Assembly (NCBI GenBank): GCA_031177685.1
Contig: JAPSGI010000005.1
Coordinates: 124,001-188,000 of the forward strand
Direction: 5' to 3'
Source of the DNA: Solirubrobacteraceae bacterium
GTDB taxonomy: Bacteria > Actinomycetota > Thermoleophilia > Solirubrobacterales > Solirubrobacteraceae
DNA: 64,000 nucleotides
Part shown: positions 1 to 64,000 of the stretch, piece after piece
Numbering within the stretch: position 1 is the first letter of the stretch
Layout of the letters: every line of letters begins with the position of its first letter
The notes under the pieces: generated by a model
Database searches by the model: none
What the model saw: only the letters and a program-made list of their open reading frames with translations
Told to the model about the DNA's origin: nothing
Made by a program: the position numbers and the translations under genes

Positions 1-108
1 CGCGATGTAGAACGGCGTGTCGAGCATCCCCTGCACGCACGACTGGTCGCAGATCCCCCTGCGCAGCTGGCAGACGCACTCCTTGCCGGCGTAGGCCTGG
101 GCGGGCAT
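1..108 (-). CDS. cysteine-rich protein, N-terminal fragment
   Basis: An ATG at position 108 opens a minus-strand frame that stays open for 36 codons and runs off the left edge, so only the N-terminus is visible. It carries four cysteines at residues 11, 13, 20 and 24 (C-x-C, then C-x3-C), which would suit metal or Fe-S binding, but no family is recognised. The gene lies 20 bp downstream of the aldehyde dehydrogenase on the same strand, so co-transcription is plausible. There is no Shine-Dalgarno sequence; a TACCCT element just upstream could give a near-leaderless transcript. The function is unknown, and the reading frame could still be spurious. Confidence 0.4.
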
Positions 109-128
109 GGCTACAGGGTAGAGGGCGC

Positions 129-1721
129 CTAGCGGCGGCCGAAGGACCGCAGCGTGCGCCCGACGAGCCGCGCCAGCGGTACGCCGCCCTCGCGCAGCGC
201 CGCCTGGCGGTCGGCGTCGCGCTGCGAGTAGATGAGCTTCGCCGTGGCCCCCAGCGCGCGGCCAAGCGTCTCGTCGTAGGGGTGCCACCAGAAGTTGCGC
301 ACCCAGCCCGGCTCGTGCGTCACCAGCTTGACGTTCACGCACTCGTAGAAGCCGAACTTGGAGTGGGCGCGGCCGAGTCCGGAGTCCTTGACGCCGCCCC
401 ACGAGCACTGGCAGGCGCCGTGGGAGTACATGTGGTCGTTGAGCCACACCATCCCCGACTCGATCTCGCGCGCCATGCGCTCGCCGCGGTGGCGGTCGCG
501 CGTCCAGATCGACGCGCCCAGGCCGAAGTCCGAGTCGTTGGCCAGCTCGACCGCCTCGTCCTCGGAGTCCACGACGACGATCGGCAGGACCGGTCCGAAG
601 ACCTCCTCGCGCATGATCCGCATGTCGTGGGTCACGCCGGTCAGGACGGCCGGCGCGTAGAACGCGCCATCGCAGCCCGGGACCTCCGTCGGCCCCCCGC
701 ACTCCAGCGTCGCCCCGCTCGCCACCGCGTCGTCCACCAGCTCGCGGACCGTCTCGAACTGGTCGCGCGAGGCCATCGGGCCGACCTGCGTGTCCCAGCT
801 CAGCGGGTCGCCGACGTGCAGGCGCCGGGCGCCGGCCACCACGCCCGCGGTGAAACGGTCCGCCACCTCGCGCATCACGTACACGCGCTCGATCCCCGAG
901 CACGTCTGCCCGGCGTTGGCGAACCCGCCCCACAGCGCGCCCGAGATCGCGTTGGGCAGGTGCGCGTCGGCGAGCACGAGCATCGGGTCCTTGCCCCCCA
1001 GCTCGAGCACGGAGCCCTTCAGCTGCCTGGCGCACGCTTCGCCCACGCCGCGCCCCACCTCCACGGACCCGGTGAAGAACACCTTGGCCACGCTGGACTC
1101 CACCAGCGCCTGGCCGACCGCGCCGCCGCCGTGGACGGTCCGCACGATGCCCTCCGGCAGCCCGGCGCGCTCGAACACGTAGCGGATGCGCTCGCCGATC
1201 AGGCACGTCAGGGAGGCTGGCTTGAGCACGACGCCGTTGCCGGCCATGAGCGCCATTGCGACCTCGCCCAGCGGGATCGTCCACGGATAGTTCCACGGGG
1301 CGATGACCCCGACCACGCCCAGCGGGTCGTAGGCGAAGTGCGCCCGCTTGGTCTTGAAGTACGGCTGCGGGAAGCCGACCTTCTCGTCGGCCAGGATCTT
1401 CGGCCCGGCCTCGGCGACCCAGTGCAGGGCGTCGACGGTGGGGACGATCTCCATCAGGTACGCCTCGGTCCGCGGCTTGCCCTGCTCGCACGCGATCAGG
1501 TCGCGGATGTCGTCCATCTCGTCGAGGATCACCTGGGCGGCGCGGCGTAGGTGGCGCCCCCGCTCGGCCGGCGGCAGCTGCGACCAGAACGGCTGGACCT
1601 GCGCGACCTCGTCGACGACGCGCTGCACGTCCTCGGGCGCGATCGCCGGCACCGCACCGAGCCGCTCCCCGGTGGTGGGCGAGAACGACTCCAGCGTCTG
1701 GCGCGGGGCGGCGACGGCCAT
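129..1721 (-). CDS. NAD(P)-dependent aldehyde dehydrogenase
   Basis: This 530-residue enzyme of the aldehyde dehydrogenase superfamily oxidises an aldehyde to the acid using NAD(P) in the cytoplasm; the substrate cannot be told from sequence. The family residues are visible: Asn144 in the APWNYP motif, general base Glu240 in LELGGK, and nucleophile Cys274 in GQTCSG. The protein is about 40-50 residues longer than typical members because of a basic C-terminal tail after residue ~475. Such a tail is seen in some membrane-associated or long-chain aldehyde dehydrogenases, and that link is inference. The start is an ATG at 1721. A Cys-rich partial gene follows 20 bp downstream and a secreted protein gene lies 16 bp upstream, all on the same strand. 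Confidence 0.9.
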
Positions 1722-1737
1722 GCCGCCGCCGATTATC

Positions 1738-2157
1738 TCAGCGCCGGGCGGTGAACCGGCCGCGGTCGGTACACAGGCCGGTCTCGTCGAACACGCCGAT
1801 GGCGCGCCGGCCCGAGAACCGGATGGTCAGGCGCGTCCAGGACTCGGCCGAGCGCACCGGGCGGTAGGTGATCTTCATACTGCCGCGCAGGATCCGGTTG
1901 GAGCCCTCGATGGCCTGCATGCTGGGCCGGTACACGATCGTCCGCAGCAGCGGCTGGCCGGCGCAGTAGGCGGTCACCGCCTTGATCTCCACGAAGGTGA
2001 CCCGGGCGTTGGTGCGCTTCACAGTCACCTTTCCGTAGCGGAAGCTCGGGTCGGTGCTGGTGGCCTGGCCGCGGTAGGTGTCGGCGGCGTGCGCCGGTGC
2101 GGCGGCGAGGAGCATGAGGAGCGCGACCAGCGCGACAGCGGGTGGGATCCGTCCCAT
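1738..2157 (-). CDS. secreted hypothetical protein
   Basis: This 139-residue protein has a clear Sec signal peptide: arginine at residue 3, a hydrophobic stretch to about residue 20, and an AHA|AD cleavage site near residue 24. The mature part is about 115 residues, predicted mostly beta, with only two cysteines (one in the middle, one near the C-terminus) that could form a disulfide after export. No enzymatic motif is recognisable. It sits upstream of the aldehyde dehydrogenase on the same strand with a 16-bp gap and starts at an ATG. Exported two-cysteine beta proteins of unknown role are common in soil actinobacteria; the function here is unknown. Confidence 0.65.
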   Translation of the reverse strand: MGRIPPAVALVALLMLLAAAPAHAADTYRGQATSTDPSFRYGKVTVKRTNARVTFVEIKAVTAYCAGQPLLRTIVYRPSMQAIEGSNRILRGSMKITYRPVRSAESWTRLTIRFSGRRAIGVFDETGLCTDRGRFTARR

Positions 2158-2192
2158 CAGGTGCGCAGCATAGACGACGCCGGGGCGGACGC

Positions 2193-2567
2193 CTACGCGA
2201 CGCGACGCGCGCGGGCCCGGCCCAGCAGCGCGGCGGCGAGCAGCTCGGCGAGGCCGCAGGTGAGCCGCTCGTCCACGACCAGCGTCTCGGGCTCGGCGTC
2301 CGGCCGTGCGAGGTCGATCGCGCCCACGCCGACGATCGCCTCGGTCCCCGCGATCGGCGCCGTGGCGCAGATCACCGCCCGGCGCGTCGGGTCGTAGCGG
2401 ACGAGCCGCTCCAGCGCGACGTCACCCGCCTCGATCCCCCGCCGCTCCAGCAGGTCGCGCAGCGCCGGCGCGTCCGAGCGTCGGGCGTAGCGCAGCCGCA
2501 CCCGCGGCCCCGCGGGCAGCTCATACGTGCGCGCAAGCAGCGCGCCCGGATCGAGAGGCTCGACCAT
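2193..2567 (-). CDS. GNAT-fold acetyltransferase-like protein
   Basis: This 124-residue protein has an N-terminal stretch (about residues 22-45, VRLRYARRSDAPALRDLL) that matches the first strand and helix of GNAT N-acetyltransferases, where the R-x-x-D/A-x-x-L pattern is typical. The central and C-terminal parts continue as alternating strands and helices, but the acetyl-CoA pyrophosphate loop (Q/RxxGxG/A) is not obvious. It may therefore be a truncated or non-catalytic member. An ATG at 2567 directly follows a GTG at 2570, and either could be used; no Shine-Dalgarno is seen. It lies between the secreted protein and rarA, all on the minus strand. Substrate unknown. Confidence 0.55.
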   Translation of the reverse strand: MVEPLDPGALLARTYELPAGPRVRLRYARRSDAPALRDLLERRGIEAGDVALERLVRYDPTRRAVICATAPIAGTEAIVGVGAIDLARPDAEPETLVVDERLTCGLAELLAAALLGRARARRVA

Positions 2568-2620
2568 CACCCGTTCAGGGTGGCACTACCGACCGCGAAT
2601 CCGCCCCTGCGTGACCAGCC

Positions 2621-3943
2621 TCACACGTCGCGGCCGCGCGCCCGGCGGATCTCCGCGAGGCGCTCGGCCAGCGCGGCCTCGGCCTCGTCGGGGGCGTAGA
2701 AGCGCTCGTCCTCCAGGCCGGGTGGCATGACCTCCTGCTCGCCCAGGTGGCCGGGGTGGCGGTGGGGGTTGTCGTAGCCCTTGCCGCGGCCCGAGCGTTC
2801 GCGCGCCAGGGCATACCCGGACGAGCGGACGTGGTCGGGCGGGGGCTTGGCGCCGTGCTCGCGGATGTGGCCGCGCGCCGCCCCGATCGCGCGTTTCGCG
2901 GCGTCGGACTTGGGGGCCAGGGACAGATAGATGGCGGCCTGGGCGAGGGCGAACTGGCATTCCGGCAGCCCCACGTGCTCGACGGCGTGTGCCGCGGCGA
3001 CCGCCACCTCGAGCGCCCGCGGGTCGGCGTTGCCCACGTCCTCGGAGGCGAGGATCACCATGCGCCGCACGATGAAGCGCGGGTCCTCGCCGCCCTCCAG
3101 CATGACCGCCAGGTAGTAGAGCGAAGCGTCGGGGTCCGAGGCGCGGGTCGCCTTGATCCAGGCCGAGATCGTGTCGTAGTGCTGGTCGGCCTGGCGGTCG
3201 TAGCGCAGCGCCTTGCGCTGCAGCGCGTCCTCGGCGTGCGCGAGCGTCAGCGGACCGCCGCCGGCGGTCTCGCACGCCAGCTCCAGCGCGGACAGCGCCG
3301 CGCGCGCGTCCCCGCCGGCGCGGTTGGCCAGGAACTCCAGGACCTCCTCGGGCACCTGCGCGTCGCCGCACTCGCCGCGCTCCAGCGCGCGCTCCAGCAG
3401 CGCCCGCAGGTGGTCGGGCCCCAGCGCGCGCAGCTCGTACACCGACGTGCGCGAGAGCAGCGCCGCGTTGACCTCGAAGTACGGGTTCTCGGTCGTCGCC
3501 CCGATCAGCGCGATCAGCCCCTCCTCGACCGCCGGCAGCAGCGCGTCCTGCTGGGCCTTGTTGAAGCGGTGGATCTCGTCCAGGAAGAACACGGTCCCCT
3601 CGCCGGTCGTCTGCCGGCGATGCGCCGCACGCTCCAGCACCGCGGCGACCTCCGCCTTGCCGGTGTTCACCGCGCTGGCCTCCTCGAAGGCCGCGTTGGC
3701 GCGCGCGGCGACGATGCGCGCCAGGGTCGTCTTCCCCGACCCCGGCGGGCCGTGCAGGACCATCGAGTGGGGGCGGCCCTCCTCGATCGCCCGCCGCAGG
3801 GCCGAGCCCTCGCCGAGGACGTGCTCCTGACCCACCACGTCCTCCAACCCGGTCGGGCGCATCCGCACGGCCAGCGGCGCCTCGGCCGGCGGAACCGGGG
3901 TCCGGCCGCGCGGCGCGTCGTCGGCGTCGAACAGGCGCTGCAC
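2621..3943 (-). CDS. rarA: replication-associated recombination protein A (RarA/MgsA AAA ATPase)
   Basis: This cytoplasmic AAA+ ATPase of the RarA/MgsA/WRNIP1 family acts at stalled replication forks. It shows Walker A GPPGSGKT near residue 65, a DEIH Walker B near residue 122, an arginine-finger/sensor region with TTENPYFEVNAAL, and the C-terminal tetramerisation segment with ASLYYLAVMLEGGEDPRFIVRR. The frame is open upstream to a TTG at 4000, but the GTG at 3943 gives a start VQRLFDAD that resembles the short N-termini of actinobacterial homologues and 440 residues, the normal length. It is divergent from the TauE-type permease gene, with 68 bp between them. RarA is non-essential in other bacteria and modulates recombination and SSB-bound fork repair. 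Confidence 0.92.
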   Translation of the reverse strand: MQRLFDADDAPRGRTPVPPAEAPLAVRMRPTGLEDVVGQEHVLGEGSALRRAIEEGRPHSMVLHGPPGSGKTTLARIVAARANAAFEEASAVNTGKAEVAAVLERAAHRRQTTGEGTVFFLDEIHRFNKAQQDALLPAVEEGLIALIGATTENPYFEVNAALLSRTSVYELRALGPDHLRALLERALERGECGDAQVPEEVLEFLANRAGGDARAALSALELACETAGGGPLTLAHAEDALQRKALRYDRQADQHYDTISAWIKATRASDPDASLYYLAVMLEGGEDPRFIVRRMVILASEDVGNADPRALEVAVAAAHAVEHVGLPECQFALAQAAIYLSLAPKSDAAKRAIGAARGHIREHGAKPPPDHVRSSGYALARERSGRGKGYDNPHRHPGHLGEQEVMPPGLEDERFYAPDEAEAALAERLAEIRRARGRDV

Positions 3944-4011
3944 GCCGCGAGTATCCCGCGCGCGAGGGACGCCGCGGCCGGACCGGCTGGGCGGCGTCAA
4001 GATGCCGCGCC

Positions 4012-4761
4012 ATGGAGCTCGTCCTGTTCGCCGCCTGGTGCTTCCTCGTCGCGCTCGCCGGCGGCCTGGTCGGCCTGGTCCTGGGCAACCTGCGGCTGCC
4101 CGCGACCGTCCTGGTCGGCTCCTCGCCCGCGGCGGCCGCGGGCGCCAACCTCGGGATCAGCGCGGTGGCTGCGGCGGCGGCGGCGATCGCCCACGTCCGC
4201 GCCGGCCGGATCAACTGGCCGCTGTTCGCGTGGATGGCGCCGCCGTCGGTCGCCGGCGCGCTGGTGGGCGGCTACGTCGGCGGCGTGCTGCCCGGCGACG
4301 CGCTGCTCGCGGTCATCGCGACCGTCCTGCTGTACTCGGGCCTCGACCTCCTGCGCTGGACGCCGCCCGCCGCCCATCCCGCGGACGACCCGCCCGAGCT
4401 GGACATCCGGGCGGCCGTGCTCACCGGCTTCGGGATCGGCCTGCTGGGCGGCATCGTGGGCCTGATCCTGGGGTCGCTGCGCATGCCGGCGCTGCTGCGG
4501 GTCGTCCACGAGACGCCCCGGCGCGCCGTGGGGACGAACGTCACCGTGGGACTGTGCGTGGGCATCGCGGGCGTGCTCGGGCACCTGCCCGCCGAGTCGC
4601 CCGACTGGAGGCTGCTCGCGGTGGGCGCGGCCGCGTCCATCCCGGGCGCCCTGCTCGGCGCGCGCCTGACGGGCCGGCTGTCGCCGCGTCAGCTCGTGCG
4701 CGCGATCGCCGCCGTGCTGCTCGTCGCGGCCGCCGCGATGGCGGCGCAGGCGCTGTCGTGA
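4012..4761 (+). CDS. TauE/SafE-family anion permease
   Basis: This 249-residue integral membrane protein has about seven to eight hydrophobic segments arranged as two similar halves. Each half begins with a glycine-rich helix of the type GGLVGLVLGNLRLPA (near residue 17) and GGIVGLILGSLRMPA (near residue 145), each followed by a GAN/GTN motif. That internal duplication is the hallmark of the TauE/SafE (DUF81) family, which exports or imports small organic or sulfur anions such as sulfoacetate and sulfite. The substrate cannot be deduced. The start ATG at 4012 diverges from rarA and there is no obvious partner gene, so it is probably monocistronic or leads into the peptidase gene 26 bp downstream. 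Confidence 0.85.
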   Translation: MELVLFAAWCFLVALAGGLVGLVLGNLRLPATVLVGSSPAAAAGANLGISAVAAAAAAIAHVRAGRINWPLFAWMAPPSVAGALVGGYVGGVLPGDALLAVIATVLLYSGLDLLRWTPPAAHPADDPPELDIRAAVLTGFGIGLLGGIVGLILGSLRMPALLRVVHETPRRAVGTNVTVGLCVGIAGVLGHLPAESPDWRLLAVGAAASIPGALLGARLTGRLSPRQLVRAIAAVLLVAAAAMAAQALS

Positions 4762-4787
4762 GTGCCGCTCGCGACTAGCATGGCTGC

Positions 4788-6095
4788 GTGGCCGATCTTC
4801 AGCAGGAGGCGGTCGAGCTGCTCCAGCGGCTCATCCGCTTCGACACGGTCAACCCGCCCGGCGACGAGCGCGAGGCGCAGGAGTTCCTGCGCGGCTACCT
4901 GGAGGAGGCCGGCTTCGGATGCGAGCTGCTCGGCGCGCGGGAGGGCCGCCCGAACCTGATCGCTCGGCTGCGCGGCGAGACCGAGGGCCCCACCCTCGGC
5001 TACCTCTCGCACGTCGACACCGTCCTCGCCAGCCCGCCGGAGTGGACGCACGATCCGTGGGCCGGCGACCTCCAGGACGGCTTCGTGTGGGGCCGCGGCG
5101 CGCAGGACATGAAGTCCCAGACCGCCGCGGAGGCCGCCGCCGCGGCATCGCTGGCGCGTGCCGGCTGGCGCCCCGCGCACGGCGAGCTGAAGCTGATCTG
5201 CATGGTGGACGAGGAGGCGGGCGGCCACCTGGGAGCCAAGTTCCTCACCGAGCGACACCCCGACAAGGTGCGCTGCGACTACGTGGTCAACGAGGGCGGC
5301 GGATCGGTCATGGAGCACGACGGCCGCCGGGTCTACGGACTGTGCTGCGCCGAGAAGGGCGTGTTCCGCTTCGCGCTCACCACGGACGGCGTGGCCGGCC
5401 ACGCGTCGATTCCGCGCATCGGCGACAACGCGCTGCTCAAGCTGGCTCCGCTGCTCGCCCGTCTGGGCGAGCGCCAGCCCTCCCTGGACGTGGGGCCCGA
5501 GTCCCGCGCGCAGCTGGCCGCGCTGGTGGGCGACGAGAACCTGGACGGCGACCCCGCGGCCGCGCTGGAGCGGCTGCGCGAGCGCGACCCGGAGCTCGCC
5601 GTCATCGTCGAGCCGACCCTGGGCGTCAGCGTCACGCCCACGCGCGTGCGTGCGTCGGAGAAGATCAACGTCATCCCGTCGCGCGCGGTGCTCGAGGTGG
5701 ATTGCCGCGTGCCGCCCGGCATGGACGAGGACGACGCCCGTGCGCGCATCGAGGAAATCCTGGGGACCGACGGCTACCGGTTCGAGTTCCTCGAGCGCGT
5801 GGTCGGCAACCGCTCGCCGGTGGACGGCCCGCTGGCGGACGCCATCGAGACGTGGATCGGGGCGCAGGACCCCGGCGCGCGGGTCGTCCCCACGATGCTC
5901 CAGGGCTTCACCGACTCGCGCTGGTTTCGCCACGCCTTCCCCGACTGCCGCGCGTACGGGTTCTTCCCGCAGCGCCACATGACGCTCAGCCAGACCACGC
6001 CGCTCGTCCACGGCCCCGACGAGCGCATCGACGTGCGCGACATGGGCTTCGCCGCCGCGTTCTACCGCGACCTGGCCGTGGAGCTCCTCGGATGA
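4788..6095 (+). CDS. M20-family metallopeptidase/deacylase
   Basis: This 435-residue cytoplasmic member of the M20/ArgE/DapE di-zinc hydrolase family cleaves an amide or peptide bond of an N-acyl amino acid or dipeptide. The metal ligands and catalytic residues can be read: His75-x-Asp77 in SHVDTV, Asp107 in GRGAQDMK, Glu142-Glu143 in MVDEEAGG, and a C-terminal His near 414 in the TPLVHGPDE segment. A dimerisation (lid) domain fills the middle. The GTG at 4788 is the sensible start because the nearby ATG at 4780 is out of frame. The stop overlaps the next start (ATGA), indicating translational coupling with the DUF1385 gene. The exact substrate is open: acetylornithine deacetylase, desuccinylase and dipeptidase are all possible. 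Confidence 0.9.
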   Translation: MADLQQEAVELLQRLIRFDTVNPPGDEREAQEFLRGYLEEAGFGCELLGAREGRPNLIARLRGETEGPTLGYLSHVDTVLASPPEWTHDPWAGDLQDGFVWGRGAQDMKSQTAAEAAAAASLARAGWRPAHGELKLICMVDEEAGGHLGAKFLTERHPDKVRCDYVVNEGGGSVMEHDGRRVYGLCCAEKGVFRFALTTDGVAGHASIPRIGDNALLKLAPLLARLGERQPSLDVGPESRAQLAALVGDENLDGDPAAALERLRERDPELAVIVEPTLGVSVTPTRVRASEKINVIPSRAVLEVDCRVPPGMDEDDARARIEEILGTDGYRFEFLERVVGNRSPVDGPLADAIETWIGAQDPGARVVPTMLQGFTDSRWFRHAFPDCRAYGFFPQRHMTLSQTTPLVHGPDERIDVRDMGFAAAFYRDLAVELLG

Positions 6096-6874
6096 CGGAG
6101 AAGCTGCGCCTCGGCGGCATGGCGCTGCGCAACGGCCTGCTGGTCCACGGTCCGACGCACTGGGCCGCGGCGGTGCGCGACGAGGCCGGCGAGCTGCGCG
6201 TGGCCTCCGGTCCCAAGCCGCGGTTGCGGCGCTTCGACTCGGTGCCCGGCGTGCGCGGCGTCGCGCGCCTGGCCGAGGCCTTCGCGGTCATCCCGCTGGT
6301 CAAGCGTGCGCTGCCGGCCGCGCGGCTGCCCTTCCAGGACACCGGCGTGCTCGCGGCGGCCGCCGGCGCGGCCGCCGCCGGCACCCTGGTGCGCCGCCGC
6401 GCCGGTGGCACCGCGGGCGAAGCCGCGGCGGGCGTCGCGTCCCTGGCCCCGGCGCTGCTGGCGCTGCGCGGCGGCGACACCGCCGCATATCACGGGGTCG
6501 AGCACAAGTCGATCGCCGCCTACGAGGCGGGCAGCGAAGACGCGGCGGACGCGGCCAAGGAGCACGACCGCTGTGGCTCGAACCTGGTGGCGCCGATGCT
6601 GGCGGCCAACGTGGCCGGCGCCGCGCTGCTGCGCCGGGCGGTGGAGCGTCCAGGCCCGCTGGCCAACGCGGCCGTGGCCGTCGGCTCGATGGCGGTCGCC
6701 GTGGAGGTGTTCGCGTGGGCCGACCGACACGGCGACACGCGCCTGGCCCGCGCGCTGCGCCGCCCCGGCTACGAGATCCAGCGGCACATGGGCACGCGCG
6801 AGCCGACGGCGGAGCAGCTGGACGTGGGTCGCGCCGCGCTCGCCGAGATCGTGCGCGTCGAGTTGCGGCCATGA
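6092..6874 (+). CDS. DUF1385 (YqhQ-like) membrane protein
   Basis: This 260-residue protein of the DUF1385 family carries the diagnostic YHGVEHKSIAAYE motif (His134 and His138) followed by an RCGSN segment, as in Bacillus YqhQ. N-terminal residues 1-30 contain the usual GGMALRNGLLVHGP element. Several alanine/glycine-rich hydrophobic stretches (about 85-125 and 170-215) suggest membrane association. The conserved histidines look like a metal site, but no reaction is known for the family. It overlaps the peptidase gene by 4 nt upstream and the phosphoribosyltransferase gene by 4 nt downstream (both ATGA), so all three are very probably translated from one mRNA. Confidence 0.85.
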   Translation: MTEKLRLGGMALRNGLLVHGPTHWAAAVRDEAGELRVASGPKPRLRRFDSVPGVRGVARLAEAFAVIPLVKRALPAARLPFQDTGVLAAAAGAAAAGTLVRRRAGGTAGEAAAGVASLAPALLALRGGDTAAYHGVEHKSIAAYEAGSEDAADAAKEHDRCGSNLVAPMLAANVAGAALLRRAVERPGPLANAAVAVGSMAVAVEVFAWADRHGDTRLARALRRPGYEIQRHMGTREPTAEQLDVGRAALAEIVRVELRP

Positions 6875-7968
6875 GCTCGCAGGCGGTCCGCGAGCGCCTG
6901 TCGCCCGGCGTGTTCCGCCTGCCCGCGGAGAAGATCCGCGAGGGCTACTACTCCGACGCCTACTTCAACCACACCAAGCACCTGCTCGAGGAGGACGGCC
7001 GCCATGCCCACGCGGTCGTACAGGTCTTCCAGAAGAAGCGCTCGCTGCTGGGCGGCGTCGACGAGGCGATCGCGGTCCTGAAGGAGTGCTCGGGGCGCCA
7101 CGGCCCGGACGGGGAGTGGGTCGGCGGCTGGGAGGAGCTGGAGGTCCACGCCCTGTACGAGGGGGACGAGATCGCGCCGCACGAGACCGTCATGACGATC
7201 GCGGGCGACCTCTCGCTGTTCGTGCACCTCGAGACGGTCTACCTGGGCTGCCTGGCGCGACGCAGCCTGGTCATGCGCAACGTCCGCGAGGTCGTGGACG
7301 CCGCGGCCGGGAAGCCGATCTTCTACTTCCCCGCCCGCCACGACCACTGGCTCGTGCAGACCGGGGACGGCTGGGCCGCGCACGTCGCGGGGGCCATCGG
7401 CGTGTCCACCGACGCACAGGCCTCGTGGTGGGGCGGACGCGGGATGGGGACCGTCCCGCACGGCGTGATCGCGGCCTACGGCGGCGACACGGTCCTGGCG
7501 TCGCGCAAGTTCGCCGAGCGCTTCGCCCGCGAGATGAACGTCACGGTGCTGGTGGACTTCGACAACCACTCCGTCGACACGGCGCTGGCGGTCGCCGACG
7601 CGCTGGGCGAGCGCCTGTGGGGCGTGCGGCTGGACACCTCCGAGACGCTGGTCGACCGCTCGCTGCTGGACGAGATGGGGACGTTCGACCCGCGCGGCGT
7701 CAATCCGCGCCTCGTCGAGAAGGTGCGCGCGGCGCTGGACGCCGCGGGGCACCGGCACGTGCGGATCGTCGTCTCCGGGGGCTTCGACGCCGCCCGCATC
7801 CGGGAGTTCGAGGCGGCGGGCGTCCCGGTCGACGCCTACGGGGTCGGCTCCTCGCTGATCCGCGGACAGAACGACTTCACCGCGGACGTGGTTATGGTCG
7901 ACGGCCGCCCGTGCGCGAAGGCCGGCCGCCGCTATCTGCCGAACCCCCGGTTGGAGAAGGTTGAGTGA
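6871..7968 (+). CDS. pncB: nicotinate phosphoribosyltransferase
   Basis: This 365-residue enzyme belongs to the nicotinate/quinolinate phosphoribosyltransferase superfamily and is expected to convert nicotinate and PRPP to nicotinate mononucleotide in the NAD salvage pathway. The family features seen are the N-terminal substrate segment GYYSDAYFNHT (residues 25-35), the phosphate-binding strand GVRLDTSETL near residue 250, and the C-terminal glycine-rich motif VSGGFDAARI followed by YGVGSSLIRGQNDFTADVV. The length is at the short end for PncB, matching the compact actinobacterial and archaeal form. It is translationally coupled (ATGA) to DUF1385, with ftsH 27 bp downstream. Nicotinamide phosphoribosyltransferase activity is a less likely alternative. 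Confidence 0.85.
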   Translation: MSSQAVRERLSPGVFRLPAEKIREGYYSDAYFNHTKHLLEEDGRHAHAVVQVFQKKRSLLGGVDEAIAVLKECSGRHGPDGEWVGGWEELEVHALYEGDEIAPHETVMTIAGDLSLFVHLETVYLGCLARRSLVMRNVREVVDAAAGKPIFYFPARHDHWLVQTGDGWAAHVAGAIGVSTDAQASWWGGRGMGTVPHGVIAAYGGDTVLASRKFAERFAREMNVTVLVDFDNHSVDTALAVADALGERLWGVRLDTSETLVDRSLLDEMGTFDPRGVNPRLVEKVRAALDAAGHRHVRIVVSGGFDAARIREFEAAGVPVDAYGVGSSLIRGQNDFTADVVMVDGRPCAKAGRRYLPNPRLEKVE

Positions 7969-7995
7969 TCCCGGCGCCCGACCGATGAAGCCCTG

Positions 7996-9531
7996 ATGGC
8001 GCTCCTCCTGATTGCTCTCACCTACGAGGAATTCGAGTCCTGGGTCACGATCTGGGTCCCGATCCTCTTCATGGGCCTGATCGTCTTCTTCCTGTGGCGA
8101 ATGATCAAGGTCATGCCCAAGACCAAGCCGCAGCAGATCAAGCCGGAGTCCTCGATCTCGATCGGCTGGGACGACGTGGCGGGGACCGACGAGGCCCGCC
8201 ACGAGCTGCAGGAGGTCGTCGAGTTCCTGCGCGACCCGCGGCGCTTCCAGGCGCTCGGCGCGCGGGTCCCCAAGGGGATCCTGCTGCACGGCCCGCCGGG
8301 CACCGGCAAGACGCTGCTGGCCAAGGCGGTCGCGCACGAGTCGGGCGCCAACTTCTTCTCGCAGTCGGCCGCCGCGTTCGTGGAGCAGTTCGTCGGACTG
8401 GGCGCGGCGCGCATCCGCCGCCTGTTCGCGATCGCCCGCAAGCATGCCCCGGCGATCATCTTCATCGACGAGCTCGACGCGGTTGGTGGCCGGCGCGGTT
8501 CGGACATCTCCGGGGAGAAGGACCAGACCCTCAACCAGCTGCTGGTCGAGATGGACGGGTTCGGCACCACCGATGACGTGGTCGTGATCGCCGCGTCCAA
8601 CCTGCTGGAGAAGCTCGACCCCGCCCTGCTGCGCCCGGGCCGGCTGGACCGCCAGATCTTCGTCTCGCCGCCCGACGTCAAGGGCCGCGAGGGGATCCTG
8701 CGCGTGCACACGCGCGACAAGCCGCTGCACGACGTCGACCTGGCGGTGATCGCCCAGCAGACCAGCGGGCTCACCGGTGCGGACCTGGCCAACATCTGCA
8801 ACGAGGCGGCGATCCGCGCGGCGCGCCGCGGCGGCACCTCGATCTCGATGGCGGACTTCGACGCCGGCCTCGAGCGCGTGGTCGCCGGCATGCAGTCGCG
8901 CCGCAAGCTCAACGACCACGAGCGCCAGGTCGTCGCCTACCACGAGGCCGGCCACGCGCTGTGCGCGGAGCTGCTCCCCACGGTCGACCGCGTGCACAAG
9001 ATCTCGATCGTCCCGCGCGGACGGGCGCTCGGCTACACGCTGAACCTGCCCGCGGAGGACCGCTACCTCAAGACGCGCCAGGAGCTGATCGACTACATGA
9101 GCGTTCTGCTGGGCGGCCGCGTGGCCGAGCAGATCGTGTTCGGCTCGATCACCACCGGGGCGGCTGACGACCTGTTCAAGGTCGCCGAGATCACCCGCTC
9201 GATGGTCCACGAGTACGCGATGGGCACCGGACTGTCCTCCTCGCGCATGGACGTGGGCGGCGGCGAGCTGTCCGACATGACGCGCCGCGTGCGCGACCAG
9301 GAGCAGCGCGACCTGGCCGACGAGGCCTACCGCGCCGCCTACGCGCTGATCGACGCGCACCGCGACAAGCTGCGCGAGCTGGCCGAGACGCTCCTGCGCG
9401 ACGAGGTGCTCGACCGCGCGGAGATCGACAGGATCATGGAAGGGGTCCAGCCGCCCCGGCCGCGCACGTCGCCCGGACTGCGCGTCGCCGCCGCGTCCGA
9501 CCAGCCGCTTCCCGAGCCGTCCGGGGACTAG
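7996..9531 (+). CDS. FtsH-type AAA+ zinc metalloprotease, single-membrane-span form
   Basis: This 511-residue membrane-bound ATP-dependent protease has one membrane helix at about residues 16-37, a short linker, an AAA+ domain with Walker A GPPGTGKT (99-106), pore motif FVG, Walker B IIFIDELDA (154-162) and second region of homology ending LLRPGRLDRQI, then an M41 protease domain with HEAGH (His316, Glu317, His320) and Asp392 as probable third ligand. It degrades membrane and regulatory proteins on the cytoplasmic face. Canonical FtsH is about 640 residues with two helices flanking an extracytoplasmic domain; both the first helix and that domain are missing here. It is probably an accessory FtsH paralogue. 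It follows the nicotinate phosphoribosyltransferase after 27 bp. Confidence 0.9.
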   Translation: MALLLIALTYEEFESWVTIWVPILFMGLIVFFLWRMIKVMPKTKPQQIKPESSISIGWDDVAGTDEARHELQEVVEFLRDPRRFQALGARVPKGILLHGPPGTGKTLLAKAVAHESGANFFSQSAAAFVEQFVGLGAARIRRLFAIARKHAPAIIFIDELDAVGGRRGSDISGEKDQTLNQLLVEMDGFGTTDDVVVIAASNLLEKLDPALLRPGRLDRQIFVSPPDVKGREGILRVHTRDKPLHDVDLAVIAQQTSGLTGADLANICNEAAIRAARRGGTSISMADFDAGLERVVAGMQSRRKLNDHERQVVAYHEAGHALCAELLPTVDRVHKISIVPRGRALGYTLNLPAEDRYLKTRQELIDYMSVLLGGRVAEQIVFGSITTGAADDLFKVAEITRSMVHEYAMGTGLSSSRMDVGGGELSDMTRRVRDQEQRDLADEAYRAAYALIDAHRDKLRELAETLLRDEVLDRAEIDRIMEGVQPPRPRTSPGLRVAAASDQPLPEPSGD

Positions 9532-9542
9532 ACTGCGCGGCC

Positions 9543-9953
9543 GTGTTCGGCCGCATCGACCACGTGGGCGTCGCCGTCGAGGACATGGACGCCGCGCTCG
9601 CGCTCTACCGGGACGCTCTCGGGCTGCCCCTGACGCATCGCGAGACGGTCGAGGAGCAGGGCGTGGACGCCGCGCTGCTCGACGTGGGAGAGGGGCACGT
9701 GGAGCTGCTGGCTCCCCTGGCCCCCGACACGCCGGTGGGCCGCCACCTGGCGCGGCAGGGCCCCGGCCTGCACCACGTCGCCTATGCCGTGGACGACATC
9801 GACTCCGAGCTGGGCCGGCTGCGCGAGGCGGGCCTGCGCCTCATCGACGAGTCCCCGCGCACCGGGATCCGCAACTCCCGCGTGGCCTTCGTCCACCCGC
9901 GCTCGGTGGGCGGCGTGCTGACCGAGGTCGTCCAGCCGGCGGAGGGTCACTGA
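9543..9953 (+). CDS. mce: methylmalonyl-CoA epimerase
   Basis: This 136-residue VOC-fold enzyme interconverts (R)- and (S)-methylmalonyl-CoA in propionate and branched-chain catabolism. The tandem beta-alpha-beta-beta-beta units begin at residues 5 (IDHVGVAVEDMD) and 76 (GLHHVAYAVDDID), the metal ligands being His7, His78 and Glu128 in GVLTEVVQ. The length is normal for the family. The GTG start at 9543 follows the ftsH stop by 11 bp. The stop TGA overlaps the next ATG, coupling it to the DUF3107 gene. No mutase subunits lie in the window, so the partner enzymes must be encoded elsewhere. Confidence 0.9.
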   Translation: MFGRIDHVGVAVEDMDAALALYRDALGLPLTHRETVEEQGVDAALLDVGEGHVELLAPLAPDTPVGRHLARQGPGLHHVAYAVDDIDSELGRLREAGLRLIDESPRTGIRNSRVAFVHPRSVGGVLTEVVQPAEGH

Positions 9954-10162
9954 TGGCCGAGCGCGACGTGGTCATCGGCTTCGGCGTCGGCCAGTCGCTG
10001 CCGGTCCGCCTCGACGACGCCGAGATCCAGAGGCTGCGCGACGCCCTGTCGGGCGGCGGGTGGTTCGAGCTCCGGCACGACGACGGCACCGCGCACATCC
10101 GCCTGGACACCGTCGTCTACGTGCGGATCGACAAGGACGAGCACCGCGTCGGCTTCGGCTAG
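9953..10162 (+). CDS. DUF3107-like small protein
   Basis: This 69-residue protein has the layout of the actinobacterial DUF3107 family. An N-terminal strand is followed by a helix (DDAEIQRLRDAL), a short strand ELRHDDGTAHIRL, another strand VVYVRID, and the family-typical C-terminal RVGFG. The family is small, soluble and widespread in Actinobacteria and has no known function. The match is by pattern, and the similarity is weaker in the first 25 residues. The start ATG overlaps the mce stop, and the PAP2 gene begins 6 bp after its stop, so it lies inside a compact operon mce-DUF3107-PAP2-ychF. Confidence 0.65.
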   Translation: MAERDVVIGFGVGQSLPVRLDDAEIQRLRDALSGGGWFELRHDDGTAHIRLDTVVYVRIDKDEHRVGFG

Positions 10163-10168
10163 CGCGCC

Positions 10169-10654
10169 GTGCTCTCCCGCCTCGACGAAGCGGGTTACCG
10201 CCTCGCCCGCACCGCCGGTCACACGCCGGCCGCCGAACACGCGGTCCGGCGGTTCTCGGCGCTGGGCGAGCACGCGGCGATCTGGCTGGCGCTGGGCGCG
10301 GCGGGCGCGCTGGTCGACGCGCCGCGCCGCCGGCGCTGGCTGCGCGGCGCGGGGGTCGTGGGCGGGGCCTACGTGCTGAACACCGCGATCAAGCTGGCCG
10401 TGCGGCGCCGGCGCCCCGAGGTGCCGGGCCTGCCGGCGCTGGCCGGCACGCCGACGGGGCTGTCCTTCCCCAGCGCCCATGCCACGTCGTCCTTCGCGGG
10501 CGCGTCGGTCTACTCGCCGCTCGTTCCCGGCGCGCCCCTGTACGCGCTGGCCGCCGGCCTGGCGCTCTCGCGCCTGTACCTGGGCGTCCACTGGCCCAGC
10601 GACTCGCTGGCCGGCGCCGCGCTGGGCACCGTCATCGGCCGCGCGGCGCGATGA
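10169..10654 (+). CDS. PAP2-family membrane phosphatase
   Basis: This 161-residue membrane phosphatase of the PAP2 (type 2 phosphatidic acid phosphatase) family is expected to dephosphorylate a lipid phosphate at the membrane surface. The three-part signature is complete: K-x6-RP in KLAVRRRRPE, PSAH in FPSAHATSS, and SR-x5-H-x3-D in SRLYLGVHWPSD. Hydrophobic helices flank each motif. The GTG start at 10169 is 6 bp after the DUF3107 stop and the stop overlaps the ychF ATG by 4 nt. The substrate may be phosphatidate, phosphatidylglycerophosphate, undecaprenyl diphosphate or decaprenylphosphoryl-ribose phosphate; sequence alone does not separate these. Confidence 0.85.
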   Translation: MLSRLDEAGYRLARTAGHTPAAEHAVRRFSALGEHAAIWLALGAAGALVDAPRRRRWLRGAGVVGGAYVLNTAIKLAVRRRRPEVPGLPALAGTPTGLSFPSAHATSSFAGASVYSPLVPGAPLYALAAGLALSRLYLGVHWPSDSLAGAALGTVIGRAAR

Positions 10655-11730
10655 AGGTCGGCATCGTCGGGCTGCCCAATGCGGGCAAGTCGTCGCTGTT
10701 CAACGCGCTGACGCGCGCGGGGGCGGAGGCGGCCAACTACCCGTTCACGACGATCGAGCCCAACGTGGCGGTGGTCCCCGTCCGCGACGAGCGGCTGGAG
10801 CGGGTCGCGGAGGTCCTGCGCGCGTCGGAAGCCGTCCACGACACGATCGACTTCCACGACATCGCGGGGCTGGTCGAGGGCGCCCACCGCGGCGAGGGGC
10901 TGGGCAACCGCTTCCTGGCCAACATCCGCGAGGTGGACGCGATCGTCCACGTCGTGCGCGCGCACGGCGACCCAAACGTCGTGCACCCGGCGGGCCGGAT
11001 CGATCCGGTGGCCGACGTGGAGACGATCGAGACCGAGCTGCTCTACGCCGATCTCGAGCAGGCCGAGCGGCGGCTGGAGCGCGTGGAGCGCACGGCTCGC
11101 GGCGGCGACAAGGCGGCGCTCGCCGAGGAGGCGTGGCTGCGCGCGGTGATCGAGGCGCTGCAGGCGGGCCGCCCGGCGCGCACGGTCGCGGTCCCCCCCG
11201 GCGCCCCGGACGCGCTGCGCCTGCTCCAGCCCCTGACCGCCAAGCCCGTGCTGATAGTGGCCAACGTGGACGAGGGAGAGGGCGAGGTGCCGGCGCCGCT
11301 CGCGGCGGCCGCCCGCGAGCGCGAAGCGGTCGCCGTCGCGGTGTCGTCGCGCCTGGAGTCCGAGCTGGCCGAGCTCGACGAGGACGAGGCGAGCTCCATG
11401 CGCGCCGAGCTGCACATCGCCGAGCCGGCGCTGGACCGGGTGGTCCGCGGCGCCTACGAGCTGCTCGAGCTGATCGCCTTCTTCACCGCCGACACGGACA
11501 AGCCGGCGATGTCGCGCCACGTGCGCCGCGGCTCGACCGCGTGGGAGGCGGCCGGCGCGATCCACGGCGACATCCAGCGCGGCTTCGTCCGCGCCGAGGT
11601 CATCGGGTGGGACGCGCTCGTGGACGCCGGCTCCTACGCCGCCGCCCGCGACCGCGGCACCCTGCGCGTCGAGGGCCGCGACTACGTCGTGGCCGACGGC
11701 GACGTCATGCACGTGCGCTTCACGCCGTAG
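10651..11730 (+). CDS. ychF: YchF/OLA1-type redox-regulated ATPase (Obg-HflX GTPase superfamily)
   Basis: This 359-residue cytoplasmic P-loop protein of the universally conserved YchF family binds ATP in preference to GTP and associates with ribosomes. G1 is GLPNAGKSS at residues 7-15 and the G3-like motif is DIAGLVEGA. The G4 motif is the family's altered NVDE in place of NKxD, which underlies ATP preference. A coiled-coil hairpin lies in the middle (about 125-165), and the C-terminal TGS domain ends with [14 protein letters not shown]. The length is normal. The start ATG overlaps the PAP2 stop (ATGA). The gene ends immediately before the palindromic operator of the next pair. Confidence 0.93.
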
Positions 11731-11733
11731 GAT

Positions 11734-11751
11734 TATATCCGGCCGGATATA
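11734..11751. promoter_or_regulatory. 18-bp perfect palindrome, probable operator of the HTH-nucleotidyltransferase pair
   Basis: The sequence tatatccggccggatata is its own reverse complement over 18 bp and lies 4 nt after the ychF stop and 12 nt before the HTH gene's ATG. A good -10 element, TATACT at 11748-11753, overlaps its right edge. A repressor bound here would block the promoter, which fits autoregulation by the XRE-family protein encoded just downstream. With that -10 the predicted transcript begins about 11760, leaving almost no leader, so the mRNA is probably leaderless or nearly so. Binding by the HTH protein is inference. Confidence 0.7.
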
Positions 11752-11763
11752 CTGACCGAGGAG

Positions 11764-12093
11764 ATGGATGTCGCCGCCACACTTCGTGAGGCCCGCCGCC
11801 GCGCCGGTCTGACACAGAACGCCCTCGCGGACCGCGCCGGCACGTCCCAGGCCACGATCTCCGCTTACGAGCGCGGCATCAAGCAGCCGTCACTCACCAC
11901 GTTCGAGCGCCTGCTCGCCGCGGCCGGCGCCCGGATCGCCGTGGAAGAGATGCCGGTGCCGGTCGTCGTGCCCACCGCGGCGCGCCTCGCGCGCTCCGGC
12001 CGCATTCTCGAGGACGTGATCGCCCTGGCCGAGGCGCTGCCGGTTCGTCACGACCCCGAGCTGCGCTTTCCCCGCCTCCCGGAAGCGGCGTGA
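11764..12093 (+). CDS. XRE-family HTH transcriptional regulator (antitoxin-like)
   Basis: This 109-residue protein has a clear Cro/C1-type helix-turn-helix at residues 5-58 (LREARRRAGLTQNALAD, then TSQATISAYERG). A C-terminal 50 residues rich in Ala, Pro and Glu may contact the partner or form a dimer. The ATG at 11764 follows the palindrome closely. Its stop overlaps the GTG of the nucleotidyltransferase gene by 4 nt, so the two are translated together. HTH plus nucleotidyltransferase pairs are a known toxin-antitoxin-like arrangement (AbiEi/AbiEii and MenT-type relatives). The assignment as antitoxin is inference from context; the HTH fold itself is well supported. Confidence 0.85.
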   Translation: MDVAATLREARRRAGLTQNALADRAGTSQATISAYERGIKQPSLTTFERLLAAAGARIAVEEMPVPVVVPTAARLARSGRILEDVIALAEALPVRHDPELRFPRLPEAA

Positions 12094-12635
12094 CGCTCGC
12101 CGACCGGGTCGTCGAGCTACACCGCGCCCTGGACCGCGCCGCGGTTTCGCACGCCTTCGGCGGTGCGATCGCTCTGGCCTACTGGACGCTCGAGCCTCGC
12201 GGCACCCGGGACATCGACGTCAACGTCTTCGTGCCGCCAGATGGGGCCGAGCACGCACTGGCCGGTCTGCCGGACGGGGTCGCGGTGCGGCGGGAGACGG
12301 TCGACGCCATTGCTCGCGAGGGCCAGGTCCGCCTGTGGTGGGACGACACGCCCGTGGACCTGTTCTTCGACTACGCCCCGGTGCACGGGGACGCCGCCCG
12401 CCACAGCCGGACGGTCCCGTTCGCCGGAACGGAGATCCCGATCCTCGGCCCCGTGGAGCTGGCCGTGTTCAAGGCCATGTTCGATCGCACACGCGACTGG
12501 GCGGATGTCGAGGCGATGGTCGCCGCCGAGACGCTCGACCTGGACGCCGTTCGCGATCAGCTGCGCACGATGGTCGCGGCTGACGATCCGCGCTTCGCGC
12601 GCCTGGACGAAGCCGCCCGCCGCGCCCGCGGCTAG
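12090..12635 (+). CDS. nucleotidyltransferase-fold protein, possible toxin of an HTH-NTase module
   Basis: This 181-residue protein has a nucleotidyltransferase-like core. GGAIALAYW (residues 24-32) corresponds to the GG/GS motif, and RGTRDIDVNVFV (37-48) supplies the paired acidic residues D-x-D expected to bind Mg-NTP. A third acidic position may be PVDLFFDY near residue 91. A helical C-terminal part with ELAVFKAMFDRTRDWADVEAM matches the extended motif of AbiEii/DUF6036-type enzymes, in which the K-x3-R-x-KD-x2-D pattern is usual. Such enzymes modify tRNA or other nucleotides. It is coupled to the XRE gene. Its 3' end overlaps the convergent exonuclease gene by 4 nt. Confidence 0.75.
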   Translation: MTLADRVVELHRALDRAAVSHAFGGAIALAYWTLEPRGTRDIDVNVFVPPDGAEHALAGLPDGVAVRRETVDAIAREGQVRLWWDDTPVDLFFDYAPVHGDAARHSRTVPFAGTEIPILGPVELAVFKAMFDRTRDWADVEAMVAAETLDLDAVRDQLRTMVAADDPRFARLDEAARRARG

Positions 12636-13492
12636 TCCGCGCCCCACTTGTCCAGCCGCTCGGCCAGGCGGTTCATGCCCAGCTCGCGCGCGGCGGCGGC
12701 CGCCGCCTCGGCGTCGAGCCGCGTGTCGGGAGGCAGCGGCACGTCGACGTGGCGCAGCGTGGCGATGTCCTTGAAGGTCAGCAGCAGGTCGGGGTCGGAC
12801 AGCAGCGCCTTGCGCACGCCGGGCTTCTCGCGGATCGCGCCGTCCAGCGCCGCCTCCAGCGTCCCGTGGCGGCGCAGCAGGTCGGCCGCCGTCTTCTCGC
12901 CGATCCCCTTGGCGCCGGGCAGGCCATCGGACGGGTCGCCCCGCAGGGCGATGAAGTCCGGCACCGCCTCGGGTGGGACGCCGTAGCGCGCGATCACGTC
13001 GTCCGGGCCCATCTCCACGGCACCCTGCGGCCCGCCGGTCTTGAGGTAGAGGACGCGCACGCGGTCGCTGGCGCACTGGAACATGTCGCGGTCGCCGGTG
13101 AGGATCAGCGCGTCGCCGCCGGCCGCCACCTCCGCGGCGGCGTAGGAGCCCAGAAGGTCGTCGGCCTCCAGGTCCTCGCTGCCGGCGAGATGGAAGCCGA
13201 AGGCGCCGAAGAAGTCCGCCGCGCGCACCCACTGCCAGCCGAGCCCGTCGGGCTCCGCGATCCGGTCGGCGTGGTAGGCGGGGTAGGCCTCGGTGCGGTA
13301 GTGCGCCGCCTCGGCGCCGAAGCACAGCACGACGGCGCGCGGGGAGTGGCGCTCGATCTCGAACAGCAGCAAATTGGCGGTCCCCAGCAGGGCGTTGACC
13401 GGCTGGCCCCCGGGCGCCTTGATCGAGTCCGGGAGCGCGTAGAAGGCGCGGAACAGCAGCGACGGCGCGTCGACGGCGAGCAGCGGGGCCAC
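12632..13492 (-). CDS. 5'-3' exonuclease (PolA N-domain/flap endonuclease family)
   Basis: This 286-residue stand-alone 5'-3' exonuclease resembles the N-terminal domain of DNA polymerase I. The acidic metal ligands are spread as in the family: LLAVDAPSLLFRAFY (Asp near residue 7), DLEADDLLGSYA near residue 105 and ILTGDRDMFQ near residue 125. The C-terminal helix-hairpin-helix region is DGLPGAKGIGEKTAADLL near residue 185. It would remove RNA primers or flaps. The frame stays open far upstream, but the GTG at 13492 gives the family-typical start and leaves 39 bp to the divergent MaoC gene. Residues upstream of that are antisense to MaoC and were excluded. Confidence 0.9.
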   Translation of the reverse strand: MAPLLAVDAPSLLFRAFYALPDSIKAPGGQPVNALLGTANLLLFEIERHSPRAVVLCFGAEAAHYRTEAYPAYHADRIAEPDGLGWQWVRAADFFGAFGFHLAGSEDLEADDLLGSYAAAEVAAGGDALILTGDRDMFQCASDRVRVLYLKTGGPQGAVEMGPDDVIARYGVPPEAVPDFIALRGDPSDGLPGAKGIGEKTAADLLRRHGTLEAALDGAIREKPGVRKALLSDPDLLLTFKDIATLRHVDVPLPPDTRLDAEAAAAAARELGMNRLAERLDKWGAD

Positions 13493-13531
13493 CCCGATAG
13501 CTTTCCATCCCTCAGATCGAAAGGGAGAGGC

Positions 13532-13999
13532 ATGCTCACGGTCAACGGACTCGAGGACCTCAAGTCGCACGAGGGCCAGGAGGTAGGCGTCTCGGAGTGG
13601 CACGAGGTGACCCAGGAGGACATCAACGCCTTCGCCGAGGTCACGGGCGACGACAACTGGATCCACCTCGACGTGGAGCGCGCGAAGGACACGCCGTTCG
13701 GCGGGACGATCGCGCACGGCTACTACACGCTCTCGCTGGCACCCAAGTTCTCCTACGCGATGTTCCAGGCGCAGGGCTTCGCCTTCGGCGTCAACTACGG
13801 GCTCAACAAGGTCCGCTTCCCGGCACCGCTGCCCGTGGGCTCGAAGGTCCGCATGCGCATGCGCCTGGCCAAGGTGGAGGACGTGCCGGGCGGCGCCCAG
13901 ATCACCAGCGAGCTGACCTTCGAGCGCGAGGGCGCCGACAAGCCGGTGTGCGTGGCCGAGTCGCTCTCGCGCGTGTACGGAGGGGCGCCGGAGGGCTAG
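13532..13999 (+). CDS. MaoC-family (R)-enoyl-CoA hydratase
   Basis: This 155-residue hot-dog-fold hydratase adds water to trans-2-enoyl-CoA or a related thioester. The hydratase 2 motif is present: FAEVTGDDNWIHLD (Asp and His of the catalytic dyad, residues 34-47) followed by PFGGTIAHGYYTLSL. The length and start agree with the single-domain actinobacterial enzymes of the HtdX/Rv0130 type. An AGGGAGAGG Shine-Dalgarno precedes the ATG at 13532 with good spacing, which fixes the start. It diverges from the exonuclease gene. It could serve beta-oxidation or PHA precursor supply, but nothing nearby decides between them. Confidence 0.88.
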   Translation: MLTVNGLEDLKSHEGQEVGVSEWHEVTQEDINAFAEVTGDDNWIHLDVERAKDTPFGGTIAHGYYTLSLAPKFSYAMFQAQGFAFGVNYGLNKVRFPAPLPVGSKVRMRMRLAKVEDVPGGAQITSELTFEREGADKPVCVAESLSRVYGGAPEG

Positions 14000-14031
14000 A
14001 CGGCCCCGGGGGCCGGGCGTACCCTGAGGGG

Positions 14032-14286
14032 GTGCCCGACCCTGTGGTCGTCACCGTCATCCTCTTCGCGCTGCTGTGCATCCCGGTGTGGCTGGCCGGC
14101 TCGTCGCACCCCCGCCCGCGCCGGCGCCACGGGCGCGACTACGGCGCCATGGCCGAGATCGAGGAGAACGACATCGGCCAGATGATCGAGGGGATCAACG
14201 AGCGCCGGCGGCGCAGCGGGCGCCCCGAGATCGGCGACGAGCTGGCCGAGGAGCTGCGGCGCCGGTCTCGTACGCCAGACCGCTGA
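14032..14286 (+). CDS. small single-span membrane protein
   Basis: This 84-residue protein has an N-terminal membrane helix (residues 4-22), a basic PRPRRRHGR stretch and a soluble acidic/helical tail with the pattern DIGQMIEGINERRRRSGRPEI near residue 47. The basic cluster after the helix predicts the tail is cytoplasmic. Similar short proteins with an N-terminal helix and an INERRRR-type tail occur in Actinobacteria without known function. The GTG at 14032 has a GAGG Shine-Dalgarno in front and defines the start; the frame upstream is antisense-free but overlaps MaoC. It lies 13 bp before the acetolactate synthase-like gene. Confidence 0.7.
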   Translation: MPDPVVVTVILFALLCIPVWLAGSSHPRPRRRHGRDYGAMAEIEENDIGQMIEGINERRRRSGRPEIGDELAEELRRRSRTPDR

Positions 14287-14299
14287 TACCGTCAGCCGC

Positions 14300-15955
14300 G
14301 TGACCCCGCGTCGCGCCTCCGACGTCTTCGTGGAGTGCCTGGAGGCCGAGGGCGTGAAGTACGTCTTCGGCATCCCCGGCGAGGAGACCCTGGACCTCAA
14401 CGAGTCGCTGGAGAGCTCGAGCATCCAGTTCGTCCCCGTGCGCCACGAGCAGGGCGGCGCCTACATGGCCGACGTCTACGGGCGGCTGACCCGCAGCGCC
14501 GGCGTGTGCCTGGGAACGCTGGGGCCCGGCGCCACCAATCTGGTGACCGGGATCGCCGACGCCTACCTCGACCATGCGCCGCTGGTCGCGCTGACCGGCC
14601 AGGGCGACCTGGAGCGCATGCACAAGGAGTCGCACCAGTACATCGACGTGATCTCGCTGATGCGCCCGATCGTCAAGTGGAACGCCCGCCTGAACACGCC
14701 GGCGATCATCCCCGAGGCGGTGCGCAAGGCCTTCAAGGTCGCCGAGTCCCAGAAGCCCGGCCCGACGCACCTGGAGCTGCCCGAGGACGTCATGGCGGCA
14801 CAGCTGGACGCGGCGCCGCTGCCCAACGGCTCGGGCTTCCGCCGACCCGAGCCCAGCGCCACCGAGGTCGAGCTGGCGGCGCGCATCGTGCGCGGGGCCG
14901 AGCACCCGATCGTGCTGGCGGGCAACGGCTGCGCGCGGGTGGGGGCCGCGGGCGCACTGCGCGAGTTCTCCCGCGTCACCGGGATCCCGGTGGCCGAGAC
15001 GTTCATGGGCAAGGGGCTGCTGGACTACCGCGACGAGCACTTCGTGGGCACGGTCGGCCTGCAGTCGCGCGACTACGCCCTCGCGGGGTTCGAGGACGCC
15101 GACGTCGTGGTGACGGTCGGCTTCGACCTGGTGGAGCACGCCCCGGTCAACTGGAACCCGGGACGCGACAAGCGGATCGTGTGCATCGACACCGCGCCGG
15201 TCGAGGTCGACGAGCACTTCGTCACCGAGATCGACCTGATCGGCGACATCGAGGTGGTCCTCTCGCTGCTCACCGAGGCGTGCGGGCCGGTGGTGGCGCC
15301 GGAGAACGGGGCGCAGCCCAGCCGCCTCAACGAGATCGTGCTGTCGCACTTCGAGGCGGGGCGCGAGGACGACGCGTTCCCGCTGACGCCGCCGCGTGCG
15401 CTGTGGGACGTCCGCCAGGCGCTGGGTCCCTGCGACATGCTGATCTCCGACGTGGGGCTGCACAAGCTGTGGATCGCGCGCATGTTCCCCGCCCACGAGC
15501 CCAACACGGTCCTGATCGCCAACGGCCTGGCGGGGATGGGGATCGCCCTGCCCAGCGCGATCGCGGCCAAGCTCGTCCATCCCGAGCGCAACGTCGTGAC
15601 GATCAACGGCGACGGCGGCTTTTTGATGAACCTGCAGGAGCTGGAGACGGCGCGGCGCCTGCGCACGCCGATCGTCAACGTGATCTGGGAGAACGCCCAG
15701 TTCGGCTCGATCGTGTGGAAGCAGGACAAGAAGTTCGGCCGCCACTTCGGAGTGGACTTCACGAACCCCGACTTCGTCAAGCTGGCCGACAGCTTCGGCT
15801 GCCCGGCCTGGCGCTGCGAGTCGGCCGACGACCTGCCGCGGCGCCTGCAACAGGCGCTGGCGCTCGACCTTCCCTCCCTGATCGTGGTCCCGATCGACTA
15901 CTCGATGGACGTGGCCATCTCCGACGAGCTGGGCCAGGAGACCGTCACGACGTAG
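14300..15955 (+). CDS. acetolactate synthase, AlsS-like catabolic type
   Basis: This 551-residue thiamine diphosphate-dependent enzyme is expected to condense two pyruvates to 2-acetolactate. The N-terminal PP domain has the catalytic Glu in VRHEQGGAYMADVYGRLT (near residue 51), the middle domain is Rossmann-like, and the C-terminal domain has the TDP/Mg motif GDGGFLMNLQELETA. The sequence IVPIDYSMDV near the end and the GVDFTNPDFVKLADSFG region resemble Bacillus AlsS rather than IlvB. No regulatory subunit gene follows, again suggesting the catabolic acetoin-forming type, but no acetolactate decarboxylase is in view. The start is a GTG at 14300. Confidence 0.85.
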   Translation: MTPRRASDVFVECLEAEGVKYVFGIPGEETLDLNESLESSSIQFVPVRHEQGGAYMADVYGRLTRSAGVCLGTLGPGATNLVTGIADAYLDHAPLVALTGQGDLERMHKESHQYIDVISLMRPIVKWNARLNTPAIIPEAVRKAFKVAESQKPGPTHLELPEDVMAAQLDAAPLPNGSGFRRPEPSATEVELAARIVRGAEHPIVLAGNGCARVGAAGALREFSRVTGIPVAETFMGKGLLDYRDEHFVGTVGLQSRDYALAGFEDADVVVTVGFDLVEHAPVNWNPGRDKRIVCIDTAPVEVDEHFVTEIDLIGDIEVVLSLLTEACGPVVAPENGAQPSRLNEIVLSHFEAGREDDAFPLTPPRALWDVRQALGPCDMLISDVGLHKLWIARMFPAHEPNTVLIANGLAGMGIALPSAIAAKLVHPERNVVTINGDGGFLMNLQELETARRLRTPIVNVIWENAQFGSIVWKQDKKFGRHFGVDFTNPDFVKLADSFGCPAWRCESADDLPRRLQQALALDLPSLIVVPIDYSMDVAISDELGQETVTT

Positions 15956-15960
15956 CGCCG

Positions 15961-16245
15961 CTAGGGCGCGATGAAGTCGTGCAGGTCGTAGACCTCCTGG
16001 CGGGTCGGGGGGCCCGCCTGGGCGCCCGCCGCCTCGACCATCGCCGGGCGCAGGCGCTGCTCGAGGAAGCGCTCCAGGTCCTCGCGCGAGCGCCACACGT
16101 CGAACACCCGCATCCCGCCCTCGTACGGGGCCGCGGTGTGGAAGATCAGGCCCTCGGGCGGATTCTCGTGCGGGCGCAGAACCTCGTTGACGCGGTTGTA
16201 GCTCTCCACGTCGCCGGGGAACTCCTGGAGCATGGCGATGGGCAT
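15961..16245 (-). CDS. antibiotic biosynthesis monooxygenase-like dimeric alpha/beta-barrel protein
   Basis: This 94-residue protein has the length and strand pattern of ABM/ferredoxin-like alpha-beta barrel dimers. An N-terminal strand AMLQEFPGDVE is followed by a helix, the strand GLIFHTAAPYEGGMRVFDVW, and a helix REDLERFLEQRLRPAM. The W-x-S-x-E-D-L-E-x-F motif is characteristic of the family. Members are small heme-degrading enzymes, quinol monooxygenases or proteins of unknown role; no heme ligand can be assigned here. It lies between two plus-strand genes, converging with the acetolactate synthase (5 bp apart) and diverging from the aldehyde dehydrogenase with about 59 bp between the starts. 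Confidence 0.7.
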   Translation of the reverse strand: MPIAMLQEFPGDVESYNRVNEVLRPHENPPEGLIFHTAAPYEGGMRVFDVWRSREDLERFLEQRLRPAMVEAAGAQAGPPTRQEVYDLHDFIAP

Positions 16246-16304
16246 TGCGAGCGTCCTCCTTGCCGGTTGCGGGGGGTCGATTTCGGGGCAGTATCGTCCG
16301 TGAC

Positions 16305-17774
16305 ATGGCCACGACGCAAAGCCGGGAAGCGCAGGTCGTAGACGCCGTCCCCAAGCAGCTGTTCGTGGGGGGCGAGTGGCGCGACGCCGCGGAGGGCGGG
16401 ACGCTGGGCGTCGAGGATCCGGCGACCGGCGAGACGCTGTGCGACGTGGCCGACGCGCAGGTCGGCGACGCGGTGGCGGCGCTGGACGCGGCGGTCGAGA
16501 CGCAGGCCGAGTGGGGTTCGCACGCGCCCCGCGAGCGCGGCGAGATCCTGCGGCGCGCCTTCGAGATGCTGAGCGCGCGCGCCGACGACCTGGCGCTGCT
16601 CATGACGCTGGAGATGGGCAAGCCGGTCGCCGAGTCCAAGGCCGAGATCACCTACGCCGCGGAGTTCCTGCGCTGGTTCTCCGAGGAGGCGGTGCGGATC
16701 GCCGGCCGCTACCAGGTCAACCAGACCGGGCAGGGGCGCGTGCTGACGATGAAGCAGCCGGTCGGCCCGTGCATCTTCATCACGCCGTGGAACTTCCCGA
16801 TGGCGATGGGCACGCGCAAGATCGCACCGGCCGTGGCCGCGGGCTGCACGATGGTGATCAAGCCGGCCAAGCAGACGCCGCTGTCGATGCTCGCGCTGGC
16901 GGGGATCCTGGAGGAGGCGGGCCTGCCGGGCGGAGTGCTCAACGTGATCACCGCGTCCTCCTCGGGGTCGGTGATGGAGCCGCTGATCCGCGACCCGCGC
17001 GCGCGCAAGCTGTCGTTCACGGGGTCCACCGAGGTGGGGCGCAAGCTGATGGAGCAGGCGTCCGAGCAGGTGCTGCGCGTGTCGATGGAGCTGGGCGGCA
17101 ACGCGCCGTTCTTGATCTTCGAGGACGCCGACCTGGACGCCGCGGTCCAGGGCGCGATGCTGGCCAAGATGCGCAACGTCGGCGAGGCGTGCACGGCGGC
17201 CAACCGCTTCCACGTCGCGTCCTCGGTGGCCGACGAGTTCGCCTCGCGCCTGGCCGAGCGGATGGGCGCGCTCAAGCTCGGCCGCGGCACCGACGACGGT
17301 GTCGAGGTGGGTCCCCTGATCGACGCCGACCAGCGCGCCAAGGTCGCCGAGCTGGTGGAGGACGCGGTGGGGAAGGGGGCGCGCACCGTGGTCGGCGGGA
17401 ACGCGCCGGACGGCAGCGGCTACTTCTACGAGCCGACCGTCCTGGCCGACGTCTCCGACGGGGCGCGCCTGCTCAAGGAGGAGATCTTCGGCCCCGTCGC
17501 TCCCGTGAAGGGCTTCTCCTCCGAGGAGGAGGCCATCCACTGGGCCAACGACACCGAGTACGGCCTCGTCGCCTACGTCTACACCCGCGACCTCGGCCGC
17601 GCCTTCCGCGTCGCCGAGGCGCTGGAGACCGGCATGGTCGGCCTCAACCAGGGAATCGTCTCCAACGGCGCCGCCCCCTTCGGCGGCGTCAAGCACTCCG
17701 GCTTCGGCCGCGAAGGCGGCCCCGAGGGGATCGAGGAGTACCTCGAGACGAAGTACGTGGCGATGAGCCTGTGA
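16305..17774 (+). CDS. gabD: succinate-semialdehyde dehydrogenase-like aldehyde dehydrogenase
   Basis: This 489-residue aldehyde dehydrogenase most resembles the NAD(P)-dependent succinate-semialdehyde dehydrogenase group. It has ITPWNFPMAM with the oxyanion Asn near residue 158, SMELGGNAPF with the general base Glu near 255, and VGEACTAANRF with the nucleophilic Cys near 289. The LEMGKPVAESKAEI segment near residue 105 is typical of GabD. The ATG at 16305 is chosen over an in-frame upstream ATG at 16245 because it gives the normal family N-terminus. It would feed GABA or tyrosine degradation products into the TCA cycle; no aminotransferase partner lies beside it. Confidence 0.85.
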   Translation: MATTQSREAQVVDAVPKQLFVGGEWRDAAEGGTLGVEDPATGETLCDVADAQVGDAVAALDAAVETQAEWGSHAPRERGEILRRAFEMLSARADDLALLMTLEMGKPVAESKAEITYAAEFLRWFSEEAVRIAGRYQVNQTGQGRVLTMKQPVGPCIFITPWNFPMAMGTRKIAPAVAAGCTMVIKPAKQTPLSMLALAGILEEAGLPGGVLNVITASSSGSVMEPLIRDPRARKLSFTGSTEVGRKLMEQASEQVLRVSMELGGNAPFLIFEDADLDAAVQGAMLAKMRNVGEACTAANRFHVASSVADEFASRLAERMGALKLGRGTDDGVEVGPLIDADQRAKVAELVEDAVGKGARTVVGGNAPDGSGYFYEPTVLADVSDGARLLKEEIFGPVAPVKGFSSEEEAIHWANDTEYGLVAYVYTRDLGRAFRVAEALETGMVGLNQGIVSNGAAPFGGVKHSGFGREGGPEGIEEYLETKYVAMSL

Positions 17775-17778
17775 GTCC

Positions 17779-20007
17779 TTGAGCCAGTCCGGCGCGACTT
17801 CCGACCTCTCGGCGGCCGAGCAGCTGCTACGGGAGGCACGCGTGACCGGCGAGGCGGTCGACCTGCGCGCCGGCGACCCCGAGGTCGACGCGCCCGAGCA
17901 CGCGGCCGAGTGGCCGGACGAGCGAACGGTCCGAGCAGAGGTGCTCCACGAGATGCTGGTCGCGCCGGCGCCGAGCGGGTCGCCGCCGCCGCGGCGGCTC
18001 GACCTGCGGGGGGCGCGGATCGCCGGGCAGCTCGACCTCTGCGACGCCCGCCTGGTGTGCGCGCTCGCGCTTGTGGACTGCCGGTTCGACCAGCCGCTCC
18101 TGCTGGTCAGCGCGCAGGCGGCCCGTATCCGCCTCTCCGGATCCCACGTCCCCGCCGTGCACGCCGCCGGCCTGCGCACGACCGGGGTCCTCGAGGCGGA
18201 TGACGGCTTTACCTGCCCGGGCGGGTTCCAGTTGACGAGCGCGGATATCGGCGGGGACGTGATGTGCGCGGGCGCCAGGCTGGGAAGCGAGGACGGCGCC
18301 GCGCTGATCGCGGACGCCGCCACCGTGTCCGGCCACGTTCGGCTCGGGCCTGAGTTCGAGGCCCGGGGCACGACCAACCTCGTCGGCGCCCGGATCCGCG
18401 GCCAGCTCAACTGCACCGGCGGCTCGTTCGCCAATCCCGGCGGACTGGCGCTGGTGGCGGACGACGCCGTGGTCGAGGGAGCGGCGTTCTTGGACGACGC
18501 TAGCTTCGAGGGCGAGCTGCGACTACAGGGCGCCGAGATCCGCGGTACGCTCGGGCTCACCGGGATCAGGCTCGACAATCCCGACGGGACCGCGCTGCTG
18601 GCCGGGGCGCTTACCGTGGGCCGCAACCTTGTGATGTCGGAAGGGCGCGTCACTGGCGAAATGCGGATCCTGAACGCGCGCGTCGGCGGTCAGTTCGTGT
18701 GCCGCGGCGCCGTGTTGCGCAAATCCTCCACCCCCGCCTTCGCCGCCGATGGGATCCGTGTCGACAGCGACTGCATGTTCTCCGGCGGGTTCGAGGTCGA
18801 GGGCGGCGCCGTACTTTCCGGGGCCACGGTCGGCGGCCAGCTCGTCTGCCGCCAGGGCACATTCAGGGACGCGGAAGCGCCGGCGCTGGTCCTGGACGGC
18901 GCGACAGTCGGCCAGGATCTCATCCTGGGGCCAGACCTGGTTAGCGACGGCGAAACGCGGCTGATCGGGGCCAGCGTCGGCAGGCAGCTTCGTTTCGACG
19001 GCACGTTCTCAAACCCCGGAGACGATGCGCTCAGCGCCGATGGGGTGGAGGCGCGCGGCGGCCTTTTCAGCGGGCCGGGGCTGCGCGTCGAAGGGCAGCT
19101 CCGGCTGCACGTTGCGCGTATCCCGGGGTCGCTGCTGCTCGAGCACGGCGAGCTGCACAACCCCGGTGGCAGCTGCCTGACCGCGGACGGGATGGTGGTC
19201 GCCGCGCACGCGCGGTTCGGCTCGCACTTGAGCACTAGCGGGACGATGAGCCTGCGCGCGGTTGAGGTTGGGGCGCAGCTCGTGTTCGACGAGTGCGCCC
19301 TGAGCGCGCCCAGCGTCGCGGTCGACTTGGAGCGGCTCGTGGTCAAGGGGCCGCTGTTGATGTGGCCGCGGTCGCTCGAGGGCGGGCTGGACCTCACCCA
19401 CACCACGGCGGCCGTGTACTCGGACCAGCTGCAGATGTGGCCGGCACGGCTGGCCATCGAGGGGTTTCTCTACGACGCCATCCAGTCCAAGCCGCCGGTC
19501 TCCACCGCCCAGCGGCTGAGCTGGGTGGCTTCGCACGCCGGCGGTTACTCGCCCCAGCCCTACGAGCAGCTCGCTGCCACACTGCGTAACGTCGGCTCTG
19601 AGGACGAGGCGCGCGACGTGCTGATCGCCAAGCAGCGCGCGCGCCGGCGGCAGCTCGGGTGGCCGGCCCGGGTGTGGGACTGGCTGCTCGACGTCACTGT
19701 GGCGTACGGGTACCGGACGTGGCGAGCTCTCGCCTTCCTGGCCTTCCTACTCGTAGTCGGCGGCGTCGTCATGGACCGGGCCCATCCTGAGCACGTCGTC
19801 CCCACCAAGCCGGCATCGCAGATGCCGGACTTCGAGCCGTTGATCTACGCCGCCGACGCGCTGATCCCGGTGGTGAACCTGCACCAGCGCGACCTGTGGG
19901 CGGCCGAGGGGTTCGCGGTGTGGGTGGTGGCGGCGCTGGTCGTCGCCGGGTGGATGCTGACCACGATCGTGGTCGCGGCGCTCACGGGCCTGCTGCGCCG
20001 CGAGTAG
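17779..20007 (+). CDS. repeat-rich (beta-solenoid-like) protein with C-terminal membrane anchor
   Basis: This 742-residue protein starts at a TTG 4 bp after the gabD stop. Residues ~60-560 are an array of about a dozen degenerate units with the flavour L-x-GA-x-I-x-GQL-x-C-x-G, then NPGG-x-AL-x-ADG, each adding small hydrophobic residues at regular spacing, as in right-handed beta-solenoids. A helical segment (YSPQPYEQLAATLRNVG and ARDVLIAKQRARRR, about 580-625) leads into membrane helices at ~648-665 and ~711-738, separated by a loop with LIPVVNL. It resembles Streptomyces proteins often labelled membrane-associated oxidoreductase, but no cofactor site is visible. The solenoid is probably cytoplasmic given the basic stretch before the first helix. 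Function unknown. Confidence 0.75.
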   Translation: MSQSGATSDLSAAEQLLREARVTGEAVDLRAGDPEVDAPEHAAEWPDERTVRAEVLHEMLVAPAPSGSPPPRRLDLRGARIAGQLDLCDARLVCALALVDCRFDQPLLLVSAQAARIRLSGSHVPAVHAAGLRTTGVLEADDGFTCPGGFQLTSADIGGDVMCAGARLGSEDGAALIADAATVSGHVRLGPEFEARGTTNLVGARIRGQLNCTGGSFANPGGLALVADDAVVEGAAFLDDASFEGELRLQGAEIRGTLGLTGIRLDNPDGTALLAGALTVGRNLVMSEGRVTGEMRILNARVGGQFVCRGAVLRKSSTPAFAADGIRVDSDCMFSGGFEVEGGAVLSGATVGGQLVCRQGTFRDAEAPALVLDGATVGQDLILGPDLVSDGETRLIGASVGRQLRFDGTFSNPGDDALSADGVEARGGLFSGPGLRVEGQLRLHVARIPGSLLLEHGELHNPGGSCLTADGMVVAAHARFGSHLSTSGTMSLRAVEVGAQLVFDECALSAPSVAVDLERLVVKGPLLMWPRSLEGGLDLTHTTAAVYSDQLQMWPARLAIEGFLYDAIQSKPPVSTAQRLSWVASHAGGYSPQPYEQLAATLRNVGSEDEARDVLIAKQRARRRQLGWPARVWDWLLDVTVAYGYRTWRALAFLAFLLVVGGVVMDRAHPEHVVPTKPASQMPDFEPLIYAADALIPVVNLHQRDLWAAEGFAVWVVAALVVAGWMLTTIVVAALTGLLRRE

Positions 20008-20013
20008 GAGAGG

Positions 20014-21354
20014 TCAGCGCCTGGAGCCCGCGGCGATCTTGCGCAGGTCCAGCGCCTCGTCGAGGACCTTCTCCTCGACGCCGTGCTCGAGGGCGACCTC
20101 GCGCAGGGTGCGGCCGGAGGTAGCGGCGGCTTGGACGATCTCGGTCGCCTTGTCGTAGCCGATGTAGGGGTTCAGCGCGGTGGCGACGGCGAGCGTCAGC
20201 TCGGCCGAGCGACGGCAGCCCTCCAGGTTCGGCTCGATCCCGTCCACGCACTTCTCGGCGAACAGGTTGGACTTGGCGGTCAGCAGCTGGATCGACTCCA
20301 GCAGGTTGCGCGCGATCAGCGGCACGCGGACGTTGAGCTCGAAGTTGCCCTGGGAGCCGGCGACCGTGATCGCGGTGTCGTTGCCGATCACCTGCGCGCC
20401 GACCTGCATCACGACCTCCGGGATCACCGGGTTGACCTTGCCGGGCATGATCGACGAGCCCTTCTGCAGCTCGGGCAGCAGCAGCTCGCCGAGGCCGGCG
20501 CGCGGGCCGGAACCCATCATCGCCAGGTCGTTGGCGATCTTGGTGACCGAGACGGCGATCACCTTCAGCGCCCCAGACAGCTCGACGAGCGCGTCGCGGT
20601 TGCCCTGCGCCTCGAACGGGTCCTCGGGCGGCAGGATCTCCAGGTTGGTGGTCTGGGAGAGCTGCGCGCGCACGCGCTCGGCGAACTCCGGGTGGGTGTT
20701 GAGGCCGGTGCCGGTCGCCGTCCCGCCGAGCGGGATCTGCGCCACCTGCGGCAAGGCGTTGCGCACCCGCCGCGCGCCCAGCCGGATCTGGGCGGCGTAG
20801 CCGGCGAACTCCTGTCCCAGCGTGACCGGGACCGCGTCCATCAGGTGCGTACGGCCCGCCTTGACGATGTCGGCGAACTCGTCGGCCTTGCGCGCGAAGG
20901 ACGCCTCCAGGCGCTCGAGCGCGGGCAGCAGGCGGTTCACGCACTCGTCCAGCGCGGCCAGGTGGACGGCGCTGGGAAAGACGTCGTTGGACGACTGCCC
21001 CATGTTCACGTGGTCGTTGGGATGCGCGCCCTCGCCCGCGAGGCTCGCGATGACTTCGTTGGCGTTCATGTTCGACGAGGTCCCCGAGCCGGTCTGGAAC
21101 GAGTCGACCGGGAACTGCTCGTCGTGCTCGCCGGCGGCGACGCGGTCGGCCGCGGCGGCGATGCGCTCGGCCAGCTCGGAGTCGAGCAGTCCCAGCTCTC
21201 CGTTCACCCGGGCGGCGGCCGCCTTGATCCGGCCCAGCCAGTGCACTACCTCGAGGCGGACCGGGTCCCCGGAGACGGGGAAGTTGGCGATCGCCTTGTC
21301 GGTCTCGCCGCCCCAGAGCTTTTCGTTTTCCGCTACCGCCACGGTGCCAGACAC
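20014..21354 (-). CDS. fumC: class II fumarate hydratase
   Basis: This 446-residue TCA-cycle enzyme hydrates fumarate to L-malate. Family signatures are visible: TGSGTSSNMNANEVIA near residue 90, GQSSNDVFPSAVHLAA near residue 120 and the superfamily loop GSSIMPGKVNP near residue 315, whose serine is the catalytic acid/base. The catalytic His lies in KAGRTHLMDAVP. The oxygen-stable, iron-free class is consistent with an aerobe. The start codon is GTG at 21354; a second GTG four codons in is also possible. The gene follows the alpha/beta hydrolase gene by 6 bp on the same strand and converges with the solenoid protein gene. Confidence 0.95.
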   Translation of the reverse strand: MSGTVAVAENEKLWGGETDKAIANFPVSGDPVRLEVVHWLGRIKAAAARVNGELGLLDSELAERIAAAADRVAAGEHDEQFPVDSFQTGSGTSSNMNANEVIASLAGEGAHPNDHVNMGQSSNDVFPSAVHLAALDECVNRLLPALERLEASFARKADEFADIVKAGRTHLMDAVPVTLGQEFAGYAAQIRLGARRVRNALPQVAQIPLGGTATGTGLNTHPEFAERVRAQLSQTTNLEILPPEDPFEAQGNRDALVELSGALKVIAVSVTKIANDLAMMGSGPRAGLGELLLPELQKGSSIMPGKVNPVIPEVVMQVGAQVIGNDTAITVAGSQGNFELNVRVPLIARNLLESIQLLTAKSNLFAEKCVDGIEPNLEGCRRSAELTLAVATALNPYIGYDKATEIVQAAATSGRTLREVALEHGVEEKVLDEALDLRKIAAGSRR

Positions 21355-21360
21355 GCTATC

Positions 21361-22197
21361 TCAGGCGCAGAAGGAGACGATCTCTCGCGCCACTCCCACC
21401 GGGTCGTCGTACGCCATCAGGAAGCCGGTCCCGGACAGCACGCGCAGCTGCGCGTTGGGCAGCGCGCGCATGGCTTCCTCGGCCGTCGCGACGGGATGGA
21501 AGCGGTCCTCGCCGGCCCACAGCAGCAGGACCGGCATCGCAAGGGAGGGGTAGGCGTCGCGCAGGTCGTTCTGCGCGTCGACCGGCCAGGCGCGGGCGAG
21601 CTTGGCCCACGAGCGCGCACGGTTGCCGTTCCCCGCCACGTCGGCGAAAGCGTGGCGGACCAGGTCGCGCGCCGCGGGGTTGTTACGGGCGCTGAGCTTC
21701 GCGCCCAGCTCCGGGCGGAAGACGGCCCGGGCGCCGTGGGAGAGGACGCGGTCGAGGCCCGGGACCGCCGCGGCACGGGTCACGGTCCGCCACACCCGCA
21801 GCCCGGGAACCTGCGGCTCGCCGTGCAGTCGGCTGGGCATCAGCACGAGGCGCGACGGCTCCAGCCGGCCGGCCACGGTCGCGCGCAGCAGGAGATCGGC
21901 GCCGAGGTCGTGGCCGCCGACGAGCGGGCGGGGCCCGAGGACGTCGCGGCAGAAGCCGGCGATCACGTCGGCCATCCAGTCCGGGGAGTAGGGATGGCGG
22001 GGACGGTCCTCGGAGTCGCCGTGTCCGGGCAGGTCGGGGAGCACGACGCGAAAGCGCAGCGTGAGGTCCTCCACCGCCGGCTCGAACTCGCGGTGGGTCA
22101 GTCCGGCGGAGTGCAGCAGCGCGAGCGGCGGTCCGGTTCCCGCCGCGCGGTACGCGACCCGCGCGCCGTCCGGGTGGTGGTAGAGGCGCAGCTTCAT
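21361..22197 (-). CDS. alpha/beta-hydrolase with Asp nucleophile elbow, catalytic His not evident
   Basis: This 278-residue alpha/beta-hydrolase has an oxyanion HG-type region (LLHSAGLTHREF), the strand DLPGHGDSE and the nucleophile elbow VGGHDLGADLL, where Asp takes the usual Ser position as in epoxide hydrolases and haloalkane dehalogenases. An acid residue is seen in WAGEDRFHP. Where the catalytic His is expected near the end, the sequence reads LSGTGFLMAYDDP, with Phe at the expected place. Activity may therefore be lost or altered. It lies between a lipoprotein gene (4-nt overlap upstream) and fumC (6 bp downstream), forming a minus-strand run. Confidence 0.8.
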   Translation of the reverse strand: MKLRLYHHPDGARVAYRAAGTGPPLALLHSAGLTHREFEPAVEDLTLRFRVVLPDLPGHGDSEDRPRHPYSPDWMADVIAGFCRDVLGPRPLVGGHDLGADLLLRATVAGRLEPSRLVLMPSRLHGEPQVPGLRVWRTVTRAAAVPGLDRVLSHGARAVFRPELGAKLSARNNPAARDLVRHAFADVAGNGNRARSWAKLARAWPVDAQNDLRDAYPSLAMPVLLLWAGEDRFHPVATAEEAMRALPNAQLRVLSGTGFLMAYDDPVGVAREIVSFCA

Positions 22198-22679
22198 CCG
22201 TGGTCGCGTCCGGCCGCGACGCCGCGGCGGTACGCGGCCCGGCGGATCGCCGGAGCTGCGGCCAGGCCGGTGCTGCTCTCCAGGCGGCGCACCAGCTCAT
22301 GGTGGATGCCGTTGGTCCGGCTCGCGCCGCGCTTCGCCGCACCGACGAGGTAGCCGAGGCGCATCGCGGCGGTGTCGCTGCGCGCGACGCGAGTGGCCAG
22401 TGCGTCGGCGGTCGCGGTGTAGAGCGCTCCGACGGTCTGGATGTCCGCGCCCGTCCGCGCGTTCTCCACGCAGGTCGAGAGCTTGACGCCGCCGGCGAGC
22501 AGGACGTCCCCGGGCGCCTTGGCCAGGGCGGCCTGGATCGCGGGGACGCTGTCGTTGCAGGCCGCCGGCAGGCGCGGCTCGTCCTCGCTCGCGCACCCGC
22601 TGGCGGCCAGGGCGGCGACGGCGAGCGCCGCGGCGCCTCCTCCAAAGGTCGTACGGCCGAACGTTTCCCGCCGCCCCAT
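22194..22679 (-). CDS. lipoprotein of unknown function
   Basis: This 161-residue protein starts at an ATG with a positively charged N-terminus and a hydrophobic alanine-rich stretch, ending in the lipobox LAASGC near residue 29, so it is a predicted lipoprotein anchored on the outer face of the membrane. The mature part is mainly helical and alanine-rich and has cysteines in AACNDS and STCVENA that might form a disulfide. No known domain is recognised. Its stop overlaps the alpha/beta-hydrolase start by 4 nt. It may be tat-exported because two arginines precede the hydrophobic core, but there is no full twin-arginine motif. Confidence 0.7.
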   Translation of the reverse strand: MGRRETFGRTTFGGGAAALAVAALAASGCASEDEPRLPAACNDSVPAIQAALAKAPGDVLLAGGVKLSTCVENARTGADIQTVGALYTATADALATRVARSDTAAMRLGYLVGAAKRGASRTNGIHHELVRRLESSTGLAAAPAIRRAAYRRGVAAGRDHG

Positions 22680-22728
22680 CGGCCGCCGATCCTAGCTGCG
22701 ACGAGGCAGTTCGCCCCTCAACCCTGTG

Positions 22729-22758
22729 CAAAAAGCCCCAACTGCTCATGTCTGGGGC
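22729..22758 (-). terminator. hairpin followed by T5, intrinsic terminator or attenuator on the minus strand
   Basis: Read on the minus strand, GCCCCA (22758-22753), a 12-nt loop and TGGGGC (22740-22735) form a six-pair stem followed directly by TTTT(T)G. This is one of very few stem plus U-tract arrangements in the window. It lies about 50 bp upstream of the lipoprotein gene on the same strand and antisense to the start region of the BldC-like gene. It could stop readthrough from the HD-GYP gene, or act as a 5'-leader attenuator of the lipoprotein operon. The stem is short, so the call is moderate. Confidence 0.45.
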
Positions 22759-22780
22759 CAAAACGCCGTCAATTAGGAAC

Positions 22781-23026
22781 ATGTCTACGCATTCCAAGGT
22801 CAGCCGTCTCGGCCTCTCCACCTCCCAGGCGGCTCGTGAGCTTGGGGTTTCCCTGGGGACCGTGCGGCGCTGGGCCGACATGGGCTACCTGCGTGCCTAC
22901 CGCACGCCGGGCGGCCAGCGCCGGTTCAACGCCGATCAGATCGAGGCGTTCGTCCTCTCGCTCGAACAGCGCGGCCGCTCGCGTCCGTCGACCGAGTCGG
23001 ACGCCGCGACGCCCCGCGCTTCCTAG
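22781..23026 (+). CDS. BldC-like MerR-family DNA-binding protein
   Basis: This 81-residue protein consists essentially of one winged helix-turn-helix of the MerR/BldC type: LSTSQAARELGVSLGTVRRW (helices 1-2), DMGYLRAYRTPGGQRRF (wing) and a final helix DQIEAFVLSLE. The TPGGQRRF wing matches BldC of Streptomyces (TLGGHRRY). BldC binds DNA as head-to-tail multimers and controls development. The ATG at 22781 is preferred because AGGAAC sits just before it; an in-frame ATG at 22748 would add 11 residues and lies in the loop of the inverted repeat. It converges with the HD-GYP gene. Confidence 0.85.
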   Translation: MSTHSKVSRLGLSTSQAARELGVSLGTVRRWADMGYLRAYRTPGGQRRFNADQIEAFVLSLEQRGRSRPSTESDAATPRAS

Positions 23027-23057
23027 CTTTCCGCCGAAGCGACCCCCCAAGGGCGGC

Positions 23058-23088
23058 GCGGCCCGGGACCATCCCTCCCCCGGGCCGC
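23058..23088 (+). terminator. 10-bp GC hairpin after the BldC-like gene
   Basis: The arms gcggcccggg (23058-23067) and cccgggccgc (23079-23088) pair perfectly around an 11-nt loop, 32 nt downstream of the BldC-like stop. No U-run follows, which is common for actinobacterial terminators and makes the function less certain. Because the stem is symmetric it could also act on minus-strand transcripts leaving the HD-GYP gene. Confidence 0.5.
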
Positions 23089-23110
23089 GTCGGCCCCTGC
23101 CCGATCGCAT

Positions 23111-23151
23111 CGAGTGGACTTGACCGCGATATACGCGGCTAACTCCACTCG
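23111..23151. repeat. nested inverted repeat in the convergent intergenic space
   Basis: An outer pair, cgagtgga (23111-23118) and tccactcg (23144-23151), encloses an inner pair, ccgcg (23124-23128) and cgcgg (23134-23138), around an ATATA loop. The structure lies between the converging BldC-like and HD-GYP genes, 10 bp from the latter's stop codon. It may be a bidirectional terminator working on the minus strand, or a protein-binding site. No T-run is present on either side. Confidence 0.5.
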
Positions 23152-23160
23152 CTGCGGCCG

Positions 23161-24525
23161 TTAGCGGCCGCTCGCCTCGTCGGCGGTCGGACTGGTAGCC
23201 CCGACCGCCTCGCCGATCCGGCGCTCGAGCGCGAGCTCCTCGCCGAAGTCGGCCCAGTCGGCGTGGCGGTAGTCGACGCCGCGGCCGGCGAGCAGCTGCG
23301 CCAGCGCCTCGACGTAGCGGCCCTCGAGCTGCGTGCCGGAGACGCGCCGCAGCTCGGTGAGCGCTTCGAAGGACGAGACCGGCGTGCGGTAGGTGTCGTC
23401 GGCGGTGAGGGTGTCGTAGACCTCCGCGACCGCGACCACCTTCGCGAGCTCCGGGATCTCCTCGGCCTTCAGCCCGTCCGGGTAGCCGCGCCCGTCGAGG
23501 CGTTCGTGGTGCGCCCGGACGATCTCCGCGACCGGACCGTAGACGCCGAGGTCGCGCAGGAGGTCGGCGCCCATCACCGGGTGCTCCCGGATCGTCTCCC
23601 AGTCCTGCTCGGTCAGCGTCCGGCCCCGCTCCATCACCCGATCCGACAACCCGAACCGCCCGATGTCGTGCAGCAGCCCCGCGGTATGCGCCAGCTCGCA
23701 CTCGCGCTCCGACATCCCCACCGCCTCAGCAATGTCCCGCGAGAACGCAGCCACCGCGGCGGCATGCCGCGCCGCCCGCGCATCCCGGTGGTTCAGCGTC
23801 CGGATCAGACCCGAGAGGACGCCCCACGAGAGAGCCGCGTATTGCCTCGTCCGCTCTCGCGCCGTAACGACCAGCCGCGCCATGTACGTGAACGCGAAGA
23901 TCGAGACGAGGACGAAGACCACCGCGCCCAGCCCGACGCTCCGATAGATCCCTGCGGCGGCGACGGTCAGGACGACGTTGATGGAGAGGGCCGGGATGAG
24001 GTTGGCGTGCGCGCGAAATCGTTGGACCACTTCGGCTTCGTGGAGCCAAGCCGAGAGGACCGTCACGGTCGTGATGTTCAAAGCGAGCTGAATCGCCGCC
24101 ACCGCGCCTAGGGATAGATAGAACTCGGGACTGTCGGCTGCTGGCGCCAGTGAGCTGAAGAGAGACGCGCCCAACAGCGTCGGCGCCCCGCTGCTCAGCA
24201 CATTGATCCCGAGGGCCGAGAGCCGATAACGGTCTGCAAGCCAAAACACCAACTCGGGCATGACGGCGACGAAGAAAGCCGCTTCGGGACCGAGGAATGC
24301 CACCGCAAGCATCACGGGCACAAAAGACCCGGAAATAAGCATCGGACCGTCCCAGCTCGCCGACGCCAGATTGGCTGCGATAGCGGATCCGACGAGAACC
24401 AGGCACAGGGGCGCCGTGATGGTCGTGTGCGAGGCGAACGCGAACCAGGCGAACGTCGCGATCGATCCAGTCGCGCCGATCGCCGTTGCAACCCAGGGGC
24501 GAGCTATCTGCGCACGAGACGCCAC
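23161..24525 (-). CDS. HD-GYP phosphodiesterase with N-terminal multi-span membrane sensor domain
   Basis: This 454-residue protein is expected to hydrolyse cyclic di-GMP or a related cyclic dinucleotide. Residues ~10-220 form a six- to eight-helix membrane domain with the conserved pieces SGSFVPVMLAVAFLGPEAA (66-83), ADRYRL (97-102) and HANLIPALSIN (173-183). The HD-GYP domain follows with LLHDIGRFGL (His286-Asp287), HPVMGADLL and HHERLDGRGYPDG (339-351), all catalytic signatures intact. The membrane domain is shared with the histidine kinase at 26227-27636. Start GTG at 24525. A 29-residue membrane peptide gene lies 55 bp upstream on the same strand. G+C falls to about 58-60% in the sensor half against about 70% in the catalytic half (hand counts of single 60-base lines). 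Confidence 0.9.
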   Translation of the reverse strand: MASRAQIARPWVATAIGATGSIATFAWFAFASHTTITAPLCLVLVGSAIAANLASASWDGPMLISGSFVPVMLAVAFLGPEAAFFVAVMPELVFWLADRYRLSALGINVLSSGAPTLLGASLFSSLAPAADSPEFYLSLGAVAAIQLALNITTVTVLSAWLHEAEVVQRFRAHANLIPALSINVVLTVAAAGIYRSVGLGAVVFVLVSIFAFTYMARLVVTARERTRQYAALSWGVLSGLIRTLNHRDARAARHAAAVAAFSRDIAEAVGMSERECELAHTAGLLHDIGRFGLSDRVMERGRTLTEQDWETIREHPVMGADLLRDLGVYGPVAEIVRAHHERLDGRGYPDGLKAEEIPELAKVVAVAEVYDTLTADDTYRTPVSSFEALTELRRVSGTQLEGRYVEALAQLLAGRGVDYRHADWADFGEELALERRIGEAVGATSPTADEASGR

Positions 24526-24580
24526 AACCCAACGCTACCGCTGGATTCGTGGCACTAGTCCTTCGGGTGTGGCGCCGGTC

Positions 24581-24670
24581 TTAGCGAGTGCGCATGTACC
24601 CGCCACTCGCCGCGATAACGCCGATCGCAGCGATGAGAAGCGGGTAGAGCTTCAGCTTCAAATGATCCAT
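24581..24670 (-). CDS. 29-residue membrane peptide
   Basis: An ATG at 24670 opens a 29-codon frame ending TAA at 24581. The Shine-Dalgarno AAGGGAGG lies 7-8 nt before the ATG, among the strongest in the window. The peptide starts MDHLKLKLYP, continues with one hydrophobic helix (about residues 9-24, LLIAAIGVIAASGGY) and ends MRTR. Charge places both ends with positive residues, so orientation is uncertain. It precedes the HD-GYP gene by 55 bp on the same strand and is probably co-transcribed. No family is known to me; a role as a small regulator of the sensor protein is only a guess. Confidence 0.6.
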   Translation of the reverse strand: MDHLKLKLYPLLIAAIGVIAASGGYMRTR

Positions 24671-24715
24671 AGCGAGCCTCCCTTGGGCCCCTTTGGGCAG
24701 GTTTGGGTAGGGACG

Positions 24716-24746
24716 ACGCTAGCAGCGTTTCGGCCGAAATGCACAA
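24716..24746 (-). promoter_or_regulatory. candidate promoter with internal palindrome upstream of the membrane peptide
   Basis: On the minus strand a -35-like TTGTGC (24746-24741) and a -10-like TAGCGT (24721-24716) are separated by 19 nt. The spacer contains the perfect 12-bp palindrome tttcggccgaaa (24728-24739), suitable as a repressor or activator site. The predicted start would lie about 40 nt upstream of the peptide's ATG. Both hexamers are weak, so the promoter is tentative, while the palindrome is a direct observation. Confidence 0.4.
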
Positions 24747-24781
24747 GTTTCTGCCCGGGAGCTGTGCGGAAACTGTTGTGC
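24741..24781. repeat. imperfect inverted repeat between divergent regulator genes
   Basis: The left arm gcacaagtttctgc (24741-24754) matches the reverse complement of the right arm gcggaaactgttgtgc (24766-24781) except for a 2-nt insertion and one mismatch, with 11 bp between. It lies between the divergent membrane-peptide and MerR genes. MerR-type proteins bind inverted repeats of this size inside their own promoter regions, so this is a candidate operator for the adjacent MerR-like protein. Confidence 0.4.
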
Positions 24782-24821
24782 CGCATGCCTCGTGCCGCGC
24801 ACCTGCTCCGATTCATTGGGC

Positions 24822-25718
24822 GTGCGCTACTTGAAGACCAGCGAGGCTGCGGCGCTCCTCAATGTCAGCCCGAATACGTTGCGGGCCTGGGAGCGTCGGT
24901 TCGGCTATCCAAAGCCTCAGCGATCTCCCGGCAAGCACCGGCTCTACACGCACGGCGAGATCGCCGCGCTGAAGGACGCACTTCAGGAGGGGCTGTCGAT
25001 TTCCTCGGCCGTATCCCGTGCGCGCGAGGGCCTGAGCGCTGATGCCGACACCCTGATCGGCGCGCTGTCGTCCTTCGATCGGGAGCGCGCCGACTCTGCG
25101 ATGGAGGCGGCGCTTGCACTCCGGTCGATCGAGCGCTCGGTCGAGGAGATCCTCCTGCCCTCGCTGGAGGAGCTTGAGCAGCGCCACGGCCTCGACAGCG
25201 CCCGCTGGGCGCTTGCCGCTCGCTGGGCGAGCGACTGGCTGCGGCGCGCGCAGCGGCTCACGCCTCCGCCGGTCCGGCGGGTTTCCTTGCTGATCGGCGA
25301 TGCGTCGCGCGACGAGTTGGACCCGGACGCGCCGGCCATCCGAGCACTCGAGCTGCTGTGCGCCCGGGCGGGTGCCCGCCTGTTGTGCCTCTCCGTCCGC
25401 GGGATCGCAGGTCTTGGCGACGCCCTCGCCGTCGCCGAGCCCGACGCGGTCGTCCTCGCTGGCGGCTTCGCCCGCGACGACGAAGTCGCGCGATGGGCCT
25501 ACTCCGTCCGGTCCGCCGCCGGAGCGCTTCCCGTCGCGCTGTACCGGCGAGAAGTACTCCGTCCGCTCCGCGCAAGAACAACCGGCGCGGCCCATCTGTC
25601 CTCAGCGCCCTCCGAAGCCCAGAGCCAGGTACTCGAACTGGTCGAGGCCGGTCGCCTCGCATCCGAGAAGAGAACCTCGCCCACACGACTGGTCCCGCGC
25701 GAGAAGCGCGCGGGGTGA
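24822..25718 (+). CDS. MerR-family regulator with degenerate cobalamin-binding-like domain (CarH/LitR architecture)
   Basis: This 298-residue protein has an N-terminal MerR helix-turn-helix (YLKTSEAAALLNVSPNTLRAW, residues ~3-23, wing to ~45), a helical bundle (about 65-160) and a Rossmann-like C-terminal domain (about 165-255, RRVSLLIGDASRDELD to EPDAVVLAGGF). This is the layout of the B12-dependent photoreceptor CarH. However, the D-x-H-x-x-G cobalamin ligand motif is replaced by DASRDELD, and the W-x9-EH motif of the bundle is not present. It probably senses another ligand or partner. GTG 24822 is chosen; an upstream in-frame GTG at 24792 would add 10 residues. It is divergent from the peptide/HD-GYP genes and 28 bp before the PAS gene. 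Confidence 0.75.
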   Translation: MRYLKTSEAAALLNVSPNTLRAWERRFGYPKPQRSPGKHRLYTHGEIAALKDALQEGLSISSAVSRAREGLSADADTLIGALSSFDRERADSAMEAALALRSIERSVEEILLPSLEELEQRHGLDSARWALAARWASDWLRRAQRLTPPPVRRVSLLIGDASRDELDPDAPAIRALELLCARAGARLLCLSVRGIAGLGDALAVAEPDAVVLAGGFARDDEVARWAYSVRSAAGALPVALYRREVLRPLRARTTGAAHLSSAPSEAQSQVLELVEAGRLASEKRTSPTRLVPREKRAG

Positions 25719-25746
25719 CCCATGAACGACGGAAGGAACTGACGAC

Positions 25747-26250
25747 ATGAGCACGGATGCACAAGGTCAGTCCTCGCTGCGAGTCCTCCAGCGAGATCGC
25801 TCGACCGAACCTCTCAAGGTCTTCTGCGGCCATTGCGGCCGCTCGCCCGACAACGAGTCCGAGGCAGACTCACGCGTCTGCACCAAGTGCGGCCTCGGCC
25901 TGATGCTTCAGGCGCCCGCGGACGCCGCGCCGGGACCCTCCGACCCATTCCTCGTGGTCGACGGTGCGCTGACAATCTGCGCCGTGTCGCGCATCGCGGA
26001 GCGCTTGCTCGAGGTGAGCGAGACCGAGGCAGTCAACCGCCACGTCGCAGAGTTCCTAGTCCCAGCGGACGCTGAGAGTTCTTCGGGGGAGAGCCTGGCC
26101 TCACTGCTCGCTTGGGCTGCCCGCGGCGAAACGCCATCGGCACAGGTGGTCATCCGGCCGGCGAACACCTTCGGCGTCCGCTACTGGGCCCGCGTCGGTC
26201 CGTGCGGCCCTCCGACCGCAGCGCTGCTAGTCCTCGCCGACGCGCGTTAG
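25747..26250 (+). CDS. zinc-ribbon/PAS-domain protein
   Basis: This 167-residue protein has a four-cysteine zinc ribbon (C-G-H-C near residue 27 and C-T-K-C near residue 45). It is followed by a PAS-like domain from about residue 65 (PFLVVDGALTICAVSRIAERLLEVSETEAVNRHVAEFL), the region where PAS domains read the ligand and start with a reference to self. No output domain follows, so it probably acts by binding another protein or DNA. A GGAAGGAAC Shine-Dalgarno precedes the ATG. It lies 28 bp downstream of the MerR-like gene on the same strand. Its last 24 bp overlap the 3' end of the convergent kinase gene. Confidence 0.75.
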   Translation: MSTDAQGQSSLRVLQRDRSTEPLKVFCGHCGRSPDNESEADSRVCTKCGLGLMLQAPADAAPGPSDPFLVVDGALTICAVSRIAERLLEVSETEAVNRHVAEFLVPADAESSSGESLASLLAWAARGETPSAQVVIRPANTFGVRYWARVGPCGPPTAALLVLADAR

Positions 26251-27636
26251 CCCAAAGCGGTCGCCGCTCGTCAGAGGGTTCGGCGATGAGCGGCCATTTT
26301 CGACGGTAATGATTGGGATCGTTGCGGTAATCCTCGTTCCGCTGCCTATTTCGGTTTCGACGGAAAGCCGCCCGTTGCGAGCGTCACAACGCTCGGAACA
26401 TGAGGCAAGCCCGATATGTCCGTCAGATACGGCCACATCACGCACTACCTCATCGAAGCCGACTCCGTCATCTACGACCTCGAGAGTCACAACATGCTCC
26501 TGACGTGTTACAGAGACCTGTAGGCGCTCGGCGCGAGCATGCTTCGCCACATTCGTCACTAGCTCCCTTGCTAGCGACAGAATCAACCGGTCTTCGACGC
26601 CTTCAGCATCCGCGTCTACCGATACGCTTGCATCGAATCCCGCTCTAGCGGCCGCGTTGCTCACGAGTTGGCTCAGGCCCGTGGCGAGACCAGCGCGATC
26701 GGCCACTGTCGGGTGCAGGTCCTTAACGGCGGTACGAAGCTGACGAACAGTCTCATCGACGGCCGCAACGGCGCTACCAAGCGAGTGCGACCCGCCACGT
26801 GCTACGTCTTCCAAATCTTGTCGGGCACAAAGGAGCGTCTGAAGTGCCCCGTCGTGGAGCGACTCGGCCAACGCCTTCCGCTCGCGGGCCTCAGCGTCGA
26901 GGGTTTGCGCGACGAGCCGCCCGCGACTCGCCGCGAGTTCTTCGACCCTACGGGCGCGGTCTCTTGCCAGAAGGGTTTGTCGGACCATGTAGTTGAAGGC
27001 GACAATCAGCCCGCATACGAAAACAACGACTTCAAGCCCAGTGCTGACGTAGATGTTGGCAGCCGCAACGACGAGGGCAACATTGATGGCAAGCGCTGGC
27101 ACTAGCTTGACGTGGCTTCGCAACCGATCCCGGATCGGCGACCCATCCAGAATCCCGATGAGGGAAGTGATCAAAAGGTCGTTGAGAAGTAGCGTGCCGG
27201 CTCCGGTGGCAGCCAGCGCGAGATAGAACCAAAGTCCCGGCGTCAGGTCGAGCGCCCCGAAGGCGGCGGCTCCGCCTACCGCGGTTGCCCCGACGGCGAA
27301 TAGATTGATCGGTACCACGGCGACGCGGTAACGCTGGACGGTCCAAGCACCGAGCTCAGATGCCACGACGATGACTAAGGCGGCCGTTGGCCCGAGGAAC
27401 GCGATCGCAAGCATCAATGGCAGAAACGACGCATCGATTAGCAGCCTTCCTTCGAGCGGGACATACGCAATGGATGCGCCGATCGCACATAACGCGAGAG
27501 CGATGGTCAGGGGATGCCCGAGTGAACCATGCGGTGACGTCGCGCCGACCACGCAGCACGCAATAAGCCCGGGAAACGCAACTGCGTGCGCGCGCGAGGG
27601 ATTCGGTCGACGATGCCTGAATCGATGGCCACTCAC
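26227..27636 (-). CDS. NarL-type sensor histidine kinase with multi-span membrane sensor domain
   Basis: This 469-residue kinase has a membrane domain at ~20-220 homologous to that of the HD-GYP protein: DASFLPLMLAIAFLGPTAA (68-86), VQRYRV (100-105) and HVKLVPALAINVALVVAAA (175-193). A short coiled linker leads to the HisKA_3 dimerisation domain, with phospho-acceptor His261 in ESLHDGALQTLL. The ATPase domain has the N box LARELVTNVAKHA, DDGVGFD, and a C-terminal GSGTRITATIP. It should phosphorylate the response regulator encoded upstream, whose stop overlaps its GTG start by 4 nt. G+C is low for the window (33 of 60 bases at 26281-26340), suggesting transfer. Confidence 0.9.
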   Translation of the reverse strand: MSGHRFRHRRPNPSRAHAVAFPGLIACCVVGATSPHGSLGHPLTIALALCAIGASIAYVPLEGRLLIDASFLPLMLAIAFLGPTAALVIVVASELGAWTVQRYRVAVVPINLFAVGATAVGGAAAFGALDLTPGLWFYLALAATGAGTLLLNDLLITSLIGILDGSPIRDRLRSHVKLVPALAINVALVVAAANIYVSTGLEVVVFVCGLIVAFNYMVRQTLLARDRARRVEELAASRGRLVAQTLDAEARERKALAESLHDGALQTLLCARQDLEDVARGGSHSLGSAVAAVDETVRQLRTAVKDLHPTVADRAGLATGLSQLVSNAAARAGFDASVSVDADAEGVEDRLILSLARELVTNVAKHARAERLQVSVTRQEHVVTLEVVDDGVGFDEVVRDVAVSDGHIGLASCSERCDARNGRLSVETEIGSGTRITATIPIITVENGRSSPNPLTSGDRFGLTRVGED

Positions 27637-28277
27637 TGCAGCACCCCCTCCCGCAGCGCCTTGGCCACCGCGGCGGCTCGGTCGTTGACTTCGAGCTTGT
27701 CGTAGATGTTGCTCAGGTGGGTCTTGATGGTGGATGGGCTCAGGAAGAGGATTCGGGCGATCTCCGGGGCGGAGCGGCCTTCGGCGGCGAGGGTGAGGAT
27801 CTCGCGCTCTCGGGGTGTGAGGCGGGGGCGGGGGTCGTGGCGGTGGGCTCGGATCTGGTCGGCGATTCCGTCGTGGAGGTCCGGGGAGAAGACGGTGCGG
27901 CCGCGGGCGACGCGGGTTATCGCGTCGCAGATCGTGCGGCGGTCGACGTCCTTGAGGAGGTATCCGCGGGCGCCCGCGGCGAGGGCGTCGTAGACGCGGT
28001 CGCTGTCGGTGTACGCCGTGAGGACGAGGACGCGCGTGGGGGACTGGACGTCGCTCAGCGCGGTGACGACCTGGATGCCGCTGAGCGACGGCATGTTGAT
28101 GTCGACGACCGCGACGTCGGGCACCAGTTCCCCAATCAGGACGAGTGCATCGCGCCCGTCTTTGGCCTCGCCCACCAGCTCCAGGTCGGGGCGCGCCTTC
28201 ACCGCTCGCGTGATCCCGTCCCTGTAAAGCGGATGGTCGTCGGCCACCAGAACCGTAACGCGTCCCTGCCCGCCCAT
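27633..28277 (-). CDS. NarL/LuxR-family response regulator
   Basis: This 214-residue response regulator has a receiver domain (1-125) with acidic pocket VADDHPLY, phospho-acceptor Asp59 in VVDINMP, Thr in VLTAYTD and Lys in YLLKDVD. A C-terminal LuxR-type helix-turn-helix follows (about 150-205: LTPREREILTLAAEGRSAPEIA, then STIKTHLSNIYDKL). It is translationally coupled (GTGA overlap) to the histidine kinase, so the two form a two-component system. The target promoters are unknown. Its G+C is as high as the genome average (46 of 60 at 27781-27840), unlike its kinase partner. Confidence 0.95.
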   Translation of the reverse strand: MGGQGRVTVLVADDHPLYRDGITRAVKARPDLELVGEAKDGRDALVLIGELVPDVAVVDINMPSLSGIQVVTALSDVQSPTRVLVLTAYTDSDRVYDALAAGARGYLLKDVDRRTICDAITRVARGRTVFSPDLHDGIADQIRAHRHDPRPRLTPREREILTLAAEGRSAPEIARILFLSPSTIKTHLSNIYDKLEVNDRAAAVAKALREGVLQ

Positions 28278-28348
28278 TGCTCAGCGGACTTTGCCATAAC
28301 AGCGCAGCCCCGGGCGCCGGATCGTCCGGTCGGACTAGGCCGATCGGG

Positions 28349-29500
28349 CTACCCCGTGGAGAGGGCTCGCTCGCGCCCGCGACGGCGCGCCTGACGCGCT
28401 CCAGCCGCCGCGGCCAGGCCGAGCAATCCCAGCGGCAGCAGGACCGCGAGCGAGACGACTGCCGCGCCCGCGAACACCTCCAGCACGCGGACCGCGTCGC
28501 GAACCGCGTCGCGCGGCGTCCAGTTGCCGCCGCCGGCTCCACCGTCGCCCTCGCCCTCTGCGACCACGTTCACGCCGACCACCGAGTAGTCGGTGCGGAT
28601 CCGGAGCCGCCGCAGCGACGCCCGCGCCGACGAGATCTCCGCCCGCACGATCCGCAGCCGCTCCCGGATGCTCGCCGTCTCGTTCCGCGTGTCCGCCGCC
28701 GCGAGCTGGCGCAGCAGCCCCTTGCGCTCCGCCAGGGACTCGTCCAGCCGCTCGCGCGCGCTCACGAACGTCCCGGTCACGTCCTGGCTGCTCTGCGTCC
28801 GCGAGCGCACGTGCCCGAGCTTGGACAGCCGCGCCAGGGCGTCGTCGAGCCGCCGCGTCGGGACGCGCAACTGGAACGACGCCCCCGCGCGGCCGTCGTC
28901 GCCCGTGGACACGGACGAGCTCGCGACGATCCCGCCGACCTCGTCGGTCGCGCGGATCACGCCGTCGGAGACCTCCGGCACCTCGCCGGCGGGGGCGGTC
29001 AGGACCAGCGACGCCTGGCGCTCGACCCGCCGGGCGGCGCCCGGCGCGACCCCGGTCGCGCTCAGCGTCTCCTCGGGGACGACACGGTCGCCGGCTTCCG
29101 GCGTGACCGGCGGCTTCGCGGACGGCTCCGCGAGCGACTCGGCCGTCCCGCCGCGCGCCGGGGAAGGCGCGTTCTGTGGCGACGGCTGCATCTCCTCGCC
29201 GCCGGACGACAGGGAAGCTACGACCACGAGCGCCGCCAGCAGCGACGCCGCGGCGCCGAGCGCGGGCATGAGCGTGCGCCGCGACACGCGCACAACCGAG
29301 AGGCGCCGGCGCCCCCGGCCCGCCCCGCCGAACCCCGCCTCCACCCGCGCGTCCAGCTCGCGTGCGAACTCCTGCCGGATCTCCGGCCGCTGCGCCCGCA
29401 CCGCGCGGACGAGCTCGTCCACGGTTTCGCCCGCCAGCGCCGCGTCCAGGGCGGCCAGCTCGCGCTCGACCTCCGGGTCCATCACGTCACGGCGTCGCAT
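28349..29500 (-). CDS. DUF4349 protein with anti-sigma-like N-terminus
   Basis: This 383-residue protein has a soluble N-terminal segment (1-65) rich in charged helices, a membrane helix at ~78-97, a Pro/Ser/Glu-rich linker (100-140), a DUF4349 domain (about 145-340: LVLTAPAGEVPEVSDGVI, GGIVASSSVS, SFQLRVPTRRLDDALARLSKLG, then a coiled coil of ERLDESLAERKGLL) and a second helix ~343-366 with a basic end. Such topology puts the DUF4349 domain outside. The gene overlaps the ECF sigma gene by 14 bp, and membrane-bound proteins in this position usually act as anti-sigma factors; that is inference here since no ZAS zinc motif is seen. Confidence 0.75.
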   Translation of the reverse strand: MRRRDVMDPEVERELAALDAALAGETVDELVRAVRAQRPEIRQEFARELDARVEAGFGGAGRGRRRLSVVRVSRRTLMPALGAAASLLAALVVVASLSSGGEEMQPSPQNAPSPARGGTAESLAEPSAKPPVTPEAGDRVVPEETLSATGVAPGAARRVERQASLVLTAPAGEVPEVSDGVIRATDEVGGIVASSSVSTGDDGRAGASFQLRVPTRRLDDALARLSKLGHVRSRTQSSQDVTGTFVSARERLDESLAERKGLLRQLAAADTRNETASIRERLRIVRAEISSARASLRRLRIRTDYSVVGVNVVAEGEGDGGAGGGNWTPRDAVRDAVRVLEVFAGAAVVSLAVLLPLGLLGLAAAAGARQARRRGRERALSTG

Positions 29501-30053
29501 CGCACGCCCTCCTGAGCCTCTGCACCGCCCGGTGCAGCATCGTGCCCGCGTTGGACTCGGACACTCCGAGCACGCGGGCGATCTCCCGGTTCGACAACCC
29601 GGCGAAGAACTTCAGCGCCACGAGATCGCGGTCGCGCGGCTCCAGCCCGGCCAGCGCCGCGCGCACGACGCCGCGCCGCAGTGCGCCCTCGACCGCGTCC
29701 TCGGCACCCACCGCATCGACATCCGGCACGTCCCCCGCCAGCGACGCGCGGCGCCGGCGCCGGCGCAGCTCGTCCAGCGCCGCGTTGCGCGCGATCCCGA
29801 ACAGCCACGCCCGCGGCTCGCCGCGCCGCGCGTCGAACGAGCGCCGCCGCCGGTACGCCCGCTCGAACGCGGCCGCGCACACGTCCTCCGCCGCCGAGCG
29901 GTCGCGCAGCAGTCCCGCCACGTACGCGAACACGTCGTCGCGGCTGTCGCGGTAGAGCGCGTCGAAGTCGAGGGCGGGGGAGGCGGACTGCGCGGGGACG
30001 GCCACGGCGAGCGTCTCGGTCACGCCCACACTACGGCGCACCCGGGGATTCAT
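29487..30053 (-). CDS. ECF-type RNA polymerase sigma factor
   Basis: This 188-residue sigma factor has region 2 at about 30-100 (FDALYRDSRDDVFAYVAG, AAEDVCAAAFERAYRRRRSFD, PRAWLFGIARNAALDELRRRRRR) and region 4 at about 125-182 (LEPRDRDLVALKFFAGLSNREIARVLGVS). It lacks regions 1 and 3, as usual for extracytoplasmic function sigmas. The ATG at 30053 overlaps the GDPD stop by 1 nt; GTG codons at residues 9 and 11 could also start it. The overlapping DUF4349 gene downstream is the likely membrane-bound regulator. Its target promoter was not recognised in this window. Confidence 0.9.
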   Translation of the reverse strand: MNPRVRRSVGVTETLAVAVPAQSASPALDFDALYRDSRDDVFAYVAGLLRDRSAAEDVCAAAFERAYRRRRSFDARRGEPRAWLFGIARNAALDELRRRRRRASLAGDVPDVDAVGAEDAVEGALRRGVVRAALAGLEPRDRDLVALKFFAGLSNREIARVLGVSESNAGTMLHRAVQRLRRACDATP

Positions 30054-30751
30054 CACATGGCGGGCGAGAACAGCCGCGGATCGTTGGTGATCACGCCGGT
30101 GACGCCGAGGTCGGCGAAGCGGCGGATGGCGTGCGGATCGTCGACGGTCCAGACGAACAGCTCGCCGCCGGCGTCCCGCACCGCCCGCAGCAGGCGCGGC
30201 GTCACGAGCTTCCAGTGCGCCATCAGGGCGTCGCACAGACCCGCGCGCAGCGCCGCCGCCGCCCGCGCCGGCAGCCGCGCGCGGTAGGCGCCGAGCACCA
30301 CGTACGCGGGCAGCGCCGTCACCGGGTGGCGGGTGTAGTCGCGGCGCAGTCGCGGAACCGACCAGCCCAGCCGAGCGCCCGGCTCGGCGGCGCGCAGCGC
30401 GCGCAGGCTCGCGACGTACTGCGTGGAGATCAGCGCCCGCTCCAGCAGCCCGAACGAGCGCAGCGCCTCCAGCACGCGCACCTCGTAGCCGGGCAGCTTG
30501 AGGTCCACGTCCAGCTCCACGCCGGCGTACGCCGCGGACGCGAAGTGCGCGAGGCCCTCCTCCAGCGTGGGCGCGCCGTCCACCGCGCTGTAGTCGTGCG
30601 CCAGCAGCAGGCGGTCGCCGCCGCGCTCGGGCAGCACGTCGAACTCGATCATGTCGACGCCGGCCGCCAGCGCCGCGTCGAAGGACGCCAGCGTGTTCCC
30701 CGGCGCGATCAGGTCGGCGCCCTTGTGCCCGACTCGCCTCAGCGCTGACAC
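30053..30751 (-). CDS. divergent glycerophosphodiester phosphodiesterase-like protein
   Basis: This 232-residue TIM-barrel protein of the GDPD family cleaves glycerophosphodiesters to glycerol-3-phosphate and alcohol. The family core can be followed: GHKGADLIAPGNTLASF at the N-terminus, GVDMIEFDV with the metal-binding E-x-D, LAHDYS with the second His, VELDVDLK and a C-terminal VWTVDDPHAIRRFADLGVTGVITNDP. Departures from consensus are HK for HR and PGNT for PENT. GTG 30751 is chosen because it overlaps the Nei stop by 13 bp and immediately precedes the motif. It is the link between the repair genes and the sigma factor. Confidence 0.8.
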   Translation of the reverse strand: MSALRRVGHKGADLIAPGNTLASFDAALAAGVDMIEFDVLPERGGDRLLLAHDYSAVDGAPTLEEGLAHFASAAYAGVELDVDLKLPGYEVRVLEALRSFGLLERALISTQYVASLRALRAAEPGARLGWSVPRLRRDYTRHPVTALPAYVVLGAYRARLPARAAAALRAGLCDALMAHWKLVTPRLLRAVRDAGGELFVWTVDDPHAIRRFADLGVTGVITNDPRLFSPAM

Positions 30752-31515
30752 GAGGGACACCAGTACGTGATCCGGTTGTCGTCGCCCTGCCCGCGCGCGA
30801 CGATGCGCGCCCCGCAGCGCCGGCACGGCATCCCGGCCCGGTCGTAGACGCGCCGGTCGCGCGCGAAGGACCCGGTCGCAGCCGATTCCCGCATGCGCGG
30901 GCGCGCCGCCTCGATCACCGCGACCGCCTCGTCGTCGGACACCGCGCCCACCGCGCGCCACGGATCGACGCCGGCGTCCCAGCAGGCCTCCGACTTCCAC
31001 AGGTTGCCGATCCCCGCGACCGTGCGCTGGTCCAGCAGCGCGTCCCCGAACCCGCGCGTCGGATCGTCCTCGCGCAGGCGCTGCAGGAACACCTCGACGG
31101 AGAACTCGTCGGCCACGACGTCGGGCCCCAGCGCGGCGAGCCGCCGGTCGAACCGCGTCCGCGACTCCGTCAGCAGCTCGAGCACCGGCCCGTCGAACTG
31201 GACGACCTCGTGCCCGGGAGTGCGCAGCACGAGCCAGGCGCGCCGCGGCGAGCGTCCCCAGCGCCGGCCCCGCTCGTACGTAGCCCACAGTCCGGTCATC
31301 CGCAGGTGCGAGTGCAGGACGAGGTCGCCCTCGAAGCGCACGAACAGGTGCTTGCCGTGCGCGTCCACCGCGCGCACCGCCCGGCCCGCCAGCCTCTCGG
31401 GCCAGCGGTCCAGGCGGTGCCGCGGCTGCGGCGTGACGATCTCCTCGGGCACCACCCCAGCCAGCACGGGTCGCATCCGGTTCGCGGCGTAGTGGACCGT
31501 GTCGCCCTCGGGCAT
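30739..31515 (-). CDS. nei: Nei/Fpg-family DNA glycosylase (endonuclease VIII type)
   Basis: This 258-residue base-excision-repair enzyme removes oxidised bases and nicks the abasic site. The start MPEGDTV supplies the catalytic Pro2 and Glu3 and fixes the ATG at 31515; the T after PEGD is typical of endonuclease VIII rather than Fpg. A conserved Lys follows in DAHGKHLFV. The helix-two-turn-helix has DQRTVAGIGNLWKSEACW, and the C-terminal zinc finger has C-R-R-C and C-P-S-C. It ends within the GDPD start. Mycobacteria likewise have nei2 beside lhr; here a cupredoxin-like lipoprotein gene is inserted between. Confidence 0.93.
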   Translation of the reverse strand: MPEGDTVHYAANRMRPVLAGVVPEEIVTPQPRHRLDRWPERLAGRAVRAVDAHGKHLFVRFEGDLVLHSHLRMTGLWATYERGRRWGRSPRRAWLVLRTPGHEVVQFDGPVLELLTESRTRFDRRLAALGPDVVADEFSVEVFLQRLREDDPTRGFGDALLDQRTVAGIGNLWKSEACWDAGVDPWRAVGAVSDDEAVAVIEAARPRMRESAATGSFARDRRVYDRAGMPCRRCGARIVARGQGDDNRITYWCPSCQR

Positions 31516-31538
31516 CGCCCAAGGGTAGGAGACCGCTC

Positions 31539-32378
31539 CTAGCCGACCTCGACTTCCGAGATCATCCCCTTCGCCGCGTGCGGCGGGCCGCCCTTGCGGT
31601 CGGAGATGAAGCACACCAGCGCCCACTTGCCGGCGTTGGCGAACTCCATGTCCACGACCTGCTCGGTCTTGCCGTCGATCACCGCGGTGCTCGACTCCAC
31701 ACCCTCGACGATCGGCGGGCGGCCCTTCTCGGTCCGGAAGAACCGCTTGACGTCCGCGACCGACTTCCCGGGCGCGAGCTGGAAGGCCACGATGTGGTGC
31801 AGCTCGTCACCGTCGTTGACGAACCGGATCCGGTTGCGGCCCTGCTTCAGCCCCTCAGCCTCGAACGCGTAGTCGGTCGCCGTCACCGTCGCGGGCGCGG
31901 ACGGCAGGTCGCCGCCCGACTCGCCGCCTTGCACCCGGAGCGCGGCCGTCGCGGGCTTGACCTCCCGCTCGCCCTCCGTGTCGGCGCTGGCGATCGCGTA
32001 GTAGCGGCCCTCGGGAAGTACCTGCGTCGCGGAGGCGGACCGCCCCGGCTTCGTGGTGCCCACGCCCCCGGCGCCGTGCAGCCAGCTGGGGATCGGACCG
32101 CCCTCCCCTCCCTCGATGACGCGCATGACCTGGGCCAGGGACTGGCCTCCGTCCACGCGGACGAGCTGCAGGTCGTACGGGTTCTTCGCGGCGTTGCGGA
32201 AGTCGATCCGCACCGGGCCGCCCTTGACCGGCGCGATCCCGATCAGCCGCCCCTGGGCGTTCACCGAGACCGACAGCGTCTGGGCCTTGCCCGACGTGCC
32301 TTCCTTGTCCTCGTCGTCGCCGCACGCGCCCAGGCTCAGCAAGGCCGCCGCGGCGAGCAGCGTAAGTCCCTTCTTCAT
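31539..32378 (-). CDS. cupredoxin-like lipoprotein
   Basis: This 279-residue protein has a signal peptide ending in the lipobox LGAC (Cys19), so it is membrane-anchored outside the cell. The C-terminal half resembles a cupredoxin: ELHHIVAF, then LVCFISDRKGGPPHAAKGM with Cys256, His267 and Met272 spaced like a type 1 copper site with a longer loop than plastocyanin. The N-terminal half (35-130) may be a second beta-domain. A GGAGAG Shine-Dalgarno fixes the ATG at 32378. It lies 41 bp after lhr and 23 bp before nei. Copper binding is inferred from the ligand pattern only. Confidence 0.7.
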   Translation of the reverse strand: MKKGLTLLAAAALLSLGACGDDEDKEGTSGKAQTLSVSVNAQGRLIGIAPVKGGPVRIDFRNAAKNPYDLQLVRVDGGQSLAQVMRVIEGGEGGPIPSWLHGAGGVGTTKPGRSASATQVLPEGRYYAIASADTEGEREVKPATAALRVQGGESGGDLPSAPATVTATDYAFEAEGLKQGRNRIRFVNDGDELHHIVAFQLAPGKSVADVKRFFRTEKGRPPIVEGVESSTAVIDGKTEQVVDMEFANAGKWALVCFISDRKGGPPHAAKGMISEVEVG

Positions 32379-32419
32379 CGTCTCTCCTGTTCCTGATCTT
32401 CCCGAAGTGGCGCGGCAGT

Positions 32420-35400
32420 CTACGCACTCAGCGTGAGCGCACGCGGCGACTGCCGGAAGCCGAGCTCGAGCAGGAGCTCGCCGTACGGCCCCTCGAGGAT
32501 CGGCACGCCGTCGATGCGCTCCAGCGCCACGCGCTTGATCCGCCCGGCCCGCACGTGCTCGGCCAGCGCCTCGAACGCCGCGCGGACGCGGGGGTCGGCG
32601 GGCGCCGCGAAGGTCAGTGCGGCCTTGCCGGAGCGCTCGACGTACAGGACCGGCTCGGCGCCCGCCAGCACGACGTAGGCGCCCGCGACCCGCTGCGGGC
32701 GCCGGGCCTCGCCGTCGCGGCGCGGCCAGGGCAGCGCGGCGCCGTAGGGCTGCGCGGGGTCGACGGCGGAGAGGACGAGCGGCGGCTCGCCCTGCGCCTC
32801 GCGGCCGGCGCGCAGGCGCTCGACCGCGCCAGGGAGGGCGAACTGCGCGCCGCCCAGCCCCTCGACGAAGTACCCGCGCCGGCACACGCCGAGCGTCTCC
32901 AGCGCGGCCAGCGAGTCGTACAGGGTCGAGAACCCGCCCGGCACTCCCTCCGCCAGCACCTGCTCGCGCGTGACGATCCCGTAGCGCTCGAGCAGCAGCT
33001 CGGCGTGCGCGCGGCGCCGCGTGCCCGCATCGGGCTCGGAGCGCAACAGTCCGGCGGTGAGCGACCAGCGTCCCTGGACCTGCGCCGACGTCCCGGCGCG
33101 CCGCGAGGAGAAGCGACGGCCGGCCCGCGCCCGCGCCCGCTCGCGCTGGGCGCGCGCCAGGGTGAGACGGGGCGCGCGCAGCGGCGCGAACGCGTCGTTG
33201 GTCACCTCGCCCGCCCACACGAGGTCCCACAGCGCATCCTGCAGCTCCTCGGGTGCCAGCTCCACGTCGGCCAGCAGGTCGGTGAAGAAGCACGCGCCCG
33301 CGGCCAGGCGCTCGCGCACGCGCGCGTGCGAGCCCTCGGCCGGGACCTCCCCGCGCGCCGGTGGCGGCCCCAGCACCGCCAGGTCGTCGCGGAAGTACAG
33401 CGCCACGCGCCCCGAGCGGCGCCCCAGCGCCCCCGCGCCGATCCACACGACCTCGCCGGACGCGCACAGCTGGTCCATCCAGGTGGGCGAGTACGCGCCG
33501 ACCCGCCGGGGGAGGACGTCGCGCTCCCACGCCTCGGCCGGCAGGGCCAGGCCCTGCAGCGGCACCAGCACCTCCCGCAGCCGGTCCACGCCCGCGCCGC
33601 CCGGCGGGTGGCGGTCCACCCCCTGCCACGACGGCAAGAAGCGCGCGAACGCCCGCTGGTCGGCAGGCTCGATCTCCTTGCGCAGGACGGCCAGCGACGC
33701 GCGACGCACGCGCCGCAGGACCTCGGGGTCGCACCACTCGCGCTCGGTCCCGCCGGGGCGCAGCTCGCCGCGCACCAGGTCGCCGGCCGCCTCCCGTGCC
33801 GTCAGGACGGGGCCTGGGTCGACCCCGTAGCGGGCCCGCAGCTCGCCCGTCGTGAACGGACCGTGCGTCTGTGCGTAGCGGCGCGCCAGGCGCTCCAGCG
33901 CGTCCGGCACCTCTTCCAGGTAGGCGTCCGGCAGCCCGCCCGGCGGGGCGACGGCCAGCGCGTCGCGGTACAGGCCCGCGTCCTGGGCCGCGATCCAGCG
34001 CGGCTCGCCTTGCACGCGCACGCGCAGCGCCCGGCGCTCGGCGGCCAGCGCCTCGAGCATGCCGGCGGCGTCGCAGCCTTCCAGCACCCGCGCCGCCACC
34101 TCGCCTTCGCTGAGGTCGCCCAGCCGGCGCAGCACGTCGTGCAGCGCGTCGCGCGTGGCGGCGCGCGTGCGCGGCGAGCGGTGCTGGAGGTCGTCCTCCA
34201 CTCTCTCCAGCGCGCCGGCGTCGATCAGCTCGCGCAGCTCCTCCTGGCCCAGCAGCTCGCGCAGCAGGTCGCGGTCCAGCGACAGCGCCGCGGCGCGGCG
34301 CTCCGCGTTGGGCGTGTCGCCCTCGTACATGTACGTCGCGACGTAGTCGAACAGCAGCGAGGACGCGAACGGGGAGGCGGTCGGCGTCTCCACCTCCACC
34401 AGCGAGAGCTCGCGCCGGTGCAGCGCGGTCAGCAGCTCCTGCAGGCCGGGCACGTCGAGCACGTCGCGCAGGCACTCGCGGTACGTCTCCAGCACGACCG
34501 GGAAGTCCCCGTAGCGCCGCGCCACCTCCAGCAGCGTCTGCGCCTTCAGGCGCTGCTGCCACAGCGGTGTGCGCCGGCCCGGGTAGGCGCGGGGGATCAG
34601 CAGGGCGCGCGCCGCGTTCTCGCGGAAGCGCGCGCCGAACAGCGCGCTGCCGCCCAGCTCGCCCACGATGCGGTCCTCCAGCTCGTCGGGCTCCACCAGC
34701 ACCAGGTCGGCGCCCGGCGGCTCGTCGGCGTCGGGCAGGTGGACGATGATCCCGTCGTCCGACCAGATCGCGTCGGACTCCAGGCCGAAGTCGTCGCGGA
34801 TGCGCGCGGAGAGGGCGAGCGCCCAGGCGGCGTGGATGCGCCCGCCGTAGGGCGACAGGACGCACAGACGCCAGTCGCCGATCTCGTCGCGGAAGCGCTC
34901 GATCACGATCGTGCGGTCGGAGGGCACGACGCGCGTGGCCTCCTGCTGCTCGCGCAGGAGCGCCAGCAGGTTGCGCGCGGCGCGCGCGTCGAGGTCGTAG
35001 TCGCGCTCGAGCACGTCGGCCGGCTGGTCCACCGCCCAGCGCGAGAACTCCCCAATGGCGCGTCCCAACTCCTTCGGGCGCCCCACGGAATCCCCGCGCC
35101 AGAACGGCACGGCGCCCGGGACGCCCGGCGCCGGCGTGACCGTCACGCGGTCGCGCCCGATCTCCTCGATGCGCCAGGTCGTCGCGCCGAGCAGGAACGT
35201 CTGGCCCGGCCGCGCCTCGTAGACCATCTCCTCGTCGAGTTCGCCCACGCGGCGGCCGTCCGGGAGGGTGACCGCGAACAGCCCGCGGTCCGGGATCGTC
35301 CCCGCGTTGGTGACCGCGAGGCGCCCGGCGCCCTGGCGCGGGCGGATCGTCCCCGCCACCCGGTCCCAGACGATCCGCGGGCGCAGATCGCCGAACTCGC

Positions 35401-36784
35401 TGGAGGGGTAGCGCCCGTCGAGCATGTCCAGGACGTTCTCCAGCTGGGTGCGCGGCAGCTCCGCGAAGGAGTGCGTGCGCGTGACCAGCGCGTGCAGATC
35501 GTCCACCGGCAGCGGGTCGTCCTGGCTGGCCGCGATCGCCACGACCTGCTGGGCCAGCACGTCGAGCGGATTGCGCGGGACGACGGTGGGCTCGATCGCG
35601 CCCTCGCGCATGCGCTTGACCACCACCGCGCACTCCAGGAGGTCGGCGCGAAACTTGGGGAAGATTCGCCCCTTGGAGACGTCGCCCACGTTGTGGCCGG
35701 CGCGACCGATGCGCTGCAGCCCGCGCGAGACCGACTTGGGCGACTCGACCTGCAGGACGAGGTCCACCGCGCCCATGTCGATGCCCAGCTCCAGCGAAGA
35801 CGTGGCGACCAGGCACGGCAGCTCGCCCGACTTGAGCATCTCCTCGACTACCAGGCGCTCCTCGCGGGCCAGCGAGCCGTGGTGGGCGCGCGCGATCTCC
35901 GACTCCGCCAGCTCGTTGAGGCGCAGCGCGAGCCGCTCCGCGGCGCGGCGGTTGTTCACGAAGACGATCGTGGAGCGGTGCTGCTTCACGAGCTCGAGCA
36001 GCTCGGGGTAGATGGCCGGCCAGATCGACTGGCGCGTCGCCTCGCCGCCACCCAGCGGATCCAGGTCGACCCCGGCGTCCGGCTCCACCATGGACTCGAC
36101 CGGCACGTGGATCTTGAGGTCCAGCTCCTTGCGCATCCCGGCGTCGACCACGGTGCACGTGCGCTGCGGCCCGACGAGGAAGCGCGCCACCTCCTCCAGC
36201 GGGGACTGCGTGGCGGACAGCCCGATGCGCTGGAGCGGGCGCTCGGCCAGCGTCTCCAGGCGCTCCAGCGTGAGCGCGAGGTGGGCGCCGCGCTTGGTCT
36301 GCGCGACCGCGTGGATCTCGTCGACGATCGCCCATTCCGCGCCGGTCAGGATCTCCCGCGCCTGGCTGGTCAGCATCAGGTACAGCGATTCGGGCGTGGT
36401 GATCAGGATGTCGGGCGGGTGGCGGCGCATCGCCGCGCGGTCGCGTTGCGGCGTGTCGCCCGTGCGGATCCCCACGGTTACGTTGGCGCCGATGCCCTTC
36501 AGCGGGGCGCGCAGGTTGCGCTCGATGTCGTAGGACAGCGCCTTCAGCGGCGAGACGTAGACGAGCCGCGTGCGCTTCTCCCCCTCCGGCAGGGGATCGG
36601 CGGCCAGGCGGTCGAGCCCCCACAGGAAGGCGGCGAGCGTCTTTCCGGACCCGGTGGGCGCGGAGAGCAGCACGTTCTCGCCGCGCGCGATGGCCGGCCA
36701 GGCCTGCTCCTGTGCGGCGGTGGGCGCCTCGAAGGCGCCCTCGAACCACGCGCGCACGCGCGGGGTGAAGTTCGTCAGCGGCAA
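32420..36784 (-). CDS. lhr: Lhr-type large ATP-dependent helicase
   Basis: This 1454-residue superfamily 2 helicase has RecA-1 Walker A SAPTGSGKTL (41-50), TTPESLY near residue 130, the DEIH box (155-158), and RecA-2 with IVFVNNRRAAERLA, TSSLELGIDMG and QRIGRAGH. These are followed by the winged-helix and Lhr-specific domains and a long C-terminal region of helicase-associated folds (about 880-1454). It unwinds 3'-tailed RNA:DNA hybrids and DNA and is linked to DNA damage tolerance. The apparent start is TTG at 36784, directly behind the glycosylase stop; an in-frame GTG at 36757 is also possible. The size equals the mycobacterial enzyme. Confidence 0.95.
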   Translation of the reverse strand: MPLTNFTPRVRAWFEGAFEAPTAAQEQAWPAIARGENVLLSAPTGSGKTLAAFLWGLDRLAADPLPEGEKRTRLVYVSPLKALSYDIERNLRAPLKGIGANVTVGIRTGDTPQRDRAAMRRHPPDILITTPESLYLMLTSQAREILTGAEWAIVDEIHAVAQTKRGAHLALTLERLETLAERPLQRIGLSATQSPLEEVARFLVGPQRTCTVVDAGMRKELDLKIHVPVESMVEPDAGVDLDPLGGGEATRQSIWPAIYPELLELVKQHRSTIVFVNNRRAAERLALRLNELAESEIARAHHGSLAREERLVVEEMLKSGELPCLVATSSLELGIDMGAVDLVLQVESPKSVSRGLQRIGRAGHNVGDVSKGRIFPKFRADLLECAVVVKRMREGAIEPTVVPRNPLDVLAQQVVAIAASQDDPLPVDDLHALVTRTHSFAELPRTQLENVLDMLDGRYPSSEFGDLRPRIVWDRVAGTIRPRQGAGRLAVTNAGTIPDRGLFAVTLPDGRRVGELDEEMVYEARPGQTFLLGATTWRIEEIGRDRVTVTPAPGVPGAVPFWRGDSVGRPKELGRAIGEFSRWAVDQPADVLERDYDLDARAARNLLALLREQQEATRVVPSDRTIVIERFRDEIGDWRLCVLSPYGGRIHAAWALALSARIRDDFGLESDAIWSDDGIIVHLPDADEPPGADLVLVEPDELEDRIVGELGGSALFGARFRENAARALLIPRAYPGRRTPLWQQRLKAQTLLEVARRYGDFPVVLETYRECLRDVLDVPGLQELLTALHRRELSLVEVETPTASPFASSLLFDYVATYMYEGDTPNAERRAAALSLDRDLLRELLGQEELRELIDAGALERVEDDLQHRSPRTRAATRDALHDVLRRLGDLSEGEVAARVLEGCDAAGMLEALAAERRALRVRVQGEPRWIAAQDAGLYRDALAVAPPGGLPDAYLEEVPDALERLARRYAQTHGPFTTGELRARYGVDPGPVLTAREAAGDLVRGELRPGGTEREWCDPEVLRRVRRASLAVLRKEIEPADQRAFARFLPSWQGVDRHPPGGAGVDRLREVLVPLQGLALPAEAWERDVLPRRVGAYSPTWMDQLCASGEVVWIGAGALGRRSGRVALYFRDDLAVLGPPPARGEVPAEGSHARVRERLAAGACFFTDLLADVELAPEELQDALWDLVWAGEVTNDAFAPLRAPRLTLARAQRERARARAGRRFSSRRAGTSAQVQGRWSLTAGLLRSEPDAGTRRRAHAELLLERYGIVTREQVLAEGVPGGFSTLYDSLAALETLGVCRRGYFVEGLGGAQFALPGAVERLRAGREAQGEPPLVLSAVDPAQPYGAALPWPRRDGEARRPQRVAGAYVVLAGAEPVLYVERSGKAALTFAAPADPRVRAAFEALAEHVRAGRIKRVALERIDGVPILEGPYGELLLELGFRQSPRALTLSA

Positions 36785-36785
36785 G

Positions 36786-37487
36786 TCACCGAGGATAGGG
36801 AAGCCCCGCGACCTCCCGCGCGCGTGTGAAGACGGCGTCCAGCATCGGCTCGGTGAGCCTGCCCGTGAACGTGTTCTGCTGGGAGGGGTGGAACGTTCCC
36901 AGCAGCGTGAAGCGGCCCAGGGCCCGCTCCGCGCCGTGGCCGAACTTCGGGCGCGGCTTGGGGACCGGCTCGCCGAGCGACGTCAGCAGGCGCAGGGCGG
37001 CGTCCCACGCGAACGCGCCGAGGCACACGATCACCCGGACGTTCGGCATGAGCCGCAGCTCGGCCTCGCTCCAGGGCAGGCAGTTGTCGCGCTCCGCGGG
37101 CGTCGGCCGGTTGGCCGGCGGGGCGCAGCGCACGGCGGCGGCGATCCAGGCGTCGCGCACCGCCAGGCCGTCGTCGCGGTGGATCGACGTGGGCTGGCTG
37201 GCGAAACCCGTGCGGTGCAGCGCGGCGAACAGCCAGTCCCCCGAGCGGTCGCCGGTGAAGATCCGTCCCGTGCGGTTGCCGCCGTGCGCGGCGGGCGCCA
37301 GCCCGAGCACGTAGACCGGCCCGTCCGGGTCGCCGAACCCGGGGAGCGGGCGGCCCCAGTACTCCTGGCCGGCGAAGGCGGCGCGCTTCTCCCGCGCCAC
37401 CCGCTCCCGCCACTCCACCAGCCGCGGGCAGCGCACGCACCGCGTGACCTCGTCCTCCAGCTCGGCGAGCCGGGGATCCGGGCTCAC
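36786..37487 (-). CDS. family 5 uracil-DNA glycosylase (UdgB type), Fe-S cluster
   Basis: This 233-residue uracil-DNA glycosylase has the motif A sequence GLAPAAHGGNRTGRIFTGD (62-80), characteristic of family 5, and motif B HPSQQNTFTGRLT near the end. Cysteines 17, 20, 121 and 136 fit the four ligands of a 4Fe-4S cluster as in UdgA/UdgB enzymes. It removes uracil and other deaminated bases from DNA. The GTG start at 37487 overlaps the TetR stop by 4 nt; the stop is 1 nt from the lhr start. The order TetR-udg-lhr-lipoprotein-nei makes a minus-strand repair operon likely. Confidence 0.92.
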   Translation of the reverse strand: MSPDPRLAELEDEVTRCVRCPRLVEWRERVAREKRAAFAGQEYWGRPLPGFGDPDGPVYVLGLAPAAHGGNRTGRIFTGDRSGDWLFAALHRTGFASQPTSIHRDDGLAVRDAWIAAAVRCAPPANRPTPAERDNCLPWSEAELRLMPNVRVIVCLGAFAWDAALRLLTSLGEPVPKPRPKFGHGAERALGRFTLLGTFHPSQQNTFTGRLTEPMLDAVFTRAREVAGLPYPR

Positions 37488-38119
37488 GCCTCCGGGGAGA
37501 CCAGGCCGAAGATGAGCCGCTGGATCAGCGGCTCCAGGTTGCGCACGTCGCCCGGTTTCCCGCGCCGCAGCTGGCGCGAGGCCAGCTCGCCGACCGCCCC
37601 CACGATCGCGTAGGCGTCGTCGGGCGAGGCGAAGCGCGGCATGGTCCCGCGCCGGGCCGCCGCCGCGTTCTCCGCGTCGATCGCCTCGGCGAAGGCGGCG
37701 AACACGTTGTCGCGGCGCTCGGCTCCGCGCTCCCCGGCGCCGATGATCTCGACGAGCAATGTCTGGGACTCGTTCGGGTGCGAGGCCAGCATGTCCAGGA
37801 AGGCGCGCGCGCCCGCGCGCATCCGCTCGCGTGGGTCGTCGCCCGCCGCGGAGGTGGCGGCGGCCATCGCCTGGAGCACCTCCCGCGCGGCCTCGTCGAA
37901 CAGCGCCAGGATGCACTCCTCCTTGTTGGCGAAGTGCTCGTAGAAGGTGGCCTTCGACATGCCGGCCTCGCGTGCGATCCCCTCGGCGCTGGCGTCCGCG
38001 TAGCCGGCGCGGGCGAACACGGCCGCCGCCGCCTCGAACAGGCGCCGGCGCTGGACCGACTGCCTGACCTCCAGCGGCGGAGCGTGCCTGCCCCTGGGTA
38101 CGGTCGCTCGGTCCACCAT
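37484..38119 (-). CDS. TetR-family transcriptional regulator
   Basis: This 211-residue protein has the canonical TetR helix-turn-helix at residues ~28-72 (LFEAAAAVFARAGYADAS, EGIAREAGMSKATFYEHFANKEECILALFD). A helical ligand-binding domain of typical size follows, with no recognisable effector. It is the first gene of the repair run and overlaps the uracil-DNA glycosylase by 4 nt. It may regulate that operon, though TetR proteins more often control lipid or efflux genes. The start ATG at 38119 is 12 bp after the neighbouring PsbP-like gene's stop on the same strand. Confidence 0.92.
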   Translation of the reverse strand: MVDRATVPRGRHAPPLEVRQSVQRRRLFEAAAAVFARAGYADASAEGIAREAGMSKATFYEHFANKEECILALFDEAAREVLQAMAAATSAAGDDPRERMRAGARAFLDMLASHPNESQTLLVEIIGAGERGAERRDNVFAAFAEAIDAENAAAARRGTMPRFASPDDAYAIVGAVGELASRQLRRGKPGDVRNLEPLIQRLIFGLVSPEA

Positions 38120-38131
38120 GGGACGGCGAGT

Positions 38132-38698
38132 CTATCCGCCGCGCCCGGGCCTCCCGAAGCGCAGCGAGGCCAGCGTGCGCTGCGCCTCCACGAACCGCAC
38201 GGCGTCCGGCGGGACCGCCGCGAACACGGTCACCACGTACGTGCGCCAGCGCGACGCCGCCACCGCGGAGAGGATGCGGACGCGCCGCCTCCCGGGCGCC
38301 GTGCCCGCCAGCTCGGCGGTCCGCGCCCGCGCGCTGCCCAGCCGGCCGCGCCCCGCGGCGACCACGCGCGCCGGCCGGTAGGAGGACAGCAGTGCTCGGC
38401 GCGTGTCGCGCGCGACCCGGCTCACGAACGAGCCCGAAGTGGGCGACGCGACGACGATCGTCACCGTGGCGCCCGGACCGGTCAGGCGAGTCGCCCGCCG
38501 ACCCTCGCGCACGCGCCATCCCGCGGGCACCCGCAGCGAGTACCCGTACCGCGCCTGCGCGTAGACCGAGCTGACCGCGGCCGGCGTCGCGCCGGCGCGC
38601 CGTGGCGGCGGCTCGTCGTCGTCCGTCCCCCGCCAGACGAGCGCGGCCAGGACCGCGGTGGCGAGGATCGCCACCGCGGCCCACCCCGCGCGGGTCAT
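38132..38698 (-). CDS. membrane-anchored PsbP/MOG1-like protein
   Basis: This 188-residue protein has an N-terminal membrane helix at about 6-21 followed by an acidic and proline-rich linker. From about residue 48 comes a domain of the PsbP/DUF1795-like type: YGYSLRVPAGWRVREG, GATVTIVVASPTSGSF, a helix DTRRALLSS, and strands ending YVVTVFAAVPPDAVRFVEAQRTLASLRF. This fold is common in secreted actinobacterial proteins of unknown role. It is translationally coupled (ATGA) with the LAXTG wall protein just upstream, implying joint function at the cell surface, and 12 bp before tetR. Confidence 0.7.
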   Translation of the reverse strand: MTRAGWAAVAILATAVLAALVWRGTDDDEPPPRRAGATPAAVSSVYAQARYGYSLRVPAGWRVREGRRATRLTGPGATVTIVVASPTSGSFVSRVARDTRRALLSSYRPARVVAAGRGRLGSARARTAELAGTAPGRRRVRILSAVAASRWRTYVVTVFAAVPPDAVRFVEAQRTLASLRFGRPGRGG

Positions 38699-40155
38699 GT
38701 CCGCAGCAGCCTCCGGCGGACGCCGATCCCGGCGGCGAGGAGCAGCAGCCCGGCGATCAGGACCGACACGAGGTCGCCGCCGGTGAAGGCGAGCGCCCGC
38801 GCCGGGAACTCGGAGTCGTCGGCGCGCGACGTGCAGTCGGGATCGTCCGGGAAGTCGATCCGGCCGTCGCCGTCGTTGTCCAGGCCGTCGGAGCATTGCG
38901 TCGGGCCACCCGCGGCGGTCCGCTCCCGCTCGCCGACCGCCGTGTCCGGGGCGACGCCGCCCTCGTCCGGAGCGCCGCGGTCGCGGCCGCGGGTCTCACC
39001 GCCCGGGGCATCGCCCTGGTCCGGGGCTCCGCGCGGGCCGGCCGCGCCGCCGGGCCCGTTCGGGTTGGCCAGCGACTCCGCACCCGACGCACTCACCTTG
39101 GCCAGCGCGGTGTCGCCCGTGGACAGGGCGAACACGGACAGCGCCTCGCGCACGCCAGACGGCAGCGGCGCCTGGCCGCCCACGTCGTCGGCGTTGCAGA
39201 CGATCGGCAGCAGCGGGTCGATGCCCGCCGTCGTGTCCGGCGTGCCGTTGCCGCACCCGGGCGCCGGGAGCGGGACGCCGCTCTGCCCGAGCTGGATCAG
39301 GCTGGAGCTGTTCTGGGTCTGCGGCGCGCGGCCGGCGCACCCCGTGGACGTGGAGGTGCTGCGCCCCACACCCGCCACCGTGTTGCCGCCGGCGCTCACG
39401 CTCGCCAGCGTGCTCGAACCCGCAGCCGTCTGGCAATCGCCGGACTGCGAGACGTCGCCGGTGGACTCCGCCACCCCCACGTCGAGGCCGCTCCCGCCGC
39501 CGACCGTGGCGTGCGCGGTCGAGTAGCGGTTGGTCGAGCCGGTCTGGGTCGTGCTCGAGTCAGCGGTGAGCGCGCTCAGGCACACGCTGCTGCCGGTGCA
39601 CAGCTGGTCGAGGACCCGCTGGAGTCCCTCCAGCGGCCCGTGGTTGGTCTGGCCGGGCGTGCTGTCCACGCCGAGCAGCTCGTTGCCGAACAGCGCGGCG
39701 ATCGTGATGTGGCCGTGGTAGGAGCCATCCGGCCGCTGCTCGCCCCGCGAGCGCCCGAGGACGACCTCCTCGCCGCTGTCGCTGCCGTCGGGGCTGCCGC
39801 CCTGCGGCCGCTCGGCGCTCGGGCCGAGGTCGACGGCGGCCACGGTGCCCTGTCCGTGCGGATTCGTACCGTGCAGGGGCGGCTGGGTCCGCGGGGTCGG
39901 GGACGTCGCACGTTCTTGCACGCCGCCGGGCGTTCGGCCGTCTCGCGTCGCGCCCAGCGCGCCGGTCGTACGGCGGACGGTCTCGGTCACGCCCCCCACC
40001 GTGCCGCGGCCGGTCTCCAGGACGTCGCCGACCGTGACCCCGCCCCCGCTGCCGGAGCTCACCAGCGGCAGCGCCGCGAGAAGTAGGAGTCCCGCGACCA
40101 GCGAACCGGCGGCCGCCAGCGTGCGCCGGACGAGTGCTGTATCCCTGCCTTCCAT
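38695..40155 (-). CDS. cell-wall-sorted protein with LAXTG motif and calcium-binding-like loop
   Basis: This 486-residue protein is exported: an N-terminal signal sequence (about 10-33) precedes a low-complexity Gly/Ser/Thr/Pro-rich body with several cysteine pairs. Near residue 425 a CSDGLDNDGDGRIDFPDD segment holds the D-x-D-x-DG loop of EF-hand/thrombospondin-type calcium sites. The C-terminus has LAFTG (455-459), a hydrophobic span and a final RRRLLRT. That is the sorting signal of class E sortases (LAXTG) of high-GC actinobacteria, so covalent wall attachment is expected. No sortase is encoded in this window. The ATG at 40155 diverges from the mannosyltransferase gene. Confidence 0.8.
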   Translation of the reverse strand: MEGRDTALVRRTLAAAGSLVAGLLLLAALPLVSSGSGGGVTVGDVLETGRGTVGGVTETVRRTTGALGATRDGRTPGGVQERATSPTPRTQPPLHGTNPHGQGTVAAVDLGPSAERPQGGSPDGSDSGEEVVLGRSRGEQRPDGSYHGHITIAALFGNELLGVDSTPGQTNHGPLEGLQRVLDQLCTGSSVCLSALTADSSTTQTGSTNRYSTAHATVGGGSGLDVGVAESTGDVSQSGDCQTAAGSSTLASVSAGGNTVAGVGRSTSTSTGCAGRAPQTQNSSSLIQLGQSGVPLPAPGCGNGTPDTTAGIDPLLPIVCNADDVGGQAPLPSGVREALSVFALSTGDTALAKVSASGAESLANPNGPGGAAGPRGAPDQGDAPGGETRGRDRGAPDEGGVAPDTAVGERERTAAGGPTQCSDGLDNDGDGRIDFPDDPDCTSRADDSEFPARALAFTGGDLVSVLIAGLLLLAAGIGVRRRLLRT

Positions 40156-40219
40156 ATCCCTGCCCCCTGTCGCGCCCGGTGGGCGTCTCCCGACATCGAA
40201 ACCAAGGACTTACCCCCTT

Positions 40220-40250
40220 TTGCTGCGCAAACCGCGCAAAACTTCACAAT
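40220..40250 (+). promoter_or_regulatory. candidate promoter for a leaderless mannosyltransferase mRNA
   Basis: A -35-like ttgctg (40220-40225) and a -10-like cacaat (40245-40250) are spaced by 19 nt. The -10 ends 8 nt before the ATG at 40259, and there is no Shine-Dalgarno, so the mRNA would be leaderless. Inside the spacer a direct repeat, gcgcaaa at 40225-40231 and 40234-40240, could bind a regulator. The region is AT-rich for this genome. The 19-nt spacer is longer than ideal. Confidence 0.4.
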
Positions 40251-40258
40251 CCCGCCCC

Positions 40259-41464
40259 ATGGAGCGCTCAGCGCAGCCGCGCTCGGCGGTGCCGGCGCCG
40301 GTCCGCGACTCGCTCGCCGCGCTCGTGGCCTCGCGCGCACTGGTGTGGGCCGTGGGAGTCACCGCGTTCGTGACCTACGGGACCCGCGACCCGCGCGTGC
40401 CCCACCTCGGGGCCGTAGCCGACGCGCTGGCCGCGCCGATCTCGCGCTGGGACTCCGTGCACTTCCAGACGATCGCGGCGCAGGGATACGTCCGCGAGGA
40501 CCTCGCCGCGTTCTTCCCGCTCTACCCGCTGGCCGCGCGCGCGGCGGGCTGGCTGACCGGCTCGCTGCTGGCCGGCGGGGCGCTGGTGTCGCTCGTCGCT
40601 TTCCTGGCCGGCCTGTACGCGGTCCACCGGCTCGCCGAGTTGGAGCTGGGCGCGGCGGCCGCGCGCCGGACGGTATGGCTGCTCGCCTTCTTCCCCGCGG
40701 CCCTGTTCTTCTCCGCCTTCTACACCGAGGCGCTGTATCTCGCGCTGACCGCCGGGGCGATCTACCTGGCGCGCACCGGGCGCTTCGCATGGGCGTGCGC
40801 GCTCGGCGCGCTGGCCAGCGCCACGCGCAACACGGGCGTGCTGGTGCTCGTGCCGATCGCGCTGCTCTACCTCTACGGCCCGCGGACCGATCGCCCGCCG
40901 GCGCCGGCGCGCGGCTGGCGCCCCCGTTATCCCGTACGAGCCGACCTCGCCTGGCTGGCGCTCGTGCCCGCGGGCCTCATCGCGTACTCGCTGTACCAGT
41001 GGGCGAAGTTCGACGACCCGCTGGCCACCTGGCACGTGCAGACGTTCTGGAGCCGCGGCTTCCACGGGCCGTTCAGCGCCGTCTGGTACGCAATCCCCGA
41101 GACGATCGAGGCCGCGGGCGAGCTCTTCACCGGCTCGAACGACACCTTCGAGTCGCCGGCGGCGAAGCTGGCGCTGTTCGGGGCGCTCGTCCTCGCCGCC
41201 GCCGGACTCGCCGGCGCCTTCCGTCGCCTCCCGATCGCCTACGGCGCGTACATGCTGGTCGCGCTCGTCCCGCCGCTGTCGAGCCCCTGGCCCGAGCACC
41301 CGCTGATGTCGTTCCCTCGCTTCCTCGCGGTGCTGTTCCCACTGCACATGTGGCTGGCCATCCACACGGCCGACCGCCGCCGCTTCGCGGCCGTCCTCGT
41401 CGTCTTCGCGGGCATGCTCGGCTTCCTGACCGCGAAGTTCGCGACGTGGGGGTGGGCCGGATGA
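40259..41464 (+). CDS. PIG-V-type polyprenol-dependent mannosyltransferase
   Basis: This 401-residue multi-span membrane protein resembles GT-C glycosyltransferases of the PIG-V/Mannosyl_trans2 family. The first extracytoplasmic loop has ISRWDSVHFQTIAAQGYV (residues ~60-77) and FFPLYPLAAR, where the acidic residue after W is the catalytic base candidate. Further on are YTEALYLAL and a C-terminal RFLAVLFPLHMWLA. It would transfer a sugar from a polyprenyl phosphate donor to a lipid or wall acceptor outside the membrane. It diverges from the LAXTG protein and converges with rmlB, in a cell-surface neighbourhood. Confidence 0.85.
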   Translation: MERSAQPRSAVPAPVRDSLAALVASRALVWAVGVTAFVTYGTRDPRVPHLGAVADALAAPISRWDSVHFQTIAAQGYVREDLAAFFPLYPLAARAAGWLTGSLLAGGALVSLVAFLAGLYAVHRLAELELGAAAARRTVWLLAFFPAALFFSAFYTEALYLALTAGAIYLARTGRFAWACALGALASATRNTGVLVLVPIALLYLYGPRTDRPPAPARGWRPRYPVRADLAWLALVPAGLIAYSLYQWAKFDDPLATWHVQTFWSRGFHGPFSAVWYAIPETIEAAGELFTGSNDTFESPAAKLALFGALVLAAAGLAGAFRRLPIAYGAYMLVALVPPLSSPWPEHPLMSFPRFLAVLFPLHMWLAIHTADRRRFAAVLVVFAGMLGFLTAKFATWGWAG

Positions 41465-41506
41465 GTACCTCTGCGGGGCGTCCCGCCCCGCGATCGACCG
41501 GTTGGG

Positions 41507-42523
41507 CTACGTCCGGTCGCCCTTAACTCGCAGGACTCGGCCGTACTGGCGCTCGTAGTACTCGCGGTACTCGCCCGAGCGGATGGGCTCCCACCACCAC
41601 GCGTTGTCGCGGTACCACGCGACGGTGCGCTCGAGGCCCTCGTCGAAGCGCACGCGCGGCTCCCAGCCGAGGCCGCGGACCTTCTCCGAGGACAGCGAGT
41701 AGCGGCGGTCGTGGCCGGGGCGGTCCGTGACGAACTCGATCAGCGATTCGTCGCGGCCGGTGTGGCGCAGGATCGCGTGTACGACCTCGAGGTTGGGGCA
41801 CTCGTCAGGGCCGCCGGCGTTGTAGACCTCGCCCGGCTCCCCGCGCTCCAGGACCGTGCCGATCGCGCGCGCGAAGTCCTCGACGTAGATCCAGTTGCGC
41901 ACGTTCATGCCGTCGCCGTACACGGGCAGCGGGTCGCCGGCCAGCGCGTTGAGGACCATCAGCGGGATCAGCTTCTCCGGGTACTGGTAGGGGCCGTAGT
42001 TGTTGGAGCCGCGCACGATCAGCGTCTCGGTCCCGAAGGTGTGGAAGTAGGAGGAGACGAGCAGGTCGGCGCCCGCCTTGCTCGCGCTGTAGGGCGACGA
42101 CGGCGCGAGCGGCGACTCCTCGGTGAACGTCCCCTCCTCGATCGAGCCGTAGACCTCGTCGGTGGAGACCTGCACGTGGCGCAGGCCGCGCTCGCGCGCC
42201 GCCTCCAGCAGCACGTACGTGCCGCGCCCGTTGGTGTCAACGAAGGCGTCGGGCTCGGCGATCGAGCGGTCGACGTGCGTCTCGGCCGCGAAGTTCACCA
42301 CGGCGTCGGCGCCGGCGATCGCCTCGGCGACCGCGGCGGCGTCCTCGATCGCGCCGCGCCGGAAGGAGAAGCCCGGCTCGGCGCGCAGGTCGCGCAGGTT
42401 CTCCTCGCGACCCGCGTAGGTGAGCTTGTCGAGCACCACGATCTCGTCGCCGTGCTCGCGCACCCGCTGGCGCGCGAACGCCGAGCCGATGAACCCGGCA
42501 CCGCCGCAGACGAGCAGCCTCAC
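41507..42523 (-). CDS. rmlB: dTDP-glucose 4,6-dehydratase
   Basis: This 338-residue extended SDR enzyme converts dTDP-glucose to dTDP-4-keto-6-deoxyglucose in dTDP-L-rhamnose synthesis. It has the NAD-binding GGAGFIG near residue 7, the catalytic STDEVYGS triad near residue 120 and YSASK near residue 145, with substrate-binding RGSNNYGPYQ and PGHDRRY. The length is standard. The GTG start overlaps the rmlD stop by 4 nt, so it is co-translated after rmlD. The C-terminal WYRDNAWWWEPIRSGEY is typical of RmlB. It converges with the mannosyltransferase gene. Confidence 0.96.
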   Translation of the reverse strand: MRLLVCGGAGFIGSAFARQRVREHGDEIVVLDKLTYAGREENLRDLRAEPGFSFRRGAIEDAAAVAEAIAGADAVVNFAAETHVDRSIAEPDAFVDTNGRGTYVLLEAARERGLRHVQVSTDEVYGSIEEGTFTEESPLAPSSPYSASKAGADLLVSSYFHTFGTETLIVRGSNNYGPYQYPEKLIPLMVLNALAGDPLPVYGDGMNVRNWIYVEDFARAIGTVLERGEPGEVYNAGGPDECPNLEVVHAILRHTGRDESLIEFVTDRPGHDRRYSLSSEKVRGLGWEPRVRFDEGLERTVAWYRDNAWWWEPIRSGEYREYYERQYGRVLRVKGDRT

Positions 42524-43359
42524 GCCGCCACCCGCTCCGCGAGGTACTCGGCGAGGCCGTCCTGCCAGGGCGCGAGCCGCGGCGCGTCGCGACGCTGACT
42601 GACCAGCACGCTGAACGCGGGCCGCGGTGCGGGCCGCGGGAACTCCTCGGTCGTGGTCTCCTCCGCGCGGCAGTCGACGCCCGCGGCGCGGAAGATCTCG
42701 CGCGCGAAGGCGTACCACGACGCCGCCCCGGTGCCCGCCACGTGGAAGGTCCCCGTGGCGCCGCCCGCGGCCAGCGCGACCAGCGCCGGCGCGAGGTGAC
42801 CGGTGTACGTCGGACACCCGATCTGGTCCCCGACCACGCGCACGACGTCGCGCTCGGTGCCCAGCGCCAGCATCGTCTCGACGAAGTTGCGCCCGCCCGT
42901 GCCGAACAGCCACGACGAGCGCACGATCGCGCGGGCGCCCGGCCCGTCGCCCACGGCTCGCTCGCCGGCGAGCTTGCTGCGCCCGTAGGCGGACAGCGGC
43001 GCGGTCGGGTCGGACTCCACGTACGGCGCGCCCTTGGTGCCGTCGAAGACGTAGTCGGAGGACACGTGGACGACGCCGGCACCCGCGCCGGTCGCCGCGG
43101 CGGCGACGTGGCCCGCCCCGTTCCCGTTGACGCGCGTCGCCTCCGCCTCGTCGGCCTCGGCGCCGTCCACGTCCGTCCACGCGGCGCAGTTGACGACCGC
43201 GCCGGGCGATGCGTCCGCGACGGCGCGGCGCACGGCCGACGCGTCGGTCACGTCCAGCTCCGCCCGGGGCAGGCCGACGACGTCATGGCCGGCCGCCTCG
43301 GCGACCCGCACGACGTCGCGGCCGAGCATTCCCCCGGCCCCGGTCACGAGCATGCGCAT
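42520..43359 (-). CDS. rmlD: dTDP-4-dehydrorhamnose reductase
   Basis: This 279-residue extended SDR enzyme carries out the last step to dTDP-L-rhamnose using NAD(P)H. It has the GAGGMLG nucleotide motif at residues 7-13, NCAAWTDVDGAE near residue 57, HVSSDYVFDG near 98 and the catalytic YGRSK near residue 125. The C-terminal substrate region includes RSSWLFGTGGRNFV. The gene is the first of the pair rmlD-rmlB. The start ATG at 43359 is taken; another in-frame ATG lies two codons inside. The zinc-ribbon protein gene lies 49 bp upstream with a hairpin between. Confidence 0.95.
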   Translation of the reverse strand: MRMLVTGAGGMLGRDVVRVAEAAGHDVVGLPRAELDVTDASAVRRAVADASPGAVVNCAAWTDVDGAEADEAEATRVNGNGAGHVAAAATGAGAGVVHVSSDYVFDGTKGAPYVESDPTAPLSAYGRSKLAGERAVGDGPGARAIVRSSWLFGTGGRNFVETMLALGTERDVVRVVGDQIGCPTYTGHLAPALVALAAGGATGTFHVAGTGAASWYAFAREIFRAAGVDCRAEETTTEEFPRPAPRPAFSVLVSQRRDAPRLAPWQDGLAEYLAERVAA

Positions 43360-43384
43360 GCCCTAAGGCATAGCGCAAAGCGGC

Positions 43385-43398
43385 GCTCCCGGCGGAGC
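43385..43398 (-). terminator. short hairpin between the zinc-ribbon gene and rmlD
   Basis: gctcc (43385-43389) and ggagc (43394-43398) pair around cggc. On the minus strand the stem lies just after the zinc-ribbon gene's stop codon at 43409 and is followed within a few bases by TTT. It may end the zinc-ribbon transcript before rmlD; the stem is only five pairs with partly complementary flanks. Confidence 0.35.
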
Positions 43399-43408
43399 GG
43401 CCGCCGTT

Positions 43409-43555
43409 CTAGTCGAGCTTGCCGATCTTGAAGATCTTCGTCCCGCAGTCGGGGCAGACGCCCTGGATGGCCGGGCGACCGTTCTTCATGGTCACCTGCT
43501 GGGCGTCCTTGATCTCGACCTTCTTGCGCTCCTTGACGCAATAACCCTGTGGCAT
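43409..43555 (-). CDS. DUF5679-like small zinc-ribbon protein
   Basis: This 48-residue protein matches the short actinobacterial DUF5679 family: GYCVKERKKVEIKDAQQVTM, then NGRPAIQGVCPDCGTKIFKIG. Family members usually carry two C-x-x-C knuckles. Here the second (CPDC) is intact but the first reads C-V-K-E, with Glu at the place of the second cysteine. The protein may bind zinc with three cysteines and one carboxylate, or not at all. A strong GGAGGAGGT Shine-Dalgarno and a good promoter precede the ATG at 43555. Function unknown; it sits between rmlD and rmlA without an obvious link. Confidence 0.8.
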   Translation of the reverse strand: MPQGYCVKERKKVEIKDAQQVTMKNGRPAIQGVCPDCGTKIFKIGKLD

Positions 43556-43587
43556 GAGCCACCTCCTCCGAGAGGGTTGACGCGACC

Positions 43588-43616
43588 ACCGTAGGGCAGG
43601 AAGCGGACGCTTCCAA
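43588..43616 (-). promoter_or_regulatory. promoter with embedded 16-bp inverted repeat for the zinc-ribbon gene
   Basis: On the minus strand -35 TTGGAA (43616-43611) and -10 TACGGT (43593-43588) are separated by the optimal 17 bp. The -35 and spacer contain ggaagcg-ga-cgcttcc (43599-43614), two perfect 7-bp arms around 2 bp, well placed for repressor binding. The predicted start is about 25 nt upstream of the ATG, leaving room for the strong Shine-Dalgarno. Confidence 0.55.
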
Positions 43617-43670
43617 GCCCATCGCGTAACAAACGTCACAAAGTCTGCGCCAAGCTGGCGGCGGGTGCGG

Positions 43671-44744
43671 CTAGAGAATGCCGATCTCGCTGTTGTCGCC
43701 CACCATGAAGCGGTAGGCGCGGGGCTGGCGGCCGTCGCGGCCGATCGACACGTTGCGCCCGAGCAGGGAGCTCTCCATGCGGCCGTCCAGCGCGCGCACG
43801 GACGAGCCGGCGAGCAGGATCGAGTGCTCGACCTCGGCCTGCTCGATCACGCACTCCTCGCCGATGGCGGTGTACGGGCCGACGTAGGCGTCGACCACGC
43901 GCGCCCCGGCGCCCACGATCGCCGGCCCGCGGACGTAGCTGCGCTCCAGCCGCGCACCCGGCTCGACGACGACGCGCCCGCCGATCTGGGAGTCGACCAG
44001 CTCGCCGTCCACGCGCGACTCGATCGTGTCGAGCACGAGGCGGTTGGCCTCGAGCATGTCCTCCAGGCGCCCGGTGTCCTTCCACCAGCCCTTGACGATG
44101 TGCGGCTCCACGCGCCGTCCGCCGTCCACCAGGTGCTGGATCGCGTCGGTGATCTCGAGCTCGCCGCGCCCGGACGGCGAGATCGCGCGCGCCGCCTCGT
44201 GGATCGCGGGGGTGAACATGTAGACGCCGACCAGCGCGAGGTCGGTGGCCGGACTCGACGGCTTCTCCGACAGGCGCACGACCTGCCCGCCGTCCAGCTC
44301 CGCCACCCCGTAGTTCTCGGGATCGGGCACCGCGGTGAGCAGGATCAGCGCCTCGGGCTCGTTGGTGCGGAACGCCGCCACCAGGTCCTCGATCCCGCCC
44401 TGCAGCAGGTTGTCGCCCAGGTACATGACGAAGGCGGAGTCGCCGAGGAACGGCTGGGCGGTCAGGACCGCGTGGGCCAGCCCCAGCGGCGCGTCCTGCT
44501 CGATGTAGGTGATGCCGACGCCGAAGCGCGAGCCGTCGCCCACGGCGGTACGGATCTCTCCGCCGGTCTCCGGCGCGACGATGATCCCCACCTCGCGGAT
44601 CCCCGCCGCGGCCATCGCCTCGATGCCGTAGAACAGCACCGGCTTGTTGGCCACGGGCACGAGCTGCTTGGCGGACGTGTGGGTGATCGGGCGCAGCCGC
44701 GTGCCCTTGCCGCCGGACAGGATCAGGCCTTTGAGGTCCTCCAC
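43671..44744 (-). CDS. rmlA: glucose-1-phosphate thymidylyltransferase, long form
   Basis: This 357-residue nucleotidyltransferase forms dTDP-glucose from glucose-1-phosphate and dTTP. The N-terminal domain has LSGGKGTRLRPIT (9-21), the metal motif YLGDN near 115, and SEKP near 153. A C-terminal left-handed beta-helix of hexapeptide repeats (about 240-357: GGRVVVEPGARLERSYVRGPAIVGAGARVVDAYVG) makes it the long form seen in StrD-type actinobacterial and archaeal enzymes. GTG start at 44744. It supplies RmlB and RmlD encoded downstream on the same strand; the 3,5-epimerase rmlC is not in the window. Confidence 0.92.
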   Translation of the reverse strand: MEDLKGLILSGGKGTRLRPITHTSAKQLVPVANKPVLFYGIEAMAAAGIREVGIIVAPETGGEIRTAVGDGSRFGVGITYIEQDAPLGLAHAVLTAQPFLGDSAFVMYLGDNLLQGGIEDLVAAFRTNEPEALILLTAVPDPENYGVAELDGGQVVRLSEKPSSPATDLALVGVYMFTPAIHEAARAISPSGRGELEITDAIQHLVDGGRRVEPHIVKGWWKDTGRLEDMLEANRLVLDTIESRVDGELVDSQIGGRVVVEPGARLERSYVRGPAIVGAGARVVDAYVGPYTAIGEECVIEQAEVEHSILLAGSSVRALDGRMESSLLGRNVSIGRDGRQPRAYRFMVGDNSEIGIL

Positions 44745-44762
44745 GCCGGGGACCGTAGCGGT

Positions 44763-45230
44763 TCAGTACGTCCCGGCCAGCTTGCGGTGATCCCACGTGG
44801 CACGCCGGCCGACCTCCACGAACTCCAGGCCCACGCGCTTGCGCGCCTGCGCGCGAAAGGCGTCGCGCATCGCGTCGAACTCGGGGCCCGTGCCGCTGTA
44901 GCGGTTCACCAGCGCGACCCCGACGCCGGCGACCGTCTCGACGTCGCGGTGCAGCCGCACCTCGGTGCGCAGCATCACGCCGCGCAGCTCCTCGTAGCGC
45001 TCGCCGTCCTCGACCTGCAGCGTGGCGCGCGGGTCGCGCTCGAGGTTGCGCGTCTTCTGCGACTTGGCGTAGGTCCACCCCCACAGGCAGCCGTCGCGCA
45101 CGACGTACCACAGCGGCATCAGGTGCGGCCAGCCGTCGTGCCCGTGGGTCGCCACGACCACCACGCGCTGCTCCTCCAGAAACGCCTCGACCTCTGCGTC
45201 GGTCATCCGGATCTGCTCGCGCCGGCTCAC
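44763..45230 (-). CDS. pyridoxamine 5'-phosphate oxidase-fold (F420/FMN split barrel) protein
   Basis: This 155-residue split-beta-barrel protein has the signature of PPOX-class, F420- or FMN-dependent proteins: MTDAEVEAFLEEQRVVVVATHGHDGWPHLMPLWY at the N-terminus (strands 1 and 2), WGWTYAKSQKTRNLERDPRATLQVEDG in the middle, and a C-terminal helix. The KSQKTRNLERDP segment is typical of cofactor-phosphate contacts. In Actinobacteria many such proteins use F420. Substrate unknown. GTG 45230 is taken; ATG 45206 would remove eight residues. It ends 18 bp before rmlA on the same strand. Confidence 0.8.
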   Translation of the reverse strand: MSRREQIRMTDAEVEAFLEEQRVVVVATHGHDGWPHLMPLWYVVRDGCLWGWTYAKSQKTRNLERDPRATLQVEDGERYEELRGVMLRTEVRLHRDVETVAGVGVALVNRYSGTGPEFDAMRDAFRAQARKRVGLEFVEVGRRATWDHRKLAGTY

Positions 45231-45241
45231 CGCCGCGCACC

Positions 45242-45943
45242 CTACCCGCGCCGGTCCGGTGGACTCGTCGCGCGGTGCGGCCGCTTGAAGCTTCCGACCA
45301 GTTCCATGAAATGCCCGGCGGTGGTGGGCGCCTCTTGCACGATGGCCAGCGAGGGGTCCCGCCGCGCCCAGTCGGCCAGGTCGAATGCTCGGTCGCGCGG
45401 CGCCCGGTTCAGGGCCGTCGCGAGGTGAGCCAGAGCCGCCTCGGCCATCTCGACCGTCGCCTTCGCCTCGCCGGCCACACGGCCAAACCAGCACGCCAAG
45501 CTGTAGTGGGCGCGGTACGAGACCCGGTCGTCTCTCGCGGCGACGATCACCCGATCCGCCTGCGCCTGAGCCCGCCTCACGTCTCCCAGTTCGTGCAGCG
45601 AGACCGCCGCGGCGATCCGGGTGCAGGGCTCGACGGTCTGCGCGAGGAACTCCCCGAGCTTGTCGTCGGGGCGCCGCGGACGCCGGACGAGAGGACGCCG
45701 CCAGCGCGACACGTCGCGGCGGAACGCGAGCCAGTCGAGCATCTGGCCGCAGTCGGCGAGCACCAGGGTGGCGACCTCCAGGGCCTGCGGCTCGGGCTGG
45801 GCCGCCTCGGTGCGCAGGCGGTGGGCCTCGATCGCGCCGTGCCGGTCCGCGGCGAGGTTCAGGAGCTGCGCGGCGAGCTGGAACCCGAGCCGGTAGTAGT
45901 TCGGGTCGGCCAGGTACGGCCGCTGCCTCGTCGGGTCTCTCAC
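45242..45943 (-). CDS. helical-repeat hypothetical protein
   Basis: This 233-residue, arginine- and alanine-rich protein has no signal peptide and is almost wholly helical, with helix pairs of about 34 residues (YYRLGFQLAAQLLNLAADRH, ALEVATLVLADCGQMLDWLAF, RVSYRAHYSLACWFGRVAGE, EAALAHLATALNRAP) that look like degenerate tetratricopeptide repeats. The last part (DRAFDLADWARRDPSLAIV) also occurs in TPR proteins. The GTG start overlaps the stop of the upstream TPR membrane protein by 4 nt, so the two are co-translated and probably interact. No enzymatic motif. Function unknown. Confidence 0.65.
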   Translation of the reverse strand: MRDPTRQRPYLADPNYYRLGFQLAAQLLNLAADRHGAIEAHRLRTEAAQPEPQALEVATLVLADCGQMLDWLAFRRDVSRWRRPLVRRPRRPDDKLGEFLAQTVEPCTRIAAAVSLHELGDVRRAQAQADRVIVAARDDRVSYRAHYSLACWFGRVAGEAKATVEMAEAALAHLATALNRAPRDRAFDLADWARRDPSLAIVQEAPTTAGHFMELVGSFKRPHRATSPPDRRG

Positions 45944-47226
45944 GGGCGCCTGATCTCCGTGAAGGCCTCGGCGAGGAGGTCGACGGCCCGGACGTACTGC
46001 CCGCTCAGCCGCGCCTCGGTCATGGCGAGGTTCAGGCGCGCCGCCCAGTTATGCGGGTCGAGGTCCCTCGCCCGCTCGTAGCACTCGCGCGCCTCGCCGT
46101 ACTCGCCCGCCATCTGCCGGTCGAGTCCTTCGCGCACGAGCGCGTAGGACTCGGCCGCGTCCGGCGACACGTCCTTGCCGCCCTCGATCGCGCGCGCGAC
46201 CTCGTACTGCACCCATACCGCGGCCGGCTTTGCCAGCTCGACGTAGTCCGCGGCCGTCGGTTCGCCCGTGGACGGGGAGCCCTCCCTGGACGCGTGCAGC
46301 GTGGCCGCGGCCATCAGCGTCCCGTCGCGCTCGAGGCTGAGCGTGGCGCTCGCGCGCGCGTCCAGCGCCGGCTCGACGACGCCCGCGACGGTGAGCCGCC
46401 GAATCGGAAGGAGCGTGTACAGCAGCTTGAGCAGCGCGGCGACGATCTTGGCCTGGTCGCCGATCTCGCTGGCGTTGTCCAGTGCGCTCTTGAGCCCGCG
46501 GTTGCGCGAGACCAGATCCGCGAAGCTCTCGCGGGGGGTCCCGAGATCGAGCTCGTGACCCGTGCCCTCGCGCTGCGCTTCGTCGCGCATGCGCGTCAGG
46601 CGCTGGCCGATCCGCGTGCTGAGCGCCGCGCCGACGCTCTTGCCTGACTTGTCGTCGAGCGCGTCCATGTTCAACCGGGGGCTGAGGATCCTGCGCACGC
46701 CCGGAAGCCGGACCAGGCGGGCATGCACGGGGCCGATGTATCCCAGGAGCAGGACGGTGAAGAACAGGGCGATCAGCAGTCCCGCCACGAGCGCGTACTG
46801 CGGCAGGGCATCCGCGACGTCGTCGACGACCCGGGCCGGCAGGCTCGCGGTCGTCTTGCGGATGCCCTTCCTGGCGCACCGCTCGGCCGGGTTCTTCTCC
46901 AGGGCGGACTTGTAGGCGGCCAGCGCATCGGCTTCGCGATGCACCGCGCGGTACGCGTCTCCGCGCGCACACAGCCGCTTCGCGTCGCGGGCGCTCGTGT
47001 CCGCGGGCGGCCGGTTGATCTCGGCGAGACCCCGCTTGGCGCACTCCAGAGCGGGATCGCGGCGTAGGAGGGTGACGTACTCCCGGGCCGCCGGCTTGGC
47101 CGCACCCGCCTCGCGCAGTGCGTCGGCGAGCGTGCACGGGTCGTCCGTAGCGGCGGCGGTCTGCGCCCGCGCGGGCGACGGGATGGCGAGCGCCGCCACG
47201 GCGAGAGCCGCGGCGGCCGACCTCAC
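45940..47226 (-). CDS. membrane protein with TPR domains
   Basis: This 428-residue protein has a signal sequence from the GTG at 47226 (cleavage after PARA near residue 22). Two cysteine-bearing helical repeats of TPR type lie outside (about 30-115: AAREYVTLLRRDPALECAKRGLAEI, ADALAAYKSALEKNPAERCARKGI). A membrane helix at ~143-163 and a cytoplasmic region with SADLVSRNRGLKSAL-type helices follow, and a C-terminal TPR is seen (REGLDRQMAGEYGEARECYERARDLDP). A TTG at 47247 could add seven residues. It overlaps the downstream helical-repeat gene by 4 nt. Seemingly a scaffold that spans the membrane; role unknown. Confidence 0.65.
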   Translation of the reverse strand: MRSAAAALAVAALAIPSPARAQTAAATDDPCTLADALREAGAAKPAAREYVTLLRRDPALECAKRGLAEINRPPADTSARDAKRLCARGDAYRAVHREADALAAYKSALEKNPAERCARKGIRKTTASLPARVVDDVADALPQYALVAGLLIALFFTVLLLGYIGPVHARLVRLPGVRRILSPRLNMDALDDKSGKSVGAALSTRIGQRLTRMRDEAQREGTGHELDLGTPRESFADLVSRNRGLKSALDNASEIGDQAKIVAALLKLLYTLLPIRRLTVAGVVEPALDARASATLSLERDGTLMAAATLHASREGSPSTGEPTAADYVELAKPAAVWVQYEVARAIEGGKDVSPDAAESYALVREGLDRQMAGEYGEARECYERARDLDPHNWAARLNLAMTEARLSGQYVRAVDLLAEAFTEIRRP

Positions 47227-47362
47227 ATTCGCCTGGCGCAACGACAAGGCCGCGCGACTCTCGCGGTCGCGACACGCGCTGTCAAGCCGAGCAGAGCGCG
47301 CAGCGCGACCTGATCGTCATCGCGCGGCCGGCCCGAGCGCGGCGCGGAATAGCCTCCCTGTG

Positions 47363-47824
47363 GTGAACCTCGCCGGCACGATCTACGGAACGGTGATCGC
47401 TACGGCCCTGGTCGCGGGGATGTCGGAGGACGACAGCCTCTCGGAGGGCGAGATCCTCCTCTCGCTCGCCGCGACGATGGTGGCGTTCTGGATCGCGCAC
47501 GCCTACGCCAACCTGCTGGCCGGCCACGCCTCCGGCGGGCGGCTGCCCACGTGGCGCCAGGTGCGCGCGGGACTGGCCCACGAGTGGTCGATCGTGCAGG
47601 CCGCCATGCCCGCCGCGGGCGCCCTGCTGCTCGGCGTGATCGGCATGCTGTCGCAGACGGCCGCGAAGGACACGGCGATCGGCATCGGCCTCGTGGGGCT
47701 CGCCGGCTGGGGCTGGATCCTGGCGCGCCGCGACCGGCTGAGCCCGGGCCGCGCGCTGGCCGTCGGGCTGGCCAGCGCGGCGCTGGGCGCCGTTGTGATC
47801 GCGGTCAAGCTCGCGGTCGACTAG
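47363..47824 (+). CDS. small four-span membrane protein
   Basis: This 153-residue protein has about four hydrophobic helices (roughly 5-20, 32-52, 82-100, 105-122 and a final one near 130-150), short polar loops and no known motif. The first loop is acidic (MSEDDSLSEGE). GTG codons at 47360 and 47363 are adjacent possible starts, with no Shine-Dalgarno; a TAGCCT -10-like element at 47350-47355 would give a leaderless message. It diverges from the TPR pair with 136 bp between. The stop overlaps the PafBC stop by 4 nt in the convergent direction. Function unknown. Confidence 0.65.
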   Translation: MNLAGTIYGTVIATALVAGMSEDDSLSEGEILLSLAATMVAFWIAHAYANLLAGHASGGRLPTWRQVRAGLAHEWSIVQAAMPAAGALLLGVIGMLSQTAAKDTAIGIGLVGLAGWGWILARRDRLSPGRALAVGLASAALGAVVIAVKLAVD

Positions 47825-49875
47825 CGGCGCGCGGCGGCGCCGAGCAGGCGGCCGGCCGCCTCGCGGACGGCCTCGCGCGCCTCGGGCGGGTCGAGGACGA
47901 CCGCGTCCCCGGCCTCCTTGACCACGTCGCGGACCAGCCAATCCACGCCCTTGAAGCCGACCTCGACGATCACGGCGCCGTCGGACAGCTCGGCCACGAC
48001 CGGGCGCTCCTCGCGCTTCCAGCGCGCGCGCTCCGGCGAGATCCACAGCCGCGCGCGCTGCGAGGCCTCGATCTCGCCCGTGCGCAGCCAGCCGTCGATC
48101 GAGGCGGCGGGGTCGACCTCGGGGCGCGGTTCGAAGCGCTCGTCGCACAGCTCGGCGCGCTTGATCCGGTCCAGGCGGAAGTGGCGCACGTCCTCCTTGG
48201 CCGGGTCGTAGGCCGCCACGTACCAGCCGTCGCGCCCGTTCATCAGCGCGTAGGGCTCGATCGTCCGCGTGGAGAACTCGTCCTCGTTCTCCTTGTAGTA
48301 CTCGATCTCCAGCAGCCGCTTGCGGTCGATGGCGCGCGAGACCAGCTGCGCCATCTCCGGGTCGTCGCCGCCGCCCATCGCGACCTGCAGGCCCTCGTCC
48401 ACCGGGTCGTGGCCCAGCGCCTCCACGATCTTCTCCCGCGCCGACACCAGCGCGTCCTCGGACAGGTGCTCGCCGATCAGGTCGATCGCCGCCACCAGGG
48501 CCTTGGCCTCGATCGGCAGCAGCCGGGCGGGCTGGGCGAAGGAGTCCGAGTAGGCGTCGGGGTCGACCTCGATGCAGCCGTCGTCGCCGATCTCCGCGTA
48601 GAGGATGTAGGAGCCGGCGCCGAAGTTGACGACGTTGAGCACCTGCACGTCCTCGCGCAGCTCGGCGTCGGAGATCTGCAGGCGCTCGCGCACCTCGGAC
48701 GCCGCGATGCGCCGGCCCTCGCGCCCGGCGGCGATCAGGATCGAGGCCAGGGTGACCAGGCGCGCGAAGCGCTCGGGACGGATCGCCGCCTCGCGGCGCC
48801 CGTTGGCGGACTCGGGCTCGGGCGCCTCCTCGGTCTCGGCGGGGGTCCGGACCTCGACCGCCTCGGCGATCTCCGGCTCGCCGGTGTGGCGGCGCTCCAG
48901 CAGCTCGACGCGCTCGGCCAGCTCGGCCACCAGCTCGGCCGGACCGGCCAGGCGCGCGTGCTCTCCCAGGCCCAGCACCCAGGAGACGATCAGGCGGGGG
49001 TTCGAGTACTCGGTGACGAACACGCCGTCCTCGAAGCGCCCGTAGCGCCCGAAGTGGCGCTCGACCTGCCAGGCGATCTTCTCGCCGACCTCCACTCGCG
49101 CCTCGCCGATCGGGTCGCCGAACTGCCACTCCGCCCGGTTGGCGTAGGCGCGCGGATCGAAGTCGTCGGGCCGCTGGAAGTCGTGCTCGGCCTTCGTCGC
49201 GTACGCCACCTTCCCGCGAATGCGCGAGAGCCGGAAGACCCGCACGGCGCCACGCTCGTGCGAGTGGCCGACGAGGTAGAACTGGCCGCCCTGGAACAGC
49301 AGCTGGTAGGGGTCGACCTTGCGCTGGGCGACGTCGTCGCGCTCCATCGTGTGGTACTCGAAGACGATCGTCTTGCGCCGGGAGATCGCGGTGTCGACCT
49401 TGACCAGGCGCTGCGAGAGCTCGTGGCCGCCGGCGGACGCGGTGATCCCGAGGCCCAGCGCCCGCTGGTCGGGCGCGGCGTGCGGGCTGGGCCGCCCCCA
49501 CGACAGCTGCTGCAGCGCGAGGCGCAGCGGCTCCGCGTAGGCGAACTCGCCGTCCAGCAGCGACAGCGCGGTCTGCAGCGCGGCCAGCTCGCGGTCGGTG
49601 AACTTGATCGACGGCAGGTAGAAGTTCTCGGGCGGCAGCGAGTAGCTCTCCTGCTCGGCCAGGCCCTCGACCGGGCGGTCCACCGACAGCGAGATGCCCA
49701 GCGACTCCAGCTCGGCGCGGTCCGCGTAGAAGCGCCGCGCGAACGCGTCCTCGTTCATCCCGCTGTAGCCCTCGACAGCCGTGCGGATCTCCGGCGCCGT
49801 GACGGGTCGCCGCTCGGCCATGAGAAACGAGATCAGCGACAGCTGGCGGATCAGCTTCTCGGTGTCCTTCGCCAT
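47821..49875 (-). CDS. pafBC: fused PafB-PafC WYL-domain transcriptional regulator
   Basis: This 684-residue protein contains two tandem copies of the HTH-WYL-WCX architecture. The first is a winged helix at 1-80 (LIRQLSLISFLMAERRPVTAPEI) with a WYL domain ~160-235 (YHTMERDDVAQRKVDPYQLLFQGGQFYLVG). The second is a helix-turn-helix at ~370-430 and a WYL domain ~535-600 (RTIEPYALMNGRDGWYVAAYDPAKEDVRHFRLDRI). Separate PafB and PafC form the mycobacterial DNA-damage activator. A fused version exists in some actinobacteria. It should activate RecA-independent damage response genes on sensing single-stranded DNA. Proteasome genes are not in the window. ATG start at 49875. Confidence 0.92.
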   Translation of the reverse strand: MAKDTEKLIRQLSLISFLMAERRPVTAPEIRTAVEGYSGMNEDAFARRFYADRAELESLGISLSVDRPVEGLAEQESYSLPPENFYLPSIKFTDRELAALQTALSLLDGEFAYAEPLRLALQQLSWGRPSPHAAPDQRALGLGITASAGGHELSQRLVKVDTAISRRKTIVFEYHTMERDDVAQRKVDPYQLLFQGGQFYLVGHSHERGAVRVFRLSRIRGKVAYATKAEHDFQRPDDFDPRAYANRAEWQFGDPIGEARVEVGEKIAWQVERHFGRYGRFEDGVFVTEYSNPRLIVSWVLGLGEHARLAGPAELVAELAERVELLERRHTGEPEIAEAVEVRTPAETEEAPEPESANGRREAAIRPERFARLVTLASILIAAGREGRRIAASEVRERLQISDAELREDVQVLNVVNFGAGSYILYAEIGDDGCIEVDPDAYSDSFAQPARLLPIEAKALVAAIDLIGEHLSEDALVSAREKIVEALGHDPVDEGLQVAMGGGDDPEMAQLVSRAIDRKRLLEIEYYKENEDEFSTRTIEPYALMNGRDGWYVAAYDPAKEDVRHFRLDRIKRAELCDERFEPRPEVDPAASIDGWLRTGEIEASQRARLWISPERARWKREERPVVAELSDGAVIVEVGFKGVDWLVRDVVKEAGDAVVLDPPEAREAVREAAGRLLGAAARR

Positions 49876-49958
49876 GCGTGCCCGAGGATACGTTCTCGGG
49901 CCGTGCGGTCCGGTCCCCGGCGGCTTTCCCCGCCGCTATTTCCGCAAAGGCGCCGGAA

Positions 49959-50915
49959 TTACGCGGCAGCGCGTGCGGAGAAATACGCGGAAGAGGAGAG
50001 CGCCCGGTCGAAGGACGACCAGCGCTCGCCGTCCGGCAGCTCCTTCTCCAGCCGGTCGAACGATCCGAGGCGCCCGCCCAGGTTGTCGATCATGTGCACG
50101 AGCGTCGCCTCGCGCGTGCAGGGGACGACCGGGCTGCCGTGCTCCAGCGAGCCGTGGTGGGAGAGGATGATGTGGAGGATCGCCTCGGCGCGCTCGGGCG
50201 GGAAGCCCTCGAGCTCCTCGATCGCGCGGCGCACGCGGTAGTAGCCCAGGGGGATCTCGCCCTGCAGGCGGCCGGCGTCGGACATCTCGATCGCCGCGCC
50301 CGCGAACGCGTAGGCCTCGAGCTTGCCGATGTCGTGCAGCAGCGCGCCGGTCACCGCCACGTCGCGGTCCAGCCCCGGGAACGTGGCGGAGATCGCGCTG
50401 ACCCCCTCGGCCACCGAGAGCGAGTGCTCCAGCAGGCCGTGGCGGTAGGCCTGGTGGTAGCGCTTGGCCGCCGGCGCCGTGCGGTAGTGCGCCCACACCT
50501 CGGAGTCCGGGCCGAGCAGAACGTCCAGCAGCCGGCGCAGGTGCGGGTCCTGCACCGTGGCGATCAGGTCGCGCACGCCCTCCTCCATCTTGCCTACGTC
50601 GTGCGCGGGCGCGTCGACCAGGTCGGCCAGCTCGTACTCGCCGGGCTGGGCGGCGCGCAGCTCGCGGACGGTCAGCTGCGGGCCGTAGCGCTCGGAGACC
50701 TCGTAGCGGCCGACCACGTGTACGACCGCGCCCGTCACGGCCACCGCGGCGTGGTCGTCGGTGCAGTCCCACAGGCGCGCGGGCAGGGTGCCCGAGCGGT
50801 CGCCGAGGAGCAGGCGCAGGTAGTCGCTGCCGTTGCGTGCCGTGCCGCGCGAGCACTCCCGCACGAGCAGCGGGAGCGCGACACCCTCCCCGTCTCTCAA
50901 GTCCCGAACGAGCAC
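49959..50915 (-). CDS. YhaM-like OB-fold/HD-domain 3'-5' exoribonuclease
   Basis: This 318-residue protein combines an N-terminal OB-fold (about 15-90: FGLLV-type strands with GSDYLRLLLGDRSGTLPARLW) and an HD phosphohydrolase domain (about 155-285). The metal ligands are seen in RHGLLEHSLSVAEG, LLHDIGKLEAY and ILSHHGSLEHGSPV. The order is that of Bacillus YhaM, a 3'-5' exoribonuclease with some activity on single-stranded DNA. The SHHGSLEHGSP motif is especially close. GTG start at 50915. It lies 83 bp upstream of pafBC on the same strand and diverges from an SDR gene with 45 bp between. Confidence 0.88.
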   Translation of the reverse strand: MLVRDLRDGEGVALPLLVRECSRGTARNGSDYLRLLLGDRSGTLPARLWDCTDDHAAVAVTGAVVHVVGRYEVSERYGPQLTVRELRAAQPGEYELADLVDAPAHDVGKMEEGVRDLIATVQDPHLRRLLDVLLGPDSEVWAHYRTAPAAKRYHQAYRHGLLEHSLSVAEGVSAISATFPGLDRDVAVTGALLHDIGKLEAYAFAGAAIEMSDAGRLQGEIPLGYYRVRRAIEELEGFPPERAEAILHIILSHHGSLEHGSPVVPCTREATLVHMIDNLGGRLGSFDRLEKELPDGERWSSFDRALSSSAYFSARAAA

Positions 50916-50960
50916 GGCGCGAGAGTAGAACCGCAGGCGGACGGGTTACGGTTGCCGCAG

Positions 50961-51653
50961 ATGACCGGCACGGCGATCGTCACGGGCGGGACCGGAGGCC
51001 TGGGAACGGCCGTCGTGAAGTCCCTGCTGGAGGACGGCCGACGGGTCGTCGTGCCGTGGGTGGAAGAGCGCGAGCTCGAGCGCCTGCCGGCCCGCGACGG
51101 GCTAGAGCTGGTGCGCGCGGACCTGTTCGACCCGGGTGCGGTGGCGGACGTCGTCGATCGTGCGGCCGGCGACGCGGACGCCCCGCTGCGGGCGGTGGTG
51201 AACCTGGTCGGCGGCTTCTCCCAGGCCGGGCGCGTCCACGAGACCCCGATCGAGGAGTTCGAGGACCAGTTCCGGCTCAACCTGCGCCCCACGTACCTGG
51301 TCACCGCGGCCGCGCTGCCGCACCTGATGGCGGCGGGCGGCGGCGCGGTGGTGTGCGTCGGGACGCGCGCGGCGCTGCGGCCGTTCCGCGGCGCCGCCGG
51401 CTACATCGCGTCAAAGCGCGCCGTGCTCGCCTTCGTCGAGACGCTGGCCGTCGAGTACCGCGACGACGGCGTGCGGGCCAACGCGATCCTGCCCAGCGTC
51501 ATCGACACGCCGGCCAACCGCGCCGCCAACCCCGACGCCGACTTCGATCGCTGGGTCAAGCCGGCGCAGATCGCCGAGGTCGTGCGCTTTTTGTGCTCGG
51601 ACGCCGCGACCGTCACGAGCGGCGCCGCGATCCCGGTGTACGGGCGCGCCTAG
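50961..51653 (+). CDS. short-chain dehydrogenase/reductase
   Basis: This 230-residue classical SDR has the nucleotide motif TGGTGGLG (residues 8-15), NLVGGF near 75 in place of NAG, and the active-site YIASK near residue 153. The catalytic serine is replaced by Thr in VCVGTRAAL, which keeps a hydroxyl. The C-terminal IPVYGRA resembles the SGAxIPVxGG ending of the family. The substrate is unknown. The ATG at 50961 starts at a leader of only a few bases after a GTTACGG element. The stop overlaps the LAL regulator stop by 4 nt in the convergent direction. Confidence 0.88.
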   Translation: MTGTAIVTGGTGGLGTAVVKSLLEDGRRVVVPWVEERELERLPARDGLELVRADLFDPGAVADVVDRAAGDADAPLRAVVNLVGGFSQAGRVHETPIEEFEDQFRLNLRPTYLVTAAALPHLMAAGGGAVVCVGTRAALRPFRGAAGYIASKRAVLAFVETLAVEYRDDGVRANAILPSVIDTPANRAANPDADFDRWVKPAQIAEVVRFLCSDAATVTSGAAIPVYGRA

Positions 51654-54517
51654 GCGGCCTGCGGCTGCTCCGCGCGCTGCAGCTCGCCCACCAGCTCGCG
51701 CCGCGAGGCGATGCCGAGCTTGAGGTAGGTGTTGCGCAGGTGCCACTCGACGGTCTTGACCGTCACGAACAGCGCCTGGGCGATCTCGCGGTTCGTCGCG
51801 CCGCGTGCCGCCAGCTCGGCCACGCGGCGCTCGCTGGCGGTCAGCGACTCCAGCCCGGAGAGCTGGGCGCGCCGGGGGCGGGCGCCGGCCGCGGTCAGCT
51901 CGTCGCGCGCGCGCTGCGCGAGCGCGGCGGCGCCGCAGCGGTGCGCCGCGTCCAGCGCACCGCGCAGCTCCTGCTGTGCCGCCTGGCGGCGACCGGCCCG
52001 CCGCAGCGCGGCCCCCAGCTCCACCCGCGCCCGCGCCAGCTCCAGGCGCGCGGGCGAGCGCTCCAGCGCGTCGACCGCGCTCTCCAGCAGCGCCAGACCC
52101 TCCTCGCCGCCCGTCACGAGCCCGCACGTGCGCAGCGCGACGCCGAGCGCTCGCGGGGCGCCGTAGGCCCGGGCCAGCTCCACCTCGGCCTCGCCCAGCG
52201 CGCGCGCCTCGTCGGCGTCGTCGCGCCGGTGCGCGGCCAGCGCGGCGCCCGACCGCCACGCCATGACCGCGGGGTTGTGCGCACCCACCCGCTCCTGGCG
52301 CTCCCCGCACTCCTCGAACTCCGCGCGCGCTCGCGCCGCGTCTCCGCGCTCCAGCGACAGCCAGCCGCGCGCCTCCACGAGCCGGGCGAACGCGGCCGAG
52401 TCGCGCCAGCGCTCCTCGCCGCCGCGGAGGGCCAGCGCCGCCTCGGCGGCTTCGACGTCGCCCCGGTCCAGCAGCGCGCGGCACGCCACCGCGTGGGCGG
52501 ACGGCAGCGCCAGCCGCCAGCCCTCGCGCCCGGCCGCCATCGCCACCCGCGCGTCGGTGAGGGCCTCCTCCAGCCGCCCGGCGAGGTAGTGGACGGAGGC
52601 GCGCGCGTGGACGGCGCTGGCGTAGCCGAACGCGGTGCCGCGGCGCCGGGCCTCGTCGACGGCGGCCGCGATGGCGTCCAGCGCGCCGTCGAGGTCGTCG
52701 GCCCAGGCCAGCGCCGCCACCGCGTGGTGGAACGCGACGCCGTCGACGGTGTCCTCCTCCAGCAGCCGCCCGCCGGCCAGCGCGGCGGTGGCCGCCTCGC
52801 GCACGCGCGCGCACGGCTCGCCGACCAGCGCGCGCTCGTAGGCAACGTGGGCCAGCAGGGCGCGCTGCCCCGCGGTGGACCCGTCGAGCCGCCGCGCCAT
52901 CGCGGGGCGCAGGCGCGCCACCGCCAGGGGCAGCGTGGAGATGTCGCGGCGCGCCGTCCCCACGTAGCCCGACTGCAGCTGCAGCGCCAGCTCGGATCCC
53001 TCGTCCTCGCCGGCCTCCCGCAGCTCGCGCAACCCCCGGTCGAAGGTCTCCGCGGCCTCGCGGTGGCGCCCGCCGGCGGTGAGGGCGCGCCCGGCGGCGT
53101 GCGCGAGCTCCGCGCGCCGGCGCGGATCGCCCGTCGCCATGAGCGCCTCCTCCAGGTACGGCACGGCGCGCGCGTCCCCCGCGGCCGCCGCGGCGTACCC
53201 CAGGTCCGCGAGGACGTCGGGGCGCTCCGCGCGTCCCGGCGGCTCGTCCAGGGCGCGCCGCAGGTGGCGCACGGCGGACCCCGGGGCGCCGGCGGCCAGC
53301 GCCCGGTCGGCGGCGTCGCGCAGCACCTCCACGGCCCACGCCTCGCCCTCGGGCTCGCCCTTGACGAGGTGGCTGGCGACCAGCTCCGGCGGCGCACCCT
53401 CGGCGCGCAGGGTGCGCGCCGCCGCGGTGTGCATGCGCGCGCGCTCGGAGGGCGGCAGCTCGGCGTAGATGGCGCTGCGCACGATCGGGTGCACGAACTC
53501 CAGCGGCTCTCCCGGTCGCAGGATCTCCGCGGCGGCGAGCGCGTCGGCGGCTGCGCCCGCGACCCCGGGCTCCAGCGCGGCGAGCGCACCGGCGCGTCGC
53601 AGCGAGGTGCCGTCGCCCAGGACAGCGATCGCCCGCGCTAGCGCGGTGGCGCCGAACTGCAGCGAGGAGAGGCGCAGCAGCACGGCGCGCGAGACCTCCT
53701 CGGGGCCCAGCTCGCGCACGCGCCGGGCTCCCGCGGCGTCGGGCGCGACACCCTCCGCGTCCAGCGCGCGCACCAGCTGCTCGACGAGCAACGGGTTGCC
53801 GCCGGTCACCTCCGCGCACGCGGAGGCGAACTCGGGGTCCACGTCGCCCTCGAACGCCGCGTGGACGAGCCGGGCGACCGCCGGCTCGCTCAGCGGGCCC
53901 AGCTGGATCCGCGCCGCGGCCGGATGCGCCGCGAGACGCGCGAGCAGCTCCTCCTCGCCGCCGCGCTCCCGGGGGCGGCGCGCCACGACCAGCGCCGCGG
54001 GCAGCGCGGCCAGGCGCTGGGTCAAATACAGCGCGAAGCGCAGCGACGGCGCGTCGGCCCAGTGGGCGTCGTCGACCGCGAGCAGCAGCGGCCCCGTCTC
54101 GGCGAGGTTGGAGACGAGCCAGTAGAGACCGTGCAGGACCGGGAAGACGTCGTCCTCGGCCCCGCTGACCCCCGCCTCGGAGGCCGGGCTCTCGAACAGC
54201 GGCTCGCTCAGCCGCGCGGCGCCCGCGAGCAGGCGGCCGCGCTGCGCGGGAGCGGCCGCCGCCAGCGCCGGCTCCAGCAGCTGGAGCGCCACGCCGAAGG
54301 CGAAGTCGCGCTCCAGCTCGCCCCCCGTCGCCGCCAGCACGCGCACGCCGGTCCCCTTGGCGAACCCGCGCGCGGCTCCCAGCAGCTGCGACTTGCCCAT
54401 GCCGGCGTGGCCCTCGACCACCACCAGGCGGCCGCGCCCCGCGCGCGCCTCGTCGAGCGCCGACCCCAGCGCCTCCAGCTCGGCGTCGCGCTCCAGCAGC
54501 GCCGGCTCGGCGCGCAT
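51650..54517 (-). CDS. LAL-type (MalT-like) LuxR-family transcriptional regulator
   Basis: This 955-residue signal-transduction ATPase has an AAA/NACHT-like module with Walker A EGHAGMGKSQLL (35-46) and Walker B LLLAVDDAHWAD near 150, and the arm-like VTGGNPLLVEQLV. A long helical-repeat (TPR-like) region covers ~360-870, and a C-terminal LuxR helix-turn-helix ~890-945 has LTASERRVAELAARGATNREIA and VKTVEWHLRNTYLKL. LAL proteins bind an inducer in the repeat region and activate transcription on ATP binding. The ATG at 54517 overlaps the EcsC stop by one nucleotide, making coupled expression likely. Target genes unknown. Confidence 0.93.
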   Translation of the reverse strand: MRAEPALLERDAELEALGSALDEARAGRGRLVVVEGHAGMGKSQLLGAARGFAKGTGVRVLAATGGELERDFAFGVALQLLEPALAAAAPAQRGRLLAGAARLSEPLFESPASEAGVSGAEDDVFPVLHGLYWLVSNLAETGPLLLAVDDAHWADAPSLRFALYLTQRLAALPAALVVARRPRERGGEEELLARLAAHPAAARIQLGPLSEPAVARLVHAAFEGDVDPEFASACAEVTGGNPLLVEQLVRALDAEGVAPDAAGARRVRELGPEEVSRAVLLRLSSLQFGATALARAIAVLGDGTSLRRAGALAALEPGVAGAAADALAAAEILRPGEPLEFVHPIVRSAIYAELPPSERARMHTAAARTLRAEGAPPELVASHLVKGEPEGEAWAVEVLRDAADRALAAGAPGSAVRHLRRALDEPPGRAERPDVLADLGYAAAAAGDARAVPYLEEALMATGDPRRRAELAHAAGRALTAGGRHREAAETFDRGLRELREAGEDEGSELALQLQSGYVGTARRDISTLPLAVARLRPAMARRLDGSTAGQRALLAHVAYERALVGEPCARVREAATAALAGGRLLEEDTVDGVAFHHAVAALAWADDLDGALDAIAAAVDEARRRGTAFGYASAVHARASVHYLAGRLEEALTDARVAMAAGREGWRLALPSAHAVACRALLDRGDVEAAEAALALRGGEERWRDSAAFARLVEARGWLSLERGDAARARAEFEECGERQERVGAHNPAVMAWRSGAALAAHRRDDADEARALGEAEVELARAYGAPRALGVALRTCGLVTGGEEGLALLESAVDALERSPARLELARARVELGAALRRAGRRQAAQQELRGALDAAHRCGAAALAQRARDELTAAGARPRRAQLSGLESLTASERRVAELAARGATNREIAQALFVTVKTVEWHLRNTYLKLGIASRRELVGELQRAEQPQAA

Positions 54518-55167
54518 CACGCGCTCTCCCCGCCGTAGAAGGCGATCGCGCGCCGGCCCAGCGCCTTCGTCTCGCGGCCGTTGGACACCGAGTTGACGAT
54601 CGAGGCGAAGCCGGGGATCACCTTCCCGCCGATCCGCTGGCCGGCGTGTCCGCCCACCATCCGCACGAGCCGGGCCGTCAGCTTCTCGTCGCGCTCGCCG
54701 AGGTTCCCCACGACCGCCGCCGCGATGGTCTGGCCCGTCCCGTCCAGCCCGGCGCGCGCGGCGTAGGGGTCGTCGTAGACGCCCTGCAGCACGAGCAGCT
54801 CCGCGGGGCGCATGGGGTCGCGCGGATCCCAGCCGAAGGCGGCGGCGACGAAGAACACCATCCGCGATTGGATCCAGGCGAGGCTCGCCAGGTCCAGCGC
54901 CATCGTCGTCCAGCCGCCCAGCCCCATGGCCGCGCCGGTCGCGCGCGCCAGGTGGACGTGGCGGCGCACCGCGGCGCGCGCGTGCGTGCCGGGTGCGCGG
55001 CCCGCGTGGCGCTCGGCGATCCAGCTCGCGGCGGCGGGCGCGTGGACGTCGGCCGCGGCCAGCGCGAGGTGCTCGGGCGCCCGCGCGGGGTCCGCCCGCA
55101 GCTGCTCCCACAACCACTTCGGCACGTCGCGCGCCTGGCGCGACCGGGTCTCCGCGCTCTCCACCAC
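54517..55167 (-). CDS. EcsC-family protein
   Basis: This 216-residue protein of the EcsC family shows the conserved segments SWIAERHAG and ARAAVRRHVHLARATGAAMGLGGWTTMALDLASLAWIQSRMVFFVAAAFGWDPRD, a helical region with membrane-adjacent character, and LQGVYDDPYAARAGLDGTG. The C-terminal VIPGFASIVNSVSNGRETKALGRRAIAFY is typical. Family members are found beside ABC transporters or stress genes, but the biochemical role is unknown. GTG at 55167 (or the next GTG) is the start. The divergent alpha/beta-hydrolase gene begins 78 bp away across a shared promoter region; the LAL regulator follows with a 1-nt overlap. Confidence 0.85.
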   Translation of the reverse strand: MVESAETRSRQARDVPKWLWEQLRADPARAPEHLALAAADVHAPAAASWIAERHAGRAPGTHARAAVRRHVHLARATGAAMGLGGWTTMALDLASLAWIQSRMVFFVAAAFGWDPRDPMRPAELLVLQGVYDDPYAARAGLDGTGQTIAAAVVGNLGERDEKLTARLVRMVGGHAGQRIGGKVIPGFASIVNSVSNGRETKALGRRAIAFYGGESA

Positions 55168-55217
55168 CCGACATTCTCGCGGGGCGGGCGAACTGGCGTA
55201 TCCGCGCCGGTCTGGCG

Positions 55218-55225
55218 GGTATACC
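55218..55225. promoter_or_regulatory. symmetric ggtatacc -10 element for divergent promoters
   Basis: The palindrome ggtatacc gives TATACC on both strands, midway between the divergent EcsC (start 55167) and alpha/beta-hydrolase (start 55246) genes. A -10 hexamer usable in both directions could drive transcription of both. Neither side shows a good -35. The hydrolase has a GAGGGGAT Shine-Dalgarno just downstream; the EcsC leader would be about 45 nt. Confidence 0.4.
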
Positions 55226-55245
55226 TTTAACCGAGGGGATTTGCA

Positions 55246-56106
55246 GTGCAGCCGCTGTTCGAGCATCGCCGCAGATTCGGGGGCTTCGAGACACGGGTCC
55301 TGGAGCTGGAAGGACAGGGCCCGCCGCTCGCGCTGCTGCACGGCTACGCCGACAGCGCGGACACCTGGCGCCACGTCCTCGCGCTGCTGGGCGAGCGCGA
55401 CCGCCGCGCGGTGGCGGTCGACCTGCCCGGGTTCGCGACCGCCGACCGCCTGCGCCGGGGCAAGGTGCTCCCGCAGCTCGACCGGTTCGCCGCGGCGGTC
55501 GTCGAGTACGCGGCCGGCGGGGAGGAGGCGGTCCTGGCCGGCAACTCCCTTGGCGGGTGCCTCGCGCTGCGCGCGGCGCAGCGCGAGGGCCTGCCGCTGG
55601 CGGGCGTGGTCCCCGTCGCCCCGGCGGGGTTCGACATGGCGAGGTGGTTCGTCCTCATCGAGCGCGACCCGATCGTCCGCACGCTGCTGTCCATACCCGC
55701 GCCGCTGCCCGAGGCGGTGGTGCGCGAGGTCGTGGGGCGCGCGTACCGCACGCTGGGCTTCCACCGCGGCGCGGCGGTCGACGGCGCCGTGGTCCAGGCC
55801 TTCACCAGCCACCACCGCGACCGCGCCACCGTGCGCCGCTATCTGGAGACGGGCCGGCGGCTGCTGCCCGAGCTCAACGACTCCGCCTGCTTCGACCTCG
55901 AGCGCATCGAGTGCCCGATCCGGCTGGTGTGGGGCGAGCGCGACCGCATGGTCTCGCCCAAGGGCGCGCAGCGCCTGGTCGAGGCGCTGCCCGACACCGA
56001 TGTGGTGCTGATGCCCGACGTCGGCCACTGCCCGCAGATCGAGGCGGCGGCGCGTACCGCGGAGCTGCTGTGCGACTTCCCGTCGCAGCTGGCTCGGGCC
56101 GCGTGA
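55246..56106 (+). CDS. alpha/beta-fold hydrolase
   Basis: This 286-residue alpha/beta-hydrolase has the complete catalytic triad pattern: oxyanion HGYADSADTW, nucleophile Ser101 in LAGNSLGGCLAL, acid near 237 in VWGERDRMVSP and His near 265 in MPDVGHCPQIEAA. The cap region (about 130-210) is helical. It could be an esterase or C-C bond hydrolase; the substrate is not clear. GTG start with a GAGGGGAT Shine-Dalgarno. The stop overlaps the GTG of the PHA synthase-like gene by 4 nt, linking the two in one operon, and suggests that it acts on a related polyester or lipid, which is inference. Confidence 0.88.
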   Translation: MQPLFEHRRRFGGFETRVLELEGQGPPLALLHGYADSADTWRHVLALLGERDRRAVAVDLPGFATADRLRRGKVLPQLDRFAAAVVEYAAGGEEAVLAGNSLGGCLALRAAQREGLPLAGVVPVAPAGFDMARWFVLIERDPIVRTLLSIPAPLPEAVVREVVGRAYRTLGFHRGAAVDGAVVQAFTSHHRDRATVRRYLETGRRLLPELNDSACFDLERIECPIRLVWGERDRMVSPKGAQRLVEALPDTDVVLMPDVGHCPQIEAAARTAELLCDFPSQLARAA

Positions 56107-57227
56107 CCGCCGCTACGATGCGCCTCATCCCCGCGCCCGAGACCCTTGCCGCGTCGGCGGCCAACGCCTGGGACGTCCTGCTGGGGGGCGGCGTGGCCGA
56201 CCTGCGCCCCACGCCCGCGTCGATCATCGACGAGGGACCGCAGCGCACGGTGTTCCGCTACCGGCGCGAGGGCGCACGGCGCGAGCGCGGGGCGCCCGTG
56301 CTGCTCGTGCCGCCGCTGGCCGCGCCGGCCAGCTGCTTCGACCTGCGCCGCGGCTGCTCGCTGGCCGAGCACCTGCTCGCGCAAGGACACCCGACGTACC
56401 TCGTGGACTACGGGCCGATCTCCTTCTCGGACCGCCAGCTCGGGCTCGAGCACTGGATCGGCGACGTGATCCCGCAGGCCGTCGCGGCGGTGCAGCGCGA
56501 CTCCGGCGGCGCGCCGATCCAGCTCGTCGGCTGGTGTCTGGGCGGGATCATGTCGCTGCTGGCGACCGCCGCCGACCCGCGCTTGGCGGTCGCCGCCGTG
56601 GCGACCATCGCCTCGCCCTTCGACTTCTCGCGCGTGCGGCTGATGGCCCCGATCCGCCCGCTGGCCGCGTTCACCGGCGGGCGCATCGTCACCGCCCTGT
56701 ACCGCGCGCTCGGCGGAGCGCCCGCGCCGCTGGTGGAGGCCGGCTACAAGCTGATCGGCATCGACAAGTACGTGCGCCGTCCGCTGACCATGGCCACGCA
56801 CCTCGACGACCGCGACTTCCTGGCGCAGCTGGAGGCGGTGGACGAGTTCATGGGCAACATGCTCGCCTACCCCGGCCGCACGTTCGGCCAGCTCTACCAC
56901 CGCTTCTTCATCGTCAACGAGCTGGCCGAGGGACGGCTGGAGCTGCCCGGCGGCGTGGTCGACCTGGCCGACGTGCGCGTCCCGGTGCTCGCGATCGCCG
57001 GGCGCGGCGACGGGATCGCGCCCGCGGACGCCGTGCGCGCGGTCGTCGACCTGCTGCCCAACGCGCCGCTCGTGCGCTACGAGTCGGCGCCCGGCGGCCA
57101 TCTCGGCGTGCTCACCGGCCGCTCCGCGCGCGAGACCACGTGGGCTCACCTCGACGAGTTCCTCTCGGAGGCCGGCGAGCTAGGAGGGCGCGGTCCGCGC
57201 CTCGATGCGCTCGCGCAGCTCGCCTAG
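56103..57227 (+). CDS. PhaC-like polyhydroxyalkanoate synthase family protein
   Basis: This 374-residue protein of the PHA synthase-related alpha/beta-hydrolase group has a lipase-box variant in which Cys replaces Ser: VGWCLGGIMS (Cys145). This is the hallmark of PHA synthases. The acid is in GRGDGIAPADA and the catalytic His in PGGHLGVLTGR. PhaC-like features also include LLVPPLAAPASCFDLRRG, SLAEHLLAQGHPTYLVDYG and EHWIGDVIP. The length fits class III (about 360) but no PhaE or PhaR partner is adjacent. GTG start at 56103; a downstream ATG at 56118 is possible. The last 48 bp overlap the convergent flippase-like gene. Whether it makes polymer is untested. Confidence 0.82.
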   Translation: MTAATMRLIPAPETLAASAANAWDVLLGGGVADLRPTPASIIDEGPQRTVFRYRREGARRERGAPVLLVPPLAAPASCFDLRRGCSLAEHLLAQGHPTYLVDYGPISFSDRQLGLEHWIGDVIPQAVAAVQRDSGGAPIQLVGWCLGGIMSLLATAADPRLAVAAVATIASPFDFSRVRLMAPIRPLAAFTGGRIVTALYRALGGAPAPLVEAGYKLIGIDKYVRRPLTMATHLDDRDFLAQLEAVDEFMGNMLAYPGRTFGQLYHRFFIVNELAEGRLELPGGVVDLADVRVPVLAIAGRGDGIAPADAVRAVVDLLPNAPLVRYESAPGGHLGVLTGRSARETTWAHLDEFLSEAGELGGRGPRLDALAQLA

Positions 57228-58118
57228 TCCGGCGCGCGCGCGGCGCACGGCGTGGCGCGGGTTCAGCGTGCCCACCACGCGGAAGATGATCACCAGCGAG
57301 ATCGTCAGCGAGACGACCAGCAGCACCGCTCCCACCACGAACTGAAACGCGGTGATCGCGGCGATGTCCACCGGCTGGCCGGTCACCTCGGGCAGGCCGT
57401 AGGAGAGCATCGCCAGCCGCAGCCCGCCCGAGGCGGGGGCGATCGGGATGATCCGCCCGCCGCCCTGCGCCGCCATCACCAGCACCACGCTGGCCACCGT
57501 GACCGGGAGCGCGAAGGCGGCGAGGAAGCAGGCGAGCGAGCCCAGGCGGATGGCGCGGCCCGCCGCCTGCCACGTCACCACGCCCGCGAGGTAGTCCCAC
57601 GGCGTGTCCAGGATGGCCAGCCCCCGGCGCAGCCGCTCCAGGAAGCGCTGGGCGTGGCGGCGCAGCCAGCCGAACAGCAGCACCGCGCCCGCCAGCAGGC
57701 CGCCGCCCACCACCGACGAGAAGACCGGATGCGAGATGAGGTAGGAGACGTCGAGCGTCGGGAGCTCCAGCCGGCTGGACGGGACGGGGATGAAGCCCTG
57801 GGAGATCGCCCAGATCAGCAGGGCGGCGCCGCACAGCGCCTCGAAGAGGCCCTCGGGGACGAACGTTGCCACGAGCGTCGAGTAGCGCCCGCCCGGCGTT
57901 CGCTCCTTGACCATGTATAGCTTCATCACGTCGCCGCCCCGCGCCGGGACGACGGCGTTGAGCCCGGACCCGGCGAAGTAGGCGGCGACCACGTCGCGGT
58001 AGCGCAGCTCCTCGGCGCGCGGATAGGCGGCGCGCAGGATGTTCCACCAGCCGCGGATGCGCACGACCTGGTGGGCGTAGTGCAGCACCACCCCGGCCAG
58101 CAGCCACCACGGGTCCAC
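57180..58118 (-). CDS. lysylphosphatidylglycerol synthase TM-region/flippase-like membrane protein (UPF0104)
   Basis: This 312-residue membrane protein with about eight helices resembles the UPF0104/LPG_synthase_TM (YbhN-like) family: VVRIRGWWNILRAA, RYRDVVAAYFAGSGLNAVVPARGGDVMKLYMV near residue 45-70, and FVPEGLFEALCGAALL. The conserved NxxxPxRxGD-type motif is NAVVPARGGDV. Family members are thought to flip or transfer lipids, or to be the membrane part of LPG synthases, but this one lacks the aminoacyl transferase domain. Start GTG 58118 is the first plausible codon after the aldehyde dehydrogenase stop; the frame is open further upstream. Convergent with phaC-like, overlapping 48 bp. Confidence 0.75.
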   Translation of the reverse strand: MDPWWLLAGVVLHYAHQVVRIRGWWNILRAAYPRAEELRYRDVVAAYFAGSGLNAVVPARGGDVMKLYMVKERTPGGRYSTLVATFVPEGLFEALCGAALLIWAISQGFIPVPSSRLELPTLDVSYLISHPVFSSVVGGGLLAGAVLLFGWLRRHAQRFLERLRRGLAILDTPWDYLAGVVTWQAAGRAIRLGSLACFLAAFALPVTVASVVLVMAAQGGGRIIPIAPASGGLRLAMLSYGLPEVTGQPVDIAAITAFQFVVGAVLLVVSLTISLVIIFRVVGTLNPRHAVRRARAGLGELRERIEARTAPS

Positions 58119-58189
58119 CGCGACCGCGTCGTCGAGGATCAGCCCGGCGACGTGGGCGACCGCCTCGGCGATCGTCTGGACGCGATCGA

Positions 58190-59689
58190 TCAGCGCAAGG
58201 ACGCCCAGACCGTCTTGGTCTCCAGGTACTGCCCGAGCCCGGCGTGGCCGTGCTCGCGGCCCACGCCCGAGGCCTTGTAGCCGCCGAACGGCGCGGCCGG
58301 GTCCGACATGCCCCAGGCGTTGACGTACACCGACCCGGCCTGGAGCATCGCCGCCAGCCGGTGCGCGCTGCTCAGCGAGCGCGTCCACACGCCCGCGGCC
58401 AGCCCGTACTCCGTGTCGTTGGCGCGGGCCGCGACCTCCTCCAGCGTCTCGTAGGGCAGCGCCACGAGAACCGGCCCGAAGATCTCCTCGCGCGCGATGT
58501 CCAGGCGGTCGTCGGTCGCGGTGAACAGCGTGGGCTCGACGAAGTACCCGCCGTCCACGCCCTCCGGGCGTCCGCCGCCGGCGACCAGCTCGGCGCCGCC
58601 GGCCCGGCCGGACTCGATGTAGCCGGTCACGCGCTCGAGCTGCTCCTGAGAGATCAGCGGGCCCATCTGCGTGCCGGCGTCCAGGCCCGGGCCCAGGCGC
58701 GTCTTGCGCGCCCGCTCGGCCAGCGCGCCGACCACCTCGTCGAAGTGCTCGCGCGCGACGAACAGCCGCGAGCCGGCGTTGCAGGCCTGGCCGGTGTTGA
58801 AGTAGATCGCCTGGAAGGAGCCCTTGACGGCGGCGTCCAGGTCGGCGTCGGGAAGCACGATGTTGGGCGACTTGCCGCCCAGCTCCAGCGTCACGCGCTT
58901 GAGCGCGCGGCCCGCCTTGGCGCCGATCTCGCGCCCCACGGCGGTGGAGCCGGTGAAGGCGATCTTGTCCACGCTGGGGTGGTCGACCAGCGCGGCGCCG
59001 GTCTCACCGTCGCCCGTCATCACGTTGAGCACGCCCGGCGGCAGTCCCGCCTCCAGCGCCAGCTCGCCCAGCCGCAGGGCGCTCAGCGGCGTCTGCTCGG
59101 CGGGCTTGAGCACGACGGTGCACCCGGCGGCCAGCGCGGGCGCCACCTTCCACGCCGCCATCAGCAGCGGGAAGTTCCACGGGACGATCTGGCCGCACAC
59201 GCCGACCGGCTCGCGGCGCGTGTAGCAGAGCATCTCGGGCGTGCTGACCGGCAGGACGTCGCCCTCGATCTTGGTCGGCCAGCCGGCGAAGTACTCCAGG
59301 TAGTCGATCGTCTCCGCCAGGTCGACCTTGCGCGCGAGCTTGAGCGGCTTGCCGTTGTCCAGGGACTCCAGCTCGGCCAGCTCGTCCGCGCGGTCGGCGA
59401 CCGCGGCGGCGAAGCGCTGGAGCACGCGGGCCCGCGCGGACGGCGTCATCGTGCGCCACGGGCCCTCGTCGAACGCGGCCCGCGCCGCGCGCACGGCGGC
59501 GTCCACGTCGGCGGCGCCGGCCTGCGGCACCTCGGCGATCGCCTTGCCGGTGGCCGGATCCAGGGTCTCGAAGGTGCGCCCGTCGGCCGCGGCGGGGCGC
59601 TCCTCGCCGATCAGCAGGTTGTGGCGGCCGTCCCCGAGCCAGGCGCGGACGGCGTCGGACAGGGCTTCGGGCGGGGCGGCGACGGGCAT
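58190..59689 (-). CDS. aldehyde dehydrogenase (phenylacetaldehyde/betaine-aldehyde type)
   Basis: This 499-residue aldehyde dehydrogenase of the class 1/2-like group has Asn172 in VPWNFPLLM, Glu269 in LELGGKSPN and the nucleophilic Cys303 in NTGQACNAGSR. The AAFDEGPWRTMTPSARARVL region and the C-terminal AAPFGGYKASGVGREHG match plant and bacterial phenylacetaldehyde, betaine or retinal-type dehydrogenases. The ATG at 59689 is preceded by a short gap of 4 bp to the alcohol dehydrogenase stop on the same strand. An alcohol to aldehyde to acid sequence is therefore suggested. The specific substrate is unknown. Confidence 0.92.
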   Translation of the reverse strand: MPVAAPPEALSDAVRAWLGDGRHNLLIGEERPAAADGRTFETLDPATGKAIAEVPQAGAADVDAAVRAARAAFDEGPWRTMTPSARARVLQRFAAAVADRADELAELESLDNGKPLKLARKVDLAETIDYLEYFAGWPTKIEGDVLPVSTPEMLCYTRREPVGVCGQIVPWNFPLLMAAWKVAPALAAGCTVVLKPAEQTPLSALRLGELALEAGLPPGVLNVMTGDGETGAALVDHPSVDKIAFTGSTAVGREIGAKAGRALKRVTLELGGKSPNIVLPDADLDAAVKGSFQAIYFNTGQACNAGSRLFVAREHFDEVVGALAERARKTRLGPGLDAGTQMGPLISQEQLERVTGYIESGRAGGAELVAGGGRPEGVDGGYFVEPTLFTATDDRLDIAREEIFGPVLVALPYETLEEVAARANDTEYGLAAGVWTRSLSSAHRLAAMLQAGSVYVNAWGMSDPAAPFGGYKASGVGREHGHAGLGQYLETKTVWASLR

Positions 59690-59693
59690 GCGT

Positions 59694-60734
59694 TCAACCT
59701 CCGGGAGTCAGGACGATCTTCAGGGCCTCGCGGCGGTCGTAGGCGGCGTAGGCCTCCTGCGCCTGCGACAGCGGCAGGTGGCGCTGCACCAGCGGGGAGG
59801 GGTCCAGCTCGCCCGCGGCGAGCAGCGCGAGCACGTCGTCGAAGTGCGCCAGCACGTTGGACAGGCCGGTGGTCACGGTGAGCGACTTGTTCCACAGCAG
59901 GCCCATGTGGACCTCGCACGGCTTGCCGTGGACGCCGATGACCGCCAGGCGGCCGGCGCGGCGCGTGAGGCGAATCGCCAGGTCGAGGGCCGCGGGCGTA
60001 CCGACGGCCTCGATCCCCACGTCGGTGCCGCGGCCCTCCGTGTGCCGCTTGACCTCCGCGCGCGGATCCTGCTCGGTCAGGTGGACCGGGATCGCGCCGA
60101 ACGTGCGCGCCATCTCCAGGCGGTCCTCCACCGCGTCCACCGCGAGCACGGTCCGCGCACCGGCGTGGCGCGCCGCCTGCACGGCGCACAGCCCCACCGG
60201 TCCCATGCCCAGGATCGCCACCGAGTCTCCCGGCGCGACCTGCGCGGAGCGCACCGCGAACACGCCGGTGTTCATCACGTCGCCCGCGAACAGCGCGACG
60301 TCGTCGTCCAGGCCGTCGGGGACCGGGCGCAGCGTCATGTCGGCGTTGGGGACCAGCACGCGGTCGGCCTGCGCGCCCTGCAGGTCGCCGGAGATCTTCC
60401 CGTGGCCGAAGATGCGCTGGTCGACGCAGTGGTGGAATTCTCCGCGCGCGCAGAAGAAGCAGTTCCCGCACGCGGTGACGAACGAGCCCGTGACGCGGTC
60501 GCCCGGCTTGACGCGCGTGACGCCGTCCGCGACGGCGACGACCTCGCCGGTGAACTCGTGGCCGATCGTGAAGCCCTCCTCGACCGGATGGCGGCCGTGG
60601 AGGATGTGCAGGTCCGACCCGCAGACACCGGCCGCCGTGACGCGCACGACCGCGTCGCCCGCCGCCGCCGGCTCGGGGTCGGGCTTCTCCTGGACCCGGA
60701 CCTCGCCGGGCGCCTGGAAGGTGACCGCCTGCAC
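59694..60734 (-). CDS. zinc-dependent alcohol dehydrogenase, MDR family
   Basis: This 346-residue medium-chain dehydrogenase oxidises an alcohol with NAD(P). The catalytic zinc ligands are in VCGSDLHILHG and GHEFTGEV. The structural zinc ligands are in CGNCFFCARGEFHHC. The nucleotide fold has GMGPVGLCAVQAARHAGARTVLAVDAVEDR near residue 175. The C-terminal SLTVTTGLSNV and LPLSQAQEAYAAYDRRE fit glutathione-independent formaldehyde or alcohol dehydrogenases of actinobacteria. GTG start at 60734. It lies 4 bp ahead of the aldehyde dehydrogenase on the same strand, and diverges from an SDR gene with 61 bp between. Confidence 0.92.
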   Translation of the reverse strand: MQAVTFQAPGEVRVQEKPDPEPAAAGDAVVRVTAAGVCGSDLHILHGRHPVEEGFTIGHEFTGEVVAVADGVTRVKPGDRVTGSFVTACGNCFFCARGEFHHCVDQRIFGHGKISGDLQGAQADRVLVPNADMTLRPVPDGLDDDVALFAGDVMNTGVFAVRSAQVAPGDSVAILGMGPVGLCAVQAARHAGARTVLAVDAVEDRLEMARTFGAIPVHLTEQDPRAEVKRHTEGRGTDVGIEAVGTPAALDLAIRLTRRAGRLAVIGVHGKPCEVHMGLLWNKSLTVTTGLSNVLAHFDDVLALLAAGELDPSPLVQRHLPLSQAQEAYAAYDRREALKIVLTPGG

Positions 60735-60795
60735 CGTTCGAAAGCTACCGGGCCGACGTATGCTGCTCCCCAGCTCAGCGAACGGGGAGGCAGAG

Positions 60796-61650
60796 ATGGC
60801 GGAAGTGTCCAAGGCGGTGCTGATCACCGGATGCTCGACGGGCATCGGCCGCGCCACGGCCGAGCGCCTGGCGCAGGGCGGCTGGAACGTGTACGCGAGC
60901 GCGCGGCGGCCCGAGTCGATCGCGGACCTGCAGGAGAAGGGCGCCAAGACGCTGGCGCTCGACGTCGACGACGAGCAGTCGATGGCGGCGGCGGTCCGCG
61001 CCGTCGAGGAGGCCGAGGGCGCCGTGGGCGTCCTGGTCAACAACGCCGGCTACTCGCAGTCGGGCGCGATCGAGGCCGTGCCGCTGGACGAGGTGCGCCG
61101 CCAGTTCGAGACCAACGTCTTCGGGCTCGTGCGCATGTGCCAGCTGGTCCTGCCCGGCATGCGCGGCCAGGGATGGGGGCGCATCGTGAACGTGTCCTCG
61201 ATGGGCGGGAGGCTCACGTTCCCCGGCGGCGGCTTCTACCACGCGACCAAGTACGCGGTGGAGGCCATCTCCGACGCGCTGCGCTTCGAGGTCCGCGGCT
61301 TCGGCGTCGAAGTGGCGATCATCGAGCCCGGGCTGATCCGCACGAGCTTCGGCGACACCGCCGCCCACGGCGTCGGCGCCGCGAACTCGCAGACCGGCCC
61401 CTACGCGGACTTCAACGCCGCGGTCGCCAAGGCGACCGAGGAGGTCTACGAGAACGGTCCGCTGGCCAAGCTCGGCGGTGGGCCGGACACGGTCGCCCGG
61501 GCGATCGAGAAGGCGATCTCCAGCCGCCGCCCGCGCACCCGCTACAAGGTCACGCCGAGCGCCCGGATGGCCATCGCCACCCGCCGCCTGATGACCGACC
61601 GCATGTGGGACGGCGCGATGCGCAGCAACTTCCCCCAGCCGGGGCGCTGA
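60796..61650 (+). CDS. short-chain dehydrogenase/reductase (extended C-terminus)
   Basis: This 284-residue SDR has ITGCSTGIGRATAERL (residues 10-25), NNAGYSQSGAIE near 85, catalytic Ser in NVSSMGG near 138, and Tyr/Lys in YHATKYAVEAISDALRFE near 155. The SDR family ends here with a helical C-terminal extension (TVARAIEKAISSRRPRTRYKVTPSARM) as in actinobacterial 17-beta-hydroxysteroid-like or acyl-CoA reductases, where it supports membrane or partner binding. The ATG at 60796 has a GGGGAGG Shine-Dalgarno. A TATGCT -10-like element lies about 30 nt upstream. The stop is 1 nt from the stop of the convergent glycosyltransferase gene. Confidence 0.9.
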   Translation: MAEVSKAVLITGCSTGIGRATAERLAQGGWNVYASARRPESIADLQEKGAKTLALDVDDEQSMAAAVRAVEEAEGAVGVLVNNAGYSQSGAIEAVPLDEVRRQFETNVFGLVRMCQLVLPGMRGQGWGRIVNVSSMGGRLTFPGGGFYHATKYAVEAISDALRFEVRGFGVEVAIIEPGLIRTSFGDTAAHGVGAANSQTGPYADFNAAVAKATEEVYENGPLAKLGGGPDTVARAIEKAISSRRPRTRYKVTPSARMAIATRRLMTDRMWDGAMRSNFPQPGR

Positions 61651-61651
61651 G

Positions 61652-64000
61652 TCATTCCACGCTGAGCTTCTCGCGCACGCGGCGGTACTCGCGGTCGATC
61701 TCCTCCGGCGCGAGCGTGCTGGACATGCGGCCGGGGACGTCCGTCCGGTAGTAGGCCGCGACCGCGGGGACCTCCACCGGGGGGTCGCCGGCGGTGAGCT
61801 GGAGGAGCAGGTCCCAGTCGCCGTAGTAGGCGAGGTCGGCGTCGAAGCGCGCATCGCTGCGGCGGTGGGCGATCGCGTTCATGTCGACGCGGTTGTCCGC
61901 GCGCACCGCCTCGGCGTCCCAGGGATCGAAGTGGACCCACGCGGTGCCCGCCGTCGTGCCATGGAAGAGGCGGCCCTCGTCGTCGATGACGCGCGCGCCG
62001 TAACAGGCGCGGGCGTCCGGGAAGCCGGCGAACGTCAGGACGACCGCCTTGAGCCAGTGCGGGTCCATGCGGTTGTCGTCGTCGAGGTAGGCGACGAGCT
62101 CGCCGCGCGCGGCGTCCAGTGCGACGTTGCGCGCCGCGCACACGCCGCCACCCTCGGCGCGGAAGGTGCGGATGCGCGGGTCGTCGAGGCGCTGCAGGAA
62201 AGCCGGCGTGTCGTCGGCCGACCCGTCGTCGACGACCAGCAGCTCCCAGTGCGGGTAGCTCTGCTCCTGCACGGATGCGATCGCCGCCTCCAGCAGCGCG
62301 CGGCGGTCGCGCGTCGGCAGCACGACGCTGACCAGCGCGCCGGACGGGACGTCGGCGTGCGCCAGCCAGGCCATCGTCGTGCCGACGGCCGCGAGGCGGT
62401 CGAGCCGGTCGATGCGCGGCACGGTCACGGCGAGGTCGGACTGGGCGTTGCGCGCACGCGCGGTCGCGACCGCCAGGTCGGCCCGCACGCCGTCGATCCC
62501 GGGATCGGGCCGCCGCGCCCAGGGCGGGACGCGCCGGCGCGCGGCCCGGGCCAGCCGGCCGGCGAGGCGCGCGCGGACCCGGGCGGCCCTCGGCGCGCGG
62601 CGCGTGGCGGCGGGCGCGGGGCCGGCGCCCGGCAGCACCGACGCGATCGGGCGCCCGTCGGCGTCGGGCAGCTCCACGCCCGCCGCCGCGCTGAACGTCG
62701 CGCCGAGGTCCTCCGTGCGGTACGTGCCCGGCCTGGGCCCGGGCGCGATGCCCGGTCCGCGCGCCAGCAACAGGCCCTCGCGCACGTGATCGCCCTGGCG
62801 CCAGTGGCCGTAGGGGACGGCGACCGTACCGACCGCCGGCGACCACACGCGCTCGATCGGCGCGCTGCGCTCCCACTCGACGAACAGGTCGCCCAGCGCG
62901 TCGTCCGGCGTGCGGCGGTACACGTCGTCGACGATCGTGCACGCGCGGACCACCCGCCCGCCCGTGTCCACGTTGACGAGCTCCGTCAGCCGCTCCGCCA
63001 GCCAGTCCAGCACCTCCCGCCGGTCGTCGGGATGGATGCGGCCGTTGGGTTCGCGCCCCGCCAGGTTCAGGCGCACCGCGCCCACGACGGTGTTGTTGGG
63101 CGTCGCGAACCAGCGGCGCTCTGCGCGCGGCGGGGGGTCCGCCGGCGGCGCATTGCCGGTCCGGGCGCGCAGCAGGGGGGCGGCCGAGCGCAGCGCCGCG
63201 CCGCGCAGCGGCCGCGGGACCAGTCGCGCCGCCTCGCCCGCGGCGCGCGTGAAGCCGCCCAGACCGCCCGGCTCGTCGAGCCCCCATTCCAGGCGCGCCA
63301 GCAGGTAGTCGAAGAGGTGCGTGCCGTCGTTGTGGGCGGTCATCCCGTGCGGCATCGCGACGTAGACGGTGTCCTCGGGACCGAGGCGCTCGAGGTGCGC
63401 GGCGACGACGCCGTCCAGGCGGCGGTAGACCTCGCGGACCGGGTCCCCGTGCAGGCGGGCGGCCAGCGCAGGGTCGTGGTGACGGTGCCCGGGGTCGTGC
63501 AGGTGCCAGAGCTGGTGGCCGGCGCAGTGCGACTCGCCGAGCACCGAGAGGAAGAGGTCCCAGCCGCCGGCGTCGAGCAGCTCCAGCGACGCCGCGCGCT
63601 TGCGGTCGATGCCGTCGCACAGCGCGCGGAAGAGCTCCTCGTTCTCGGTCGCGGTGCGCACGTGCCCGGCGCGGTGCACGTAGTCGCACGGCGCGAACTG
63701 GTCGAAGCCGGGCGGCTCGGTGGAGCCGAAGTGCGCGCCGTGGCGCGCCGTCAGCTGCTGCGCCAGCTCCGATGGCCACGACGCCGTGCCGAAGTGGCGG
63801 TCGTGGCAGCCCCACTCCGCCAGCATCACGCCGTTGACCGGCCGCACGATCGAGTGCGGGACGTCGAGGACGGCCACGCGGCAACCGGCATCCGACAGGC
63901 GCTCCCAGAACGGCGTTCCGGTGACCCACTTCGGGTCGGTCAGCCGGTGCTCGTAGGTCCCGCCCGCGATCTCCTCCCAGCACAGGTAGCGGTGGCGGTC
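61652..64000 (-). CDS. alkaline-phosphatase-like domain fused to family 2 glycosyltransferase, N-terminus truncated by window edge
   Basis: The frame stays open to the right edge, so at least 782 residues are encoded and the start is missing. The visible N-terminal half (to about residue 400) looks like an alkaline phosphatase/nucleotide pyrophosphatase superfamily domain: AEWGCHDRHFGT, DLFLSVLGESHCAGH with metal-site histidines, and YVAMPHGMTAHNDGTHLFDYL. The C-terminal half from about residue 570 is a GT2 (GT-A) domain: VSVVLPTRDRRALLEAAIASV, LLVVDDGSADDTPAFL and AYLDDDNRMDPHWL with the DxD motif. It may modify a wall or exported polysaccharide. The GTG at 63877 is an internal codon, not the start. 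Confidence 0.85.
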   Translation of the reverse strand, partial: DRHRYLCWEEIAGGTYEHRLTDPKWVTGTPFWERLSDAGCRVAVLDVPHSIVRPVNGVMLAEWGCHDRHFGTASWPSELAQQLTARHGAHFGSTEPPGFDQFAPCDYVHRAGHVRTATENEELFRALCDGIDRKRAASLELLDAGGWDLFLSVLGESHCAGHQLWHLHDPGHRHHDPALAARLHGDPVREVYRRLDGVVAAHLERLGPEDTVYVAMPHGMTAHNDGTHLFDYLLARLEWGLDEPGGLGGFTRAAGEAARLVPRPLRGAALRSAAPLLRARTGNAPPADPPPRAERRWFATPNNTVVGAVRLNLAGREPNGRIHPDDRREVLDWLAERLTELVNVDTGGRVVRACTIVDDVYRRTPDDALGDLFVEWERSAPIERVWSPAVGTVAVPYGHWRQGDHVREGLLLARGPGIAPGPRPGTYRTEDLGATFSAAAGVELPDADGRPIASVLPGAGPAPAATRRAPRAARVRARLAGRLARAARRRVPPWARRPDPGIDGVRADLAVATARARNAQSDLAVTVPRIDRLDRLAAVGTTMAWLAHADVPSGALVSVVLPTRDRRALLEAAIASVQEQSYPHWELLVVDDGSADDTPAFLQRLDDPRIRTFRAEGGGVCAARNVALDAARGELVAYLDDDNRMDPHWLKAVVLTFAGFPDARACYGARVIDDEGRLFHGTTAGTAWVHFDPWDAEAVRADNRVDMNAIAHRRSDARFDADLAYYGDWDLLLQLTAGDPPVEVPAVAAYYRTDVPGRMSSTLAPEEIDREYRRVREKLSVE

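Follow-up and report, generated by a model that had tools for sequence, protein, structure and literature searches.

Which function should be assigned to the 742-residue protein encoded at 17779-20007 on the forward strand of the window, that is, the whole 64,000-nucleotide stretch of DNA analysed here? An earlier note, made from the sequence alone, had read it as a long solenoid held by a two-helix membrane anchor, had mentioned an oxidoreductase label on similar Streptomyces proteins, and had proposed as roles a scaffold, an antifreeze-like DNA mimic or a channel regulator.

The gene, its neighbours and the oxidoreductase label

ORF analysis gave an intact frame of 742 codons (17779-20007, +), closed by a TAG stop at 20005-20007. 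The frame is open from 17767, and the TTG at 17779 is the sole in-frame start codon before residue 22. Homologues match across the full length, the full-length relatives with 28-38% identity, and by this comparison the gene is real, with the extent that the earlier note had given to it. Its product joins a beta-solenoid to a predicted pore domain. The genome holds a single copy.

The stop codon of an aldehyde dehydrogenase gene (16305-17774, +) ends 4 bases ahead of the TTG, which makes co-transcription of the two genes likely. Farther upstream, a thiamine-pyrophosphate enzyme is encoded on the same strand (14300-15955, +), and a fumarase gene on the opposite strand faces the gene under study, whose neighbours in the window are metabolic genes. 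A scan for promoters and terminators found nothing exceeding chance. Five kb upstream lies an HTH_3 regulator overlapping an AbiEii-like nucleotidyltransferase (11764-12635, +), a pair with a toxin-antitoxin look; the AbiEii-like match has an E-value of 4e-4, slightly under the cut-off.

Matches to the protein were found in 13 of 396 genomes of the phylum. Eleven of these 13 belong to one genus, probably Streptomyces to judge from the named matches. In the class, 4 of 299 genomes matched, so that close to the window the family is patchily distributed. More remote relatives are present in rhizobia and cyanobacteria, the sampling outside the phylum consisting of plasmid records. In the tree, a modestly supported branching puts the 742-residue protein immediately outside the actinobacterial group. 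Prophage or viral origin was rejected: phage records had no match, and the BFVD matches were generic solenoids.

Streptomyces genomes carry one to three copies each, at ordinary loci. Neighbourhoods in other genomes, a check that the earlier note had suggested, revealed no recurring neighbour at about 80 actinobacterial loci. The commonest Pfam family there was GNAT (6 of 146 neighbours), and the largest neighbour cluster covered 9 of 80 loci, so no conserved operon was seen. A Rhizobium homologue (L033) adjoins genes for Mrp-type cation/proton antiporter subunits, and a Shinella homologue (L156) adjoins an NhaC family gene; the antiporter neighbours of this branch are a possible hint to ion homeostasis.

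The name "membrane-associated oxidoreductase" is indeed borne by Streptomyces relatives. In two genomes, a Streptomyces paralogue lies about 80-130 bp after a gnd-like gene, where a zwf-pgi-gnd cluster ends (L184:2048-4466 and L186:1981-4523; gene names except zwf were assigned from sequences), and a third genome has it within 8-9 kb of zwf. In S. lividans, a gene labelled oxidoreductase sits in the same pentose-phosphate cluster (PMC6302529). The name was probably derived from these neighbours of the paralogue. Together with the aldehyde dehydrogenase 4 bp ahead of the gene in the window, such positions would suit a protein that works with carbon or redox metabolism. We consider this very improbable: neither Pfam nor NCBIfam gave a cofactor domain, the AF2 model contains no nucleotide-binding fold, and most loci are without such metabolic neighbours. 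Oxidoreductase identity was rejected, as no nucleotide or flavin cofactor fold was found.

The solenoid and its link to the membrane

The AlphaFold2 (AF2) model of the full protein, built with an alignment of 43 sequences, had a mean pLDDT of 94. It starts with a family-conserved N-terminal helical cap (about residues 10-72; 17806-17994, +; model helices 12-23, 39-44 and 53-61), the family consensus of which is LxxxERxLWDAFPxG...RTVRAEV. A pentapeptide-repeat-like beta-solenoid follows, from residue 73 to about residue 570 (17995-19488, +). Autocorrelation also detects this region, with z = 8.2 at lag 49 and z = 8.8 at lag 97, the 99th percentile of the shuffle maximum being 3.9. The long beta-solenoid of the earlier note is thus upheld by the model, which has no cofactor fold, and by a repeat signal far stronger than in shuffled sequences. 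Instead of "about twelve" units, however, there are seven regular units of 48-49 residues after an irregular N-terminal block. Among the motifs listed there, the LxGAxIxGQL type recurs at eight sites (residues 76, 201, 249, 297, 346, 395, 443 and 492); in the solenoid, NPGG-like motifs occur four times and ADG twice.

Pentapeptide_3 stays sub-threshold in the 742-residue protein (21.3 bits, versus a curated cut-off of 27); 38 of 43 homologues match it at E<=1, with a best E-value of 1.1e-12. The EfsQnr structure 2w7z matched the solenoid with a VIA Z of 14.1. A DNA mimic of the MfpA/Qnr type, which relies on an acidic solenoid, is weakened as a candidate, because strong acidity is not family-wide: among 43 homologues the net charge of the N-terminal part ranges from -26, in the 742-residue protein, to +5, with a median of -8.

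Across the alignment, 286 to 572 residues precede the helical module; the C-terminal module is constant in the family and the length of the solenoid highly variable. A relative from the same order has a 1305-codon open frame (L119:5754-9668, -), with a very long solenoid and the same C-terminal pore module.

Alignment and model both delimit a helical hairpin after the solenoid (residues 592-623; 19552-19647, +), with the consensus PQPYEQLAxxxRxxGxxxxARxVLxAKQRxRR and the invariant residues Y595, E596, L598, G606, A611 and R620. It corresponds to the helical YEQLA/AKQRARRR segment of the earlier note, which the model reproduces. The next helix (residues 628-644; 19660-19710, +), defined in the same way, ends at the invariant G644, with the invariant R646 just beyond, and is likely interfacial. 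Since positive residues precede TM1 and follow TM2, and since the protein has no N-terminal signal sequence, the solenoid is probably on the cytoplasmic side.

A predicted pore-loop domain

Folded alone, the C-terminus (residues 586-742) reached a pLDDT of 92. This model and the full-length one agree on the hairpin and on helix 628-644. In both of them, TM1 (residues 647-668; 19717-19782, +) is followed by a short re-entrant helix of pore type (residues 687-695, PLIYAADAL; 19837-19863, +), which contains the invariant Asp693 and superposes on cation-channel pore domains. Next comes a loop at the filter position (residues 696-704, IPVVNLHQR; 19864-19890, +; register approximate), extended over residues 696-702 and containing the invariant Pro697, and then TM2 (residues 712-741; 19912-20001, +), with the invariant G724, W725 and L727. 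Both membrane helices of the earlier note are recovered, but its anchor becomes a predicted TM1-P-TM2 pore fold, the re-entrant helix and the extended stretch having been missed. The segment LIPVVNL does lie between the membrane helices, as it stated, but is not a plain linker, since it is placed at the pore helix and selectivity filter of channels.

The 50 VIA-align matches listed for the C-terminus were tetrameric cation channels, but for one titled "a transmembrane protein". Among these listed matches, well-fitting entries superposed at 2.0-2.9 A over 75-93 residues, as for NaK-NavSulP (Z 9.5, 2.0 A over 75 residues) and KcsA (Z 9.5, 2.4 A over 83 residues). NaK had the top Z, 10.5, with a large rmsd, and Kir, GORK and SthK were also present. 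Foldseek against the PDB retrieved mainly K+ channels, including many KcsA chains (probability 0.87-0.99, TM-score of about 0.6-0.7 of target, E 0.3-1), and gave no E-value under 0.3. PDB entry 9ma5_A, released in March 2026 under the title "CryoEM structure of a transmembrane protein", gave a Z of 9.0 with the pore domain.

At the sequence level, no convincing link to solved structures was obtained. None of the 43 members matched Pfam Ion_trans_2 at E<=1, and hhalign against true Ion_trans_2 sequences was weak (probability 5%, E 0.007); 1 of 100 locally shuffled controls scored equally high, and slightly higher scores came from rotated versions of the alignment itself. The two models and the structural matches to cation channels together predict that the C-terminus folds as a pore-loop cation-channel domain. 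A passive two-helix anchor was rejected as the main reading, given that the structural matches are almost exclusively channels, that a re-entrant helix is present and that the filter segment is conserved.

The family consensus of that segment, over 43 sequences, is YxLDLLxP[IV]x[GDN][LF]GQ[RE]. It is the second most conserved region, after helices 586-627 and above TM1 and TM2, with a mean top-residue frequency of 0.71, versus 0.74 for these helices and 0.52 for the solenoid. D693, P697, G724 and W725 are invariant in 43 of 43 sequences. In a profile alignment, residues 698-703 stand opposite T-V-G-Y-G-D of K+ channels; this register is approximate, and an ungapped count back from the TM2 glycine differs from it by two. 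The K+ selectivity filter T-x-G-[YF]-G is absent from the 742-residue protein (PVVNLHQR) and from the family consensus. The usual glycine of the family is His702 in this protein (VVNLHQ), and a relative from the cyanobacterium Acaryochloris also has a histidine (DFHQQ). By signature, the protein is not a K+ channel, because its filter position reads VVNLHQ, with His for the usual Gly and without TVGYG.

The explanation that we favour, with moderate confidence, is that the protein is the subunit of a gated membrane channel, in which a pore-loop domain is combined with solenoid gating. The C-terminal 100 residues would form a 2TM/P pore-loop domain with the fold of tetrameric cation channels, four subunits would surround one pore, and the conserved Asp-Pro-[LF]-G-Q segment would lie at the pore helix and filter. 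The solenoid, probably cytoplasmic, would be coupled to the pore via the conserved hairpin and the pre-TM1 helix, and by binding a partner or ligand it could open or close the pore. If the pore conducts ions, it would be expected to be non-selective or to have a selectivity other than K+, because the filter is not a potassium filter. Several features favour such a channel. A passive anchor would not need the invariant D693, P697, G724 and W725; a solenoid that varies while the C-terminal module stays constant is what a regulatory domain attached to an unchanging core should show; and the lack of a recurring neighbour fits a self-contained protein. Of the three earlier ideas, the channel regulator came closest, although the protein appears to carry a pore domain of its own.

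The pore fold might instead have been kept in a non-conducting pseudo-channel, a multimeric membrane hub on which the solenoids scaffold partner proteins. Proteins typically interact through surfaces such as those of solenoids, no ligand domain is known here, and the filter is non-canonical, with the family glycine lost in the 742-residue protein. We nevertheless regard a dead pore as unlikely: at the filter position, residues are conserved more strictly than in the membrane helices, which would be odd in such a pore, the Asp and the Pro are invariant throughout the 43 sequences, and the histidine variant recurs in the cyanobacterial relative.

Immunity leads and known systems

A more specific form of the channel explanation came from the full-length model, whose top PDB match was HalA (9nyi; Foldseek probability 0.99, E 0.012). 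HalA, of the Hailong anti-phage system, is reported to act as an ion channel that poly-dA adducts of HalB block (PMC13275509). In addition, the neighbours of divergent homologues are a caspase and a C1 peptidase in S. meliloti, a trypsin-like/endonuclease fusion in Mesorhizobium, and Trypco1 and a caspase-nSTAND1 gene in Acaryochloris; the described bacterial conflict systems include trypsin-like and caspase peptidases together with Trypco domains (PMC7159879). In a counter-invader system (anti-phage or cell-death), the protein might therefore act at the membrane as the effector, its pore being released upon infection by a protease or a nucleic-acid signal and depolarising the cell. This is doubtful, since HalA superposes poorly (rmsd 15.5 A, TM-score 0.16/0.32), the neighbours in the window are metabolic, the one to three Streptomyces copies occupy ordinary loci, and no defence model was matched by more than two of the 146 neighbours at the roughly 80 actinobacterial loci. 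No HalB nucleotidyltransferase is adjacent in the window, where the flanks are the thiamine-pyrophosphate enzyme, the aldehyde dehydrogenase and the fumarase, and the nearest nucleotidyltransferase (AbiEii-like) is 5 kb off. The peptidase and Trypco1 neighbours and the HalA match are leads only to a role in immunity, because three loci are concerned and nothing similar is near the gene studied here.

The Acaryochloris homologue (L152:5055-7341) is annotated as two overlapping ORFs, likely through a frameshift. Downstream of it are an IS element, a second Trypco1 and the caspase-nSTAND1 gene.

If the channel explanation is true, ion channels with a filter of a kind not yet described, and with a modular sensor of unusual length, are at present annotated as "membrane-associated oxidoreductase" or "hypothetical" in Streptomyces, other actinobacteria, rhizobia and cyanobacteria. 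A testable function would then be available for a family that has none, possibly as a new class of immune or stress channels. We give only a low probability to its full extension, according to which a widespread, misnamed family in bacteria consists of pore-loop channels gated by a solenoid, with a new filter type and a HalA-related design, whose pore opens when the solenoid reads a protease or nucleic-acid signal.

Four known groups can be compared with the protein. The "membrane-associated oxidoreductase" of Streptomyces belongs to the same protein family, under a name that no cofactor fold supports. Pentapeptide-repeat proteins (Pfam Pentapeptide_3; EfsQnr) share the beta-solenoid and the GAxIxGxL pattern, but the 742-residue protein has a repeat of 48-49 residues and a membrane pore domain joined on, and its family is not consistently acidic. 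HalA, the first-ranking structural match of the whole model, is reported as an ion channel under nucleic-acid control (PMC13275509); the comparison is one of structure, with a weak E-value and a poor superposition, and in contrast to the HalA system no HalB-like gene lies beside the gene. With the pore domains of tetrameric cation channels (NaK, KcsA, KirBac; Ion_trans_2), the protein shares the predicted succession of TM1, re-entrant helix, filter-position loop and TM2, a similarity that rests on the predicted fold. Unlike NaK, KcsA and KirBac, the family lacks TVGYG and a Pfam match, has an invariant Asp and Pro instead, and carries a beta-solenoid where gating domains usually stand.

What the first reader, a model, noticed from the sequence alone, without database searches (positions are those of the whole stretch)
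22781..28277. Regulatory island built around a shared, uncharacterised membrane sensor domain
Within 5.5 kb there are two proteins with different outputs, an HD-GYP phosphodiesterase (23161-24525) and a NarL-type histidine kinase (26227-27636), that have the same N-terminal multi-span membrane domain. Shared landmarks are SFxPxMLAxAFLGPxAA, a RYR-x-x-x-x-x-IN segment and H-x-x-L-x-PAL-x-IN. In the block beginning at residue 169 of the HD-GYP protein and 171 of the kinase I count 17 identities in 26 positions by hand. Around them are a BldC-like regulator, a MerR regulator with a degenerate B12-like domain, a zinc-ribbon/PAS protein, a membrane peptide and the cognate response regulator. One stimulus might be read by the same sensor and routed both to transcription and to cyclic-dinucleotide turnover. 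The grouping as one system is inference.
Basis: partly seen in the sequence, partly recalled or inferred. Interest (0 to 1): 0.75.

Follow-up and report, generated by a model that had tools for sequence, protein, structure and literature searches.

The report
Shared membrane sensor in regulatory island
In a soil actinobacterium, a signal-degrading enzyme and a neighbouring sensor kinase carry sister copies of one membrane sensor that is predicted to fold like the vitamin-binding part of ECF transporters, perhaps set upside down in the membrane, inside a conserved group of regulators that also holds a tiny membrane protein gene.

Summary
In detail: the HD-GYP protein and the histidine kinase share a 230-residue membrane domain (41% identity over 232 aa, E 2e-39). 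The reading as one sensor feeding two outputs is partly supported. Relatives (Solirubrobacteraceae) keep a regulator group around the HD-GYP gene: MerR in 39 of 42 loci, zinc-ribbon/PAS gene in 34, second MerR in 35, BldC-like gene in 26. A kinase with this sensor is seen in 1 of 42. In the window it stands where relatives have the second MerR, which this genome has on another contig. The two kinase sensors form one clade (99/90). A confident sensor model (pLDDT 93) matches S-components of ECF transporters (Z 9.8-16; best unrelated entry 8.3), a fold known from LytS-type receptors. An extra C-terminal membrane helix and mirror-image loop charges predict that the core is inverted here; this is inference. 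The ligand is unknown. New variant of a known kind.

The parts
22781..23026 (+). small BldC-like / excisionase-type HTH protein (ORF opens at 22748; internal ATG at 22781)
   Evidence: TIGR01764 over cut-off, BldC model under cut-off; on the opposite strand to HD-GYP in 26 of 42 relative loci
23161..24525 (-). HD-GYP protein, 454 aa: N-terminal S-component-fold sensor, long helix, HD-GYP domain
   Evidence: HD and HHExxDGxGYP motifs present, Glu at a conserved Asp position
23848..24522 (-). sensor domain of the HD-GYP protein (modelled alone; eight membrane helices predicted)
   Evidence: model pLDDT 93.0, pTM 0.89; S-component matches
24581..24670 (-). 29-residue single-helix membrane micropeptide in front of the HD-GYP gene, with a Shine-Dalgarno-like AGGGAGG
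24792..25718 (+). MerR regulator 1, divergent from HD-GYP; CarH-like HTH and helical cap, no recognised B12-binding domain
   Evidence: 39 of 42 relative loci
25747..26250 (+). zinc-ribbon / PAS-like protein
   Evidence: sub-cut-off DmmA-like zinc-ribbon and PAS_4 hits; 34 of 42 relative loci
26227..27636 (-). histidine kinase, 469 aa, with the sister sensor domain; its 3' end overlaps the zinc-ribbon/PAS gene by 24 bases
   Evidence: second example L097:1-936
26929..27624 (-). sensor domain of the kinase
   Evidence: 41% identical to the HD-GYP sensor; one clade with the partial sensor of the L097 kinase, 99/90
27633..28277 (-). response regulator (REC + LuxR-type HTH), overlaps the kinase start by 4 bases

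Best explanation
The two proteins are membrane receptors with one kind of sensor: a domain of the ECF S-component fold with one helix added before it (H0) and one after it (H7). In the model H7 runs as one unbroken 49-residue helix from the membrane into the HD-GYP domain, so a change in the sensor would be passed on by movement of this helix. That would set phosphodiesterase activity in one protein and kinase activity, and so the response regulator, in the other. The HD-GYP receptor, MerR1, the zinc-ribbon/PAS protein, a second MerR and often the BldC-like protein form a conserved regulator group of Solirubrobacteraceae, in some lineages with a small membrane protein encoded just before the receptor, most simply an accessory subunit. 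The kinase/regulator pair was most simply added later, in the lineage of the window and genome G333. Shown: sensor homology, gene order, the micropeptide's conservation, the single clade of the two kinase sensors. Predicted: the fold. Inferred: topology, signal transfer by H7, c-di-GMP as substrate, micropeptide function, co-regulation. Unknown: the ligand.
For: Homology. Fold: (pLDDT 93.0, pTM 0.89); NikM Z 16.0, RibU 14.4, FolT 14.4, BioY 14.1, best unrelated entry 8.3; repeated in the full-length model with HD-GYP chains at Z 22.9 and 22.2. H7 198-246 in one piece. Sequence link: 13 of 54 sensors match MASE9 (best 3.4e-7) and 5 match PF12822, 16 match the FolT-family S-component model, all at E <= 1. 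Regulator group. Second MerR on contig C21 with IleRS and thioredoxin genes, as in relatives. Kinase sensors one clade (99/90), window and L097 HD-GYP sensors sisters (95/91). Micropeptide. The own genome has 16 GGDEF matches.
Against: The window HD-GYP sensor itself matches no relevant Pfam family (best E 0.051, unrelated), so its S-component link rests on a predicted model and on relatives. Foldseek E-values against PDB are 0.02 or worse. HD-GYP activity is not shown, and a conserved Asp position is Glu in 21 of 21 group-type HD-GYPs. The micropeptide was found in only 12 of 40 loci. No expression or co-regulation data. The kinase is known in only two genomes, one on a 3.4-kb contig (L097) that cuts its sensor (45% of tree columns filled) and shows no response regulator. 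Loss of the kinase elsewhere is not excluded.
Confidence: 0.66

Rival explanations
1. The sensor core sits in the membrane as in LytS-type receptors (pocket outside). The arginines of loops L3 and L5 bind an outside anion, as in the pyruvate receptor BtsS, and H7 is not a membrane-crossing helix.
For: BtsS has seven helices, N-terminus outside, and needs Arg72 and Arg99 on the periplasmic side to bind pyruvate; hydropathy tools had wrongly predicted six helices with N-terminus inside (PMC10653868, passages). So positive residues on one side can be ligand residues, and such prediction can fail.
Against: H7 is as hydrophobic as the other membrane helices. Loop charges alternate as for eight helices with N and C inside, though L2 and L6 are near zero and the N-terminus was counted in only 10 and 2 rows. 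15 S-component hits show the opposite pattern. Covariation favours H7 packing antiparallel to H6 by mutual information, only weakly by mean-field DCA.
Confidence: 0.3
2. The kinase pair and the HD-GYP gene form one functional circuit: a single stimulus read by sister sensors drives both c-di-GMP turnover and transcription.
For: Kinase and HD-GYP with sister sensors lie together in two genomes assigned to different genera (window g1, L097 g13), and the RYR, IN and Gly197 landmarks are kept in both window sensors.
Against: Only these two genomes; no such kinase is seen in 41 of 42 relative loci, some of them cut by contig ends. The two sensors are only 41% identical, and origin by copying from the neighbour is neither shown nor rejected (p-AU 0.42).
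Confidence: 0.25
3. The regulator group is only a stable stretch of chromosome (beside fumarase, hydrolase and IleRS genes), not a functional unit.
For: Housekeeping flanks are conserved too: hydrolase in 30 of 42 loci, fumarase in 24 of 42; IleRS and thioredoxin genes beyond the second MerR in the relatives looked at. The window lineage split the group by a rearrangement.
Against: Fumarase changes orientation among relatives (L039 against L041) while the block stays; strong micropeptide hits occur only here (13 of 13); the group-type HD-GYPs are a distinct subfamily (Glu for Asp in 21 of 21 against 0 of 5 outside).
Confidence: 0.3

Closest known systems
LytS-type / 5TMR-LYT receptors (BtsS, YpdA; PF07694), described as S-component-fold receptors by Partipilo and Slotboom 2024 (PMC11109136; outline, Results and Discussion read)
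   Same: S-component-fold membrane domain with an extra N-terminal helix, fused to varied cytosolic outputs including kinase, GGDEF, EAL
   Different: No PF07694 match of the window proteins; one more C-terminal membrane helix; predicted eight helices with N inside against seven with N outside; the paper's main text does not contain 'HD-GYP' and says such kinases among Gram-positives are almost only in Bacillota
MASE9 (PF20972)
   Same: Membrane sensor of signalling proteins (by name); 13 of 54 sensors of this family match the model at E <= 1
   Different: The window HD-GYP sensor gives no match at E <= 1 and the own genome none at E <= 0.001; the held library gave no paper on it (searches; listings only)
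ECF transporter S-components (RibU, FolT, BioY, ThiT, PanT, NikM/CbiM)
   Same: Predicted fold (Z 9.8-16); GP-type turn between H2 and H3
   Different: Fused to signalling outputs; H7 added; loop charges mirrored
HD-GYP c-di-GMP phosphodiesterases (4mcw, PA4781 4r8z, DvhD 9rbz)
   Same: Fold and motifs
   Different: Glu at the Asp aligned to the isDvfD/taDifD position

Membership tests
S-component fold | six-helix core superimposing on solved S-components | tested here: met
   21 S-component entries (NikM/CbiM included) at Z 9.8-16.0, first unrelated entry 8.3; again in the full-length model. A predicted model, not a solved structure
ECF S-component (transport subunit) | free-standing subunit matching PF12822 | tested here: not met
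   fused to HD-GYP or kinase; window HD-GYP sensor no PF12822 match at E <= 1, 5 of 54 sensors match
ECF S-component (transport subunit) | AxxxA motif in helix 1 contacting EcfT | not tested
   feature read in PMC11109136
5TMR-LYT receptor | PF07694 match | tested here: not met
   no match of the window HD-GYP sensor at E <= 1 or of either whole window protein at E <= 0.1; for the other sensors 25 of 29 families were shown, PF07694 not among them
5TMR-LYT receptor | NxR motif between H1 and H2 | tested here: not met
   loop L1 of the window HD-GYP sensor, ASWDGPMLISGS, has none
5TMR-LYT receptor | seven helices, N-terminus outside | tested here: inconclusive
   prediction favours eight, N inside; no experiment
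MASE9 | PF20972 over its cut-off | tested here: not met
   no match for the window HD-GYP sensor, 0 in own genome at E <= 0.001; 13 of 54 sensors match at E <= 1
HD-GYP phosphodiesterase | HD and HHExxDGxGYP motifs, fold | tested here: met
   26 of 26 aligned proteins; fold Z 22.9
HD-GYP phosphodiesterase | Asp of the ADxYD-type motif | tested here: not met
   Glu in 21 of 21 group-type proteins, Asp in 5 of 5 others; Glu may still bind metal
HD-GYP phosphodiesterase | cyclic dinucleotide hydrolysis | not testable with these tools
   needs an enzyme assay
CarH-type B12 photoreceptor (MerR1) | B12-binding domain with cobalt-ligating His | tested here: not met
   significant homology to CarH only over residues 16-131; only a sub-cut-off hit to the helical cap model B12-binding_2
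BldC | NCBIfam BldC model over its cut-off | tested here: not met
   42.5 of 77 bits

The most novel reading that the evidence does not exclude
A widespread class of actinobacterial receptors uses the S-component fold upside down: the two added helices H0 and H7 turn the core over, so the pocket that faces outward in ECF transporters and LytS receptors opens to the cytoplasm and reads an internal (perhaps anionic) ligand or the membrane itself. In some Solirubrobacteraceae such a receptor works with a dedicated 28- to 30-residue membrane subunit.
Probability: 0.45. Interest if true: 0.78.

Novelty: new variant of a known kind. Interest (0 to 1): 0.58.

Why it matters
S-component folds link vitamin transporters and bacterial receptors; those described in the two papers read here have their binding site near the outer face. 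A receptor branch with the same fold inverted would show that one fold can be turned over by adding terminal helices, and would tell where to look for its ligand (inside, not outside). The regulator group also gives a defined place to test how small membrane proteins tune cyclic-dinucleotide enzymes, and a case of one sensor also found on a kinase beside an enzyme that bears it.

Tried and rejected
Tried without result: A2 as query of the search for related loci (no stretch conserved enough; A3 used instead). Literature in the held library: MASE9 and sister names gave 1 and 4 papers with unrelated titles (listings only); Conexibacter with HD-GYP gave none; of 10 papers listed (of 86) for 'S-component fold', 'inverted topology', 'sensor', none held the first two together. 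Repeats as shared operators in 22500-28600: only short, GC-rich, chance-like pairs among those shown.

Considered and rejected: B12/light sensing by MerR1. Kinase pair as core of the group. Chance similarity of the two N-termini. Left open: origin of the kinase sensor by copying from the neighbouring HD-GYP gene (p-AU 0.42; HD-GYP sensors as one side of a branch without the kinases only 70/54).

Results against or weak for the inverted core: mean-field DCA gave null fractions of 0.045 to 0.18 for H6-H7 antiparallel packing. Mutual information over all rows was stronger but open to subfamily effects, so it was redone inside two subsets: 0.067 for 39 rows like the window, 0.0004 for 125 others, 0.0004 combined. 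In the 39-row subset the control hairpins were not detected either (0.71, 0.86, 0.22), so that set is too small. In the S-component control, 16 loci were fetched, one (L288) was dropped because its picked frame was not hydrophobic, 15 used.

Parts of the data used: A4 took 52 of 98 fetched sensors plus the two of the window; A5 64 of 77 plus two; A8 25 relatives. Four of the further matches were not fetched. One search kept the best 80 of 117 places.
Full report
WHAT IS THERE. All genes are at the stated places. The HD-GYP gene (23161-24525) and the kinase gene (26227-27636) run on the minus strand. The kinase gene overlaps its response regulator gene by 4 bases and the end of the zinc-ribbon/PAS gene by 24. 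The two N-termini align over 232 residues at 41% identity, E 2e-39. Shuffled kinase N-termini reach at most 23.1 bits against 135 (100 shuffles). A third protein with such a domain, an HD-GYP paralogue, is at G000:C18:134171-135520.

WHO ELSE HAS IT. A profile of the two domains finds relatives in 51 of 299 genomes of the class (E <= 1e-3) and 58 of 146 of the family (E <= 1e-8); a wider profile (A4) finds 92 of 296 genomes of the phylum (E <= 1e-8). Among the 98 fetched loci (L039-L136) most carry HD-GYP outputs. Of ten proteins picked for lacking an HD-GYP hit, eight are GGDEF-EAL, one is PAS-GGDEF and one is a histidine kinase (L097). A scan of named genomes gives Conexibacter arvalis, other Conexibacter, Svornostia abyssi and Paraconexibacter antarcticus among the group-type relatives, with many metagenome bins, mostly titled Solirubrobacteraceae or Solirubrobacterales and some titled otherwise. 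The unnamed family f1 is taken to be Solirubrobacteraceae because its contigs recur there (for example the 1,837,847-base contig of G107 and of C. arvalis).

THE REGULATOR GROUP. Counted loci: 40 of the 98 with a HD-GYP output at least 62% identical to the window's, plus L097 and L125, which are cut, 42 in all, window not counted. On the strand opposite to the HD-GYP gene and within about 6 kb, MerR1 is found in 39, the zinc-ribbon/PAS gene in 34, a second MerR in 35, the BldC-like gene in 26; a kinase like the window's in 1. Many misses are contig ends: with at least 3.5 kb upstream the counts are MerR1 33, zinc-ribbon/PAS 29, second MerR 32, kinase 0 of 34. The window lacks the second MerR at this place. 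Its orthologue (65% identical to that of Conexibacter arvalis) is well inside contig C21, with IleRS and thioredoxin genes, its partners in L147 and L141. So the order was probably broken just after the zinc-ribbon/PAS gene, where the kinase pair now lies. L097, a 3,370-base contig of genome G333, has the same layout: sensor-kinase, zinc-ribbon/PAS, MerR1, micropeptide, HD-GYP. In a tree of 55 sensors the two kinase sensors are one clade (99/90; the L097 one fills only 45% of columns), the two HD-GYP sensors of the same genomes are sisters (95/91), and all group sensors are split from 11 outside ones at 100/100. Whether the kinase sensor came from its neighbour is open (p-AU 0.42). The kinase thus most simply entered at or before the common ancestor of these two lineages and has been kept in both.

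THE FOLD (predicted). AlphaFold2 with 66 sequences gives pLDDT 93.0 and pTM 0.89. Foldseek's first 18 PDB rows are S-components of ECF transporters, with E-values of 0.02 to 0.66 and probabilities of 0.91 to 1.00; no row has E <= 0.001. VIA-align gives NikM 16.0, RibU 14.4, FolT 14.4, BioY 14.1, and down to 9.8 for 21 S-component entries, with the first unrelated entry (Lnt) at 8.3. The full-length model (pLDDT 84.7, pTM 0.67) repeats this and places the output with HD-GYP chains (Z 22.9, 22.2). Sequence models agree weakly: at E <= 1, MASE9 matches 13 of 54 sensors (best 3.4e-7) and PF12822 5 (best 5.9e-5), the FolT-type S-component model 16 (best 1.5e-4; window copy 0.029, under the cut-off). 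The S-component fold in receptors is published for the 5TMR/LytS type (PMC11109136; outline, Results and Discussion read).

THE ORIENTATION (inference). The model has H0, the six-helix core H1-H6, and H7, which runs unbroken from 198 to 246 into the HD-GYP domain. H7 is as hydrophobic as the other helices. Mean net charge is positive in the N-terminus (counted in only 10 and 2 rows), L1, L3, L5 and C-terminus, negative in L0 and L4, and near zero in L2 and L6 (alignments of 54 and 66 rows). Fifteen S-component hits show the reverse: L4 +2.47, before H1 +1.53, after H6 +2.67; L1, L2, L3 and L5 between -0.20 and +0.07. In the published receptors the loops alternate and the H1-H2 side is extracellular; that S-components have N and C inside is recalled. 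With a cytoplasmic output and a membrane-crossing H7, the core here must be turned over. Mutual information supports H7 folding back on H6 (0.0004 combined), with controls H4-H5 0.0125, H3-H4 0.0535, H2-H3 0.032; DCA is weak. Caution: in BtsS arginines on the outside are needed for pyruvate binding and simple topology prediction failed (PMC10653868, passages read). Among the most constant residues are Asn107, next to L3, and Gly197, the H6-H7 turn, each in 66 of 66, and Glu90 in H3 in 31 of 34 rows like the window.

THE MICROPEPTIDE. Between the HD-GYP gene and MerR1 lies a 29-codon gene, MDHLKLKLYPLLIAAIGVIAASGGYMRTR. A screen for any short hydrophobic frame with a Shine-Dalgarno-like site in the same gap of 40 loci (window included) finds this peptide in 11 and nothing else in any; a pattern search adds one, 12 of 40. 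Window and L097 copies differ at 6, 4 and 19 sites by codon position, with 12 synonymous and 7 non-synonymous codons, as expected for a coding gene under selection; other pairs are less lopsided. A profile finds it in 14 of 146 family genomes: 13 hits at E <= 4.5e-6, one per genome, each beside the group's HD-GYP gene, and one borderline hit (E 0.0099) elsewhere. It is single-copy in the own genome. Function is inferred only; that small one-helix proteins can tune membrane sensors is general knowledge, recalled.

THE OUTPUTS. The HD-GYP domain keeps HD and HHExxDGxGYP (26 of 26 aligned), but Glu stands at the Asp of the ADxYD-type motif in 21 of 21 group-type proteins and 0 of 5 others (aligned to Asp in 4mcw and 5z7c). 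The genome has 16 GGDEF matches, so c-di-GMP is probably made. MerR1 resembles CarH only in its HTH and cap.

VERDICT. A real, conserved regulator group around a c-di-GMP-type receptor, with a sensor of known (predicted) fold in a possibly new membrane orientation, a small partner gene in some lineages, and a lineage-specific kinase carrying the same sensor. The claim of one stimulus with two outputs is possible but untested.

Noticed in passing
L054, L058, L063 (another family of the same order): HD-GYP proteins with the related sensor stand near BldC-like genes (L063 also near a MerR at 46% identity), so the link of this receptor to such regulators may be older than the family.
   Followed up: no
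L190: Two frames with this sensor domain within 2.4 kb on one contig of Solirubrobacter soli.
   Followed up: no
L163, L188, L197: Records titled Bifidobacterium breve and Chlamydiae carry Solirubrobacteraceae-like genes, perhaps mislabelled bins.
   Followed up: no
24581-24670: Conserved 29-residue membrane micropeptide in front of the HD-GYP gene.
   Followed up: yes
28349-30236: A DUF4349 protein (Pfam) and what reads like a sigma-factor gene (not tested with a family model) follow the kinase pair; the DUF4349 protein had no tblastn hit in the fetched relatives' loci.
   Followed up: no
L217 (G000:C21:79000-97000): The second MerR with IleRS and thioredoxin genes lies on another contig, which suggests a rearrangement at the place of the kinase pair.
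   Followed up: partly
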